From: Methylocystis sp. ATCC 49242
Lineage (GTDB): Bacteria; Pseudomonadota; Alphaproteobacteria; Rhizobiales; Beijerinckiaceae
NCBI RefSeq assembly: GCF_000188155.2
Contig: NZ_KE124774.1
Span: 2,424,356 to 2,488,355, forward strand
DNA: 64,000 nt
Direction of reading: 5' to 3'
The stretch's first letter is position 1, and each line of letters starts with the position of its first letter. This document shows positions 1 through 64,000 of the stretch, one piece after another. The notes beneath the pieces are model-generated. The model worked only from the letters and a program-made list of their open reading frames with translations, did not search any database and was not told the DNA's origin. A program made the position numbers and the translations under genes.

Positions 1-20
1 GGTGTGTCGCGAGGCGAAAA

Positions 21-1781
21 ATGACGAGCATTGAGCGGCGGGACGATCCCTATGCGGCGCGGCCCTGGCTCGCCTCCTATCCGGAGGGCGCGCCAGCGGA
101 TATCGAAGAGTCGGACTATTCGACGCTCGTCGACATGTTTCGCGCGAGCGTCGGGAAATATGCGTCGAATCCGGCGATGGAGAGTTTCGGCGCCTCGCTC
201 GACTATAAGGAGCTGGCGCGCGCCGCCGATTCCGTCGCCGCCTGGCTGCAGTCGCGGGGGATCAGGAAGGGCGACCGCATCGCGATCATGTCGCCCAATG
301 TGCTCGCCTATCCGGCGATCCTCTTCGGCGTGCTGATCGCCGGCGGCGTGGTGGTGAATGTCAATCCGCTCTACACGCCCGGCGAACTCGAACATCAGAT
401 CAACGACTCGGGCGCGCGGTTCCTGTTCGTTTTCGAGAATTTCGCCCATACGGCTGAAGCCGCGTGGAGCAGTATGAAAGTCGAGCGCGCGATCATCATC
501 AGGCCCGGCGACCTGATGGGCCTGAAGGGCCTCGTCGTGAATTTCGTCTCCCGTTACGTAAAGCGCATGGTTCCCGCCTATACGCTGCCGGGCGCCGTGC
601 CCTTCACCCAGGTGTTGCAGGCGGGCGCGGAAGAGCGCTTCACGCCCGTGCAGATCGCGCGCGAGGACATCGCCTTCCTGCAATACACCGGCGGAACGAC
701 CGGCGTCGCCAAAGGCGCCGTTCTGCTTCACGGCAATGTCGCCGCCAATGTGGCGCAGACCTGGGCGTGGCTGAAGCGTCATCTCGGACCAAGCAGCCCT
801 CATCGCATACTGACGCCCCTTCCCCTCTACCACATCTTCGGACTGACGGCCTGCTGCCTTCTGTCGGTCATGACCGGCGGCTGCTGCATCCTGATCGCAA
901 ATCCCCGGGATCTCGACGGCATGATCGCAACCATGCGGCGCACGCCCTTCACGATCTTCTCGGGCGTCAACACGTTATACGCGGCGCTCGTCGATCACCC
1001 GAAGATCAAGACCGTCGACTTCTCGAAACTCCTTTTCTGCATCGCGGGCGGCATGGCCACCCAGGAAACCGTCGCGCGCGAATGGAAGGCGCTGACGGGC
1101 AAGGCGATCGTGGAGGGATACGGGCTCTCGGAAACCTCGCCGATCCTTACGGTCAACCATCCGGATATCGAGGACTTCACGGGTTCGATCGGCTATCCGC
1201 TGCCGTCGACCGACGTTTCATTGCGCATGGAGGATGGCGGCGTCGCCCCCTTCGGAGAGCGCGGCGAACTCGTGGCGAAAGGCCCTCAGGTGATGCCGGG
1301 CTATTGGCGCCGCCCAGACGAAACCGCCAGGGTGATGACGGCGGACGGATTTTTCAGAACCGGCGACATCGCGGTCATGACGCCCGACGGCAAATTCAAG
1401 ATCGTCGACCGGCTGAAGGACATGATTCTCGTTTCCGGCTTCAACGTTTATCCCAATGAAGTCGAAGCCGTGCTGATTGAACATCCGAAAGTGAAAGAAG
1501 TCGCCGTCATCGGCGTGCCGAACGAACATTCGGGCGAGGCGCCCATGGCATTCATCGTCGCGCGCGATCCGAGCCTGACACGGGATGAGCTGCGCAAATT
1601 CGCACATGAGCGGCTGACAGCTTACAAGATTCCGCGCCACTATGAATTTCGCGACAGCCTACCGAAAACGAATGTCGGGAAGGTTTTGCGCCGCGCCTTG
1701 AGAGAAGAATATCTCGCGCGCGCCAGAACCGCCCCCGACGAAGGCCGCGGCATGAGCGTCAAGACGGAAATCCGGAGTTAG
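21..1781 (+). CDS. fadD: Long-chain acyl-CoA ligase (FadD-type AMP-forming synthetase)
   Basis: This 586-residue protein belongs to the AMP-forming acyl-CoA synthetase family, which adenylates a fatty acid with ATP and transfers it to CoA. The P-loop-like motif YTGGTTGVAKGA lies near residues 222-233, the motif GYGLSETSP follows, and the C-terminal hinge (DRLKDMI) and catalytic lysine region (LPKTNVGKVLRR) are present. The length is normal for FadD. The ATG at 21 is preceded by a weak purine-rich stretch. The gene converges on bioA. Chain-length preference cannot be told from sequence alone; long-chain is inferred from overall resemblance. Confidence 0.9.
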   Translation: MTSIERRDDPYAARPWLASYPEGAPADIEESDYSTLVDMFRASVGKYASNPAMESFGASLDYKELARAADSVAAWLQSRGIRKGDRIAIMSPNVLAYPAILFGVLIAGGVVVNVNPLYTPGELEHQINDSGARFLFVFENFAHTAEAAWSSMKVERAIIIRPGDLMGLKGLVVNFVSRYVKRMVPAYTLPGAVPFTQVLQAGAEERFTPVQIAREDIAFLQYTGGTTGVAKGAVLLHGNVAANVAQTWAWLKRHLGPSSPHRILTPLPLYHIFGLTACCLLSVMTGGCCILIANPRDLDGMIATMRRTPFTIFSGVNTLYAALVDHPKIKTVDFSKLLFCIAGGMATQETVAREWKALTGKAIVEGYGLSETSPILTVNHPDIEDFTGSIGYPLPSTDVSLRMEDGGVAPFGERGELVAKGPQVMPGYWRRPDETARVMTADGFFRTGDIAVMTPDGKFKIVDRLKDMILVSGFNVYPNEVEAVLIEHPKVKEVAVIGVPNEHSGEAPMAFIVARDPSLTRDELRKFAHERLTAYKIPRHYEFRDSLPKTNVGKVLRRALREEYLARARTAPDEGRGMSVKTEIRS

Positions 1782-1832
1782 AGCGCGTTCGGGAAAAGTG
1801 TAGGCGGCTTTCCGTTCAAACACGCGGCAGAC
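1781..1832. repeat. Possible intergenic palindromic repeat between convergent genes
   Basis: Between the stop codons of fadD and bioA there is a stretch with imperfect inverted halves (GTTCGGGAAAAG against CTTTCCGTTCAAAC). Similar short imperfect palindromes are common between genes in Rhizobiales-type genomes. Only one copy is visible here, so the call rests on form only. It could also act as a bidirectional terminator, although there is no clear T-tract. Confidence 0.25.
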
Positions 1833-1879
1833 TATGAAGCGGGAGCAAATTCGGCGCATTTGAATTCGCCGAATTTTCT

Positions 1880-3151
1880 TCAGCGCGCGGCGCCAAACTC
1901 GTCGGCCGCCTCGTCGATCGCCGTATAGGCGAGATCGAGTTCTCCACCGGTGACGCAGTAGGGCGGCAGCACATAGATCGTCGGACCCAATGGGCGCAGC
2001 AGCAGCCCGCGCGCATTGAAAAAGCGCATCAGATCGAGGCTTATCGTCGCAAGATAGCCGCTTTGCGCAACATTGAGATCGAGGGCCGTGATCGTGCCCA
2101 TGCGGCGCGCGTCCGAAAAGCGGGGGTCATCGGCGAAGCGCGCAATGCGCTCTTCCTGCATGGAGCAAAGACGCGCAACGCGTTCTCGCGCGTCGGTTTT
2201 TTCCCAGACGTCGAGATTGGCGAGCGCCGCCGCGCAGGCGATCGGATTCGCGGTAAAGGAGCTCGAATGAAAGAAGGCGCGGGCGCGCTCGGGGGAAAGA
2301 TGCGCCTCGAAAATCTCGCGCCGGCACATTGTGACGGCGAGCGGCACGGCGCCGCCGGTGAGGCCCTTCGAGTAACAGGCGATGTCGGGAACGACGCCCG
2401 CCTGCTCGCAGGCGAAAAGCGTCCCCGTGCGGCCGAAGCCCGTCATCACTTCGTCGGCGATGAAGAGAACGCGATGACGTTCGCAGATGCGCTTCATCTC
2501 CACGAGCGTGTCGGCGCCATAGATGAGCATCCCGCCTGCGCCAAGGATGAGCGGCTCGACGAGGAAGGCGGCCGCGCCCTCGCGGCAGGCGGATTCGAGC
2601 GCGTCGAGCGCCTCCTGCTCGGCGCCGCGGGCTGGAAAGGGAATTCGCCCGACGTCGAAGAGCAGCGGTTCATAGGGAGCGTTGAAGGCCGAGCGGGCGC
2701 CGGCCGACATGGTTCCGATCGTGTCGCCGTGATAGCTGTGTTCGAGCGCGATGACGCGCGAGCGCGCCTCGCCGCGATTGCGCCAGTAGCCCAGCGCCAT
2801 CTTGATCGCGACCTCGACGCTGGTGGAGCCGCTGTCGGAATAGAAGACGTAATCCAGCCCCGGCGCCGTGATTTCGACGAGGCGTCGCGCGAGCGCCTCG
2901 GCCGGCTCATGGGTGAAGCCAGCGAAGATGATCTGGTCGAGCGACTCCGTCTGGGCGCGGATGGCCTGCATGATTTCCGGCCGCCGATGACCGTGGGTGA
3001 TCACCCACCACGACGATATCGCGTCGAGAAAACGCGTTCCATCTTCGGCGCTGAGCCAGGCGCCCTCGGCATGCGCGATCTTGTAGGCGCCGGGCTGCAA
3101 CGCATGTTGCGTGAAGGGACGCCAGACGGGTGAATCCGAAACGACGCTCAT
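1880..3151 (-). CDS. bioA: Adenosylmethionine-8-amino-7-oxononanoate aminotransferase
   Basis: BioA converts 7-keto-8-aminopelargonate (KAPA) to 7,8-diaminopelargonate (DAPA), using SAM as amino donor and PLP as cofactor. The 423-residue protein starts MSVVSDSPVWRPFT, where the WxPFTQ motif is typical of BioA, and it carries SSWWV, the Asp motif IADEVMTGFGRTG and the PLP lysine in CYSKGLTGG. The same reading frame stays open upstream to 3799, but that part is a shadow of bioD; the ATG at 3151 overlaps the bioD stop by 4 bp, which argues for translational coupling. It is the last gene of bioF-bioD-bioA. Confidence 0.93.
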   Translation of the reverse strand: MSVVSDSPVWRPFTQHALQPGAYKIAHAEGAWLSAEDGTRFLDAISSWWVITHGHRRPEIMQAIRAQTESLDQIIFAGFTHEPAEALARRLVEITAPGLDYVFYSDSGSTSVEVAIKMALGYWRNRGEARSRVIALEHSYHGDTIGTMSAGARSAFNAPYEPLLFDVGRIPFPARGAEQEALDALESACREGAAAFLVEPLILGAGGMLIYGADTLVEMKRICERHRVLFIADEVMTGFGRTGTLFACEQAGVVPDIACYSKGLTGGAVPLAVTMCRREIFEAHLSPERARAFFHSSSFTANPIACAAALANLDVWEKTDARERVARLCSMQEERIARFADDPRFSDARRMGTITALDLNVAQSGYLATISLDLMRFFNARGLLLRPLGPTIYVLPPYCVTGGELDLAYTAIDEAADEFGAAR

Positions 3152-3777
3152 GACACGAAATCCGCGCGCGCGAAGGATGCGTCGAACGCCGCCTGCAATG
3201 TTTTCTGCGTCAGCGGCGACAGGAACGGCAGGCGGCCGAGAATGCGGACGCCGCCGATGGACGCAATCGTTCGCTGCGCCTGCGCTTCTTCGTCGCCGAC
3301 GAAAGCGATTCCATGGATCGAAATGTCGCGGCGACGCAGCGCCTCGATCGTCAGCAGGCTGTGATTGATCGTGCCGAGCGCGGTGCGCGCAACCAGAATG
3401 ACGGGCAGGCGCCAGCGCGCCAGGACATCGATCGTCAGGACGTCGTCGGTCAGCGGAACCATCACCCCGCCCGCCGTCTCGATAATGAGGTCGCCGTCGC
3501 AGACGGGCGGCCCGAGCCTCGCCACATCGATCTCGACGCCCTCGGCGCGCGCGGAAATATGCGGCGAGGCAGGCAGACGCAGTCGCCAGGCCTCGGGGAT
3601 GATGCGATCCGGCGAAGCGCCGGAAAGCCGCGCGACGGTCTGTGAATCCGTCTCGTCCTCGAGACCCGATTGCACGGGCTTCCAGTAACTGGCGCCGAGC
3701 GCGCCGACGAGCATGGCGGAGACGATCGTCTTGCCGACATTGGTGTCGGTCCCGACGATCACGAATATCTTGCTCAT
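3148..3777 (-). CDS. bioD: Dethiobiotin synthetase
   Basis: BioD closes the ureido ring of dethiobiotin from DAPA, CO2 and ATP. The 209-residue protein opens with the family P-loop GTDTNVGKT at residues 9-17 and has the KPVQSG segment that follows in BioD proteins. The metal and nucleotide-contact motif ETAGGVMVPLT is present. The gene overlaps bioF upstream and bioA downstream by 4 bp on each side, so the three genes are almost certainly one transcript. bioB and bioC are not in the window. Confidence 0.93.
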   Translation of the reverse strand: MSKIFVIVGTDTNVGKTIVSAMLVGALGASYWKPVQSGLEDETDSQTVARLSGASPDRIIPEAWRLRLPASPHISARAEGVEIDVARLGPPVCDGDLIIETAGGVMVPLTDDVLTIDVLARWRLPVILVARTALGTINHSLLTIEALRRRDISIHGIAFVGDEEAQAQRTIASIGGVRILGRLPFLSPLTQKTLQAAFDASFARADFVS

Positions 3778-4916
3778 TCGCTGTCCTTTGCGAGCGCATC
3801 GGCGAGATGCGCGATCATCCGGGCGATCTGGTCCTCGCTCGCGTGCAGCGTCAGCGACAGACGCAGCCGCGCGGTTCCTTCCGGCACGGTCGGCGGCCGG
3901 ATGGCGCGAATGTCATAGCCATGGGCGCGCATGGCGGCGGCGAGCGCGAGAGCGCGCCCGTCGGCGTCGACAATGATTGGCTGTATCTGGGAACCGGAGG
4001 GCGCGACGCCGCACAGCGTCTGCAACGCCAACCCGGCGCGATCGACGCGGGCCTGCAGCGCCGCTCGACGATCGTCCGCCCTTTCGACGAGCTTCAGGGA
4101 CGCGCGGACGCAGGCGGCGACGAGCGGCGACGGCGCGGTTGCAAAGATGAAATTGCGGCAGCGGTTGATGAGAAAATCGCGCAAAGGCGACGCCAGACAC
4201 GCCAGCGCGCCGGAAACGCCGAGCGCCTTGCCGCAGGTGTGCACGCTGATCACATTCTCGCGGCCCTCGAGGCCCGCCGCAAGGCCGCGGCCGCCGGGGC
4301 CAAAGACCCCCGTCGCATGGGCTTCGTCGACCATGAGAAAGGCTTCATGCCGCTCGGCGAGGGCCATCAGATCGTCGAGCGGCGCCTTGCAACCATCCAT
4401 GCTGTAGAGACTTTCGACGACGATCCAGGCGCGCCCCACGCCGCCCTTGCCGCGCCAGTCGCGGATCGCCTCTTCCGCGGCGTTTGCGTCATTGTGCGCG
4501 AAAGAGACCCGCGGCGCGCGCGACAGGCGCATGCCGTCATGCGCGCTCGCATGCACGAGCGCGTCGTGGACAATCAGATCCTCGCGTTGCGGGAGCGTCG
4601 CCAGCAATGCTTCATTGGCCGAGAAGCCTGCGCCGAAGAAGAGCGCGCTCTGCGCGTGGAAGAAGCGCGCCGCTTCTTCTTCCAGCGCCTCATGCTCGGG
4701 ATGATTGCCGCGCAGCAGCCGCGATCCGCCGGCCCCGACGGGCGCGCCGCGCGCCAGCGCTGCAGCCGCAGCCTCGGCGAGAGCCGGCGACTCGGCGAGC
4801 CCGAGATAATCATTGGACGCGAAATCGAGTCCCGCGCGCGGCTCGAGCGCGCGCAGCCGGTCGCGCGCGGCGAGGCCGGCGAGATCCGCCTCATAGCGTT
4901 CAAGGATTGCGCGCAC
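3774..4916 (-). CDS. bioF: 8-amino-7-oxononanoate synthase
   Basis: BioF is a PLP enzyme that condenses pimeloyl-ACP (or pimeloyl-CoA) with alanine to give KAPA. The 380-residue protein shows the alpha-oxoamine synthase signatures FASNDYLGL, GSGGSRLL-type (here GAGGSRLLRG), DEAHATGVFG and the PLP lysine in HTCGKALG. The start in this frame is GTG at 4916; an ATG four bases upstream is out of frame. It is the first gene of the bioFDA operon, and the 138 bp to the divergent gene at 5055 must hold the promoter. Confidence 0.92.
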   Translation of the reverse strand: MRAILERYEADLAGLAARDRLRALEPRAGLDFASNDYLGLAESPALAEAAAAALARGAPVGAGGSRLLRGNHPEHEALEEEAARFFHAQSALFFGAGFSANEALLATLPQREDLIVHDALVHASAHDGMRLSRAPRVSFAHNDANAAEEAIRDWRGKGGVGRAWIVVESLYSMDGCKAPLDDLMALAERHEAFLMVDEAHATGVFGPGGRGLAAGLEGRENVISVHTCGKALGVSGALACLASPLRDFLINRCRNFIFATAPSPLVAACVRASLKLVERADDRRAALQARVDRAGLALQTLCGVAPSGSQIQPIIVDADGRALALAAAMRAHGYDIRAIRPPTVPEGTARLRLSLTLHASEDQIARMIAHLADALAKDSE

Positions 4917-5054
4917 GCATTTTCTTCCCGATTTTTGCCGTGGTGGTAGCGGCCATGCGCCGCAGCGTCAAGAATGGCCGAGCTTGGCCGCAAGGGTTGA
5001 AAAATATGCCTCGCGCCGCAATTTAAAGCCTGTTCCCCAAAGCGAGCGCCGCGC

Positions 5055-5540
5055 ATGAACCCACCGCAGGAAGCCGATCCTCCTCCCGCGCATGCGCCAT
5101 GGCCGCCGATACTGTTGGCGGTGACTCTGGCGGCCGGCGCGACCCTCGACCAGCTGAGCGGCGGCGCCTTCAAATCTTGTGTTTCCTTCCCCGCAGCGGT
5201 CGCGCTGGGAGCCGCAATTGTGGCGCTGGCGCTCGCCAATGACATATGGTGCGCAATGGTGCTCGCGCGGCACAAGACGACGATCCTGCCGCATCGCGCG
5301 GCCTCGCGTCTTGCGACCGACGGCCCGTTTCAATGGTCGCGCAATCCGATCTACGTGTCGCATGTCGCGATCGTCTTCGGGCTGGGACTTCTGCTGAACT
5401 CGCCTTTCACCATCTTGCTCACGCCGCTTCTCGCCTTCGCTTTGGCGAAACTCTCGATCGAACCGGAAGAGCGGCATCTTGTTCGTAAATTCGGCGACGA
5501 ATACCAAGCCTATATGGCGCGCACGCGCCGTTGGCTCTAA
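5055..5540 (+). CDS. Isoprenylcysteine methyltransferase-like (ICMT/PEMT-type) membrane protein
   Basis: This 161-residue membrane protein has three to four hydrophobic segments and the C-terminal signature of the ICMT/phospholipid methyltransferase superfamily: [14 protein letters not shown] around residues 93-106, then [24 protein letters not shown]-like spacing, including the conserved E and the YxxY pattern. These proteins methylate small molecules or lipids at the membrane using SAM; the substrate here is unknown. It lies 31 bp upstream of copA on the same strand and may be cotranscribed with it. Confidence 0.75.
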
Positions 5541-5571
5541 GGTTGCGACGCCAAAATCGGGACGCTTGAAC

Positions 5572-8337
5572 ATGAACGCTGAAACCCGGCCCGCCGAGCG
5601 GCTTGACTTCAATGTGCGGGGCATGACCTGCGCTTCTTGCGTCGCCCATGTAGAAAAGGCGCTCGTTCACACGCCGGGGGTAACATCGGCGAGCGTCAAT
5701 CTGGCGACGGAACGCGCGGAAGTCGCGCTCGCGCCCGGGGCCGATCCCTCGGCGCTCGTCAAATCCGTGACCAACGCCGGCTATGAGCCCGTCGTCGAAA
5801 CCATCGAGCTCGGCGTCGGCGGCATGACCTGCGCCTCTTGCGTCGCCCATGTCGAAAAGGCGTTGCGCGCCGTTCCCGGCGTATTGGAGGCGACGGTCAA
5901 TCTCGCGACGGAGCGCGCCAGCGTGCGCGCGCTCGCCGGCCCCGGCCTAACGGACAGGCTGCGCCGCGCTGTCGTCGCGGCCGGCTACGAGCCGCGCAGC
6001 GTCGCGACCGACGCCGGCGCGTCGGACCGCGAGCGCGCGCGGCGCGAGGAGGAAATGCGCGCGCTGCGTTTCCGCCTCATCACTTCGGCCATCTTCACGG
6101 CGCCGGTCTTCTTGCTCGAAATGGGCGGGCACATGATCCCGGCCTTTCACCATTGGGTGATGGGGACGATCGGAGAGGAGATGGTCCGCCAGATCTCCTT
6201 CCTCTGCGCGACGATCGTGCTGTTCGGCCCCGGGCTGGTCTTCTTCCTGAAGGGTGTTCCATCACTTTTGCGCGGCCAGCCGGACATGAACGCGCTCGTC
6301 GCGGTTGGAACTTCGAGCGCCTATTTCTATTCCGTCGTCGCCACCTTCATGCCGCATCTGCTGCCGGAAGGCGCGGTGCATGTCTATTACGAAGCGGCGG
6401 TCGTCATCGTGACGCTGATTCTCTTCGGCCGCTTTCTCGAGGCGCGCGCCAAGGGCCGCACCTCGGAAGCCATCCGGGCGCTGGCGCGACTGCAGCCGAA
6501 GACCGCGCGCGTCGAACGCGATGGCGAGACGGTCGACGTCGACATCGATGAAGTTCGCGTCGGCGATATCGTGCTGGTGCGTCCCGGCGAGCGTATTCCA
6601 ACCGACGGCGTCGTGACCGCGGGCGCGTCCCATGTCGACGAATCCATGGTGACCGGCGAACCGGCGCCGGTCGCGAAGACCGTCGGCGCGAGCGTGACCG
6701 GCGCGACGGTCAATGGCGCCGGCGCGTTCTCCTTCCGCGCGACGCGCGTCGGCGCCGACACCACGCTCGCGGGCATCATCCGCATGGTCGAACAGGCGCA
6801 GGGCGCGAAGCTGCCCATCCAGGCGATGGTGGATCGCGTCACCGCGGTCTTCGTGCCGGCGGTGTTCGCGGCGGCGGCGCTCACCTTCGTCATCTGGATG
6901 TTCGTCGGCCCCGAGCCGCGCCTCACCTATGCGTTGGTCAACGCCGTCGCGGTTCTCATCATCGCCTGCCCCTGCGCCATGGGTCTTGCGACTCCGGCGG
7001 CCATCATGACCGGCACGGGCCGCGCGGCGGAGCTCGGTGTGCTTTTCCGCAAGGGCGAGGCGCTGCAGACGCTGCGTGACGTGACCTTGATCGCCTTCGA
7101 CAAGACCGGCACGCTCACTTTCGGCAAGCCGCGGCTGACGGACCTCGTCGCGGCGCCCGGGATGAACGAGGACGAATTGCTGCGGCTGACCGCGGCCGTC
7201 GAGGCGCAGTCGGAGCATCCGGTCGCCGCCGCGATCGTCGCCGCCGCCAGGGATCGCGGCCTTGCGCTCGCGCGGGTCGCCGATTTCGCCTCCATCTCCG
7301 GCATGGGAGTCACGGGCGTCGTCGAGGGCCGCAAGATCGCGGTCGGCGCCGAACGCTACATGACCTCGCTCGGCCTCGATACGAAAGCCTTCGAGGAAAG
7401 CGCGGCCACGCTTTCGGCCGACGGCAAGACGCCCTTCTATGTCGCCGTCGACGGCAGGCTCGGCGCCATCCTTTCGGTCGCGGACGATCTGAAGCCGACG
7501 ACGAAGCCCGCCATCGAAGCGCTGCACACGATCGGCGTGAAAACCGCGATGATCACCGGCGACGACGCGCGCACCGCGAACGCCATCGCCCGCAGGCTCG
7601 GGATCGACGAGGTCGTGGCCGGCGTGATGCCGGACGGCAAGGTCGCGACGCTGGAGCGGCTGCGCGAGAAGAACAAAATCGCCTTCGTCGGCGACGGCGT
7701 GAATGACGCGCCGGCGCTTGCCGCAGCCGACGCCGGCATTGCGATCGGCACGGGCACCGACATTGCGATCGAGGCGGCGGACGTCGTGCTGATGTCGGGC
7801 GATCTGGCCAAGGTGCCCACGGCGCTGGCGCTCTCGCGCGCGACCATGCGCAATATCGCGCAGAATCTCTTCTGGGCCTTCGGCTACAATGTCGTGCTCA
7901 TCCCCGTGGCGGCCGGCGCGCTGTTCCCCATCAATGGCACGCTGCTCTCGCCAATGTTCGGCGCCGCGGCCATGGCGTTGTCGAGCACCTTCGTGCTCAC
8001 CAATGCGCTTCGCCTGCGTCGCTTCAGGCCGCCGGTGATCGACGTGGCCTCGCCCGCCCCGACGATCACGCATGAAAGCGCGGTGCCCGCCGAGGCGCCC
8101 GCGCCCATCGAACAGGACAACAAGGAGGAACCAATGACCACGTTCAATGTGAAGGACATGACCTGCGGCATGTGCGTGAAACATGTCACCAAGGCCGTGC
8201 AGACGGTAGAGCCCGGCGCCGATGTGAAGGTCGATCTTGCGACCGGCAAGGTGGAAGTCAGCCCGGCGCCGAAGGATCCGCAGGCGCTGGCCAACGCCAT
8301 CACCGAGGCTGGCTATCCCGCGCAGGTCGCCGCCTGA
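5572..8337 (+). CDS. copA: Copper-translocating P-type ATPase with extra C-terminal CopZ-like domain
   Basis: This P1B-type ATPase exports Cu+ from the cytoplasm. The 921-residue protein has two N-terminal heavy-metal-binding domains with CASC at residues 20-23 and 87-90, the actuator TGE at 361-363, the transmembrane CPC at 466-468, the phosphorylated Asp510 in DKTGT, the SEHP motif and the hinge GDGVNDAP from 707. An HMA domain (CGMC at 865-868) follows the last membrane helices, which is unusual. The ATG at 5572 is chosen because the upstream part of the frame overlaps the preceding gene and lacks family similarity. In a methanotroph, copper export and delivery matter for pMMO. Confidence 0.95.
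8134..8337 (+). CDS. Possible separately translated CopZ-like copper chaperone (internal start in copA)
   Basis: A strong Shine-Dalgarno AAGGAGG (8122-8128) sits 5 nt before an ATG at 8134, in frame within copA. Starting there gives a 67-residue protein, [14 protein letters not shown]..., which is the normal length of a free CopZ/Atx1 chaperone, with one CxxC metal site. The same residues also end the full CopA. Either the gene makes both products, or an ancestral copA-copZ pair has fused and kept the old ribosome binding site. The second product is inferred and not proven. Confidence 0.5.
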
Positions 8338-8404
8338 CGCGACGGCAATCACGCGCGGCGCAGATGCGCCGCGCGCCATCTTCCCTTTTATCGAAAGCCC
8401 TTCA

Positions 8405-9280
8405 ATGACCCGATCGCTCAGCGGAAAGACGCTTTTCATCACGGGCGCGAGCCGCGGCATCGGACTCGCAATCGCCAATCGCGCCGCGCGCGACGGCGCC
8501 AATGTCGCCATTGCGGCGAAGAGCGTGGCGGAGAACCCGAAAATCCCCGGCACGATCTATACGGCGGCGGCGGAGATCGAGGCCGCCGGCGGCAAGGCGC
8601 TGGCGATACATTGCGACATTCGCTTCGACGATCAGGTCGAGGCGGCTGTCAAGAAGACGGCCGAGACCTTCGGCGGCGTCGACATACTCGTCAACAACGC
8701 CAGCGCCATCGATCTGCGCGGGATCGACATGCTGGAGATGAAGCGCTTCGATCTGATGCATCAGATCAACGCGCGGGGAACCTATCTTTGCGCGAAGATG
8801 GCCCTGCCCTTCCTGCGCAAGGCGGAAAATCCCCACATACTCACCATGTCGCCGCCGCTCGACATGAACCCGAAATGGTTCAGCCCCAACCTCGCCTATA
8901 CAATGGCCAAATACGGCATGAGCCTCGTGACCCTCGGGCTGGCGAGGGATCTCGCGCGCGACGGCGTCGCGGTGAATTCGCTGTGGCCCGAGACGGCGAT
9001 CGCCACCGCCGCAGTCGGCAATCTTCTGGGCGGCGAGGAAGTCATCAGGCGCGCACGCAAGCCGGAGATCGTCGCTGACGCCGCTCATGCAATCCTCACG
9101 CGCCCCTCGCGCGACTGCACCGGCAATTTCTTCGTCGACGTGCGCGTATTGGCGGAGGAAGGCGTGAGCGACCTTGCGCCCTATTCCGTCGATCCCTCGC
9201 TCGATGCGGTGCTCGACTTTTTCCTCGAGGAGCCGATCAGCGCCAATGTTCGCAAATCGGCGTTCCATCCGGGAAAGTAG
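8405..9280 (+). CDS. Short-chain dehydrogenase/reductase (HSDL2-like)
   Basis: The 291-residue protein is an NAD(P)-dependent SDR. It has the Rossmann motif TGASRGIG near residues 13-20, NNAS near residue 98, and a catalytic YTMAKYG (Tyr-x3-Lys) near residue 165. It has a C-terminal stretch typical of the hydroxysteroid-dehydrogenase-like 2 group, where the catalytic Ser position is often replaced (here the preceding motif is TMSPPLD). The substrate is unknown. The ATG at 8405 follows copA by 67 bp and lies in the same direction. Confidence 0.85.
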   Translation: MTRSLSGKTLFITGASRGIGLAIANRAARDGANVAIAAKSVAENPKIPGTIYTAAAEIEAAGGKALAIHCDIRFDDQVEAAVKKTAETFGGVDILVNNASAIDLRGIDMLEMKRFDLMHQINARGTYLCAKMALPFLRKAENPHILTMSPPLDMNPKWFSPNLAYTMAKYGMSLVTLGLARDLARDGVAVNSLWPETAIATAAVGNLLGGEEVIRRARKPEIVADAAHAILTRPSRDCTGNFFVDVRVLAEEGVSDLAPYSVDPSLDAVLDFFLEEPISANVRKSAFHPGK

Positions 9281-9289
9281 GCGGACGCC

Positions 9290-10210
9290 CTACCTCAGCG
9301 CCGCCGCGCCCATCCAGATCGTGTAAAGGCCGACCGCCGAGACGAGCGCGCTCGAAAAATAGGGGGCGCGCGAGACCAGAGCCTCGAAGCGCGGCCAGCG
9401 CGAGACCGCGTGGCGCATGCCGAGCGCCGCCGCTACGCCGACGAAGACCAGCGTGAGCGCCAGCCCGATGCTGAAACAGAGCACCAGCGCCGCCCCGAGC
9501 GCGACCCGCCCGACCTGCAGACACATCAGCAGCACGGTGATCGAGGCCGGGCACGGGATCAGCCCGCCGGTGAGGCCGAAGAGCACGATCTGTCCCGTCG
9601 TCGCCTCGCGGTTGGCGAAGCGACGCTCGATGTCCAGCGCATGTTCGCGCTCATGCGTATCCGCATAGACGGTGGGATCGACGGAAAGCAGCTCGCTCTC
9701 GAAACTATCTTCCTGCGCCGCCTCGGCCAGAGCGGCGCCGGCGCCGTGATGATGATGGCGATCGTGCGGATGCGCATGATCATGGTGATGATGGCCATGG
9801 TCATGATGATGGGCGTGATCGTCATGGTGATGGCGGCCGCCGCCAGGGGCCTGCGCCGCCGACGCCCTGTCGCGCCAGATGCGCCAGCTCATCCACGCCG
9901 CGACTGCGAGGATCAGCGCGCCGGAGGCGATCTGGAGATAGGGCTCGTTGGCTTCGACATTCCACCGCGCGCCGAGATACATGCCGGTCAGGGCGATGAC
10001 CCAGACGATCGCCGTATGCGAGAGCGTGGCGGAAAGCCCCAGCAGCGCCGCCTGCCCGACCGTGCCGCGAACGGCGACGATGAAGGCCGCCATCATCGTC
10101 TTGGAGTGGCCCGGCTCCAGCCCGTGCAGCGCCCCGAGCAGGATGGCGGTCGGAACGAAGATCCAGGCGTCGGCCGCGCCGGCGTTGAAGACTTCCGTAA
10201 GGCTGGCCAT
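9290..10210 (-). CDS. rcnA: RcnA-type nickel/cobalt efflux transporter
   Basis: This 306-residue integral membrane protein belongs to the NiCoT/RcnA efflux family. The N-terminal half has the HGLEPGHSK motif characteristic of the family. A cytoplasmic loop near the middle contains 19 histidines in 29 residues, mixed with Asp and Ala, as expected for a Ni/Co-binding loop, and the second half carries GGLIPCPASI. The frame is open upstream to 10402, but the ATG at 10210 matches family N-termini and avoids a proline/arginine-rich extension. It is divergent from flgF. I see no RcnR or NikR gene nearby. Confidence 0.88.
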   Translation of the reverse strand: MASLTEVFNAGAADAWIFVPTAILLGALHGLEPGHSKTMMAAFIVAVRGTVGQAALLGLSATLSHTAIVWVIALTGMYLGARWNVEANEPYLQIASGALILAVAAWMSWRIWRDRASAAQAPGGGRHHHDDHAHHHDHGHHHHDHAHPHDRHHHHGAGAALAEAAQEDSFESELLSVDPTVYADTHEREHALDIERRFANREATTGQIVLFGLTGGLIPCPASITVLLMCLQVGRVALGAALVLCFSIGLALTLVFVGVAAALGMRHAVSRWPRFEALVSRAPYFSSALVSAVGLYTIWMGAAALR

Positions 10211-10377
10211 GGGGGTCCGTGCGGCTCCTGCGGGCGTGGCGTCGGCCGGGAAGGCGCGCTTTGAGCTATCTACAGGCTGCGTCGAGGCGCCACAAGCGCG
10301 CGGGGCGCCCTGCAGGCTGCACGCAAGCTTCGCCCTGCAGCATGGCGCAACAAACGGTCGAATCGCGCGCAGGGCCC

Positions 10378-11100
10378 ATGCACTCGGCTTTCTACGTCTC
10401 ACTCTCCTCCCAGATCACGCTCGACAAGCGACTGACGACGATCGCCGCCAATGTCGCCAACTCCTCGACGATCGGCTATCGCGCCACAGGCGTCAGCTTC
10501 GACACGGTGATGTCCAAGACGTCGCCATATGTCACCAATTTCCCCTCCACGGGCGTAGATTACATATCGAGATCCTCGGGCGGGCTGACCAAGACCGACA
10601 ATCCTCTCGACGTTGCGGTCATCGGAGACGCCTGGTTCGCGATCCGCACCCCGCAGGGCGTCGCCTATACGCGCGACGGGCGTATGAGAATGATGGAGAC
10701 GGGAGATATACAGACGATCCTCGGCTATCCCGTGCTCGACGCCGGCAATTCGCCCATAAAACTCGATCCGACGCTCGGGCCGCCGATGATCTATCGCGAC
10801 GGCATGATTACGCAGGGCGACCGGCAGGTGGGGGCGATCGGCCTCTTCGAGATCGACGGAAATGCGACCCTGCAGCGCGGCGAAAACTCCAGCGTCATTC
10901 CCTCCACCCCCGCGATCCCCGTCACCAATTTCACGCAGAACGGCATGGCGCAGGGTCATCTGGAAAACGCCAATGTCAATCCGGTGAGCGAAATCACCAA
11001 GCTCATCATGGCGCATCGCTCCTTTGAAAGCGCGTCGGCCTCCTACGACATGATGGACAATTCGCAGCGCGCCGCCGTCCGCACCCTCGGCGGCGCGTGA
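10378..11100 (+). CDS. flgF: Flagellar basal-body rod protein FlgF
   Basis: FlgF is one of the proximal rod proteins of the flagellar basal body. The 240-residue protein shows the N-terminal rod motif (ITLDKRLTTIAANVANSSTIGYR) and the C-terminal helix (ANVNPVSEITKLIMAHRSFESA) that pack in the rod and are shared by FlgF and FlgG. The length fits FlgF rather than FlgG. The ATG at 10378 gives the usual short N-terminus; an upstream in-frame ATG at 10342 is possible. fliI starts 6 bp after its stop. Confidence 0.88.
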   Translation: MHSAFYVSLSSQITLDKRLTTIAANVANSSTIGYRATGVSFDTVMSKTSPYVTNFPSTGVDYISRSSGGLTKTDNPLDVAVIGDAWFAIRTPQGVAYTRDGRMRMMETGDIQTILGYPVLDAGNSPIKLDPTLGPPMIYRDGMITQGDRQVGAIGLFEIDGNATLQRGENSSVIPSTPAIPVTNFTQNGMAQGHLENANVNPVSEITKLIMAHRSFESASASYDMMDNSQRAAVRTLGGA

Positions 11101-11106
11101 CGTCGG

Positions 11107-12450
11107 ATGAGGGACGACGCGCTTTCCCGCCTGCGAAAGGCTGTCGATCTTTATGCGCAGGAAAAGGATTGGGTGCGCATTCGCGGCGTCGTGACCGAAG
11201 CCTTTCCCTCGCATTTTCGCGTCGAGGGCCTGTCTCCCTTTCTGCGGCTCGACGATTGCGTGATGCTCGAAGGGCATGACCGCTGCTTTCCCGCGCAGGC
11301 GATCCGCATCAATCGCGACGGCGCGCTGATCAAGGCTTTCGAAAGTCACGCCGGCGTCGGGCTCGGCGCGCGCGTGACCCGAACCGGACCGTTCGAGATT
11401 GCTCCGCATCCCGACTGGAAAGGACGCGTCCTCAACGCTTTCGCCGCCCCGATAGACCGCCGCGAGCCGCCGCCGCCCGGCGAGGCGCGACGCGCCGTCG
11501 ACGCGTCGCCGCCCAAGGCCATGTCGCGCGGCCGCGTGCGCGATCCGGCGCCGACGGGCGTGCGCGTGGTCGACGCCTTCACGCCGCTGTGCCGCGGCCA
11601 GCGCGTCGGCGTCTTCGCGGGGTCGGGCGTCGGCAAATCCACGCTTCTGGCCATGATGAGCCGCTCGGCCGCCTTCGACGCGGTCGTGATCTGCCTCGTC
11701 GGCGAGCGCGGGCGCGAGGTGCGCGATTTTCTCGACGAGATTCTCGGCGACCGCTCCAATCTCGCCATCACCATTGTCGCGACGGGCGACGAAAGCCCGA
11801 TGATGCGCCGCCTCGCGCCGCTCACCGCCACATCGATCGCGGAATATTTCCGCGATCGCGGCGAGTCCGTTCTCCTCATCATGGACTCTGTGACGCGTTA
11901 CGCCCATGCGCTGCGCGAGATCGCGCTTTCCGCGGGCGAACCGCCGGTCGCCAACGGATTTGCGCCGAGCGTCTTCGCAGATCTTCCGCGCCTGCTGGAG
12001 CGCGCGGGACCCGGCGTCGAGGGCGGCGGCGCGATCACCGCGATTTTCTCCGTCCTGATCGACGGCGACAATCACAATGACCCGATCGCCGACTGCATCC
12101 GCGGGACGCTCGACGGCCATATCGTGCTGGAACGCGAGATCGCCGAACAGGGGCGTTATCCGGCGATCAATGTTCTGAAGTCGATTTCGCGCCTCGCCGA
12201 TCGCGTCTGGAGCGGGGAGCAGCGCGATCTGATCAATGAATGTCGCGCGCTCATCTCGAAATATGAAGACACGCGCGATCTGCGCATGCTCGGCGGCTAT
12301 CAGCCTGGCGCCGACGCCGCGCTCGACCGCGCGATCGAATTGGCGCCGCGCCTATACGAAGCTCTGAAACAGTCGCCGCATGGCGAGCCGAGCATCGATG
12401 CGATCGGCGAAATCGCGAGCGTCGTCGGGCTGCGGCCCGCGTCGCATTAG
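11107..12450 (+). CDS. fliI: Flagellum-specific ATPase FliI
   Basis: FliI energises export of flagellar substrates through the type III apparatus. The 447-residue protein has Walker A GSGVGKST near residue 175, the GERGREVRDF segment and Walker B VLLIMDSVTRYA, followed by the T3SS-ATPase signature PSVFADLPRLLERAG. It is clearly closer to FliI/YscN than to F1 ATPase subunits. The gene is inside a flagellar run between flgF and motE. Confidence 0.94.
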   Translation: MRDDALSRLRKAVDLYAQEKDWVRIRGVVTEAFPSHFRVEGLSPFLRLDDCVMLEGHDRCFPAQAIRINRDGALIKAFESHAGVGLGARVTRTGPFEIAPHPDWKGRVLNAFAAPIDRREPPPPGEARRAVDASPPKAMSRGRVRDPAPTGVRVVDAFTPLCRGQRVGVFAGSGVGKSTLLAMMSRSAAFDAVVICLVGERGREVRDFLDEILGDRSNLAITIVATGDESPMMRRLAPLTATSIAEYFRDRGESVLLIMDSVTRYAHALREIALSAGEPPVANGFAPSVFADLPRLLERAGPGVEGGGAITAIFSVLIDGDNHNDPIADCIRGTLDGHIVLEREIAEQGRYPAINVLKSISRLADRVWSGEQRDLINECRALISKYEDTRDLRMLGGYQPGADAALDRAIELAPRLYEALKQSPHGEPSIDAIGEIASVVGLRPASH

Positions 12451-12535
12451 CGAGTGCACAAAGCGCTCAAGTCACGCACAAGGTAAAGCGGCCAAAGCTT
12501 GTAGCGGGATAACATCAGCTATTCGTCACGGACGC

Positions 12536-13078
12536 ATGATGCGTAAAAGCTCGTCACGCAGCAGAAGTTGGCTTTTCGCCTGTGTAACGGCGGCGCTGGG
12601 CGTCACGCATCCATCACGCGACAGTCTTGCAGAGTCCCAAGAAGCGCCCGCCGTGGCGCGCGCCCCCGTTCATTCGCCGCGTGAACAGCAGCAATATTGC
12701 TCCAACATCGCCGCTTCCGTGGAGGCGGCAAGGATCGCGCGGCAGCAAAAACTGCTTACCGAAATGGAGGCGCAGCTCAGTCAGAAACTGGCTGCGCTGG
12801 AAGCGAAACAGGTCGAAGTGGCCGCGCAGCTCGACAAGCTCGAATCGTTCGAACGAAAAACCAATGACGCGCTCGTCGCCTTCTACACGGGAATGCAGCC
12901 CGACGCGGCGGCGGCGCAACTCGCTGAACTCGACGACGATATCGCCGCGGCGCTGCTGCTGCGGCTGAAGGCGAAAGCGGCGAGCGCGATTCTCAATGAG
13001 ATGAACGCCGCGCGCGGAGCGGCGCTGGCCAAGCGGATCGCGCAACAGCGCCCGGCGAATGACGGAAAAAAGCCTTGA
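12536..13078 (+). CDS. motE: MotE-family flagellar/motility chaperone
   Basis: The 180-residue protein has an N-terminal hydrophobic signal-like segment, a long charged coiled coil around residues 70-130, and a C-terminal helical part (DDDIAAALLLRLKAKAASAILNEM) like the MgtE-N/FliG-type fold found in MotE. In rhizobia MotE is a periplasmic chaperone for the motor protein MotC. Two adjacent ATGs at 12536 and 12539 are possible starts. The stop codon overlaps the TTG start of flgH. The assignment rests on domain form and on flagellar context. Confidence 0.75.
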   Translation: MMRKSSSRSRSWLFACVTAALGVTHPSRDSLAESQEAPAVARAPVHSPREQQQYCSNIAASVEAARIARQQKLLTEMEAQLSQKLAALEAKQVEVAAQLDKLESFERKTNDALVAFYTGMQPDAAAAQLAELDDDIAAALLLRLKAKAASAILNEMNAARGAALAKRIAQQRPANDGKKP

Positions 13079-13803
13079 AAAAAACCGCTCTTCTTTGTCT
13101 TTCGGCCGCGCTTCTCACGGGCTGCGCCACAGATCCCCGCGACTTCACGCGCGAACCGCATATGACGCCCGTCGGCAGCGGCCTCAATTTTCACGACGAT
13201 CAGATTCCGGTCGGCGCGTTGCAAAATGCAGTGCTCGGCCCCGGCATGCGCATCGACGAAAATCGGGTGAATCTTTTCCACGACATCAGGGCGATGAATG
13301 TGGGCGACGTCGTGACCGTCGTGATCGAGATGAACGACAGGGCCATTCTGGGCAATTCGACCGATCGGTCGCGCGAGGCGAAGATCAAATCCAAATGGAC
13401 ATTTCTGCTCGACCTCGTGCCAATGCTCGGCGGTCCGACGAATTCGCAGACGAAGCAGACCGGCGCCTGGCAGAACGACATCGACTCGAGCACCGAAACG
13501 CAAGGGCAAGGCACGATCAACCGCTCGGAACAGATTCGTTTCACGCTCGCCGCCGTCGTCACCGCGGTGCTGCCGAACGGCAATCTGGTTCTGCACGGCT
13601 CGCAGGAAATACGCGTCAACCAGGAGCTTCGGGTGCTGAGCATCGGCGGCGTGGCGCGGCCGCGCGACATCAACAAGGACAATTCGATCAACTACGACAA
13701 GATCGCGGAAGCGCGCGTTTCATACGGCGGTCGCGGTCGACTTACCGAAGTTCAGCAGCCGGCCTGGGGCCAGCAGCTCTACGACACTTTCGTTCCGTTC
13801 TGA
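13075..13803 (+). CDS. flgH: Flagellar L-ring lipoprotein FlgH
   Basis: FlgH forms the L-ring of the flagellar basal body in the outer membrane. The 242-residue precursor has a lipoprotein signal ending in LLTGC, with acylated Cys17. The middle and C-terminus follow FlgH, with NVGDVVTVVIEMND and GNLVLHGSQEIRVNQE. It starts with TTG at 13075 that shares bases with the motE stop (TTGA overlap), which indicates coupled translation. The length is normal. Confidence 0.93.
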   Translation: MKKTALLCLSAALLTGCATDPRDFTREPHMTPVGSGLNFHDDQIPVGALQNAVLGPGMRIDENRVNLFHDIRAMNVGDVVTVVIEMNDRAILGNSTDRSREAKIKSKWTFLLDLVPMLGGPTNSQTKQTGAWQNDIDSSTETQGQGTINRSEQIRFTLAAVVTAVLPNGNLVLHGSQEIRVNQELRVLSIGGVARPRDINKDNSINYDKIAEARVSYGGRGRLTEVQQPAWGQQLYDTFVPF

Positions 13804-13815
13804 GAGACGACGACC

Positions 13816-14373
13816 ATGGCCGCGGTCGATGACAAGAAATCCGGATCCCCTGCTCAGCCCGGAATGATGCAGACGCTGATCCCGCTGCTTCTCCTTACCC
13901 TCATTGGCGGCGGCGGCGGCGCCTTTCTGGGCTATACCCTCGCCGCCCCGCCGCCCGCGGGACAGGCCGCACAAAATCCCCCGCCGGACGCCGGAAGCGA
14001 ACACGCGGACGCGCATGGCGATCCTCACAAGAAAGGCGGCGGGCATGGCGATGCAAAGAAGAAGGCGCCGGACCTCGCTTCCTTCGAAGTGAAGGAGCTT
14101 CCGGCGATCGTGACGAATCTGGCGCAGCCGGAATCCAGCTGGATACGGCTTCAGGCCGCGATCGTCTATGACCCGAAAGAGCTTCCACACGCCGAAAAGC
14201 TCATCGCCGAGCTCACCGCCGACATCACCGCATTTTTGCGCACGGCCTCCATTTCGAGCCTCGAAGGGTCTGACGGCCTTCGTCGGCTGCAGGAAGAACT
14301 TGGCGAGCGCGCAACGATTCGTTCGGAGCGGAAGGTTAAGGAATTCATCATCGAAACCATGGTCGTTCAATGA
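13816..14373 (+). CDS. fliL: Flagellar basal body-associated protein FliL
   Basis: FliL is an inner-membrane protein that surrounds the stator. The 185-residue protein has a single transmembrane helix (about residues 20-42), a His/Lys-rich linker (HADAHGDPHKKGGGHGD) and a periplasmic domain with the FliL pattern, ending in KEFIIETMVVQ. It overlaps fliP by 4 bp. The His-rich linker is longer than in many FliL proteins. Confidence 0.88.
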   Translation: MAAVDDKKSGSPAQPGMMQTLIPLLLLTLIGGGGGAFLGYTLAAPPPAGQAAQNPPPDAGSEHADAHGDPHKKGGGHGDAKKKAPDLASFEVKELPAIVTNLAQPESSWIRLQAAIVYDPKELPHAEKLIAELTADITAFLRTASISSLEGSDGLRRLQEELGERATIRSERKVKEFIIETMVVQ

Positions 14374-15101
14374 ATCGTTTGCTGATCATCGGCGTCATGA
14401 TGACGCCCTCAATCGCCTTCGCTGCCGAGGGACTGGATCTCAACGCGCTCTTGCCAAATGGCGCGGCGTCGTCGAGCGGAAAGATAATTCAACTGCTGGG
14501 CGCGCTGACCGTTTTGTCGATTGCGCCGGGCTTGCTCATCATGGTGACGAGCTTCACCCGTTTCGCGATCGCCCTCTCATTCCTTCGCACGGGGCTAGGT
14601 CTGCAAAGCACGCCGGCGAATCTCGTCCTGATCAGCCTGGCGCTGTTCATGACCTTCTATGTGATGACGCCGGCGATGAATCAGGCATGGTCTTCGGGAG
14701 TCAAACCACTCGTCGAGAACAAGATCACTGAAGTCGAAGCCTTCGAAAAGATTTCAGCTCCGTTTCGGGAGTTCATGATTGCGCATGTCCGCGACAAGGA
14801 TATTCGACTTTTCGAGGATCTTCGCAAAGTAGAGCCCTCGACGAAGGGCAAGACAGAGTTGCAACTTTCAGTCCTCATCCCGGCCTTCATGATTTCGGAA
14901 CTGCGGCGCGGCTTTGAAATCGGATTTCTGATCGTGGTCCCGTTTCTCGCGATCGACATCATCGTCGCCGTCCTCACCATGTCCATGGGCATGATGATGC
15001 TGCCGCCCGCGACGATATCGCTGCCGGCGAAGATCCTTTTCTTCATCCTGATCGACGGCTGGAATTTGCTGGCTGGCAGTTTGATTCGATCTTACGGATG
15101 A
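14370..15101 (+). CDS. fliP: Flagellar export gate protein FliP
   Basis: FliP is a core channel subunit of the flagellar type III export gate. The 243-residue protein starts with a cleavable signal peptide (MNRLLIIGVMMTPSIAFAAEG), as in other FliP proteins, followed by FliP motifs MVTSFTRFAIALSFLR and LIPAFMISELRRGFEIGFLI and MGMMMLPP near the C-terminus. fliQ and fliR do not follow it, so the other export-gate genes must be elsewhere. It is the last gene of this flagellar run. Confidence 0.95.
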   Translation: MNRLLIIGVMMTPSIAFAAEGLDLNALLPNGAASSSGKIIQLLGALTVLSIAPGLLIMVTSFTRFAIALSFLRTGLGLQSTPANLVLISLALFMTFYVMTPAMNQAWSSGVKPLVENKITEVEAFEKISAPFREFMIAHVRDKDIRLFEDLRKVEPSTKGKTELQLSVLIPAFMISELRRGFEIGFLIVVPFLAIDIIVAVLTMSMGMMMLPPATISLPAKILFFILIDGWNLLAGSLIRSYG

Positions 15102-15594
15102 GTCCCGCATCGGGCTCTCGTACTGGTCGGGATAAATTTTCGGCGCTTTGATTTTACGACCCTGTTGCCCCGCAGCGGAACGCGGCGGCGCGAGCCCGCT
15201 TCTGGGGGTTCGTCTCAGGAGGCGAAAATCGCGGGCCGCTATGGTCGGCGAATATTTGTTCAATCTCGACTTGGACGCGGTAGGTCGACGGCAATCGATG
15301 AGCCGACGCTCGCGGGAAGGACATCGGCTGCGATTCCGGGAGGAGGGTTGCGACCGGCCGCAACGTCGTTGCTTTCTTCCCGCCTCGTCAACCGAAGGGA
15401 TCGAGTGTCGCAACCGCGATTGACCGCTGCGGGCCGGCGACTTCAGTGTGGCGCCAGTTTTCCCGGAACGACGCGTCATTTGTTAGGTCGGTTTGCCCTT
15501 GCCGAATGCGTCGGTCAGGAAAATTACAAAATTGAAATAAGGGGTGAGCGACGACTGCAACCGTCGCGAATGTCTGCTTGTGTTCGTCATCGCC
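15102..15594. other. Non-coding stretch between fliP and the pmoB terminator
   Basis: About 490 bases separate fliP from the end of the pmo operon. Open frames exist on both strands, but none has a recognisable protein, a good ribosome binding site or continuity with a neighbour. A small imperfect hairpin (GAGTCCCG/CGGGCTC) right after the fliP stop lacks a T-tract. I see no tRNA-like cloverleaf. The most economical view is a spacer between two convergent transcription units. Confidence 0.5.
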
Positions 15595-15630
15595 CTAAAA
15601 AGGAACCGGCCGGATTTTCATCCGGCCGGT
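15595..15630 (-). terminator. Rho-independent terminator of the pmoCAB operon
   Basis: A perfect 11-bp stem ACCGGCCGGAT (15605-15615) and its complement (15620-15630) enclose a 4-base loop. Read on the minus strand it is followed by TCCTTTTT. It begins 27 bases after the pmoB stop and is the strongest terminator in the window. Confidence 0.88.
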
Positions 15631-15657
15631 CGATTGTATCAGTCGTTCGAAGGACGC

Positions 15658-16921
15658 TTAGGGCATATCGCCGGCGACGAACTTCGGAATGACCGGGCCG
15701 CCGATTTCGGAGGCGTAGCGCTTGCCGTCCGGCGAGAAGAAGAACAGGAGGCCGCCGATCTGGCTGTCGGTGTCGTAAGCCAGGTCAGACAGACGCTCGA
15801 TGTCCCAACGGGCGTCCTGGATCTTCACGACGATCTCCTTCGCCTCGCCCGGCGCGATCGGGGTCGCGTCAACCGACAGGCCACGGTCGGCCAGCAGGTA
15901 GTCCGGGAAGTCCGGCTTCGTCGTGAACACGTCGGGGTTCAGGAAGCGCAGGCCAGCGGCGGTGTATTCGCCGAGACGCAGCGGCTGCGACGTGTTGTTC
16001 TTCACCTTGACGTTGATCGTCAGCTCGCGGCCCGGAACCTTGTAGACGCCGCCGTTCAGCTCGGTCGTCACATTCTCCTTGCCGACGCCCACGGTGCCTT
16101 CCGTCTCGATCGGCGTCAGAGGCTTCTGCAAGCCGGCCTGAAGCGGGATCGTGCGCGGGAAGGTCGAGTTCGTCACAGCGTAACCAACGATCGTCGCGAG
16201 GATCGTCAGAGCAAGGACGATCGCGCCGATGCGGCGGTCGTCATCGCCAATGACGTCATCAGCCTTGCCTTCCGCAACGCGGATGTAGGACGTGATGATG
16301 CCCCTTCCGGACGAACCAGAAGAAGATCCACGCGGCGCCAACCGCCATCCACGGCAGATGCCACGCGTAAACGCGGCTGATGCCGTAGTGCTCGAGGTCA
16401 ACGGTCGAACCGTCGAGGAGCGTCACCGGGTCGGTGAAGTCCTTCATGTCGCCCTTGATCTCAATCCACTGGCCGGGTCCGATGATCGGGCCGCCGCCTT
16501 CGACGTTGATCTGGGCGTGAACGTGCCAACGGCCGGCGCGACGGCCGCGCAGGTTGATCGAGAAGGCGTAGTCCTTGCCGATCTCCAGCGACACCGAACG
16601 CGGAGCAAACTGCTCGCCGATGAACTGCGCCGTGCGGACCAGAACCGGGCCGGGCTCGCCGGCGTTCAGGAACGAAACGCGCGGGTTCGCAACGGCCTGC
16701 GGCCACGCCGAGAAGACGTGAACCTTGCCCGAAAGAACCATTTCCTCGTTGACGTTGACCGTCGTCTTCGACCACTGAACGTCATACCAGTTCAGCGTGC
16801 GCATGCGAAGGAACGCCTGCTGCGACTTCTCGCCGTGCGCCGAGGCCGGAGCAACCGCTCCAAGCGTCGCCGCCACAGCAGCCGCCGCGCCAAAGGCGGC
16901 GAGCTTGACTAGCTTTTTCAT
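15658..16921 (-). CDS. pmoB: Particulate methane monooxygenase subunit B (PmoB), frameshifted in this sequence
   Basis: PmoB is the mainly periplasmic subunit of membrane-bound methane monooxygenase. The first frame (16921-16259) gives a signal peptide ending ASA, then mature His29, plus His133 and His135 in RWHVHAQ, the three copper-site ligands, and the first membrane helix. The second frame resumes at about 16300 with GIITSYIRVAEGKADD and continues to FVAGDMP at 15658. One extra G in the run at 16301-16304 explains the break; without it the gene encodes 420 residues, the normal length. As written, translation would stop after 220 residues and lose the second helix and C-terminal cupredoxin domain. 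The start is supported by GGGAGGT about 7 nt upstream. A sequencing or assembly error is likely but not shown. Confidence 0.93.
16301..16304 (-). other. Frameshift site in pmoB (four-base G run)
   Basis: On the coding strand the sequence reads AAG GGG CAT CAT. AAG GGC ATC ATC restores the expected Lys-Gly-Ile-Ile-Thr and joins the two halves of PmoB. The change is therefore a single inserted G in a homopolymer. Confidence 0.9.
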
Positions 16922-17086
16922 GAACAAACCTCCCAGGTTCCTCTTCCGGCCGGCGCCTCGCGCGCCAGCCGATTTTTTCATCCGCAAACCGTCAGGCCAA
17001 CCCGATGGACAAACCTGATCCAGTTTGCGTTCTTCCTTTTCCAGACGGGGACCGCGACCCTTCCGAACCGCGGACCACAGCCCGCA

Positions 17087-17845
17087 TCAGATGGTGTCGA
17101 TGACCTTGGTCGTGGAATACCAGCGACCCATGAACCACCACAGGAAATACACCATCATCGAGACGAAGCCCGAGAAGAACGCCGCAACCGGCACAACGTC
17201 CTTACCGAACGTGCGCAGCGTGCCGCGCTCGACCATGCGGATGTATTCCGGCATCGACGTGCGGACGAAGTGGAAGCCGATCAGGTCAGCAAGCGTCATC
17301 AGCTGACCATGCTGCTCGGTCGCCTGATGGAACGCCGCAATCGCCGGCCAGTTGTTCGGGTAGAACAGCAGACCCCAGCCCAGCGAGCCGACAACCGCCG
17401 TGATCACGTAGGAGCCCGACAGCAGAAGGATCACGTCGAGCCAGATCGCCGGAACGATCAGAGCAGACGGGAACACCAGGCTGATCGGGAAATACGTCCA
17501 GCCCCAGAAGTTGACGTAGCGGTTGATCCACTCGCCGATCAGAAGGCCCAGAGCCGCGAAAACGGCGCCGAACGGAAGACGGAAGTTGACCCACCAGAAA
17601 GCCTGCGACGCCGCGCAGAAGGTCACGCCCAGAATCGGCACAACCGTCGGCCACATACGACGATCCTTCCAGTCAACCCAGAAGTCCCAGTCGCCCGCCG
17701 TCAGCATGAAGTGGACGTGATAACCGCCGAGAACGGCGAAAAACAGCAGAACAAGAAGCATCCAGTCGACCGTCTGAACGCAACCCGCCGCCTCGGCGAC
17801 GGAGTTGAACGGTCCGACCGCTCCCCCGCTTTTCGATTGTGACAT
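17087..17845 (-). CDS. pmoA: Particulate methane monooxygenase subunit A (PmoA)
   Basis: PmoA is the membrane subunit commonly used as the methanotroph marker. The 252-residue protein shows the conserved landmarks GDWDFWVDWKDRR, FRLPFGAVFA, GWTYFPISLVFPSAL and the C-terminal MVERGTLRTFGKDVVPVAAFF. The sequence is of the type II (Methylosinus/Methylocystis) kind. The ATG at 17845 is chosen over a GTG one codon upstream because it gives the familiar MSQSKSGG start and has AAGGAG (17853-17858) 7 nt before it. It lies between pmoC and pmoB in the standard order. Confidence 0.97.
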   Translation of the reverse strand: MSQSKSGGAVGPFNSVAEAAGCVQTVDWMLLVLLFFAVLGGYHVHFMLTAGDWDFWVDWKDRRMWPTVVPILGVTFCAASQAFWWVNFRLPFGAVFAALGLLIGEWINRYVNFWGWTYFPISLVFPSALIVPAIWLDVILLLSGSYVITAVVGSLGWGLLFYPNNWPAIAAFHQATEQHGQLMTLADLIGFHFVRTSMPEYIRMVERGTLRTFGKDVVPVAAFFSGFVSMMVYFLWWFMGRWYSTTKVIDTI

Positions 17846-18102
17846 CACTCTTCTCCTTGGTGTTTCTCGAGCGCTTCAAAACGCGCGAGTTTCTTTTTGC
17901 GACCAGACCGAAGGCTCTTCGCTCCCCGGACCGGCTCCCGGACGGCGCTCCAATGACGTCGTCCAGATCCCCTTCCACCCCGCGTTCCCGCGGCGTCTCT
18001 CTTTCGTGAACCCGAATTCAGGCCAAACTCCAAGAAACCGTCGCCGCCAGGCGAGCAGCCAAACCCCGCAAATTGTCCGAAACTTCAGGTCCGCCGAGAA
18101 AA

Positions 18103-18127
18103 CCGCCCGCGCGCTCGGCGCGGGCGG
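18103..18127 (-). promoter_or_regulatory. Terminator-like hairpin between pmoC and pmoA
   Basis: A perfect 10-bp GC-only stem (CCGCCCGCGC and its complement) with a 5-base loop lies 9 bases after the pmoC stop. On the minus strand it is followed by TTTTCTC, a short imperfect T-tract. It may be a leaky terminator or a stabilising 3' end that sets the ratio of pmoC to pmoAB message. The rest of the 291-base spacer holds no gene. Confidence 0.7.
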
Positions 18128-18136
18128 CCATCGTCA

Positions 18137-18907
18137 TTACTCGGTCAGGAGCTTGACGCCTTCCTTGCCGACGAGGGCATGGATGCGCATCAGGATCTGA
18201 AGGACGACGCCGAACACACCCAGAGCCATCCAGCCGAAGAACACGAAGCCCCAGTGAAGCGGAGCAACGAACAGCTCTTCCATGAACCAGAAGGTGTGGC
18301 CCCACTCATTCAGGCCAACGTTCGGGATGATCATGAACGGGCCGATGGCGACGATCAGGAACGCCAGCGAGTAGCCATGAGCAAAATACGGAATGCGGGT
18401 CTTCGCATAGAAGAACGCGCCAACCGCGATAACCGAGTAGATCGGGTAGCTCATGTAGAACTCGATGATGTGCGACGGCGTGAAGTCCGTGTCGCGAATC
18501 ACCGTCATGTGCCAGGTGCCGTCCTGCTCCGTGAAGAACGAAGCGCCCCAGTAAATGGCGATGCCGTAAACGACAAGCCACTGAACCAGGACAACGAGAC
18601 GACGCATCTCTTCACGAGGCGTAACAGCGTCGACGTTGCGGTCGCGAGTCTTCCACAGATAGCCGGCAAGGCCGAGGCCCGAAACCAGCTCAAGAGGAAT
18701 CTCCGTCCACAGGATCGACATCCAATACGTCTGGAACTCCGGAGCGAACGAGTCCAGACCCGCGCGCCAGCCAAAGACCTGCTCGTAAATGCGAACGATC
18801 AGATAAAACACGTTCAGCAATACGAGGCCAATCCACATGCCACGCAGATCGACTACGGATTCTACTTCTGCAGCTGCGCCAGCAGCCGCGCTTGTCGTCG
18901 AGCTCAT
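18137..18907 (-). CDS. pmoC: Particulate methane monooxygenase subunit C (PmoC)
   Basis: PmoC is the membrane subunit with the metal site near the membrane interface. The 256-residue protein carries Asp129, His133 and His146 (in EQDGTWH and TPSHII), the ligands reported for PmoC of type II methanotrophs, plus the conserved GPFMIIPNVGLNEWGHTF region. It is the first gene of pmoCAB. A strong AGGAGGAG (18915-18922) sits 7 nt before the ATG. The N-terminal 20 residues are Ala/Ser-rich and cytoplasmic. Confidence 0.97.
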   Translation of the reverse strand: MSSTTSAAAGAAAEVESVVDLRGMWIGLVLLNVFYLIVRIYEQVFGWRAGLDSFAPEFQTYWMSILWTEIPLELVSGLGLAGYLWKTRDRNVDAVTPREEMRRLVVLVQWLVVYGIAIYWGASFFTEQDGTWHMTVIRDTDFTPSHIIEFYMSYPIYSVIAVGAFFYAKTRIPYFAHGYSLAFLIVAIGPFMIIPNVGLNEWGHTFWFMEELFVAPLHWGFVFFGWMALGVFGVVLQILMRIHALVGKEGVKLLTE

Positions 18908-19466
18908 ATTTTAACTCCTCCTATGTGCTCCCAGGGATATGCGCGTGACCGGTATCGCTCCGCCTCCCAGAACAGAGCTGCTTCGTCCTCGTTTTCGTAA
19001 ACGTTGGGCGCAACCTATCTCAGTAGATCCGCGCCTCACCGCCCTTGTCTTGCCGCAGCCTTCCAAAAATCCAGCCCGAAGATCGAAACCCTCAAACCAA
19101 ACCCTGGCACAGCCGCTTGTTGTTATCGGACGAACACCGACGTCGCCGCCTAAGACAAAGCCCAAAACAGACCCTCTCGGACCAGTTCAAAGACCCCGCT
19201 TAGCGTGGCCCAACAATTCCCCCTCCCCAAATTAATCACAATATCCCTTGGTATAGCTAAAAACTGTCTATCGAATAGTCAGTGCAGCCCCAGTGGATAG
19301 GAATAAAACTACCCTTTGGGGCTGAAAGCCGAAAAGAAGGGCGCTTTCTGTGACACCGCAAAAAGCTGGTGAACTCGGTTGAAACAAACAATTATGAAGA
19401 CATTTTCGATACCGCCCGGCGAACGATGCTGCAATGCGGTATCCCCAGCCATCCGGGGTGGGGTCG
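18908..19466 (-). promoter_or_regulatory. Upstream region of pmoCAB, probably containing its promoter
   Basis: This 559-base region between pmoC and folK contains no credible gene. It includes an AT-richer block at roughly 19230-19310, in contrast to the GC-rich surroundings, where the promoter is most likely. On the minus strand a TAGACA (19265-19270) matches the -35 consensus at 5 of 6 positions, and TATACC and TATTGT lie downstream, but no pair has clean 17-base spacing. No sigma-54 -24/-12 element was seen. The exact start site cannot be assigned from sequence. Confidence 0.55.
19285..19324. promoter_or_regulatory. 8-bp perfect inverted repeat upstream of pmoC, possible operator
   Basis: CAGCCCCA (19285-19292) and TGGGGCTG (19317-19324) are exact reverse complements with a 24-base AT-rich spacer. 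The half-site centres are 32 bases apart, about three helical turns, so a dimeric or looping regulator could bind both on one face. A near-palindrome CTATCGAATAG lies 22 bases closer to pmoC, in the candidate promoter. Confidence 0.4.
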
Positions 19467-19946
19467 TTAACCCTCTTCCCACAGCCTGACGCCGGCTCTC
19501 TCCACCGCTAACAGGGCGTCTGCGATCGGCACGCCATCGAGCACAAGATCGGGCGCGATCTCCACCAGCGGCAAAAGGACAAAACCGCGCCCGAACAGCT
19601 CCTTATGCGGCAGGGTGAGTTCGGGGTCGTCGAGGGTGTGATCGCCCAGAAACAGGATATCCACATCGATCAGCCTCGGTCCCCAGCGGCGGCTCGGCTC
19701 ACGCCCCATGTCGGCCTCGATTTTCTTGACGGCGGCCAGCAGCTCATAGGGTGAGAGCTTCGTTTCGCCGATCGCGCAGGCGTTGGCGAAATCGCCCTGG
19801 TCGGTATCGCCCCAGGGCGGAGTGCGGTAGATGCGCGACACCGCAGAGAGCTGCGCGATCTCCCGTGATTCCAGGAGGCCGAGCGCCCGCCGGATATTGG
19901 CCGGCTTGTCGCCGATATTGCTGCCGAGACCGAATCCCACCCGCAT
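19467..19946 (-). CDS. folK: 2-amino-4-hydroxy-6-hydroxymethyldihydropteridine pyrophosphokinase
   Basis: HPPK activates hydroxymethyl-dihydropterin with ATP before dihydropteroate synthase. The 159-residue protein has GSNIGD near the N-terminus, YRTPPWGDTDQGDFANA, and the signature RWGPRLIDVDILFLGD with the catalytic and Mg-binding aspartates. The gene starts 3 bp after folP on the same strand, so folP-folK is an operon. The length is normal. Confidence 0.93.
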   Translation of the reverse strand: MRVGFGLGSNIGDKPANIRRALGLLESREIAQLSAVSRIYRTPPWGDTDQGDFANACAIGETKLSPYELLAAVKKIEADMGREPSRRWGPRLIDVDILFLGDHTLDDPELTLPHKELFGRGFVLLPLVEIAPDLVLDGVPIADALLAVERAGVRLWEEG

Positions 19947-19949
19947 GAG

Positions 19950-20816
19950 TCACTCCCGCTCCGGCGCGCCGCGCAACGCCGAAAACACCTCGAATGCGGC
20001 GCGATGCTCCAGGACGTCATGGACCCGGAAGATCTGCGCCCCATCGCCCGCCGCGATGAGATTCGCCGCCAGCGTCCCAATCAGCCGCCCCTCGACAAGG
20101 CCGTCGGGCAGGCCCTTGAACAGGGACTTGCGCGAAACGCCGATGAGAAGCGGGAACCCCATGCGCAGCAGTGTGGGGATCGCCCTAAGCGCCTCGTAAT
20201 TCTGCCGCCGGCTCTTGCCGAAGCCGATTCCGGGATCGAGCGCCACATGCGCCTCCGGCACGCCGGCGCGCCGGGCGATGTCGAGCGAGCGCTCGAAGAA
20301 CCGCTGCATGTCGGCGACGATGTCGATCTCGGGGTCGGCCGTCTCGCGATTGTGCATGATGACGACGCCCGCGCCGGCCTCGGCGATGGCGGGCGCCATG
20401 TCGGGATCGCGCTGGAGGCCCCAGACGTCGTTCACCACGGCCACGCCGACGGCGAGCGCCCGTCGCGCCGTCGCGGCTTTATAAGTGTCGATCGACACCG
20501 GAACGCCCGCCTCCCGCACCAGCGCGGCGAGCAGCGGTTCGAGCCGCGCCCATTCCTCCCCGGCGGGGACGGGCGTGTGGCCCGGTCTGGTCGATTCGGC
20601 GCCCACGTCGACAATGTCGGCGCCGTCGGCCGCGAGCTTCCTCGCCTGCGCCAGCGCCGCCTCCTTCGAGACGAACAGCCCGCCGTCGGAGAAGGAGTCC
20701 GGCGTGACGTTGACGATGCCCATGATGACCGGGCGCTTGCCGATGGGCGCGAAGAAACGGTCACGCGCAGCCGCGATCGCCGCCCGGTCGAAGGTCATGG
20801 CCGTCTCAATTGTCAT
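19950..20816 (-). CDS. folP: Dihydropteroate synthase
   Basis: DHPS joins dihydropterin pyrophosphate to p-aminobenzoate. The 288-residue protein has the first signature GIVNVTPDSFSDGG, the second DVGAESTRPG, then DPGIGFGKS and GVSRKSLF. The ATG at 20816 (MTIETAMTF) overlaps the upstream dehydratase gene by 11 bp; a second in-frame ATG at 20798 lies just after that gene's stop and is equally possible. In this organism the product could feed folate. The paired beta-RFAP synthase suggests that tetrahydromethanopterin is made too. Confidence 0.92.
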   Translation of the reverse strand: MTIETAMTFDRAAIAAARDRFFAPIGKRPVIMGIVNVTPDSFSDGGLFVSKEAALAQARKLAADGADIVDVGAESTRPGHTPVPAGEEWARLEPLLAALVREAGVPVSIDTYKAATARRALAVGVAVVNDVWGLQRDPDMAPAIAEAGAGVVIMHNRETADPEIDIVADMQRFFERSLDIARRAGVPEAHVALDPGIGFGKSRRQNYEALRAIPTLLRMGFPLLIGVSRKSLFKGLPDGLVEGRLIGTLAANLIAAGDGAQIFRVHDVLEHRAAFEVFSALRGAPERE

Positions 20817-21183
20817 ATTTGATATAGGCGAATCGCTGATCGTGCTCGGGCGTGCCTTCCAGCGCCCCGCCGGCCTGGCCGGGTCGCCAACAGACCACTT
20901 CCTCGATCTTCCGGGCAAGTTCGAAGTCCTTGTCGGTAATGCCCTTCGCGGTGTGGGTCATAAGTTTCACCTCGACCCAGGCGTAGGACGCGGCGATGTC
21001 GGGATGGTGCCACGCCGCCTCCGCGAGATGGCCGACGGTGTTGATGACCATCAGCGTGCCCTTCCAGCTGTGGGTCTTGTACTTGCGGCGGATCCAGCCG
21101 TTTTCATATCGCCAGTGGGGAAGCTCCAGCTCCAGACGGGCGAGGACCTCGTTCTCCGGATAGGCGCGCTCTTCTTTCGACAT
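20806..21183 (-). CDS. Pterin-4a-carbinolamine dehydratase-like protein (DCoH/PhhB family)
   Basis: The 125-residue protein carries the full active-site pattern of the family: EAAWHHPDI followed by YAWVEVKLMTH and TAKGITDKD, with the paired histidines and the second histidine in place. PCDs dehydrate 4a-hydroxy-pterins. No aromatic amino acid hydroxylase is adjacent. Placement upstream of folP-folK and divergent from beta-RFAP synthase suggests a role in pterin cofactor metabolism, which is inference. Confidence 0.88.
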   Translation of the reverse strand: MSKEERAYPENEVLARLELELPHWRYENGWIRRKYKTHSWKGTLMVINTVGHLAEAAWHHPDIAASYAWVEVKLMTHTAKGITDKDFELARKIEEVVCWRPGQAGGALEGTPEHDQRFAYIKYDN

Positions 21184-21282
21184 TTCCGCCTCCCTGCCGG
21201 CGACCCCGGCTCAACTTCTTTCACCTGAGGCAGATATAGCCTAAACCGGCGCGAAGTCTTGCTCGATCGGTAAGGGAGCGAC

Positions 21283-22251
21283 ATGTCGGCACAGGCAAGC
21301 GTCACGGCCACGGCGCGGCTGCATCTCGGTTTTCTCGACATGAACGGCGGTCTGGGGCGCAAGTTCGGCGGCCTCGGCCTGTCGCTGGACTCGCCTGCGA
21401 CGCGGCTGACGCTGACGCGGGCGCCCGCCAATCGCGTCGAGGGGCCGGAAAGCGAGCGGGCGGCGCGACTTCTGGAAAAGGCTCAGGCGGCGCTCACGCC
21501 GGATGCGCGCCATTCGCTCGTCGTGCATGAGGCGATTCCCGCCCATTCGGGATTCGGCTCCGGCACACAGCTCGCGCTCGCCGTGGCGGCGGCGCTGCGG
21601 CGGCTCGAGGATTTGCCGCACGACCCCGCGGCCGACGCGGCGATGACGTCGAGAGGCGCGCGCTCGGGACTGGGCGCGGGACTCTTCGCAACGGGGGGCG
21701 TCGTGGTGGACGGCGGCCGCGGGCCGCAGACGAAGACGCCGCCGGTGATCGCCCGGGCGGAGTTTCCCGAAGACTGGCGCGTGCTGCTGGTTTCGGATCC
21801 GACCGCAGTCGGGCTGCATGGATCGGACGAGCGCGAGGCCTTCGCGACCCTGCCGCCCCTGAGCGAGGCCGCCAGCGGCGAGCTTTGCCGTCTCGTGCTG
21901 ATGCAGGCGCTGCCCGCGCTGGCGGAGCGCGAGCTTGCGCCCTTCGGCGCCGCCGTGACGCGCATTCAGGAGATCGTAGGCGACTATTTCGCGCCCGCGC
22001 AAGGCGGGCGGCGCTACACGAGCGCGAAAGTCGAGCAGCTCGTCGCAGGGCTCCTCGCCGAGGGCGCGACCGGCGTCGGCCAGACTTCGTGGGGGCCGAC
22101 GGGCTTCGCCTTCGTCGAGAGCGAGGCGGCAGCGCGGCGCCTGGTCGAGCGCTTCGCGGCGGCGGCGGGCGCGCAGGAGCTGGCGCTCACGATACACAGA
22201 GGGCTGAACCGGGGAGCGAGGATCGAGGCGGTCTATGCGAGGATCGCCTAA
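21283..22251 (+). CDS. Beta-ribofuranosylaminobenzene 5'-phosphate synthase (H4MPT biosynthesis)
   Basis: This GHMP-fold enzyme condenses p-aminobenzoate with PRPP, with loss of CO2 and pyrophosphate, in the first committed step toward tetrahydromethanopterin. The 322-residue protein has the family start TATARLHLGFLDMNGGLGRKFGGLGLSL, the GHMP-like loop PAHSGFGSGTQLALAVAAAL, GARSGLGAGLFATGG and the C-terminal GVGQTSWGPTGFAF. AAGGGAG precedes the ATG. Methylotrophs use H4MPT-linked enzymes for formaldehyde oxidation, which fits a methanotroph. Confidence 0.9.
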   Translation: MSAQASVTATARLHLGFLDMNGGLGRKFGGLGLSLDSPATRLTLTRAPANRVEGPESERAARLLEKAQAALTPDARHSLVVHEAIPAHSGFGSGTQLALAVAAALRRLEDLPHDPAADAAMTSRGARSGLGAGLFATGGVVVDGGRGPQTKTPPVIARAEFPEDWRVLLVSDPTAVGLHGSDEREAFATLPPLSEAASGELCRLVLMQALPALAERELAPFGAAVTRIQEIVGDYFAPAQGGRRYTSAKVEQLVAGLLAEGATGVGQTSWGPTGFAFVESEAAARRLVERFAAAAGAQELALTIHRGLNRGARIEAVYARIA

Positions 22252-24554
22252 TTGCCGGCGATCTCCCTCAGCAACCCCCGAATCGGCTGGAAGGCGAAGC
22301 GCACCTCGTGCTGGCCTTCCGGAATCGCCACGGCGCGGAACATGACATTGGCGCGCAGGATCGGCGCCTCTTCGCCGTCGAGCGTCGCGAACCACCAGGG
22401 ATGCCAGACGTCGTTGAGCACCAGCCAGCCGCCGCCCGGCGGGGCATGGGTTTCGATCGTGACGTCCGCATTGCCATAGGAAACGATTCGCGCCCGGGCG
22501 GCGTCCGGCGGCATGTCCTTGCGTGAATGGCAGAGCGGCGGCTCCTCTAGCAGAACGGTCTCGCGGTAGTCGGCTTCCGGCCATTCGCCGCTTTCGAGCA
22601 TCTGCCTGAAATCGACGTGCATGGCGCAGGTCGCGACCTGCGCGCGCGGCAGGGCGGTCTTGTTCTCGTAGATGTGGACCTTGCCGATCTGAGTGAGTTC
22701 GACGAGATCGCCGGGTTTGTAATGTTCGTCAATCTGCTCGACCGGCGCGCCCGTCGCGATAAAGCGCAGCCCCAGCATGTCGGACATGGGCGAGCGATAG
22801 GCCGGATAGAGTTTCGAGAATTCGCGCTGCTCGGGCAGCGCGAGATGGTCGCCGGCGCCGGTCGCGTCCTCGAGGATTTTGAGCCGGATCGGATTATAGC
22901 CGAGGTCATGGTCGAGCCCGTGGACCAGCGTCGCATTCGGCCAATGGAAGTCGATCGCCGCAAGTTCGATCCGGTCGCGCCGGTCGGGCGCCGCGTTTTC
23001 CTTCAGCTTCTCGCGCAGGAACGCCATCACCGGATCTTTCGAATCGGCGCGCAACACATCGAACTGCGCGGGCGGCAGGGCGGTCGATTCGTTGGGGCCG
23101 TTGCCGACGGCGAGATCGACGGTCATCAGAGCGGCGACGACGCCGAGCAGGGCGCCGCCGCGCAATTTGCCGGTCGCGGTCGCCAGAACGAGCATAATCG
23201 CGAGCAAGGCGAAGAGCGCGCTTATTGCGAGCGGCTCGATGGCCTGGGCCAGATGGTCCTTCGCAATCGCGACAGCAACGGCGAATGCGAAGAGCGCGAG
23301 CATCGCGCCCATGAGCCGGAGCGCGCGCGGTTTCACTTCGCCGCGCTCGATGAGGTTGAATCCGTAGCCGGCGAGAATCGCCAGAGTCACGCCGAAAGGA
23401 AAGGTCGCGTCGGCGGGCCGGCGCCAAAGATCGACGCCCGGGATGTGATAGAAGAGCTGAAAGGCGGGCGTAAAACGGCCGAGCGCATAGAGCGCGAAGA
23501 AGATCGCGGCGCCGGAGAAGAAACGCGCCTCCCTGTCCGCGAAGAAGCGCGCGCCCAGCGCCGCGATGATCGCGGCGAGCGTCAATTCGCCCGAGTAGAT
23601 GTCCGTCATGTTGCGGGCGAGGAAAATATCGGTCGTCCCGAAGACCGCCGCCGGCGGCCCCCAGAAATCCTTCAGCGGCCCGTCGGAGCCGAAGATGTTC
23701 GCGGAGATGAGCGTGAGGAACGAACCCGGCGGCAGCGAGCCCTTGTGCGCGCCCTCCAGATCGATTTCCGGCCGGTTGGAGTTCGCGGCCAGCTCCAGCG
23801 TGAAGGCGAGCGGCGCTGCGATGATGGCGCTTCCGACGGCGGCGCCTGCAAGAAGCGGGGCGAGCGCGGAGAGGATCGGCTCCTCGTCCGTCGCGACGCG
23901 GTAGAGCGCATAGGCGGCAAGCAGCAGGACGCTCAGATAGGCGACCTGATCGCGCCCGAGCACAAGGAAAGCCGCGACAGCGCCCGCCGCCGCGCCATAA
24001 CCGGCGGAGCGCCGGTCGAGCGCGCGCGCCAATAGCCAGAGTGTGACGGGAAACCACGACAGGCTCATCACCTGGCCCGTGTGTTGAATCCGCCAGGCCG
24101 CCGAGCCGCCGAAGGCGAAGACCAGCGCGGCGAGCAGCGCCCCCGCCGCGCTCCATCCGCGATCGCGGAAATAGGCCATCAGCGCGAGACCGCCCATGCC
24201 GAGCATGGCGAAGACGATGGCGTCCTCAAGTACGAAGGAAGGCTCGGGAACGAGCGCCGCGGCGACGAGGAAGAAAGGCGAGAAGATCAGCGACTGCGGA
24301 TCGGCGATCTGCGGCATGCCGGCGAAGACGTTCGGCGTCCAGAAGGGCGACTGGCCGGAATGCAGCGCATGGGCAAGGAAGGCGAATTGCGGCAGGAAAT
24401 GCGCCTTGGAATCCCAGGGGATGGTGACGCGGCCCGAGAGCCACGGAAACGCGAGCATGAGCCCGCACAGAACAAAGAGCCCCGCCGCAATTGCATAAGG
24501 CTCATGGTCGAGCGCCCGGCGGTCGACCGTGTCGTTTTCAATTTCCTGCGCCAT
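22248..24554 (-). CDS. Large polytopic membrane protein, YfhO/glycosyltransferase-C-like
   Basis: The 768-residue protein has about 11-13 predicted membrane helices in its first two thirds and a soluble C-terminal part with beta-rich, YfhO-like character (PPGGGWLVLNDVWHPWWFATLDGE). An early extracytoplasmic loop contains WDSKAHFLPQF, with the acidic residue expected in GT-C-fold enzymes that use lipid-linked sugars. Such proteins are thought to modify cell-envelope glycans, but the substrate is not known. The 3' end overlaps the convergent beta-RFAP synthase by 4 bp. The ATG at 24554 avoids a short non-conserved N-terminal extension. Confidence 0.7.
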   Translation of the reverse strand: MAQEIENDTVDRRALDHEPYAIAAGLFVLCGLMLAFPWLSGRVTIPWDSKAHFLPQFAFLAHALHSGQSPFWTPNVFAGMPQIADPQSLIFSPFFLVAAALVPEPSFVLEDAIVFAMLGMGGLALMAYFRDRGWSAAGALLAALVFAFGGSAAWRIQHTGQVMSLSWFPVTLWLLARALDRRSAGYGAAAGAVAAFLVLGRDQVAYLSVLLLAAYALYRVATDEEPILSALAPLLAGAAVGSAIIAAPLAFTLELAANSNRPEIDLEGAHKGSLPPGSFLTLISANIFGSDGPLKDFWGPPAAVFGTTDIFLARNMTDIYSGELTLAAIIAALGARFFADREARFFSGAAIFFALYALGRFTPAFQLFYHIPGVDLWRRPADATFPFGVTLAILAGYGFNLIERGEVKPRALRLMGAMLALFAFAVAVAIAKDHLAQAIEPLAISALFALLAIMLVLATATGKLRGGALLGVVAALMTVDLAVGNGPNESTALPPAQFDVLRADSKDPVMAFLREKLKENAAPDRRDRIELAAIDFHWPNATLVHGLDHDLGYNPIRLKILEDATGAGDHLALPEQREFSKLYPAYRSPMSDMLGLRFIATGAPVEQIDEHYKPGDLVELTQIGKVHIYENKTALPRAQVATCAMHVDFRQMLESGEWPEADYRETVLLEEPPLCHSRKDMPPDAARARIVSYGNADVTIETHAPPGGGWLVLNDVWHPWWFATLDGEEAPILRANVMFRAVAIPEGQHEVRFAFQPIRGLLREIAGN

Positions 24555-24631
24555 GGCCCGCGTTAATAGCCCCTCTACGCCGCAGCGCAAAATCGGCCCA
24601 GAACTGGCGCCGTGTTTGCGACGCGGCTCTC

Positions 24632-25114
24632 ATGACTGATATTTTCAAGGAAGCCGAAGGCGTGGACTTCGGCGCATTGCCCGGACCCGTCGACACGCTT
24701 TTGCAGCAGGGCGTCGTCGCCTATCGCAGCGACCGGATGCGCGCGGACCGCCTCTTCCGCGCGGCCCTCGATCTCGCGCCCGAGGCCCTCGCCGCTTATT
24801 ATTGTCTCTACAAAATCCACACTTACATGGGCAATCTCGACATGGCGCGGAGCATGGCTCTCGCCGGCATGGAGGAGGCCGCGCGTCAGGCTGGCTGGCC
24901 GAGGGATCCGCAGCTTTGGCCGAAAAATCAATCGCAAGCGGAAGGACCGGCGCGTTTCGCGCTCTTCACGCTCAAGGCGCTGAGCTTCATCGAGTTGAAA
25001 CGCGGCGCCCGCAACATCGCGGAGGGGCATTTGCGAACGCTCGCCGCGCTCGATCCCGCGGGCAGCGTCGGCTGGCCGGTCATCGCTGCGCTGGCGCAAG
25101 GCGCGGCGGCATAG
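24632..25114 (+). CDS. TPR-like protein of unknown function
   Basis: This 160-residue soluble protein has helical repeats resembling tetratricopeptide motifs (around residues 24-60: gain of A/L/Y pattern with LFRAALDLAPEALAAYYCLYKIH) and another around 110-145. There is no signal peptide. It starts 77 bp from the divergent membrane protein gene. I do not recognise a family with known function. The ATG at 24632 is the first with a protein-like start; the frame is open further upstream. Confidence 0.65.
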   Translation: MTDIFKEAEGVDFGALPGPVDTLLQQGVVAYRSDRMRADRLFRAALDLAPEALAAYYCLYKIHTYMGNLDMARSMALAGMEEAARQAGWPRDPQLWPKNQSQAEGPARFALFTLKALSFIELKRGARNIAEGHLRTLAALDPAGSVGWPVIAALAQGAAA

Positions 25115-25219
25115 GCTGGCGTGTCCGAAATTGTCATGAAGACGACATGACGGGGACTGTGCTTTCAACCTTCTTCGACTAGATAGCTGCATGCGCGCCG
25201 CCCGGCGCCCGCGTCTGGT

Positions 25220-25960
25220 ATGAAAACAAAGAAGAAGGCCACAGTTTTGACCATCGTCGCCGGCGGGAAAGCGCGGCCGTCCGTCTCAAGTCACTCAAAG
25301 CTTCTGCGCGTAAAGGGCCTGAGAAAATCCTACCCCACGCCTCAAGGTCCGCTCCCCGTGTTGCGCGGCGTGGACATTTCGCTGGAGGCGGGAGAGACCC
25401 TCGCGCTGATGGGCGAGTCGGGCAGCGGCAAGAGCACGCTGCTGCATCTCGTCGGCGCGCTCGACGACGCGGACGGCGGCGAGATCATCCTCGACGGCGT
25501 CGACATCACGCGCCTTTCCGAAACCGAACGCGCGGCGCTGCGGCGCGAAACGATCGGCGTCGTCTTTCAGCAGTTCAATCTTGTCGCGAGCCTCACGGTC
25601 TCAGAAAACCTCGCCTTTCAGGCGCGGCTCGCGGGGCGCTACGATCCCGCATGGCAGGAGGCTCTGACGCGGCGGCTCGGTCTCGAAAAGCTTCTCGCGC
25701 GCTACCCCGAGCAGCTCTCCGGCGGCCAGCAGCAGCGCGTCGCCATTGGCCGCGCGCTGGCCGTGCGGCCCAAACTGCTGCTTGCCGACGAGCCTACCGG
25801 CAATCTCGACGAGGCTGCGGGCGACGACGTCTTGGCGCTGGCGCTCGAACTCGTTGAAGAGACCGGCTGCGCCTTTCTGATGGTGACGCACAGCACGCGC
25901 CTTGCGCAAAGGCTCGAGCGTCGGGAGACGCTTGTGGCGGGGACGCTCGCTTCGTCATGA
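25220..25960 (+). CDS. ABC transporter ATP-binding protein (LolD/MacB/AttE type)
   Basis: The 246-residue protein has Walker A GESGSGKST near residue 65, Q-loop VFQQFNLVASLTV, signature LSGGQQQRVAIGRAL, Walker B LLADEPTGNLD and the H-loop MVTHS. The Q-loop sequence is typical of the MacB/LolD/FtsE class, which works with FtsX-fold permeases in mechanotransmission rather than in simple import. It overlaps the permease gene by 4 bp. The N-terminal 30 residues are basic and not part of the usual domain, so a later start is possible. Confidence 0.92.
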   Translation: MKTKKKATVLTIVAGGKARPSVSSHSKLLRVKGLRKSYPTPQGPLPVLRGVDISLEAGETLALMGESGSGKSTLLHLVGALDDADGGEIILDGVDITRLSETERAALRRETIGVVFQQFNLVASLTVSENLAFQARLAGRYDPAWQEALTRRLGLEKLLARYPEQLSGGQQQRVAIGRALAVRPKLLLADEPTGNLDEAAGDDVLALALELVEETGCAFLMVTHSTRLAQRLERRETLVAGTLASS

Positions 25961-28422
25961 GGCAGACGCTCTGGACGCTCGCCGCGCTGCTGAGCCACTG
26001 GCGCCGGCATCCCGCCAATCTCGCGACGCTCGTGGTCGGCCTCGCCATCGCGACGGCGTTGTGGAGCGGCGTGCAGGCGCTGAACGCGCAGGCGCGCAGG
26101 AGCTACGACAGCGCGGCGGCGGTTTTCACAGGCGGCGGAACGCAAAATCTCGTCGCCGTGCGCGGCGGGCTGTTCGCGCAGGAGCTTTTCGTCAAGCTGC
26201 GTCGCGCGGGCGTGAAAGTCTCGCCGGCGCTCGAGGGCGCTGCGCGGGTGAATGAAAAAAACTTTCGCCTGATCGGCGTCGAGCCGCTGACCCTGCCGAT
26301 GGCGTCCACGCTCGCGCCTTTGCGCGAAACGAAGGAAGCGACGAATATTCTCAGTGGCGAGGGACGCAGTTTCGCCTCGCATCAAACGCTGCGCGATCTG
26401 CGTCTCGATGAAGGCGCGCGGGTCACGACGGAGCGCGGCTTCACGCTGCCGCCGCTGGTTGCGATGGAGGAGGCGCCGCCCGGCGCCATCGTGGTCGACA
26501 TCGGCGTCGCGCAAAAGGCGCTCGACAGGCCGCAACGGCTCTCGCGTCTCATCGTCGATGGCGAGACGAGGGTCGACGCGGCGAAACTCGGCGAGATCGC
26601 GGGCGATGCGCTGCGAATTGTCGAACCCGACGAGGAAAGCGACCTCTCCCGCCTGACCGACAGTTTCCATCTCAATCTCACAGCCTTCGGCCTTCTCGCC
26701 TTTCTCGTCGGCTTTTTCATCGTGAACGCCTCCTTCGGCCTCGCTTACGAGCAGCGCCTTCCGATGGTGCGCACCCTGCGCGCGCTTGGCGTCCCGGCGC
26801 GCGGGCTGATCGCGGCGATGCTGATCGAGCTTCTCGTCTTCACGCTGCTCGCCGGCGGCGCGGGGTTGATCTGCGGCTATTTCATCGCCGCCGCGCTGTT
26901 GCCGGACGTCGCCGCAAGTCTCGAAGGGCTCTATGGCGCGCAGGTCTCGGGGCGCCTCGCGCTCGACGCGCGCTGGTGGCTGTCGGGTTTCGCCATGGCC
27001 GGGGCCGGCGCGACGCTGGCCGCGGGGAGCGGCCTTTCCAAGACCCTGCGCCTGCCCGTGCTCTCCGTCGCGCGGCCCATCGCCTGGCGCGAGGCGCATC
27101 ATCGTTATCTGCGCCGGCAGGGAGCCTTGGCGACGCTTTCGCTGATTGCAGCCGTGCTTGCGTGGCGCAGCGCCGACACGCTCGAAGCGGGCTTCGCGGT
27201 CATCGCATTCGCCCTGCTCGGCGTCGCCCTGCTGCTGCCGGTCGCGCTCGCCGCCCTGCTGCGCCTCGGCGAAAGCCTCGCGCGCCATCCGCTGGCGCGC
27301 TGGTTCTTCGCCGACGGGCGACAGGAGATCGCGGGGCTCTCGCTCGCGTTGATGGCGCTGCTATTGGCGCTCGCGACGAATATCGGCGTCGGCGGCATGG
27401 TCGAAGGGTTTCGCCGGACCTTCACGGCCTGGCTCGACGAACGGCTTGTCGCGGAAATCTATTACGAGGCCGCGACGCCGGCCGACGCGCACGAAATCGA
27501 GGACTGGGCGCGCGTTCGGCCGGAAATCGCCGCGATCCTTCCCGTGTGGCGAACGAAGACGCGCATCGCCGATTGGCCGATCGAGGTGATGGGAATGGCG
27601 CCGCATGAAACCTACGCCGCGCATTTTCCGCTGATCGAATCTCGACAGGACGCCTGGCGCGCGCTGCGCGACGAAGACGCCGTGATGATCAGCGAACAGC
27701 TTGCGCGCCGGCTCGGCGTCTCACTGGGCGAAACGATCGACATTCCGACGCCGAACGAAAACTGGCGCGCGAGGATCGTCGGCGTCTTTCCCGACTATGG
27801 CAATCCGAAAGGCCAGCTGCGCGTCGATCACGCGCGTCTCGCGCAACATTTTTCCGACGCTTCCGGCGTTCACTACAGCCTTCGCGTCGCGCCCGGAAAG
27901 ATCGCTGCGGTAATGGAGGACATGCAGGCACGCTTCGGCGCGAAAATCGCGCGCATCGTCGACAACGCCGAGGTCAAGAAAATCTCGACCGACATTTTCG
28001 AGCGCACCTTCACCGTCACCGCCGCGCTCAATACGCTCACCCTGATCGTTTCGGCCATCGCGCTTTTCGCGAGCCTTCTGACGCTGAGCAATTTGCGCCT
28101 CGCGCAGATCGCGCCGGTCTGGGCGGTGGGCGTGACCCGGCGCCGTCTCGCGGCCCTGGAGCTGCTGCGCATTCTGCTATTTTCCGCCGGCGCCGCGGCG
28201 CTCGCCATTCCGCTCGGCCTCTTCATGACATGGGCGCTGGTCGCAATCGTCAATGTCGCGGCTTTCGGCTGGCGCCTGCCGATGCATGTCTTTCCGGCGC
28301 AATGGGCGCAGGTGTTCGCCGTTGCGCTGCTCACCGCCCTCCTCGCCGCTATTGCGCCCGTCGCGCGGCTTGCGCGAAGCGCGCCTGCGGAATTGCTGAA
28401 GGTCTTCGCCAATGAAAGGTAG
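25957..28422 (+). CDS. FtsX-like ABC permease with two FtsX domains (AttF-AttG fused)
   Basis: The 821-residue membrane protein has the topology of a duplicated FtsX/MacB permease: an N-terminal helix, a periplasmic domain, three helices around residues 235-350, further helices around 380-480, a second periplasmic domain, and three final helices. In the attEFGH systems the two permease halves are often separate genes; here they are one. It overlaps the ATPase gene upstream and the lipocalin-fold gene downstream, so the three form one operon. Confidence 0.85.
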   Translation: MRQTLWTLAALLSHWRRHPANLATLVVGLAIATALWSGVQALNAQARRSYDSAAAVFTGGGTQNLVAVRGGLFAQELFVKLRRAGVKVSPALEGAARVNEKNFRLIGVEPLTLPMASTLAPLRETKEATNILSGEGRSFASHQTLRDLRLDEGARVTTERGFTLPPLVAMEEAPPGAIVVDIGVAQKALDRPQRLSRLIVDGETRVDAAKLGEIAGDALRIVEPDEESDLSRLTDSFHLNLTAFGLLAFLVGFFIVNASFGLAYEQRLPMVRTLRALGVPARGLIAAMLIELLVFTLLAGGAGLICGYFIAAALLPDVAASLEGLYGAQVSGRLALDARWWLSGFAMAGAGATLAAGSGLSKTLRLPVLSVARPIAWREAHHRYLRRQGALATLSLIAAVLAWRSADTLEAGFAVIAFALLGVALLLPVALAALLRLGESLARHPLARWFFADGRQEIAGLSLALMALLLALATNIGVGGMVEGFRRTFTAWLDERLVAEIYYEAATPADAHEIEDWARVRPEIAAILPVWRTKTRIADWPIEVMGMAPHETYAAHFPLIESRQDAWRALRDEDAVMISEQLARRLGVSLGETIDIPTPNENWRARIVGVFPDYGNPKGQLRVDHARLAQHFSDASGVHYSLRVAPGKIAAVMEDMQARFGAKIARIVDNAEVKKISTDIFERTFTVTAALNTLTLIVSAIALFASLLTLSNLRLAQIAPVWAVGVTRRRLAALELLRILLFSAGAAALAIPLGLFMTWALVAIVNVAAFGWRLPMHVFPAQWAQVFAVALLTALLAAIAPVARLARSAPAELLKVFANER

Positions 28423-29452
28423 GACCGCCCTGTTGCTCGCCGCGCTTCTGCCTCTTGCCGCGCAGGCGCAGGTCTTCGACGGATTGCGTTCGGGCGCGCC
28501 GGGTTTCGAACATCCGCATCCGGGAACGGCGCTCCTCTTTCCGAAGGATCACGGCGCGCATCCGCGTTTCCGCAATGAATGGTGGTATCTGACCGCCAAT
28601 CTGAAGGGGGACGACGGCGCCTCATATGGCGTGCAATGGACATTGTTTCGCCATGCGCTCGAACCCGGTTCCGGCGACGGCTGGGACGACCGCAACATAT
28701 GGATGGCGCATGCGGCCGCGACGAGCGCGGAGGAGCATGTTTTCGCGCAGAAATTCGCGCGGGGCGGCGTCGGTCAGGCCGAGGTGATCGCCGCGCCATT
28801 TCACGCCCATATCGACGACTGGTCCTTCGAGGCGCCGGATGAAGCCTTTACACGAGCGCGCGTTCTGGCGCGCGCGCCGCAATTCTCCTACGACCTCGAA
28901 CTGAAAAGCGACGCGCCTTTCGTGCTGCAGGGCGAAGGCGGCTACAGCCGCAAATCGGAGAGCGGGCAGGCTTCGTATTATTACAGCCAGCCGTTCTTCA
29001 CGGTCGGCGGAACGCTTTCCCTGCGCGGCCGCGCGGTGAAAGTCACGGGCCGCGCCTGGATGGACCGGGAATGGAGCAGCCAGCCGCTTGCGTCCGACCA
29101 GAAAGGCTGGGACTGGCTTTCCCTGCATCTTGCGGGCGGCGAAAAGCTGATGCTTTACCGGATGCGCGGCGCGCGGCTCTTTCTGCTGGGAAACTGGATC
29201 GCAGCGGATGGCGCGACGCATCTGCTCGCCGCCGACGATATTTCCCTGGAGCCGCTCGCGCAGACCGCGATCGGCGAGCGCAGCGTCCCGACGCGCTGGC
29301 GCGTGAAGGTCAAGAGCCGCAGCCTCGACATAGCGACGACGCCGCTCAATGCGCTCAGCTGGATGGGGACGAATTTTCCCTATTGGGAAGGGCCGATTTC
29401 ATTCAGCGGCTCGCAGAATGGCGAAGGCTATCTGGAAATGACCGGCTACTGA
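28412..29452 (+). CDS. Secreted lipocalin-fold protein, AttH/CrtC family
   Basis: The 346-residue protein has a signal peptide (MKGRTALLLAALLPLAAQAQ) and the AttH/carotenoid 1,2-hydratase-like core: HPRFRNEWWYLTANL, FRHALEP, NIWMAHAA, GRAWMDREWSSQPL and WDWLSLHL. The family comprises predicted lipocalin-like beta-barrels, and a minority hydrate carotenoids. Its genes are commonly next to FtsX-type ABC systems, as here. The natural ligand is unknown; a lipid cargo is a reasonable inference. The gene overlaps the permease gene by 11 bp. Confidence 0.85.
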   Translation: MKGRTALLLAALLPLAAQAQVFDGLRSGAPGFEHPHPGTALLFPKDHGAHPRFRNEWWYLTANLKGDDGASYGVQWTLFRHALEPGSGDGWDDRNIWMAHAAATSAEEHVFAQKFARGGVGQAEVIAAPFHAHIDDWSFEAPDEAFTRARVLARAPQFSYDLELKSDAPFVLQGEGGYSRKSESGQASYYYSQPFFTVGGTLSLRGRAVKVTGRAWMDREWSSQPLASDQKGWDWLSLHLAGGEKLMLYRMRGARLFLLGNWIAADGATHLLAADDISLEPLAQTAIGERSVPTRWRVKVKSRSLDIATTPLNALSWMGTNFPYWEGPISFSGSQNGEGYLEMTGY

Positions 29453-29453
29453 C

Positions 29454-30755
29454 TCACAGGGTCGCCAGAAAGCGCTCGATCGATTCGATGAAGCCGTCCG
29501 GGTTATTGGCGATCTTCGTCGCCTTCATCCGCGCCATCGTCGCCGCGCGGCGCGGCGAATCGGGCGCAGCGTAGTCGCGAATCGCCTGCATCCAGCCCAG
29601 TCCGTCGAGAGGATCGAGGTAGTCGGGCGCGTCGCCTCCCACCTCACGAAACACGTCGAGATTCGAGGCGATCACGGGCACGCCCGCGATCAGCGCCTCC
29701 GCGACCGGCAGGCCGAAGCCCTCGCCGAAGGAGGGCATCAACAGCGCGCGGGCGCTTCCCATGAGACGGCGCAGGCCCGGCGTCGAAAGGCCGCCGGCCT
29801 CGATCACATGGGCGCGCAAGGCGGGGCTGCGCGCCATCATGTCGATAACCGCTTCATTGAGCCAGCCGCGCTTGCCGACGACGACGAGCTTCGGCGCCGC
29901 GCCTTTCCTCGCGAGTTCGCGCCAGACATTGAGCAGCAGCAGATGGTTCTTGCGCGGCTCGATCGTGCCGCAGACGACGAAAAAATCGACGCCCGCGAGT
30001 TCCTCGGGGGGCGCGAGCTGTGTCTCGAAAATGGGCGAGACCGGCAGGCGCGTGACGCATATCGGAAGGTCAGCGCGGCCGTTTTCGGCGGCGAAGGCTG
30101 CAAGTCGTCCGGCGACGTCCTCCGCGCTGACGACGACGCCCGAAGCGAAGCGGCAGATGTTGCGGTTCCGGCGCGGATGAAGCGTCGCCTCGATGGGGCG
30201 GAAGAACTCCGGGAAATCGACTGGCAGCAGATCATAGACGACGCAGACGGGCTTCACGTCGGGCCGCGCGTCGAGCCAGCGCACATACCACGGCCGGTCG
30301 AGCAGAAACTGCGTGGCGTTGAGATAGATCGCGCCCTGCGGAACCTCCGCGAGCGGCCGGCCGAGATGAAACGCCCAGTCGCGCATGGCGCGCCAGTTGC
30401 GCGCGACGCGCTCGAAACCCGGCCTGCGTTCCAGCCGGACCTGCGCGGCGCTCGCGCTGTCCGCGGATTTCAGCGCCGCGACGATCGATCGGTAGACGGC
30501 GTCCTGCGCGGGATCGCCGTCTTCTCGCCAGTATGATTCGATCGCCCGCACCGTCTCCAGCGCCCTGGCGGCGTCGGTGAGGCGCGGACCAAGCGCCGTG
30601 CAGATGAGCGCGCCGGCGCCCGGCGTCGAAAGAAAATGCCGCGCGAGCGCGAAATCAATCCGGTCGATGCCGTTCGGCGAAGGGTTGAGCCCGCGCGTGA
30701 CGAGTCGCGTGACGTCGTAGACGACGGGGAGGTTTCGTTGAGGCGTCAACGACAT
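29454..30755 (-). CDS. Glycosyltransferase, family 1/4 (GT-B fold)
   Basis: The 433-residue protein has the GT4 C-terminal domain: VCGTIEPRKNHLLLLN near residues 265-280, PSFGEGFGLPVAEALIAGVPVIAS with the conserved EX7E motif, and a less conserved N-terminal domain. It probably transfers a sugar in surface polysaccharide or glycolipid synthesis. The ATG at 30755 overlaps the end of the small secreted gene by 10 bp; a GTG at 30782 is also possible. The acceptor and donor are unknown. Confidence 0.85.
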   Translation of the reverse strand: MSLTPQRNLPVVYDVTRLVTRGLNPSPNGIDRIDFALARHFLSTPGAGALICTALGPRLTDAARALETVRAIESYWREDGDPAQDAVYRSIVAALKSADSASAAQVRLERRPGFERVARNWRAMRDWAFHLGRPLAEVPQGAIYLNATQFLLDRPWYVRWLDARPDVKPVCVVYDLLPVDFPEFFRPIEATLHPRRNRNICRFASGVVVSAEDVAGRLAAFAAENGRADLPICVTRLPVSPIFETQLAPPEELAGVDFFVVCGTIEPRKNHLLLLNVWRELARKGAAPKLVVVGKRGWLNEAVIDMMARSPALRAHVIEAGGLSTPGLRRLMGSARALLMPSFGEGFGLPVAEALIAGVPVIASNLDVFREVGGDAPDYLDPLDGLGWMQAIRDYAAPDSPRRAATMARMKATKIANNPDGFIESIERFLATL

Positions 30756-31030
30756 TTCAACTGCCCGGACTGGCATTTCCACGTCTCGATCGCGTCATTT
30801 GCGTCGCGAACCGCCCGTTGGCTCTCAGCGTCGATGCAGGCGCGATATTTAAAAACGGTGGCGATATAGGCCTGCATCTCGGCCTCGCAGGCGGCGATTT
30901 CCTTCTCCGTCTCTGCTGTGTCGATACAGGGGGGGCGGAAAGGCGGAGCGCAATGGGTGAACCCCTGCGCAAGCGACGGCGTCGCCGCGACGCCGAGGAG
31001 GAGGGCCAGGACCATGCGCGATCGGGTCAT
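30746..31030 (-). CDS. Small secreted cysteine-containing protein, unknown function
   Basis: This 94-residue protein has a clear signal peptide (MTRSRMVLALLLGVAATPSLAQ) and a mature part with six cysteines, including CAPP and PPCID, and charged helices. Even numbers of cysteines suggest periplasmic disulfides. I do not recognise the family. It sits between hpnA and the glycosyltransferase, overlapping the latter by 10 bp, which indicates cotranscription. Confidence 0.65.
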   Translation of the reverse strand: MTRSRMVLALLLGVAATPSLAQGFTHCAPPFRPPCIDTAETEKEIAACEAEMQAYIATVFKYRACIDAESQRAVRDANDAIETWKCQSGQLKCR

Positions 31031-31040
31031 GGCCGCGCGC

Positions 31041-32039
31041 TTACCCCTTCCGGCCGCCCGAATCGCGAAACCAGCGCACGGCGTCCTCGATCGCGGCCTC
31101 GGCTGGCCGGGTCTCGTAACCAAGTTCGGCGCGAGCCTTGCTGTCGTCGAAAAACATGCGGGTCTCGGAAAGGCGCAGGCTCTCACGATTGAGGAACGGC
31201 TCCGATCCCGTCAGGCGCGCCGCCCATTCGTTCGCATAGGCGAGAGGGATGAGCGGGGCATAGGGTACCCGGAAGCGTGGCCCGGGCCGCCCGGTGATAC
31301 GGGAAATCTCGGTCAGGAGATCACGCAAAGTCAAGTTCTCGCCGCCGAGAATATAGCGCTCGCCAATAACGCCCCGTTCGAGAGCCGCGAACTGACCGGC
31401 GGCCACGTCGTCGACGTGAACGATATTCAGCCCCGTCTCCACATAGGCCGGCATGCCACCGCGTAGCGCCTCGGAAACGATTCGCCCGGTCGGCGTCGGC
31501 CTCAGATCTCCGGGCCCCAGGGGCGCCGACGGGCAGACGATCACTGCCGGCAGGCCCTCCTTCTCAATCAACTCCTCGACGATCCGCTCGGAGAGAATCT
31601 TGCTCCGCTTATAGGCGCCGATCGCCTTTTCGGGCGGCAAACGGCTCACTTCCGTACAGACGCCGTCATTGTCCGGCGCCAGCGTCGCAACGCTGCTGGT
31701 GTGGACAATTCGCTCCACGCCAGACCGCAACGCCTCCCGCATCACGGTCTCGGTCCCGCCGACATTGACCCGCATCACGGGCGTCGGGTCCGGCGCCCAA
31801 AGGCGGTAGTTGGCGGCGAGGTGGAAGAGGAAGCGGACATCCGCCATGGCGCGGCGGACGCTGTCGCGATCCGTTATGTCGCCTTCGATTATTTCGCATT
31901 CAGGCGGAATATTGTCACGCCGGCTGCGCGGGCGGACGAGAACGCGCACCCGGTAACCTTTTCGAAGCAGCAGCCTGACGACCGCTCCGCCGATAAATCC
32001 GCTTGCGCCGGTTACAAGAGCTCGATCGTTGGGATTCAT
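31041..32039 (-). CDS. hpnA: HpnA-like NAD-dependent sugar epimerase/dehydratase
   Basis: The 332-residue extended-SDR protein resembles the hopanoid-associated sugar epimerase HpnA. It has the nucleotide-binding motif TGASGFIGGAVV near residues 8-19, the HLAANYRLW motif, a catalytic YKRSK and the HVDDVA pattern. HpnA acts on the sugar head group of extended hopanoids. No squalene-hopene cyclase is adjacent, so the hopanoid link is by homology. The next upstream gene is the CDP-alcohol phosphatidyltransferase, 183 bp away. Confidence 0.85.
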   Translation of the reverse strand: MNPNDRALVTGASGFIGGAVVRLLLRKGYRVRVLVRPRSRRDNIPPECEIIEGDITDRDSVRRAMADVRFLFHLAANYRLWAPDPTPVMRVNVGGTETVMREALRSGVERIVHTSSVATLAPDNDGVCTEVSRLPPEKAIGAYKRSKILSERIVEELIEKEGLPAVIVCPSAPLGPGDLRPTPTGRIVSEALRGGMPAYVETGLNIVHVDDVAAGQFAALERGVIGERYILGGENLTLRDLLTEISRITGRPGPRFRVPYAPLIPLAYANEWAARLTGSEPFLNRESLRLSETRMFFDDSKARAELGYETRPAEAAIEDAVRWFRDSGGRKG

Positions 32040-32222
32040 TCTTCCAGAGCGCCACATCTGTTTCGAAGGACTATGGCGCCTTCACAACACCAAGACCATG
32101 CATAGAACAGGACCGGAAATTGGGCCAGCTTGGCCGTTTTGCAAATAGCTTGCAAACATGGTTCCGCGGGAACCGACGCATTCCCGTTATTTTGAGTGCG
32201 GCGGCTATGACAACATTTGAAA

Positions 32223-32981
32223 TTATTGGGCCGCCGGCTCCGCGAGATCCTGCTTCGCCATTTCGAAATGCGCATTCTCGTCGCGCGTCGGGGCTTTTGC
32301 TGAAGCTTTCTTTTTGTCTTCGGCGCTGAGTTCGTCGCGCTGCATGCGGGCCAGATCGTTCCGGACGATGAAGACGAAGATGAGGAAGGTGCAGGCGGAC
32401 AGTGCGCCGATCACGACATCGAGCGCCACGAAGGACATGATCCGGCCGGTCGTGATCCCCGGCCCGAACCAGCCCGCGAACAGCGCCCAGCAGGCGACGA
32501 GAATTCGGAACTCGGTCGCGCCCATGCCGCCATAGGACAGGCGATGAATGCTTTCGGTCACGACGCGCAGATAGGTGTAGGAGCTCATCAGCAGATAGAG
32601 CGAGAGCACGAGAAGCGACGACGCGACCGTAAAGAAGGGGGAAGCTCCAAGGCCGACGACTATGAGCGTCTGCGCGATTAGATCGGCAGAATGGTCGACG
32701 AAATAGCCGTAATGGGGGCGCTCGATCTTTCGGTAGCGCGCCAGCGTCCCATCGAGCGAATCGCCGAACCAGTTGAGGAACAGACCGAAGACGACAGCGA
32801 CAAGAAACCAGTTCGACCACCAGCAGGCCACGAAGCCTGCAGTCGTGATCACGGCCCCGAGAAGGCCAACGCCCGTCAGATGGTCCGGGGTAACGAAGCT
32901 CGGCAACCTGCGGACGATCGCCGCAAGGGCGGCGCGCTCTGCGATAGCCAGAAAACTATCGTTGATTCTTACGTTGGCCAC
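32223..32981 (-). CDS. CDP-alcohol phosphatidyltransferase family protein (catalytically complete)
   Basis: This 252-residue integral membrane protein has the full family motif: Asp74, Asp77-Gly78, Ala81-Arg82, Gly92, Asp96 and Asp100 (GDSLDGTLAR then GYFVDHSAD). It is predicted to have six helices. Such enzymes swap CMP of a CDP-lipid for an alcohol or sugar-alcohol phosphate in phospholipid or glycolipid synthesis. The C-terminus is a charged tail. It begins with GTG. A degenerate paralogue lies 2.2 kb away at 35148. The substrate is unknown. Confidence 0.85.
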   Translation of the reverse strand: MANVRINDSFLAIAERAALAAIVRRLPSFVTPDHLTGVGLLGAVITTAGFVACWWSNWFLVAVVFGLFLNWFGDSLDGTLARYRKIERPHYGYFVDHSADLIAQTLIVVGLGASPFFTVASSLLVLSLYLLMSSYTYLRVVTESIHRLSYGGMGATEFRILVACWALFAGWFGPGITTGRIMSFVALDVVIGALSACTFLIFVFIVRNDLARMQRDELSAEDKKKASAKAPTRDENAHFEMAKQDLAEPAAQ

Positions 32982-33222
32982 GACGCCCTCTCCTGGAACA
33001 ACGCATGAAATCGAACCAGCCGTCGATCATATCGGCAAAGAGATGTCTCGATCGAAAAAACGGCGGCAGTCGCTTCGCAGACTTCCGCACCGGAGTTCTT
33101 TTCGACTTTGCCTCTCACCCGACCCATGGTCAAGAAATTATTGCCTCGTAGACACATTTTTTGTGTTTCCTCTAGCTTGGCAGTTCACTGTTTTTCTTCA
33201 ACTTGTCTCAAGCCGAGCGTTG

Positions 33223-34407
33223 TCAGTTCAGATAACGGCTGACGAGAGCGCCCTGAATCGCCGGCTGCGACATCATCTGCACGAGCTGCATCAGCTTTCC
33301 GATCTCGGCGATGGCCGCATTCGACACATAGACAATGTCCTTGTCCCGGATCGCGAAGCGGCGCGCCGCGAACATAGCGGACGGATCACGCATGTTCAGG
33401 TGGTAGGCCACCGGAACCTGTTGAGCTTTCAGCAAATTCGGGGCCACGTTCGGAAATTCCCGAACCACGCTCGACGGCTCGTAGCGAAGAACGAAGACGC
33501 CGTCCGGATCGGCGCGGCTGTCCATGAGGCCGCCCGCCTTGCCAATCGCCTCCTCGAGGCTGAGACCGCGCGCATCGAAGGTCAGGACGGAATTCTGACC
33601 CGTCGCGCCGGCGACCGTAAAGGTCGGAGGCGTGCGCTCGATGGTGAGGATATCGCCCGGCCGGACATAGATATCTTCCCTGGGGTTCGTCAGCAGGGCC
33701 TGAATGGGCGCGCGCGCCGAGCGATTCCCGCGGGTCAGGGTGACGTAGGTCTCATGCACCGGCGAGCGATAGCCGCCGGCCGCCGCGATCACGTCCATGA
33801 TTCGGTCACCGCGCTGGGAGAGCGGCACGCGGGCGCCATTGGCGACCTCGCCTGTAACCGTCGCAGTGTTGCTCACGTTTTGGGCGACCGTGACGAGGGC
33901 CTGCGGTTCAATGGCCTTGCCCCGGAGGCGCTCGACGATCGCCGCCTCGACCTGCTGCTGGGTCTTGCCGCCGACCTGGATTCGTCCAGCGTAGGGTACG
34001 GTCACGGAACCATCCCGCGCGACGATCTGATTGGGGATGCTGGACGCGCGCGACCCGGGATTCACATGGCCGGCGTCGGCTGCGGAGAAGAGCCCGCCCC
34101 CTGCGGCCTCCCACACCGTGATCTGAATGGCGTCGCCCACGCCGATGACCGGGGAGACAGGCGGGCGGTAGTCGCCGAACAATCCATGCAGGGTCGGCGG
34201 CGCGCGACGGGCAAGAACGTCGAGGGAGAAACTGTTGATTTCGACAAAGGCGAAAGGCGGCTGGCCTTCCTCGGCCGGCGAGTAAACGCTCTTCACGAAC
34301 GCGTCGCGGGACGGGCCGCTGGCCGGAAACATGCCGCAGCCGCCCAGAATCGCAGCGACCGCGAAGACGGAAAGGCGCTTGAGGCGAATGAGATGGGTGG
34401 TTTTCAA
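33223..34407 (-). CDS. Polysaccharide export outer-membrane lipoprotein (Wza/OPX family)
   Basis: The 394-residue precursor has a lipoprotein signal (ILGGCG, acylated Cys) and the OPX layout: a polysaccharide export domain around residues 95-190 (IGVGDAIQITVWEA ... VPYAGRIQVGGKTQQQVEAAI) followed by repeated SLBB-type beta-grasp domains (GDRIMDVIAAAGG and LSLEEAIGKAGG). Members form the outer-membrane pore for exported polysaccharide. TGGAG lies upstream of the TTG start at 34407. No Wzc or Wzx gene is next to it, so its partners are elsewhere. Confidence 0.9.
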   Translation of the reverse strand: MKTTHLIRLKRLSVFAVAAILGGCGMFPASGPSRDAFVKSVYSPAEEGQPPFAFVEINSFSLDVLARRAPPTLHGLFGDYRPPVSPVIGVGDAIQITVWEAAGGGLFSAADAGHVNPGSRASSIPNQIVARDGSVTVPYAGRIQVGGKTQQQVEAAIVERLRGKAIEPQALVTVAQNVSNTATVTGEVANGARVPLSQRGDRIMDVIAAAGGYRSPVHETYVTLTRGNRSARAPIQALLTNPREDIYVRPGDILTIERTPPTFTVAGATGQNSVLTFDARGLSLEEAIGKAGGLMDSRADPDGVFVLRYEPSSVVREFPNVAPNLLKAQQVPVAYHLNMRDPSAMFAARRFAIRDKDIVYVSNAAIAEIGKLMQLVQMMSQPAIQGALVSRYLN

Positions 34408-34603
34408 TGTCGCTCCAACTTAACTTCGCCACGGCCCCGAATGAACGGCGCAATCTAACCGATGCCGCCCCGCCTTTCTATTGTCGTGAGCCGTCAATGA
34501 GATACAGAGAGGTCATTCGTCGGTTTCTGTGGCCAATATGCCACAAATCGACCGGGGCGCGATTGCAGATTCGCTGGCTTTTCCACCCATCGTAGAAAAA
34601 AGG

Positions 34604-35035
34604 TTATTTCATTCTTACGTCAATTTTTAGCGATAACGCCTCTGCGCGCCTAGCGGGCATGGGCGCAAAATCGGCCGCCTGATGGAATGAACCGGGAGCG
34701 CCGCGGAATACCAGCACCCCGTCCTCGGAAACGTAGATGTCGTTTTTGCGCAATGTCGGATCGCCGAGGATCGAGCGAAGGGTCTGCTCCGCCCCTTGCG
34801 GAGCCAAGGCGCGCCGATCGGCCGCGCTGGAATGGGCGAGATAGTCCTGATAGGCGCGAGCCGCAAAGGCCTCGTAGCGCAACCGCGCCCGCTCGACGCG
34901 CGCCCGCCATGCCTCGCCCGGCGAGGTCTCGTAGGAGAGCGAAAAATTGCCCCCCTCCGGACGATCCGTCGCGCCCGCCCCCGCCGCCTGGAGCGTGGCG
35001 GCAAGAAACAGGATCGTGGCGAGAAAGGAGCGCAT
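34604..35035 (-). CDS. Secreted protein of unknown function
   Basis: This 143-residue protein has a signal peptide (MRSFLATILFLAATLQAAGAGA) and a helical, Arg/Ala-rich mature domain ending in a small beta-rich part. I recognise no domain. It lies between the export lipoprotein and the degenerate CDP-alcohol phosphatidyltransferase, all in the same direction, so it may belong to the same envelope locus. The ATG at 35035 is chosen to place the signal peptide at the N-terminus. Confidence 0.6.
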   Translation of the reverse strand: MRSFLATILFLAATLQAAGAGATDRPEGGNFSLSYETSPGEAWRARVERARLRYEAFAARAYQDYLAHSSAADRRALAPQGAEQTLRSILGDPTLRKNDIYVSEDGVLVFRGAPGSFHQAADFAPMPARRAEALSLKIDVRMK

Positions 35036-35147
35036 ACGGGGACAATTCACGCCCCGCAAAAAGGTTCCGGCAAGAAATGTCGCACTCGAGGATTTTAGCG
35101 CGCCCCGAGCGCCACGATCGCGCTTTCCGGCCGCGCGGCGGGGAGCG

Positions 35148-35831
35148 TCAGTCCTCCCGCCCCGACGCCGCAGCGATCTTTCGGCCGTCGAGGAAAAGCT
35201 TGGCGACGAGGCCGATCACGGTGAAGAAGCCCAGCGCCATGATCGCGACGTCGATCGCGGGCAACCGGTCGTCGAGACTCTCCGGCACGCCGAGCGCCAC
35301 CGCAATGAAGGGCCAGAGCGCCAGAAGGACGCGGAACTCCGTCACGCCGATGCCGATATAGGCCATCTGTTCGACGTGCCGGGTCGCGGCGCGAATATAT
35401 GTGTAGGACGAAAACAGAAGATAGCAGACCAGGATGATCGTCGCCGATCGAAAGGTCAGATAGGGCGAGAATCCATAGGCGAGAATGATGAGCAGGTGCG
35501 AAAACAGCTCAGCGAGATGATGCGCCATCCCCGCCCGCGGCAACTCCGCGCCGTTCAACCGGGCGAGCGGGAGATCGAGCGAAAGCCCGAGCCAATTCAT
35601 CGTCATGGCCGCCGGAATGAGCCAGATCAGCCAAGGGTAGCTATTCGCGCCGAACAGAACTCCCGCGACGATCGCAGCGGCGCTTGCGCCGAAAAGCGAC
35701 AGGTGCGAGGGCGTGACCCAGTGGGGAAGGTCCCGCACGATCTCTTGCAGAAAACGCTGTTCAAGCCCGTTCAGGAAGCTTTGGCCGCGCCGAAAAGGGT
35801 CTCCCACGAGCCATCTGACGATATCGTCCAT
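35148..35831 (-). CDS. CDP-alcohol phosphatidyltransferase-like pseudoenzyme
   Basis: This 227-residue membrane protein aligns along its whole length with the active paralogue at 32223 (shared LPxxVTPxHL, NWxGxSLD, SSYTYxR, GxGxTEFRxL). In the catalytic motif, however, the first Asp is Leu, the Gly of DG is Leu, and the last two Asp are His and Leu (GLSLDLPLAR ... GMAHHLAEL). Only one of four metal-binding acidic residues remains. There is no frameshift, so the protein is probably kept for a non-catalytic role. The ATG at 35831 is used; a GTG at 35846 is possible. Confidence 0.7.
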   Translation of the reverse strand: MDDIVRWLVGDPFRRGQSFLNGLEQRFLQEIVRDLPHWVTPSHLSLFGASAAAIVAGVLFGANSYPWLIWLIPAAMTMNWLGLSLDLPLARLNGAELPRAGMAHHLAELFSHLLIILAYGFSPYLTFRSATIILVCYLLFSSYTYIRAATRHVEQMAYIGIGVTEFRVLLALWPFIAVALGVPESLDDRLPAIDVAIMALGFFTVIGLVAKLFLDGRKIAAASGRED

Positions 35832-36112
35832 TCTCAGCCGCCTCACTCGCAGACTTCGAATCGGGGAACAGCATAGACCAAGATGCGCCTCCGGGCGCGT
35901 TTAGGCCAGACGCATGCATCATGCTTCATTAATATTTTCCTCGGGGCAAGGCAAGGGCGGGCGTGTCTTGTGACGGGCTTCGAAGCCCCGGAAGAAGTCG
36001 AATCCGAGCGGTAAATAAAGGTTAAGCTCCCGCCGGTATACAATTATTTGAATTGTTAACCTCGTTTGGGAGCGCGGCTTTGCTTCATTTTGAAATCTCG
36101 GAGGAATTTCGC

Positions 36113-36508
36113 GTGAGGAAGGCGCCGGCCGCCGAGCCGACCCCGGGCTCCCGGGCCGTTTTCTCCGCCCGGGCCCGCGCGAAACGTGACGCACGGACAC
36201 GCAAGTTATTGAGCGCGCTTGTTCTTTTCTCCACTCCCCTCCTTGCCTACAAGGCCCATTTGTGGGGACGGCCGCCATCCGGCGCGGCCAATGCGGCCAA
36301 TATCGTCGCCTCGGTCACAAAGCGGAAAGCTACGACCCCAACGGCGCCCGTGGCGGAGATGGCGAAGCGCCCCGCGCGCGAGGAAATCGATTTCACCGCG
36401 ACCAGCGCGACTTGCCCCTCCGCCGCCGCTGATCCGTCGAATTGCGGCGGCGCCGCGAGAAAGGCGAAGCGCCAGACCCGAAAGCGGTTTCCGGGGTTCA
36501 TTCGCTGA
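36113..36508 (+). CDS. Hypothetical single-pass membrane protein
   Basis: An open frame of 131 residues can start at GTG 36113, 8 bases after GGAGG. The protein is basic at its N-terminus, has one hydrophobic segment (LLSALVLFSTPLLAY), then a low-complexity tail with two cysteines. I do not recognise it. The ribosome binding site supports it, but the composition is close to that of shadow frames, so confidence is modest. Confidence 0.4.
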   Translation: MRKAPAAEPTPGSRAVFSARARAKRDARTRKLLSALVLFSTPLLAYKAHLWGRPPSGAANAANIVASVTKRKATTPTAPVAEMAKRPAREEIDFTATSATCPSAAADPSNCGGAARKAKRQTRKRFPGFIR

Positions 36509-36624
36509 GAAGCGCCCCGTCCGGCTCCCTCTGCGTCCGAAAACTCTCACACAGGCGCGCCACAGGCTTTTCGTTTATGCTCTGACCGACGCGCCCTGCT
36601 TCGGCGCATCGCCGGAGGCCGCCC

Positions 36625-37371
36625 ATGTCCGACAAAGTTCAAGTTTCCCGCGCGGATGGCGTCCTGCGTCTCGTGCTTGACCGCCCCGACAAGAAAAACG
36701 CCCTCGACCGCGAGATGTATCGCGCGATGATCGGCGCGCTCGAGGCGGCGCGCAGCGACATGGACGTCCGCGTCGTGGTCTTCGCCAGCGCGGCGGCGGA
36801 TTTCACCGCCGGCAACGATCTCGCCGACTTCCGCGATTTTCTCGAAAACCCTCAGGATTTTCCGGCGCTTGCCTTCGTGCGCGCCCTCGCTTCCTTCGAA
36901 AAGCCCATGGTCGCCGCCGTGACGGGCGATGCGGTCGGGGTCGGGACGACCATGCTCTTTCACTGCGATCTGGTCTACGCCAGCCCCGACGCCCGTCTTC
37001 GCATGCCCTTCATCGACCTCGGCCTCGTGCCGGAAGCGGCGGCGAGTCTTCTCGTTCCACGCCGTGTCGGCATGGCCCGGGCGTCGCAATTTCTCCTTCT
37101 GGGAGAAGCTTTTACCGGCGAAGAGGCGTTTCGGCTCGGCGTCGTCAACGGCCTTGCGCCGCCGGAGGCGGTCGACGCGACGGCGATGGAGGCGGCGCGG
37201 CGTCTCGCCCGAAAGCCCGCCGAGGCCCTCCTCGCCGCACGCCGCCTGATGCGCGGAGATCCGGCCGAAATTCTCGCGCGCATCGAGGAAGAGGCGGCGC
37301 TGTTTGCAAGGGCCCTGTCCTCGCCGCAGGCGCGTGAGCGCCTGGCGGCGTTCTTTTCGCGGCCGAAGTAG
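36625..37371 (+). CDS. Enoyl-CoA hydratase/isomerase family protein
   Basis: The 248-residue crotonase-fold protein has LVLDRPDKKNALDREMY at the start, the oxyanion-hole motif AAADFTAGNDLADF, and GDAVGVGTTMLFHCDLVYAS. It hydrates or isomerises acyl-CoA double bonds. Catalytic glutamates of classical hydratases are not clearly both present (the second region reads GLVPEAAAS), so an isomerase or other crotonase activity is possible. A GGAGG precedes the ATG. Confidence 0.85.
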   Translation: MSDKVQVSRADGVLRLVLDRPDKKNALDREMYRAMIGALEAARSDMDVRVVVFASAAADFTAGNDLADFRDFLENPQDFPALAFVRALASFEKPMVAAVTGDAVGVGTTMLFHCDLVYASPDARLRMPFIDLGLVPEAAASLLVPRRVGMARASQFLLLGEAFTGEEAFRLGVVNGLAPPEAVDATAMEAARRLARKPAEALLAARRLMRGDPAEILARIEEEAALFARALSSPQARERLAAFFSRPK

Positions 37372-37377
37372 TTGCGG

Positions 37378-37863
37378 TCAGCCTTCTAGATTGGCGTAAT
37401 TGACGAGGCGGGAGGCGCGGATAAGGATAATTCGCATTTTTTCGCCCGCGCGCATGCAGGTGTTCGTCACCCGCTCCATGTCCTGCGGCACGCCATTTCG
37501 GAAATGCAGCCGGACCGAGGCGACGCTCGCGAGCGCAATGACGTCGAGTTCGGCCACGAAGGTCTCGAATCGCCGCCGGAACGAGGGGCTCAGCTGCTCA
37601 TAGGCGGAGAGCGCCGAATGGCGGCCCGCGAGCTTCGACTTGCGGAAATATTCCTGATAGCTGACCGGCCGCCAGGCGCACAGGTCCTCGAGCAGCTCCG
37701 GCATCTGCGGAATCTGCTCCAGTATCATGACCAGTTCATTGAAAAGGTTGAGATAGTCGTTGGCGAGACCCGAGACCGGATTGACGAGCGTCTTCGACTG
37801 CAACTCCTCGACCGCTTTTTCGCGCGTCTGCGTCGGCTCGATGAGTTGCACGTCCAGATTCAT
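37378..37863 (-). CDS. Conserved protein of unknown function
   Basis: This 161-residue soluble, helical protein has no signal peptide or membrane segment. It contains VSGLANDYLNLFNELVMILEQ and a Tyr-Phe-Arg-rich middle (SYQEYFRKSKL). Its balanced composition and lack of rare residues argue for a real gene. The ATG at 37863 is the first in the frame. I do not recognise the family. It converges on the enoyl-CoA hydratase gene with 6 bp between stops. Confidence 0.65.
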   Translation of the reverse strand: MNLDVQLIEPTQTREKAVEELQSKTLVNPVSGLANDYLNLFNELVMILEQIPQMPELLEDLCAWRPVSYQEYFRKSKLAGRHSALSAYEQLSPSFRRRFETFVAELDVIALASVASVRLHFRNGVPQDMERVTNTCMRAGEKMRIILIRASRLVNYANLEG

Positions 37864-38012
37864 GAGTTCTCACCAAATGCTAGTGTCACCTTGCCGGTAA
37901 TCTCATAATAAATCCTTGATGGCGCCCTCCGCCTGACCTCGCGCAATTGTAGAAATTCACGGGGTTTCCGCGCGAGCGGGCGAGGCTGCGACGCTTCTCC
38001 GGGATAAGCGAT

Positions 38013-38720
38013 ATGTGCGGAAGATATGCCCTCACTTCGGCGCCGGAAGCGTTGCGCGCCCTCTTCGCCTATGAGGAAAACCCCAATTTTCCGCCGCGTT
38101 ACAATATCGCGCCGACCCAGCCCATCCCCATCGTGACGCTCACGCGCGGGCCCGGCGGCGAGCGGCGTCGTCATTTCCACCTGGCGCGCTGGGGCTTCCT
38201 GCCCGGTTTCGTTAAGGACATTCGCGACTTTCCCCTCATCATCAATGCGCGGTCCGAGGCAGTCGTCGGGAAGGCAAGTTTCAGGGCCGCGATGAAGCGG
38301 CGCCGCTGCCTTGTTCCGGCCGACGCCTATTACGAGTGGCTGAAGCTCGGCGCCGGACGCAAGGTCGAGCGCCGGCCCTATCTGTTCCGCCGCGCCGACG
38401 GAGCGCCCATGGGGCTTGCGGGACTCTGGGAGACATGGTCCGGCGCTGACGGCTCCGAAATCGACACCGCCTGCATCCTCACCACCGCCGCCAATGGCGC
38501 GACGGCCGCCATTCACGACCGCATGCCGGCGATCATCGAGCCCGCCGATTTTTCCGCCTGGCTCGACTGCGACGAGATTCGCGCCAATGAGGCCGCCGAA
38601 TTGCTGAAGCCCGCAGCCGACGACGTTCTGACGTTTTTCGAGATTGGACCCGAAATCAACAAGGCGTCGATAGACGGACCCCTATTGCAGGAGCCCTTGC
38701 GGCGCTCCCTGCTCGACTGA
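38013..38720 (+). CDS. SRAP-family abasic-site processing protein (YedK/HMCES)
   Basis: The 235-residue protein begins MCGRY; Cys2 becomes the N-terminal catalytic residue that crosslinks to abasic sites in single-stranded DNA after Met removal. Asn31 in RYNIAPTQ, the Glu in ADAYYEW and the His in IHDRMP complete the active-site set. These proteins protect stalled replication forks. The gene converges on the FAD oxidase gene with 3 bp between them. Confidence 0.92.
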   Translation: MCGRYALTSAPEALRALFAYEENPNFPPRYNIAPTQPIPIVTLTRGPGGERRRHFHLARWGFLPGFVKDIRDFPLIINARSEAVVGKASFRAAMKRRRCLVPADAYYEWLKLGAGRKVERRPYLFRRADGAPMGLAGLWETWSGADGSEIDTACILTTAANGATAAIHDRMPAIIEPADFSAWLDCDEIRANEAAELLKPAADDVLTFFEIGPEINKASIDGPLLQEPLRRSLLD

Positions 38721-38723
38721 AGC

Positions 38724-40118
38724 TTACAGGAGCTTGCCCGGATTCAATACGCCCCGCGGATCGAGCGCCGCCTTCAGCGCGCGCATTACGTCGAGCGCGA
38801 CAGGGTCTTTCACCCGCGCCAGCAGATCGCGCTTCATCCGGCCAATGCCATGCTCGGCGGAAATGGAGCCGCCGAATTCATGCACGAGGCCGTGCACGAT
38901 TTCATTCATCTCGTCCCAGCGGTCGAGGAAGGCCGCCTTGTCGCCGCCGACGGGCTGCGAGACGTTGTAATGAATATTGCCGTCGCCCATGTGGCCGAAG
39001 GGAACCGGCCGCGCTTGAGGAAAATGCGCGGCGATGCGCCGTCCGGCTTCCGCAATGAATTCGGGAATGCGGTCGACAGGCACGGAAATGTCGTGCTTGA
39101 TAGAGCCGCCCTCGCGCTTCTGCGCTTCCGACATGCTCTCCCGCAGTCGCCAGAGCGCAGCGGCCTGGTCGAGGGACTGGGCGATGGCGGCGTCGAGCGC
39201 GAGGCCCTCGTCGATCGCCTGCGAGAGCGTCGCGGCGGCGATGCGCTCCGCTTCTCCCTCGGCGAAGCCAGCGATTTCGACGAGAGCATACCACGGGTGA
39301 ACAGCACTGAGCGGATCGCGCGCGCCGGGAATATGGCGCAGCACGAGGTCCAGTCCGATTCGGGGGACGAGCTCGAAGGCGTGCAGGCCCGGCCCGGCGC
39401 GCTCCTTCACGAAACCCAGCAGCGACAGCGCCTGCGCGGGATCGCTCACTCCCAGAAAAGCGACCGCGCGCGAACGCGGGCGCGGAAAAAGCTTCAGCGT
39501 CGCGGCGGTGATGATGCCGAGCGTGCCCTCCGAGCCGACGAACAGCCGCGTCAGGTCATAGCCCGTATTGTCCTTGCGCAATTTGCCGAGTGTGGACAGC
39601 AGTCGCCCGTCCGCGAGCGCGACCTCCACGCCGATCGCGAGGTCACGCGCCGCGCCATAGGCCAGCACATGCACGCCGCCAGCGTTGGTGGCGAGATTGC
39701 CGCCGATGGTGCAACTTCCTTCGGACGCGAGCGACAGCGGAAAATAGCGATCGACCGATTCCGCCGCGTCCTGCGCCCGCGCCAGAGTGACGCCCGCTTC
39801 CAGCGTCATCGCGTCCGAACGCGGATCGACGTCGCGAATACGATCCAGTCTTTGCAGGGAGAGCAGGATTTGCCGGCCGCTCGAATCAGGCGTCTGTCCG
39901 CCGACGAGTCCCGTGTTGCCGCCCTGCGGCACGACGCCGACGCCATGCGCATTGCAGAGCGAAAGCACTTGCGCGACTTCCAGCGCATCTTTCGGTTTGA
40001 CAACACAACGGGCGCGGCCACGATACAGGTCGCGCGGTTCGGACATAAACGCGTCCATGGCCGCCGGTTCATCGATTACGGCGGTCCTGCCGACGATCGC
40101 CGCAAGGCGATCGGGCAA
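38724..40118 (-). CDS. FAD-linked oxidase, D-2-hydroxyacid dehydrogenase type (GlcD/D2HGDH-like)
   Basis: The 464-residue protein has the FAD-binding (PCMH-type) domain with PQGGNTGLVGGQ and LASEGSCTIGGNLATNAGG, then the C-terminal domain with FGHMGDGNIHYN and AEHGIGRMKRD. Family members oxidise D-2-hydroxyglutarate, D-lactate or glycolate; the substrate is not clear from sequence. The frame has no ATG at the expected start: TTG at 40118 is the best visible start, after an in-frame stop 22 codons further upstream. Confidence 0.88.
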   Translation of the reverse strand: MPDRLAAIVGRTAVIDEPAAMDAFMSEPRDLYRGRARCVVKPKDALEVAQVLSLCNAHGVGVVPQGGNTGLVGGQTPDSSGRQILLSLQRLDRIRDVDPRSDAMTLEAGVTLARAQDAAESVDRYFPLSLASEGSCTIGGNLATNAGGVHVLAYGAARDLAIGVEVALADGRLLSTLGKLRKDNTGYDLTRLFVGSEGTLGIITAATLKLFPRPRSRAVAFLGVSDPAQALSLLGFVKERAGPGLHAFELVPRIGLDLVLRHIPGARDPLSAVHPWYALVEIAGFAEGEAERIAAATLSQAIDEGLALDAAIAQSLDQAAALWRLRESMSEAQKREGGSIKHDISVPVDRIPEFIAEAGRRIAAHFPQARPVPFGHMGDGNIHYNVSQPVGGDKAAFLDRWDEMNEIVHGLVHEFGGSISAEHGIGRMKRDLLARVKDPVALDVMRALKAALDPRGVLNPGKLL

Positions 40119-40181
40119 TTCGGGCGCGTCAGACCAATCAGACGAGAGAGTCAGTATAGGCGCCCTTTTTTCGACATGCCC

Positions 40182-40304
40182 TTAGTAGTGACGACGACGG
40201 GCTCTCGCATCTTTCTTGCGGGCATAGACGTAAGCGCGGGCCGCAACGGGCGCGCTTGCGAGGATGACACTGCACAATGTTGCGGCGATAAGCGCATTCA
40301 TCAT
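40182..40304 (-). CDS. Small 40-residue membrane or secreted protein
   Basis: A short frame starts at ATG 40304, 6 nt after a good AAGGAG (40311-40316), and ends at 40182. It encodes MMNALIAATLCSVILAS..., a hydrophobic N-terminus followed by a basic tail with AYVYARKKDARARRRHY. It could be a short secreted peptide or a single-helix membrane protein. Its location in an otherwise empty 360-base gap and its ribosome binding site support it. The function is unknown. Confidence 0.45.
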   Translation of the reverse strand: MMNALIAATLCSVILASAPVAARAYVYARKKDARARRRHY

Positions 40305-40486
40305 GACCATCTCCTTCCAGTTCTCGAAAACCACTTGGATTTCCGGTTACGCTGGACCATCTCGCAAATCCTATGCCTGTTTTTTCCAGTCGGCAACAGG
40401 CTTTGCAATGGGGTCCGAAAATTCCAATTCTTTCATCTCCCGTGTGACATTCTCGGCACAGCAAACTTACCCGGGTCTTAAGCAAG

Positions 40487-41749
40487 TCAGCCGAGAAGAC
40501 GCCGCTTAGCGCCGCCGCGGGCCGTCTCACGGGAAAACACCGCAACTATTTCGACATGGGGAGAGAAGCGGAATTGGTCAATGGGCGTGAGATTGCGCGC
40601 GGAATATCCGCCGCTGAGCAAAATTGAAGCGTCCCGCGCGAAACTTTGTGCACTGCAAGACACTGCGATGACCGTGTTGACCTTCGATTGCGCCAGCTCC
40701 TTCGCCTGCGCCATCGCGCCGGCGCGCGGAGGATCGAAGACGACGACGTCGAAGGACGCGAGCTCCTGCCCGGTCAGCGGGCGCGTGAAGAGGTCGCGCA
40801 CGGCGCCTTCGAGCGGACGCAGCCCCGTCGCGCCGCGCGCGCCCGCCATCATGGCTTCAACCGCGTCGGCCGCGCTGTCGTAAGCTGCGACGCGCGCATT
40901 TTCCGCAAGGCGCAACGCAAAGGCGCCGACGCCGCAGAAAAGATCGGCGACGCGCCTTGCGCCCGTCGCCGCCTCCACGACGCGCGCAGCAATCGCCGCT
41001 TCTCCGGCCTGCGTCGCCTGCAGGAAAGCGCTCGGCGGAAGTGGAACGCGCGCGGCGCCCACGGCGATCATCGGCGGACGCCGCAGCGTGACGAGGCGCC
41101 CGTGATTGGAGAGACGGGCGAGATCATGTCTTTCCGCCGCCGCGATCAGCGCGCCCGTTTCATGCTCCTCGAGCGGTCCGGCGCCGCGAAGATCGACGTC
41201 CATGCCGTCGAGCGTCGCCGTGAACCACAGATCGAGGGGCTTGCCCCGCGCCGCAAGAATTTGCGCAAGGGCGCGCGCCGCGGGCAGCGCTCCCGCGAGT
41301 TCCGGCGCGAGCAGCGGACAGGCCTCGATCTCGACGATCTCATGCGAGCGCGCCGCCATGAAGCCGACGCGCGCGCGACCCCTGTCCATGCGCGCGTGAA
41401 AGGTCGCGCGCCGGCGTCCCGCGCCATGCGCGTCGACGAGCGGGCCGAGGTCGAGCGAGAGCCCGGCGTTGCGCAGAGCGGCTTCGACAAGTCCGCGCTT
41501 CCACTGCGCATAGGCTTCGGACGCCAGCGCCTGCACCGCGCATCCGCCGCAATGAGTGTAATAAGGACAGATCGGCGCAATGCGATCGGGCGAAGGCTCG
41601 ATGATTTCCAGAAGGCAGGCATGATCGCCAGCGATCTCGGCCGCCACCGTTTCGCCTGCGAGCGCATAGGGAACGAAGACGCGCCTGTCGCCGTCGCGCG
41701 AGACGCCCTCGCCGCGATGACCGAGCCGTTCGATGAATAATTGCTTCAT
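40487..41749 (-). CDS. Class I RNA m5U methyltransferase (RlmD/TrmA family)
   Basis: The 420-residue protein has the N-terminal four-cysteine iron-sulfur site (Cys61, Cys67, Cys70 in CPYYTHCGGC, plus a fourth in EACPLL), the SAM-binding DLFCGVGAFAL, and VVFDPPRAG. The catalytic motif reads AVSCSAQSFARD, where most members have SCNPxTLARD, so the second residue differs. It probably methylates uracil in 23S rRNA or tRNA. The ATG at 41749 overlaps tlyA by 4 bp. The longer frame upstream is a shadow of tlyA. Confidence 0.88.
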   Translation of the reverse strand: MKQLFIERLGHRGEGVSRDGDRRVFVPYALAGETVAAEIAGDHACLLEIIEPSPDRIAPICPYYTHCGGCAVQALASEAYAQWKRGLVEAALRNAGLSLDLGPLVDAHGAGRRRATFHARMDRGRARVGFMAARSHEIVEIEACPLLAPELAGALPAARALAQILAARGKPLDLWFTATLDGMDVDLRGAGPLEEHETGALIAAAERHDLARLSNHGRLVTLRRPPMIAVGAARVPLPPSAFLQATQAGEAAIAARVVEAATGARRVADLFCGVGAFALRLAENARVAAYDSAADAVEAMMAGARGATGLRPLEGAVRDLFTRPLTGQELASFDVVVFDPPRAGAMAQAKELAQSKVNTVIAVSCSAQSFARDASILLSGGYSARNLTPIDQFRFSPHVEIVAVFSRETARGGAKRRLLG

Positions 41750-42474
41750 TTGCGCGCCGCGTGAATGAGAAACTCGCGATTGCCGTCGCCGCCTTCGATC
41801 GGCGAAGCGACGACGCCCAGCGAGCGCCAGCCCAGCGCTTCTATCTCCGTGCGCACGCGCGAGCAGACTTCCGCATGAATCTTCTCGTCGCGCACGACGC
41901 CCTTCTTCACGGCGCCGCGTCCCGCCTCGAATTGCGGCTTGATCAGCGCGACGAGATCGGCGGCCGGCGCCGCGAGCGACAGCGCATGCGGCAGCAAGGC
42001 GGATAATGAAATGAAGCTCGCGTCCATCACGACGAGGCTCGGCGATTCGCCAAGCTGCGCCGGCGTCAGGTTGCGCGCATCCTGCGCTTCGAGCGACGTC
42101 ACGCGCGGATCGCGCCGAAGTCTTTCGTGCAATTGATCGCGCCCGACGTCGACCGCGACGACATGGCGCGCGCCGCGCGACAGCAACACATCCGTGAAGC
42201 CCCCCGTGGAGGCGCCGACATCGAGACAGAAGCGATCCGCGACATCGACGCCGAAAGCATCCAGCGCATGCGCGAGCTTCACGCCGCCGCGCGACACCCA
42301 TGGGTAAGGCGCGGCCGCGACGATCTCCGCATCATCCGCGATCGGCGCGGAAGGTTTCGTCACGACGCGGCCATTTACGGTGACGAGCCCCGCCTCGATC
42401 GCCTCGCGCGCCTTGGCGCGGCTTTCAAAAAATCCGCGCTCGTGAAGCGCCGCGTCGGCGCGCTTCGCGTTCAT
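41746..42474 (-). CDS. tlyA: TlyA-family rRNA (cytidine-2'-O)-methyltransferase
   Basis: The 242-residue protein has an N-terminal S4 RNA-binding domain (LVTVNGRVVTKPSAPI) and a FtsJ-like SAM domain with FCLDVGASTGGFTDVLL, VVMDASFISL and IKPQFEAG. TlyA methylates 16S and 23S rRNA in actinobacteria; membership of the family is clear but the target here is inferred. It overlaps the downstream methyltransferase by 4 bp and shares one base with the upstream permease stop. Confidence 0.88.
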   Translation of the reverse strand: MNAKRADAALHERGFFESRAKAREAIEAGLVTVNGRVVTKPSAPIADDAEIVAAAPYPWVSRGGVKLAHALDAFGVDVADRFCLDVGASTGGFTDVLLSRGARHVVAVDVGRDQLHERLRRDPRVTSLEAQDARNLTPAQLGESPSLVVMDASFISLSALLPHALSLAAPAADLVALIKPQFEAGRGAVKKGVVRDEKIHAEVCSRVRTEIEALGWRSLGVVASPIEGGDGNREFLIHAARK

Positions 42475-43292
42475 CACTCGCCCGACTGCAACAGCGTGCC
42501 CGCCCGCCGCGCGCTCTTGAGAAAACGCGCGAAGGCGAAGGAGGCGGCGGCGAACATGAAGATGTCGAGCGCAAAGCCCTGAGCCATGAGATCCCAGCGG
42601 ATGACATGTTCGATCAGCGCGGCGCGCATCCCCTCGAACACATAGGTCGGCGGCAGCATCCAGGAGAACGGCTGCAGCCACTGCGGTAGCGTCGAAACCG
42701 GATAATATACGGCGCCGAGCGGCTGCACGAAGAACATCATCGACCAGATGAGATTTTCCGCGCCGACGCCGAAGCGCAGCAGCGCGCCCGACACGAACAG
42801 GCCGATGCTCCAGGCGAAAAGCATGAGCACGACGAAGAAGGCGGCGAAGGCGACGCCCAGCGCCCACAGATTGAACCCGAAAAAGACGATCGCCATGATG
42901 GTGACCGGGAACACGCCGACGACGAGGCGAATGAGACTCATCGCGATGAGCGATGCGACGAATTCGACAGGCCGCAAGGGGCTCATGAGAATATTGGGCA
43001 GATTGCGCGACCACATCTCCTCGATGAAGGAAAAGCAGAAGCCCTGCTGGCCGCGCAGCAGAATATCCCACAGGAGAATGGCCCCGATCAGCGTGCCCGC
43101 CGCCTGCGCGGCGCCGCCCGTTTCGGTGAGCGCGCCGGCGCGCACGAGATAGGTTTGCAGGAACCCCCAGGTGAGCAGCTGGATCGCCGGCCAGTAGATG
43201 ATGTCGAGCACGCGCGCCCAGGACGCGCGCAGCAGATAAGTGTAGCGCAGCACCATCGCGCCGACGCGCTTGAACGAGAAGTCGCCGATCAT
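42474..43292 (-). CDS. ABC-2 type permease
   Basis: This 272-residue protein has six hydrophobic segments and the ABC-2 membrane fold, with an N-terminal amphipathic stretch and the motif SPLRPVEFVAS near the centre. Its partner ATPase lies upstream with a 4-bp overlap. Such pairs export lipids, polysaccharides or drugs; the substrate is unknown. The ATG at 43292 is chosen because the overlapping frame upstream covers the ATPase coding region. Confidence 0.85.
   Translation of the reverse strand: MIGDFSFKRVGAMVLRYTYLLRASWARVLDIIYWPAIQLLTWGFLQTYLVRAGALTETGGAAQAAGTLIGAILLWDILLRGQQGFCFSFIEEMWSRNLPNILMSPLRPVEFVASLIAMSLIRLVVGVFPVTIMAIVFFGFNLWALGVAFAAFFVVLMLFAWSIGLFVSGALLRFGVGAENLIWSMMFFVQPLGAVYYPVSTLPQWLQPFSWMLPPTYVFEGMRAALIEHVIRWDLMAQGFALDIFMFAAASFAFARFLKSARRAGTLLQSGE

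Positions 43293-64000: not shown

Follow-up and report, generated by a model that had tools for sequence, protein, structure and literature searches.

We report that the copA gene of Methylocystis sp. ATCC 49242 probably yields two proteins: a copper-exporting P1B-type ATPase and, by internal initiation at an in-frame ATG at position 8134, a free copper chaperone of the CopZ type. This reading is based on comparison of sequences and supposes that copZ became fused to copA yet kept its own Shine–Dalgarno (SD) sequence and start codon. Positions are those of the window, the whole stretch of 64,000 nt that was analyzed. We envisage that copA and the next gene of an ancestral operon, copZ, came to share one reading frame, most simply through loss of the copA stop codon, and that copZ would have retained its SD and start codon after the fusion. 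Initiation at the copA start would then produce the pump with a CopZ domain tethered behind its last membrane helix, and ribosomes binding the AAGGAGG at 8122–8128 would start at the ATG and produce a free CopZ of 67 aa, which may carry Cu(I) to the pump and to other targets. No source of cytosolic CopZ other than this predicted start was detected in the genome. Initiation itself, the ratio of the two products, and any tie to pMMO belong to the predicted part of the scheme, which is built on the SD and ATG, on their conservation against a drifting linker, on relatives whose separate copZ genes have the same start, on the finding of no other CopZ gene in this genome, and on a linker frame that has been kept open.

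A preliminary description of this DNA had pointed out an AAGGAGG followed at a spacing of 5 nt by an in-frame ATG within copA, and this arrangement is confirmed (table 1). It had also placed the CopZ domain behind the last membrane helix, after a linker of 30–40 residues rich in Pro, Ala, and Glu; the domain does lie there, and the 36 intervening residues include 8 Pro, 6 Ala, and 5 Glu. The encoded pump combines the PF00122 and PF00702 domains with N-terminal HMA domains (PF00403), as is characteristic of P1B-type Cu-ATPases, and its translation contains CPC, DKTG, and SEHP motifs, which we take to be marks of this ATPase class. No SD–ATG combination was seen at the edge of the second N-terminal HMA domain, which serves as an inner control. 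The 67 residues behind the internal ATG, earlier equated with a full-length CopZ, indeed form a complete HMA domain when searched in isolation (PF00403, E 1.8e-13, residues 3–61), and separate CopZ proteins of relatives are 67–69 aa long. Such a domain of about 60–70 residues with an MxCxxC motif is of the Atx1-like type, and it resembles both solved small metal-binding proteins and the HMA domains of pumps (2roe, a heavy metal binding protein, E 1.4e-8; 4y2i, a putative copper chaperone, E 8.8e-8).

Table 1. Features of the fused copA–copZ gene, in positions of the window
Feature	Position	Strand	Description and basis
copA–copZ fused reading frame	5572..8337	+	Cu-exporting P1B-type ATPase with C-terminal HMA, 921 aa; start ATG 5572, stop TGA 8335–8337; open frame; Pfam E1-E2_ATPase, three HMA stretches, HAD hydrolase
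N-terminal HMA domain 1 of CopA	5608..5787	+	PF00403 match (whole-genome search)
N-terminal HMA domain 2 of CopA	5815..5991	+	PF00403 match (whole-genome search)
Pro/Ala/Glu-rich linker behind last membrane helix, fast-evolving	8026..8133	+	36 residues; varies in relatives
Shine–Dalgarno AAGGAGG of predicted internal start	8122..8128	+	Read in the sequence; kept in relatives; duplex energy rank 1 of 59
Predicted internal CopZ start codon ATG	8134..8136	+	In copA frame, 5 nt from SD; coincides with start of separate copZ genes
CopZ coding sequence and stop	8134..8337	+	67 aa, HMA, MTCGMC metal motif; PF00403; alignment with separate CopZ of 67–69 aa

Selection on the internal SD and start codon

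The predicted pairing energy with the anti-SD sequence at 8134 (−11.2) is the best among the 59 in-frame internal ATG and GTG codons of the gene (next −8.7, median −2.0). The window contains a single exact AAGGAGG-N5-ATG, and the whole genome has 21, against 3 occurrences of a reversed control pattern; if one mismatch is allowed, the window holds 10 matches versus 1.9 expected. A lone near-match is not rare by chance, and the comparative evidence for an internal start is far stronger than these pattern counts. A scan of positions 7700–8450 for sigma-70 promoter and terminator consensus sequences, the two signal types it covered, found no internal promoter or terminator.

The preliminary description had made its proposal hinge in part on conservation of the SD and ATG wherever the domain is kept, and we found such conservation: all 41 fused loci of Methylocystis and Methylosinus have an SD with GAGG or better, the GAGG lying 5–18 nt ahead of a start codon that is ATG in 40 loci and GTG in one, although these loci share ancestry and the counts are not independent. 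A start codon was sought as ATG or GTG no more than 27 nt from the domain edge. In the 46 fused loci scored in this way it is ATG in 43 and GTG in 3; a 47th fused locus (L093) has an ATG further upstream. In L084, a Met-to-Val change leaves a codon that is still a start (GTG).

The choice of codons in the SD is likewise restricted. Among 26 Methylocystis loci (the synonymous test left out L028–L030), the three SD codons are AAG in 24/24, GAG in 26/26, and GAA in 24/24 cases in which Lys or Glu is present, with zero synonymous steps at all three. By comparison, just 2 of the 48 Lys/Glu columns upstream of them are free of synonymous change and 46 change; ahead of the SD, the linker encodes Glu by GAA 61 times and GAG 41 times, and Lys by AAG 18 times and AAA 9 times. 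In a conservation profile (which left out L028–L030 and L093), nucleotide identity across 28 Methylocystis loci is 0.99 at the SD (−12 to −6) versus 0.67 in the linker (−48 to −15), and across 10 Methylosinus loci it is 0.89 versus 0.53. The five Rhodoblastus fusions have 0.89 at the SD and 0.88 upstream, and since the two values are alike this group provides no independent signal of conservation; its SD consists of GGAG only in 5/5 fusions tested. The start region of the 31 Methylocystis loci has a GC of 0.44 and is much more open than the remainder of the gene, such that a median of 0.6% of windows in the gene are as open (mean z 2.66). When candidate starts are ranked by pairing energy (L093 left out), the predicted start comes first in 28 and second in 3 of these loci; first in 4, second in 4, third in one (L081), and sixth in one (L082) of the 10 Methylosinus loci; and third to seventh of 31–48 in-frame candidates in the five Rhodoblastus loci. 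An SD and start at a domain edge, together with selection that reaches beyond the protein sequence, are both found here and are among the hallmarks of internal-start genes of the Cas11 type.

The linker has drifted in both sequence and length among relatives and measures 19–47 codons in Methylocystis loci. The 4-fold-site tree of 26 fused loci has a length of 11.2 substitutions per site, and 3.65% of single changes in the linker codons produce a stop; by a rough hand estimate, a neutral linker would have acquired about 31 nonsense changes (25 × 3 × 11.2 × 0.0365), and none were seen in the linkers of the fused loci. Given that this frame has been kept open alongside the SD and start, both products, the fused pump and the free CopZ, seem to be under selection.

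The linkers of L017, L019, and L092 read REERSD...ATQ...LLRSARNDE, with a shorter form in L023. The stretch in L017 belongs to a dispersed palindromic repeat with 57 matches in G002 and 61 in G030 (both strands counted), and there are 2 short matches in the genome of Methylocystis sp. ATCC 49242 itself. Within the copA linker the repeat sits in frame and is translated, and it leaves the SD that follows intact.

Separate, overlapping, and fused forms of copA and copZ

Orthologues were searched in 61 genomes (60 relatives and the genome under study); we read the copA–copZ junction in 42 loci. A further 36 loci were examined for the CopZ region, which was read in 35 and is absent from L116. A survey of the family covered 397 genomes with matches of E 1e-12 or better. 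It lists 39 genomes of Methylocystis (genus g1, including M. rosea, M. silviterrae, M. suflitae, and others), of which 30 have the fused form, 5 have a separate CopZ (G003, G007, G008, G012, and G027), and 4 have no match. The 30 genomes contribute 31 fused loci: one Methylocystis metagenome-assembled genome (MAG; G026) has two fused copies, L007 and L037, on different contigs, and a mixed bin is possible. Each of the 10 Methylosinus genomes (g66, including M. sporium DSM 17706, sp. Sm6, and sp. Ce-a6, as well as some MAGs that are labeled otherwise) has a single CopZ match that is always fused. Rhodoblastus (g57) is more varied, with 6 fused, 4 separate, and 1 overlapping form among the 11 genomes with a match; the genes are separate in R. 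acidophilus and R. sphagnicola and fused in sp. BP08 and 17X3.

The separate forms place the chaperone start exactly where the fused gene has its internal ATG. In G003, G008, G012, and G027, the copA stop is followed by an SD and a separate copZ of 67–69 aa, a free CopZ orthologue beside a copper pump gene, and the start of this copZ aligns with the internal Met of the fused genes (MTTF/MATF). The fifth genome, G007, has a copA without a CopZ tail and a free copZ elsewhere. A form between the separate and fused forms of close relatives is found in the Rhodoblastus group, where copZ and copA share an out-of-frame overlap of 14 nt (L104 of G272, 3164–3177). A tree built on the copA core (61 rows, leaving out L084 and L103) requires no fewer than three switches from one of these forms, fused or separate, to the other, with fusion and fission indistinguishable for each switch.

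Among 50 more distant loci (L147–L196), 3 are fused, all from the Rhodoblastus group, and the CopZ frames of the other 47 contain no ATPase part. In another family (f29), 3 of the 11 genomes searched have a fusion; they belong to one genus (g71), all 3 have AAGGAG-N6-ATG at the CopZ start, and two further genomes of that genus gave no match. The CopZ part of these fusions is 41–47% identical by local match, and an independent origin is likely. Wider occurrence was surveyed with full-length copA at strict E-value limits. At the order level, 65 of 297 genomes match, with a fused tail in G531, G501, and G424 in addition to the genome under study; of the 20 stretches that were read, L202–L204 are fused and 17 are not, the remaining matches being judged by their end points only. 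At the class level, 18 of 385 genomes match and the genome under study alone reaches the CopZ part. At the phylum level, 99 of 398 match, and three (G1356, G1330, and G1312) reach query residue 918–920 as judged from match ends, with stops inside. On plasmids 4172 records match, and among the 30 matches listed the alignments end at query residue 819–841.

We consider it probable that copA–copZ is a switchable two-product gene. Several alphaproteobacterial lineages would have moved between separate, overlapping, and fused forms with the SD and start kept, the ratio of the products would be set by translation, and Methylosinus (10/10 genomes) and most Methylocystis would have CopZ only in this hidden form.

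A related arrangement with a different neighbor occurs in two genomes from the wider searches (L217 of G463 and L218 of G528). The last copA codons there encode AAGGAGG, the stop and the next start share the bases ATGA, and the SD of the next gene, a MerR-like regulator, lies inside copA. It is possible that such an arrangement represents a half-way state towards fusions.

Alternative readings of the internal site

The existence of relatives with separate genes makes the fusion of once separate genes likely, and the SD and ATG might then be a dead relic of a recent fusion from which only the fused pump is made. We regard this as very unlikely given that the 26 fused loci span about 11 substitutions per 4-fold site with SD codons that show no synonymous change, and that the linker beside the SD has been scrambled, in some relatives by the dispersed repeat, yet the SD is kept. 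A study in Caulobacter reports that ribosomes pause at internal SD sites and that one internal start was checked by LC-MS (PMC4117421). Internal SD sites can pause ribosomes without starting translation, which counts against an internal start, and an SD some 36 residues past the last helix could slow ribosomes while that helix is inserted. We nevertheless hold a pause site to be similarly improbable: pausing has no need of an ATG or GTG, yet one is kept; L026 and L027, from relatives with separate genes, have the SD behind the copA stop; the copA of G007, which has no CopZ tail, lacks a GAGG in its tail; and the region is unusually unstructured, as starts are.

The remaining readings concern the protein. 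The tethered domain alone might matter, giving the pump a third site of metal binding comparable to the C-terminal domain of Archaeoglobus fulgidus CopA, with the KEE residues kept for their charge; C-terminal metal-binding domains of CopA are reportedly known, and the open linker frame fits this idea. The invariant codon choice in the SD argues otherwise, since Glu and Lys codons are mixed elsewhere in the linker, as does the fact that Methylosinus keeps the SD with other residues, and the kept start codon is left unexplained; we are accordingly more doubtful still of this reading. Least probable of all, in our judgment, is a scheme in which cleavage of the linker by proteases releases CopZ, or in which −1 frameshifting produces it, as it does in E. 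coli copA. A linker rich in Pro, Ala, and Glu may be cleavable, but proteolysis would not preserve an SD and a start codon. Frameshifting has the E. coli precedent, which is mentioned in PMC10187127. This copA, however, has no in-frame X XXY YYZ slippery heptamer, and the combination of such a heptamer with an early −1 stop that makes up an E. coli-type frameshift signal was not found in it. The product of frameshifting would also be N-terminal. Internal initiation at the kept SD and start codon is the reading that we prefer.

Related systems and other HMA genes

In E. coli, Meydan and Drees are each said to have described in 2017 how −1 frameshifting in copA releases the N-terminal domain as a CopZ-like chaperone, CopA(Z). 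The parallel drawn in the preliminary description between this case and the present gene stands for the outcome, in that one copA gene is predicted to give a copper pump and a CopZ-like chaperone, but not for the mechanism: the domain here is C-terminal and would be produced by internal initiation, with no in-frame slippery site. The proposal that internal initiation releases CopZ is itself strongly supported by sequence comparison, through the conserved SD and start and by the unfused relatives whose copZ begins at the same Met. A C-terminal metal-binding domain in Archaeoglobus fulgidus CopA was reportedly described by Agarwal in 2010. The metal-binding domain is at the same end of the copper pump in both proteins; here it is a fused operon neighbor with a predicted start of its own. 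Separate copA–copZ pairs encode the same two proteins in the same order with a stop codon between them instead of a shared frame, and copZ is found behind copA in many Pseudomonas and Stutzerimonas loci. The closest mechanistic likeness is Cas11, which arises by internal in-frame initiation within cas8 and cas10 genes (PMC11899642). In both cases the C-terminal part of the gene of a large protein is also translated alone from an in-frame internal start, as predicted here; the proteins and their function differ, and the present case is distinguished by the separate, overlapping, and fused states among close relatives and by a near-perfect internal SD. In the literature accessible to us (titles and the beginnings of abstracts, with subscription papers mostly outside reach), we found no description of an internal CopZ start in copA.

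Methanotrophs depend on a copper enzyme. Methylosinus trichosporium OB3b is described as having CopA and CueR and lacking CopZ, and an argument about copper storage is built on that statement (PMC5171941). The printed statement should be re-examined, and it would need correction if CopZ is made from within copA. Chaperones of this kind would escape any survey restricted to small ORFs. One survey of 53 Rhizobiales genomes with PF00403 lists CopZ homologues of 67–114 aa in 26 of them (PMC5552934). If the predicted internal start is used, it would constitute a translational route to a pump and a chaperone from one copA that is unlike the frameshifting of E. coli. It would also show clearly that two genes of an operon can fuse while the free product is retained.

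We searched the genome under study and 13 other genomes with fused copA using PF00403, and 13 of these 14 yielded no free gene for a cytosolic CopZ-like protein. In the genome under study, a single further small HMA ORF exceeds the Pfam cut-off; it lies in a mer operon and encodes a MerP that carries a signal peptide. The small HMA ORFs over the cut-off in G018, G006, and G023 are also MerP-like, with signal peptides, and belong to mer operons; matches below the cut-off comprise one short match on C4 of the genome under study and one on C3 of G023. The exception is G020, which has a free 68-aa HMA ORF (MHCEGC; L197, 700–906) that belongs to another HMA group and is preceded by an SD-like stretch. 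A free HMA protein is thus not always missing in genomes with the fusion.

Two further HMA genes were noted in these searches. A 618-aa open frame of the genome under study (L075; G000:C6:2936707-2936889) joins an HMA domain to membrane helices, a cupredoxin-like part, and a LysM-like end, all named by eye; 12 of the 13 other fused genomes have an HMA match within an open frame of 523–602 aa. The HMA ORF of G020 is followed directly behind its stop by a methyltransferase frame, and the 238-aa open frame there, considered as an HMA–methyltransferase, was rejected as such and is instead the free 68-aa ORF and then the methyltransferase frame. In the genome under study (L078; G000:C6:682987-683166) and in G009 (L072), one open frame, of 327 and 322 aa, respectively, combines an HMA domain with a SAM-methyltransferase-like part, so that HMA and methyltransferase form a second HMA pair that is joined in these two genomes and split in G020.
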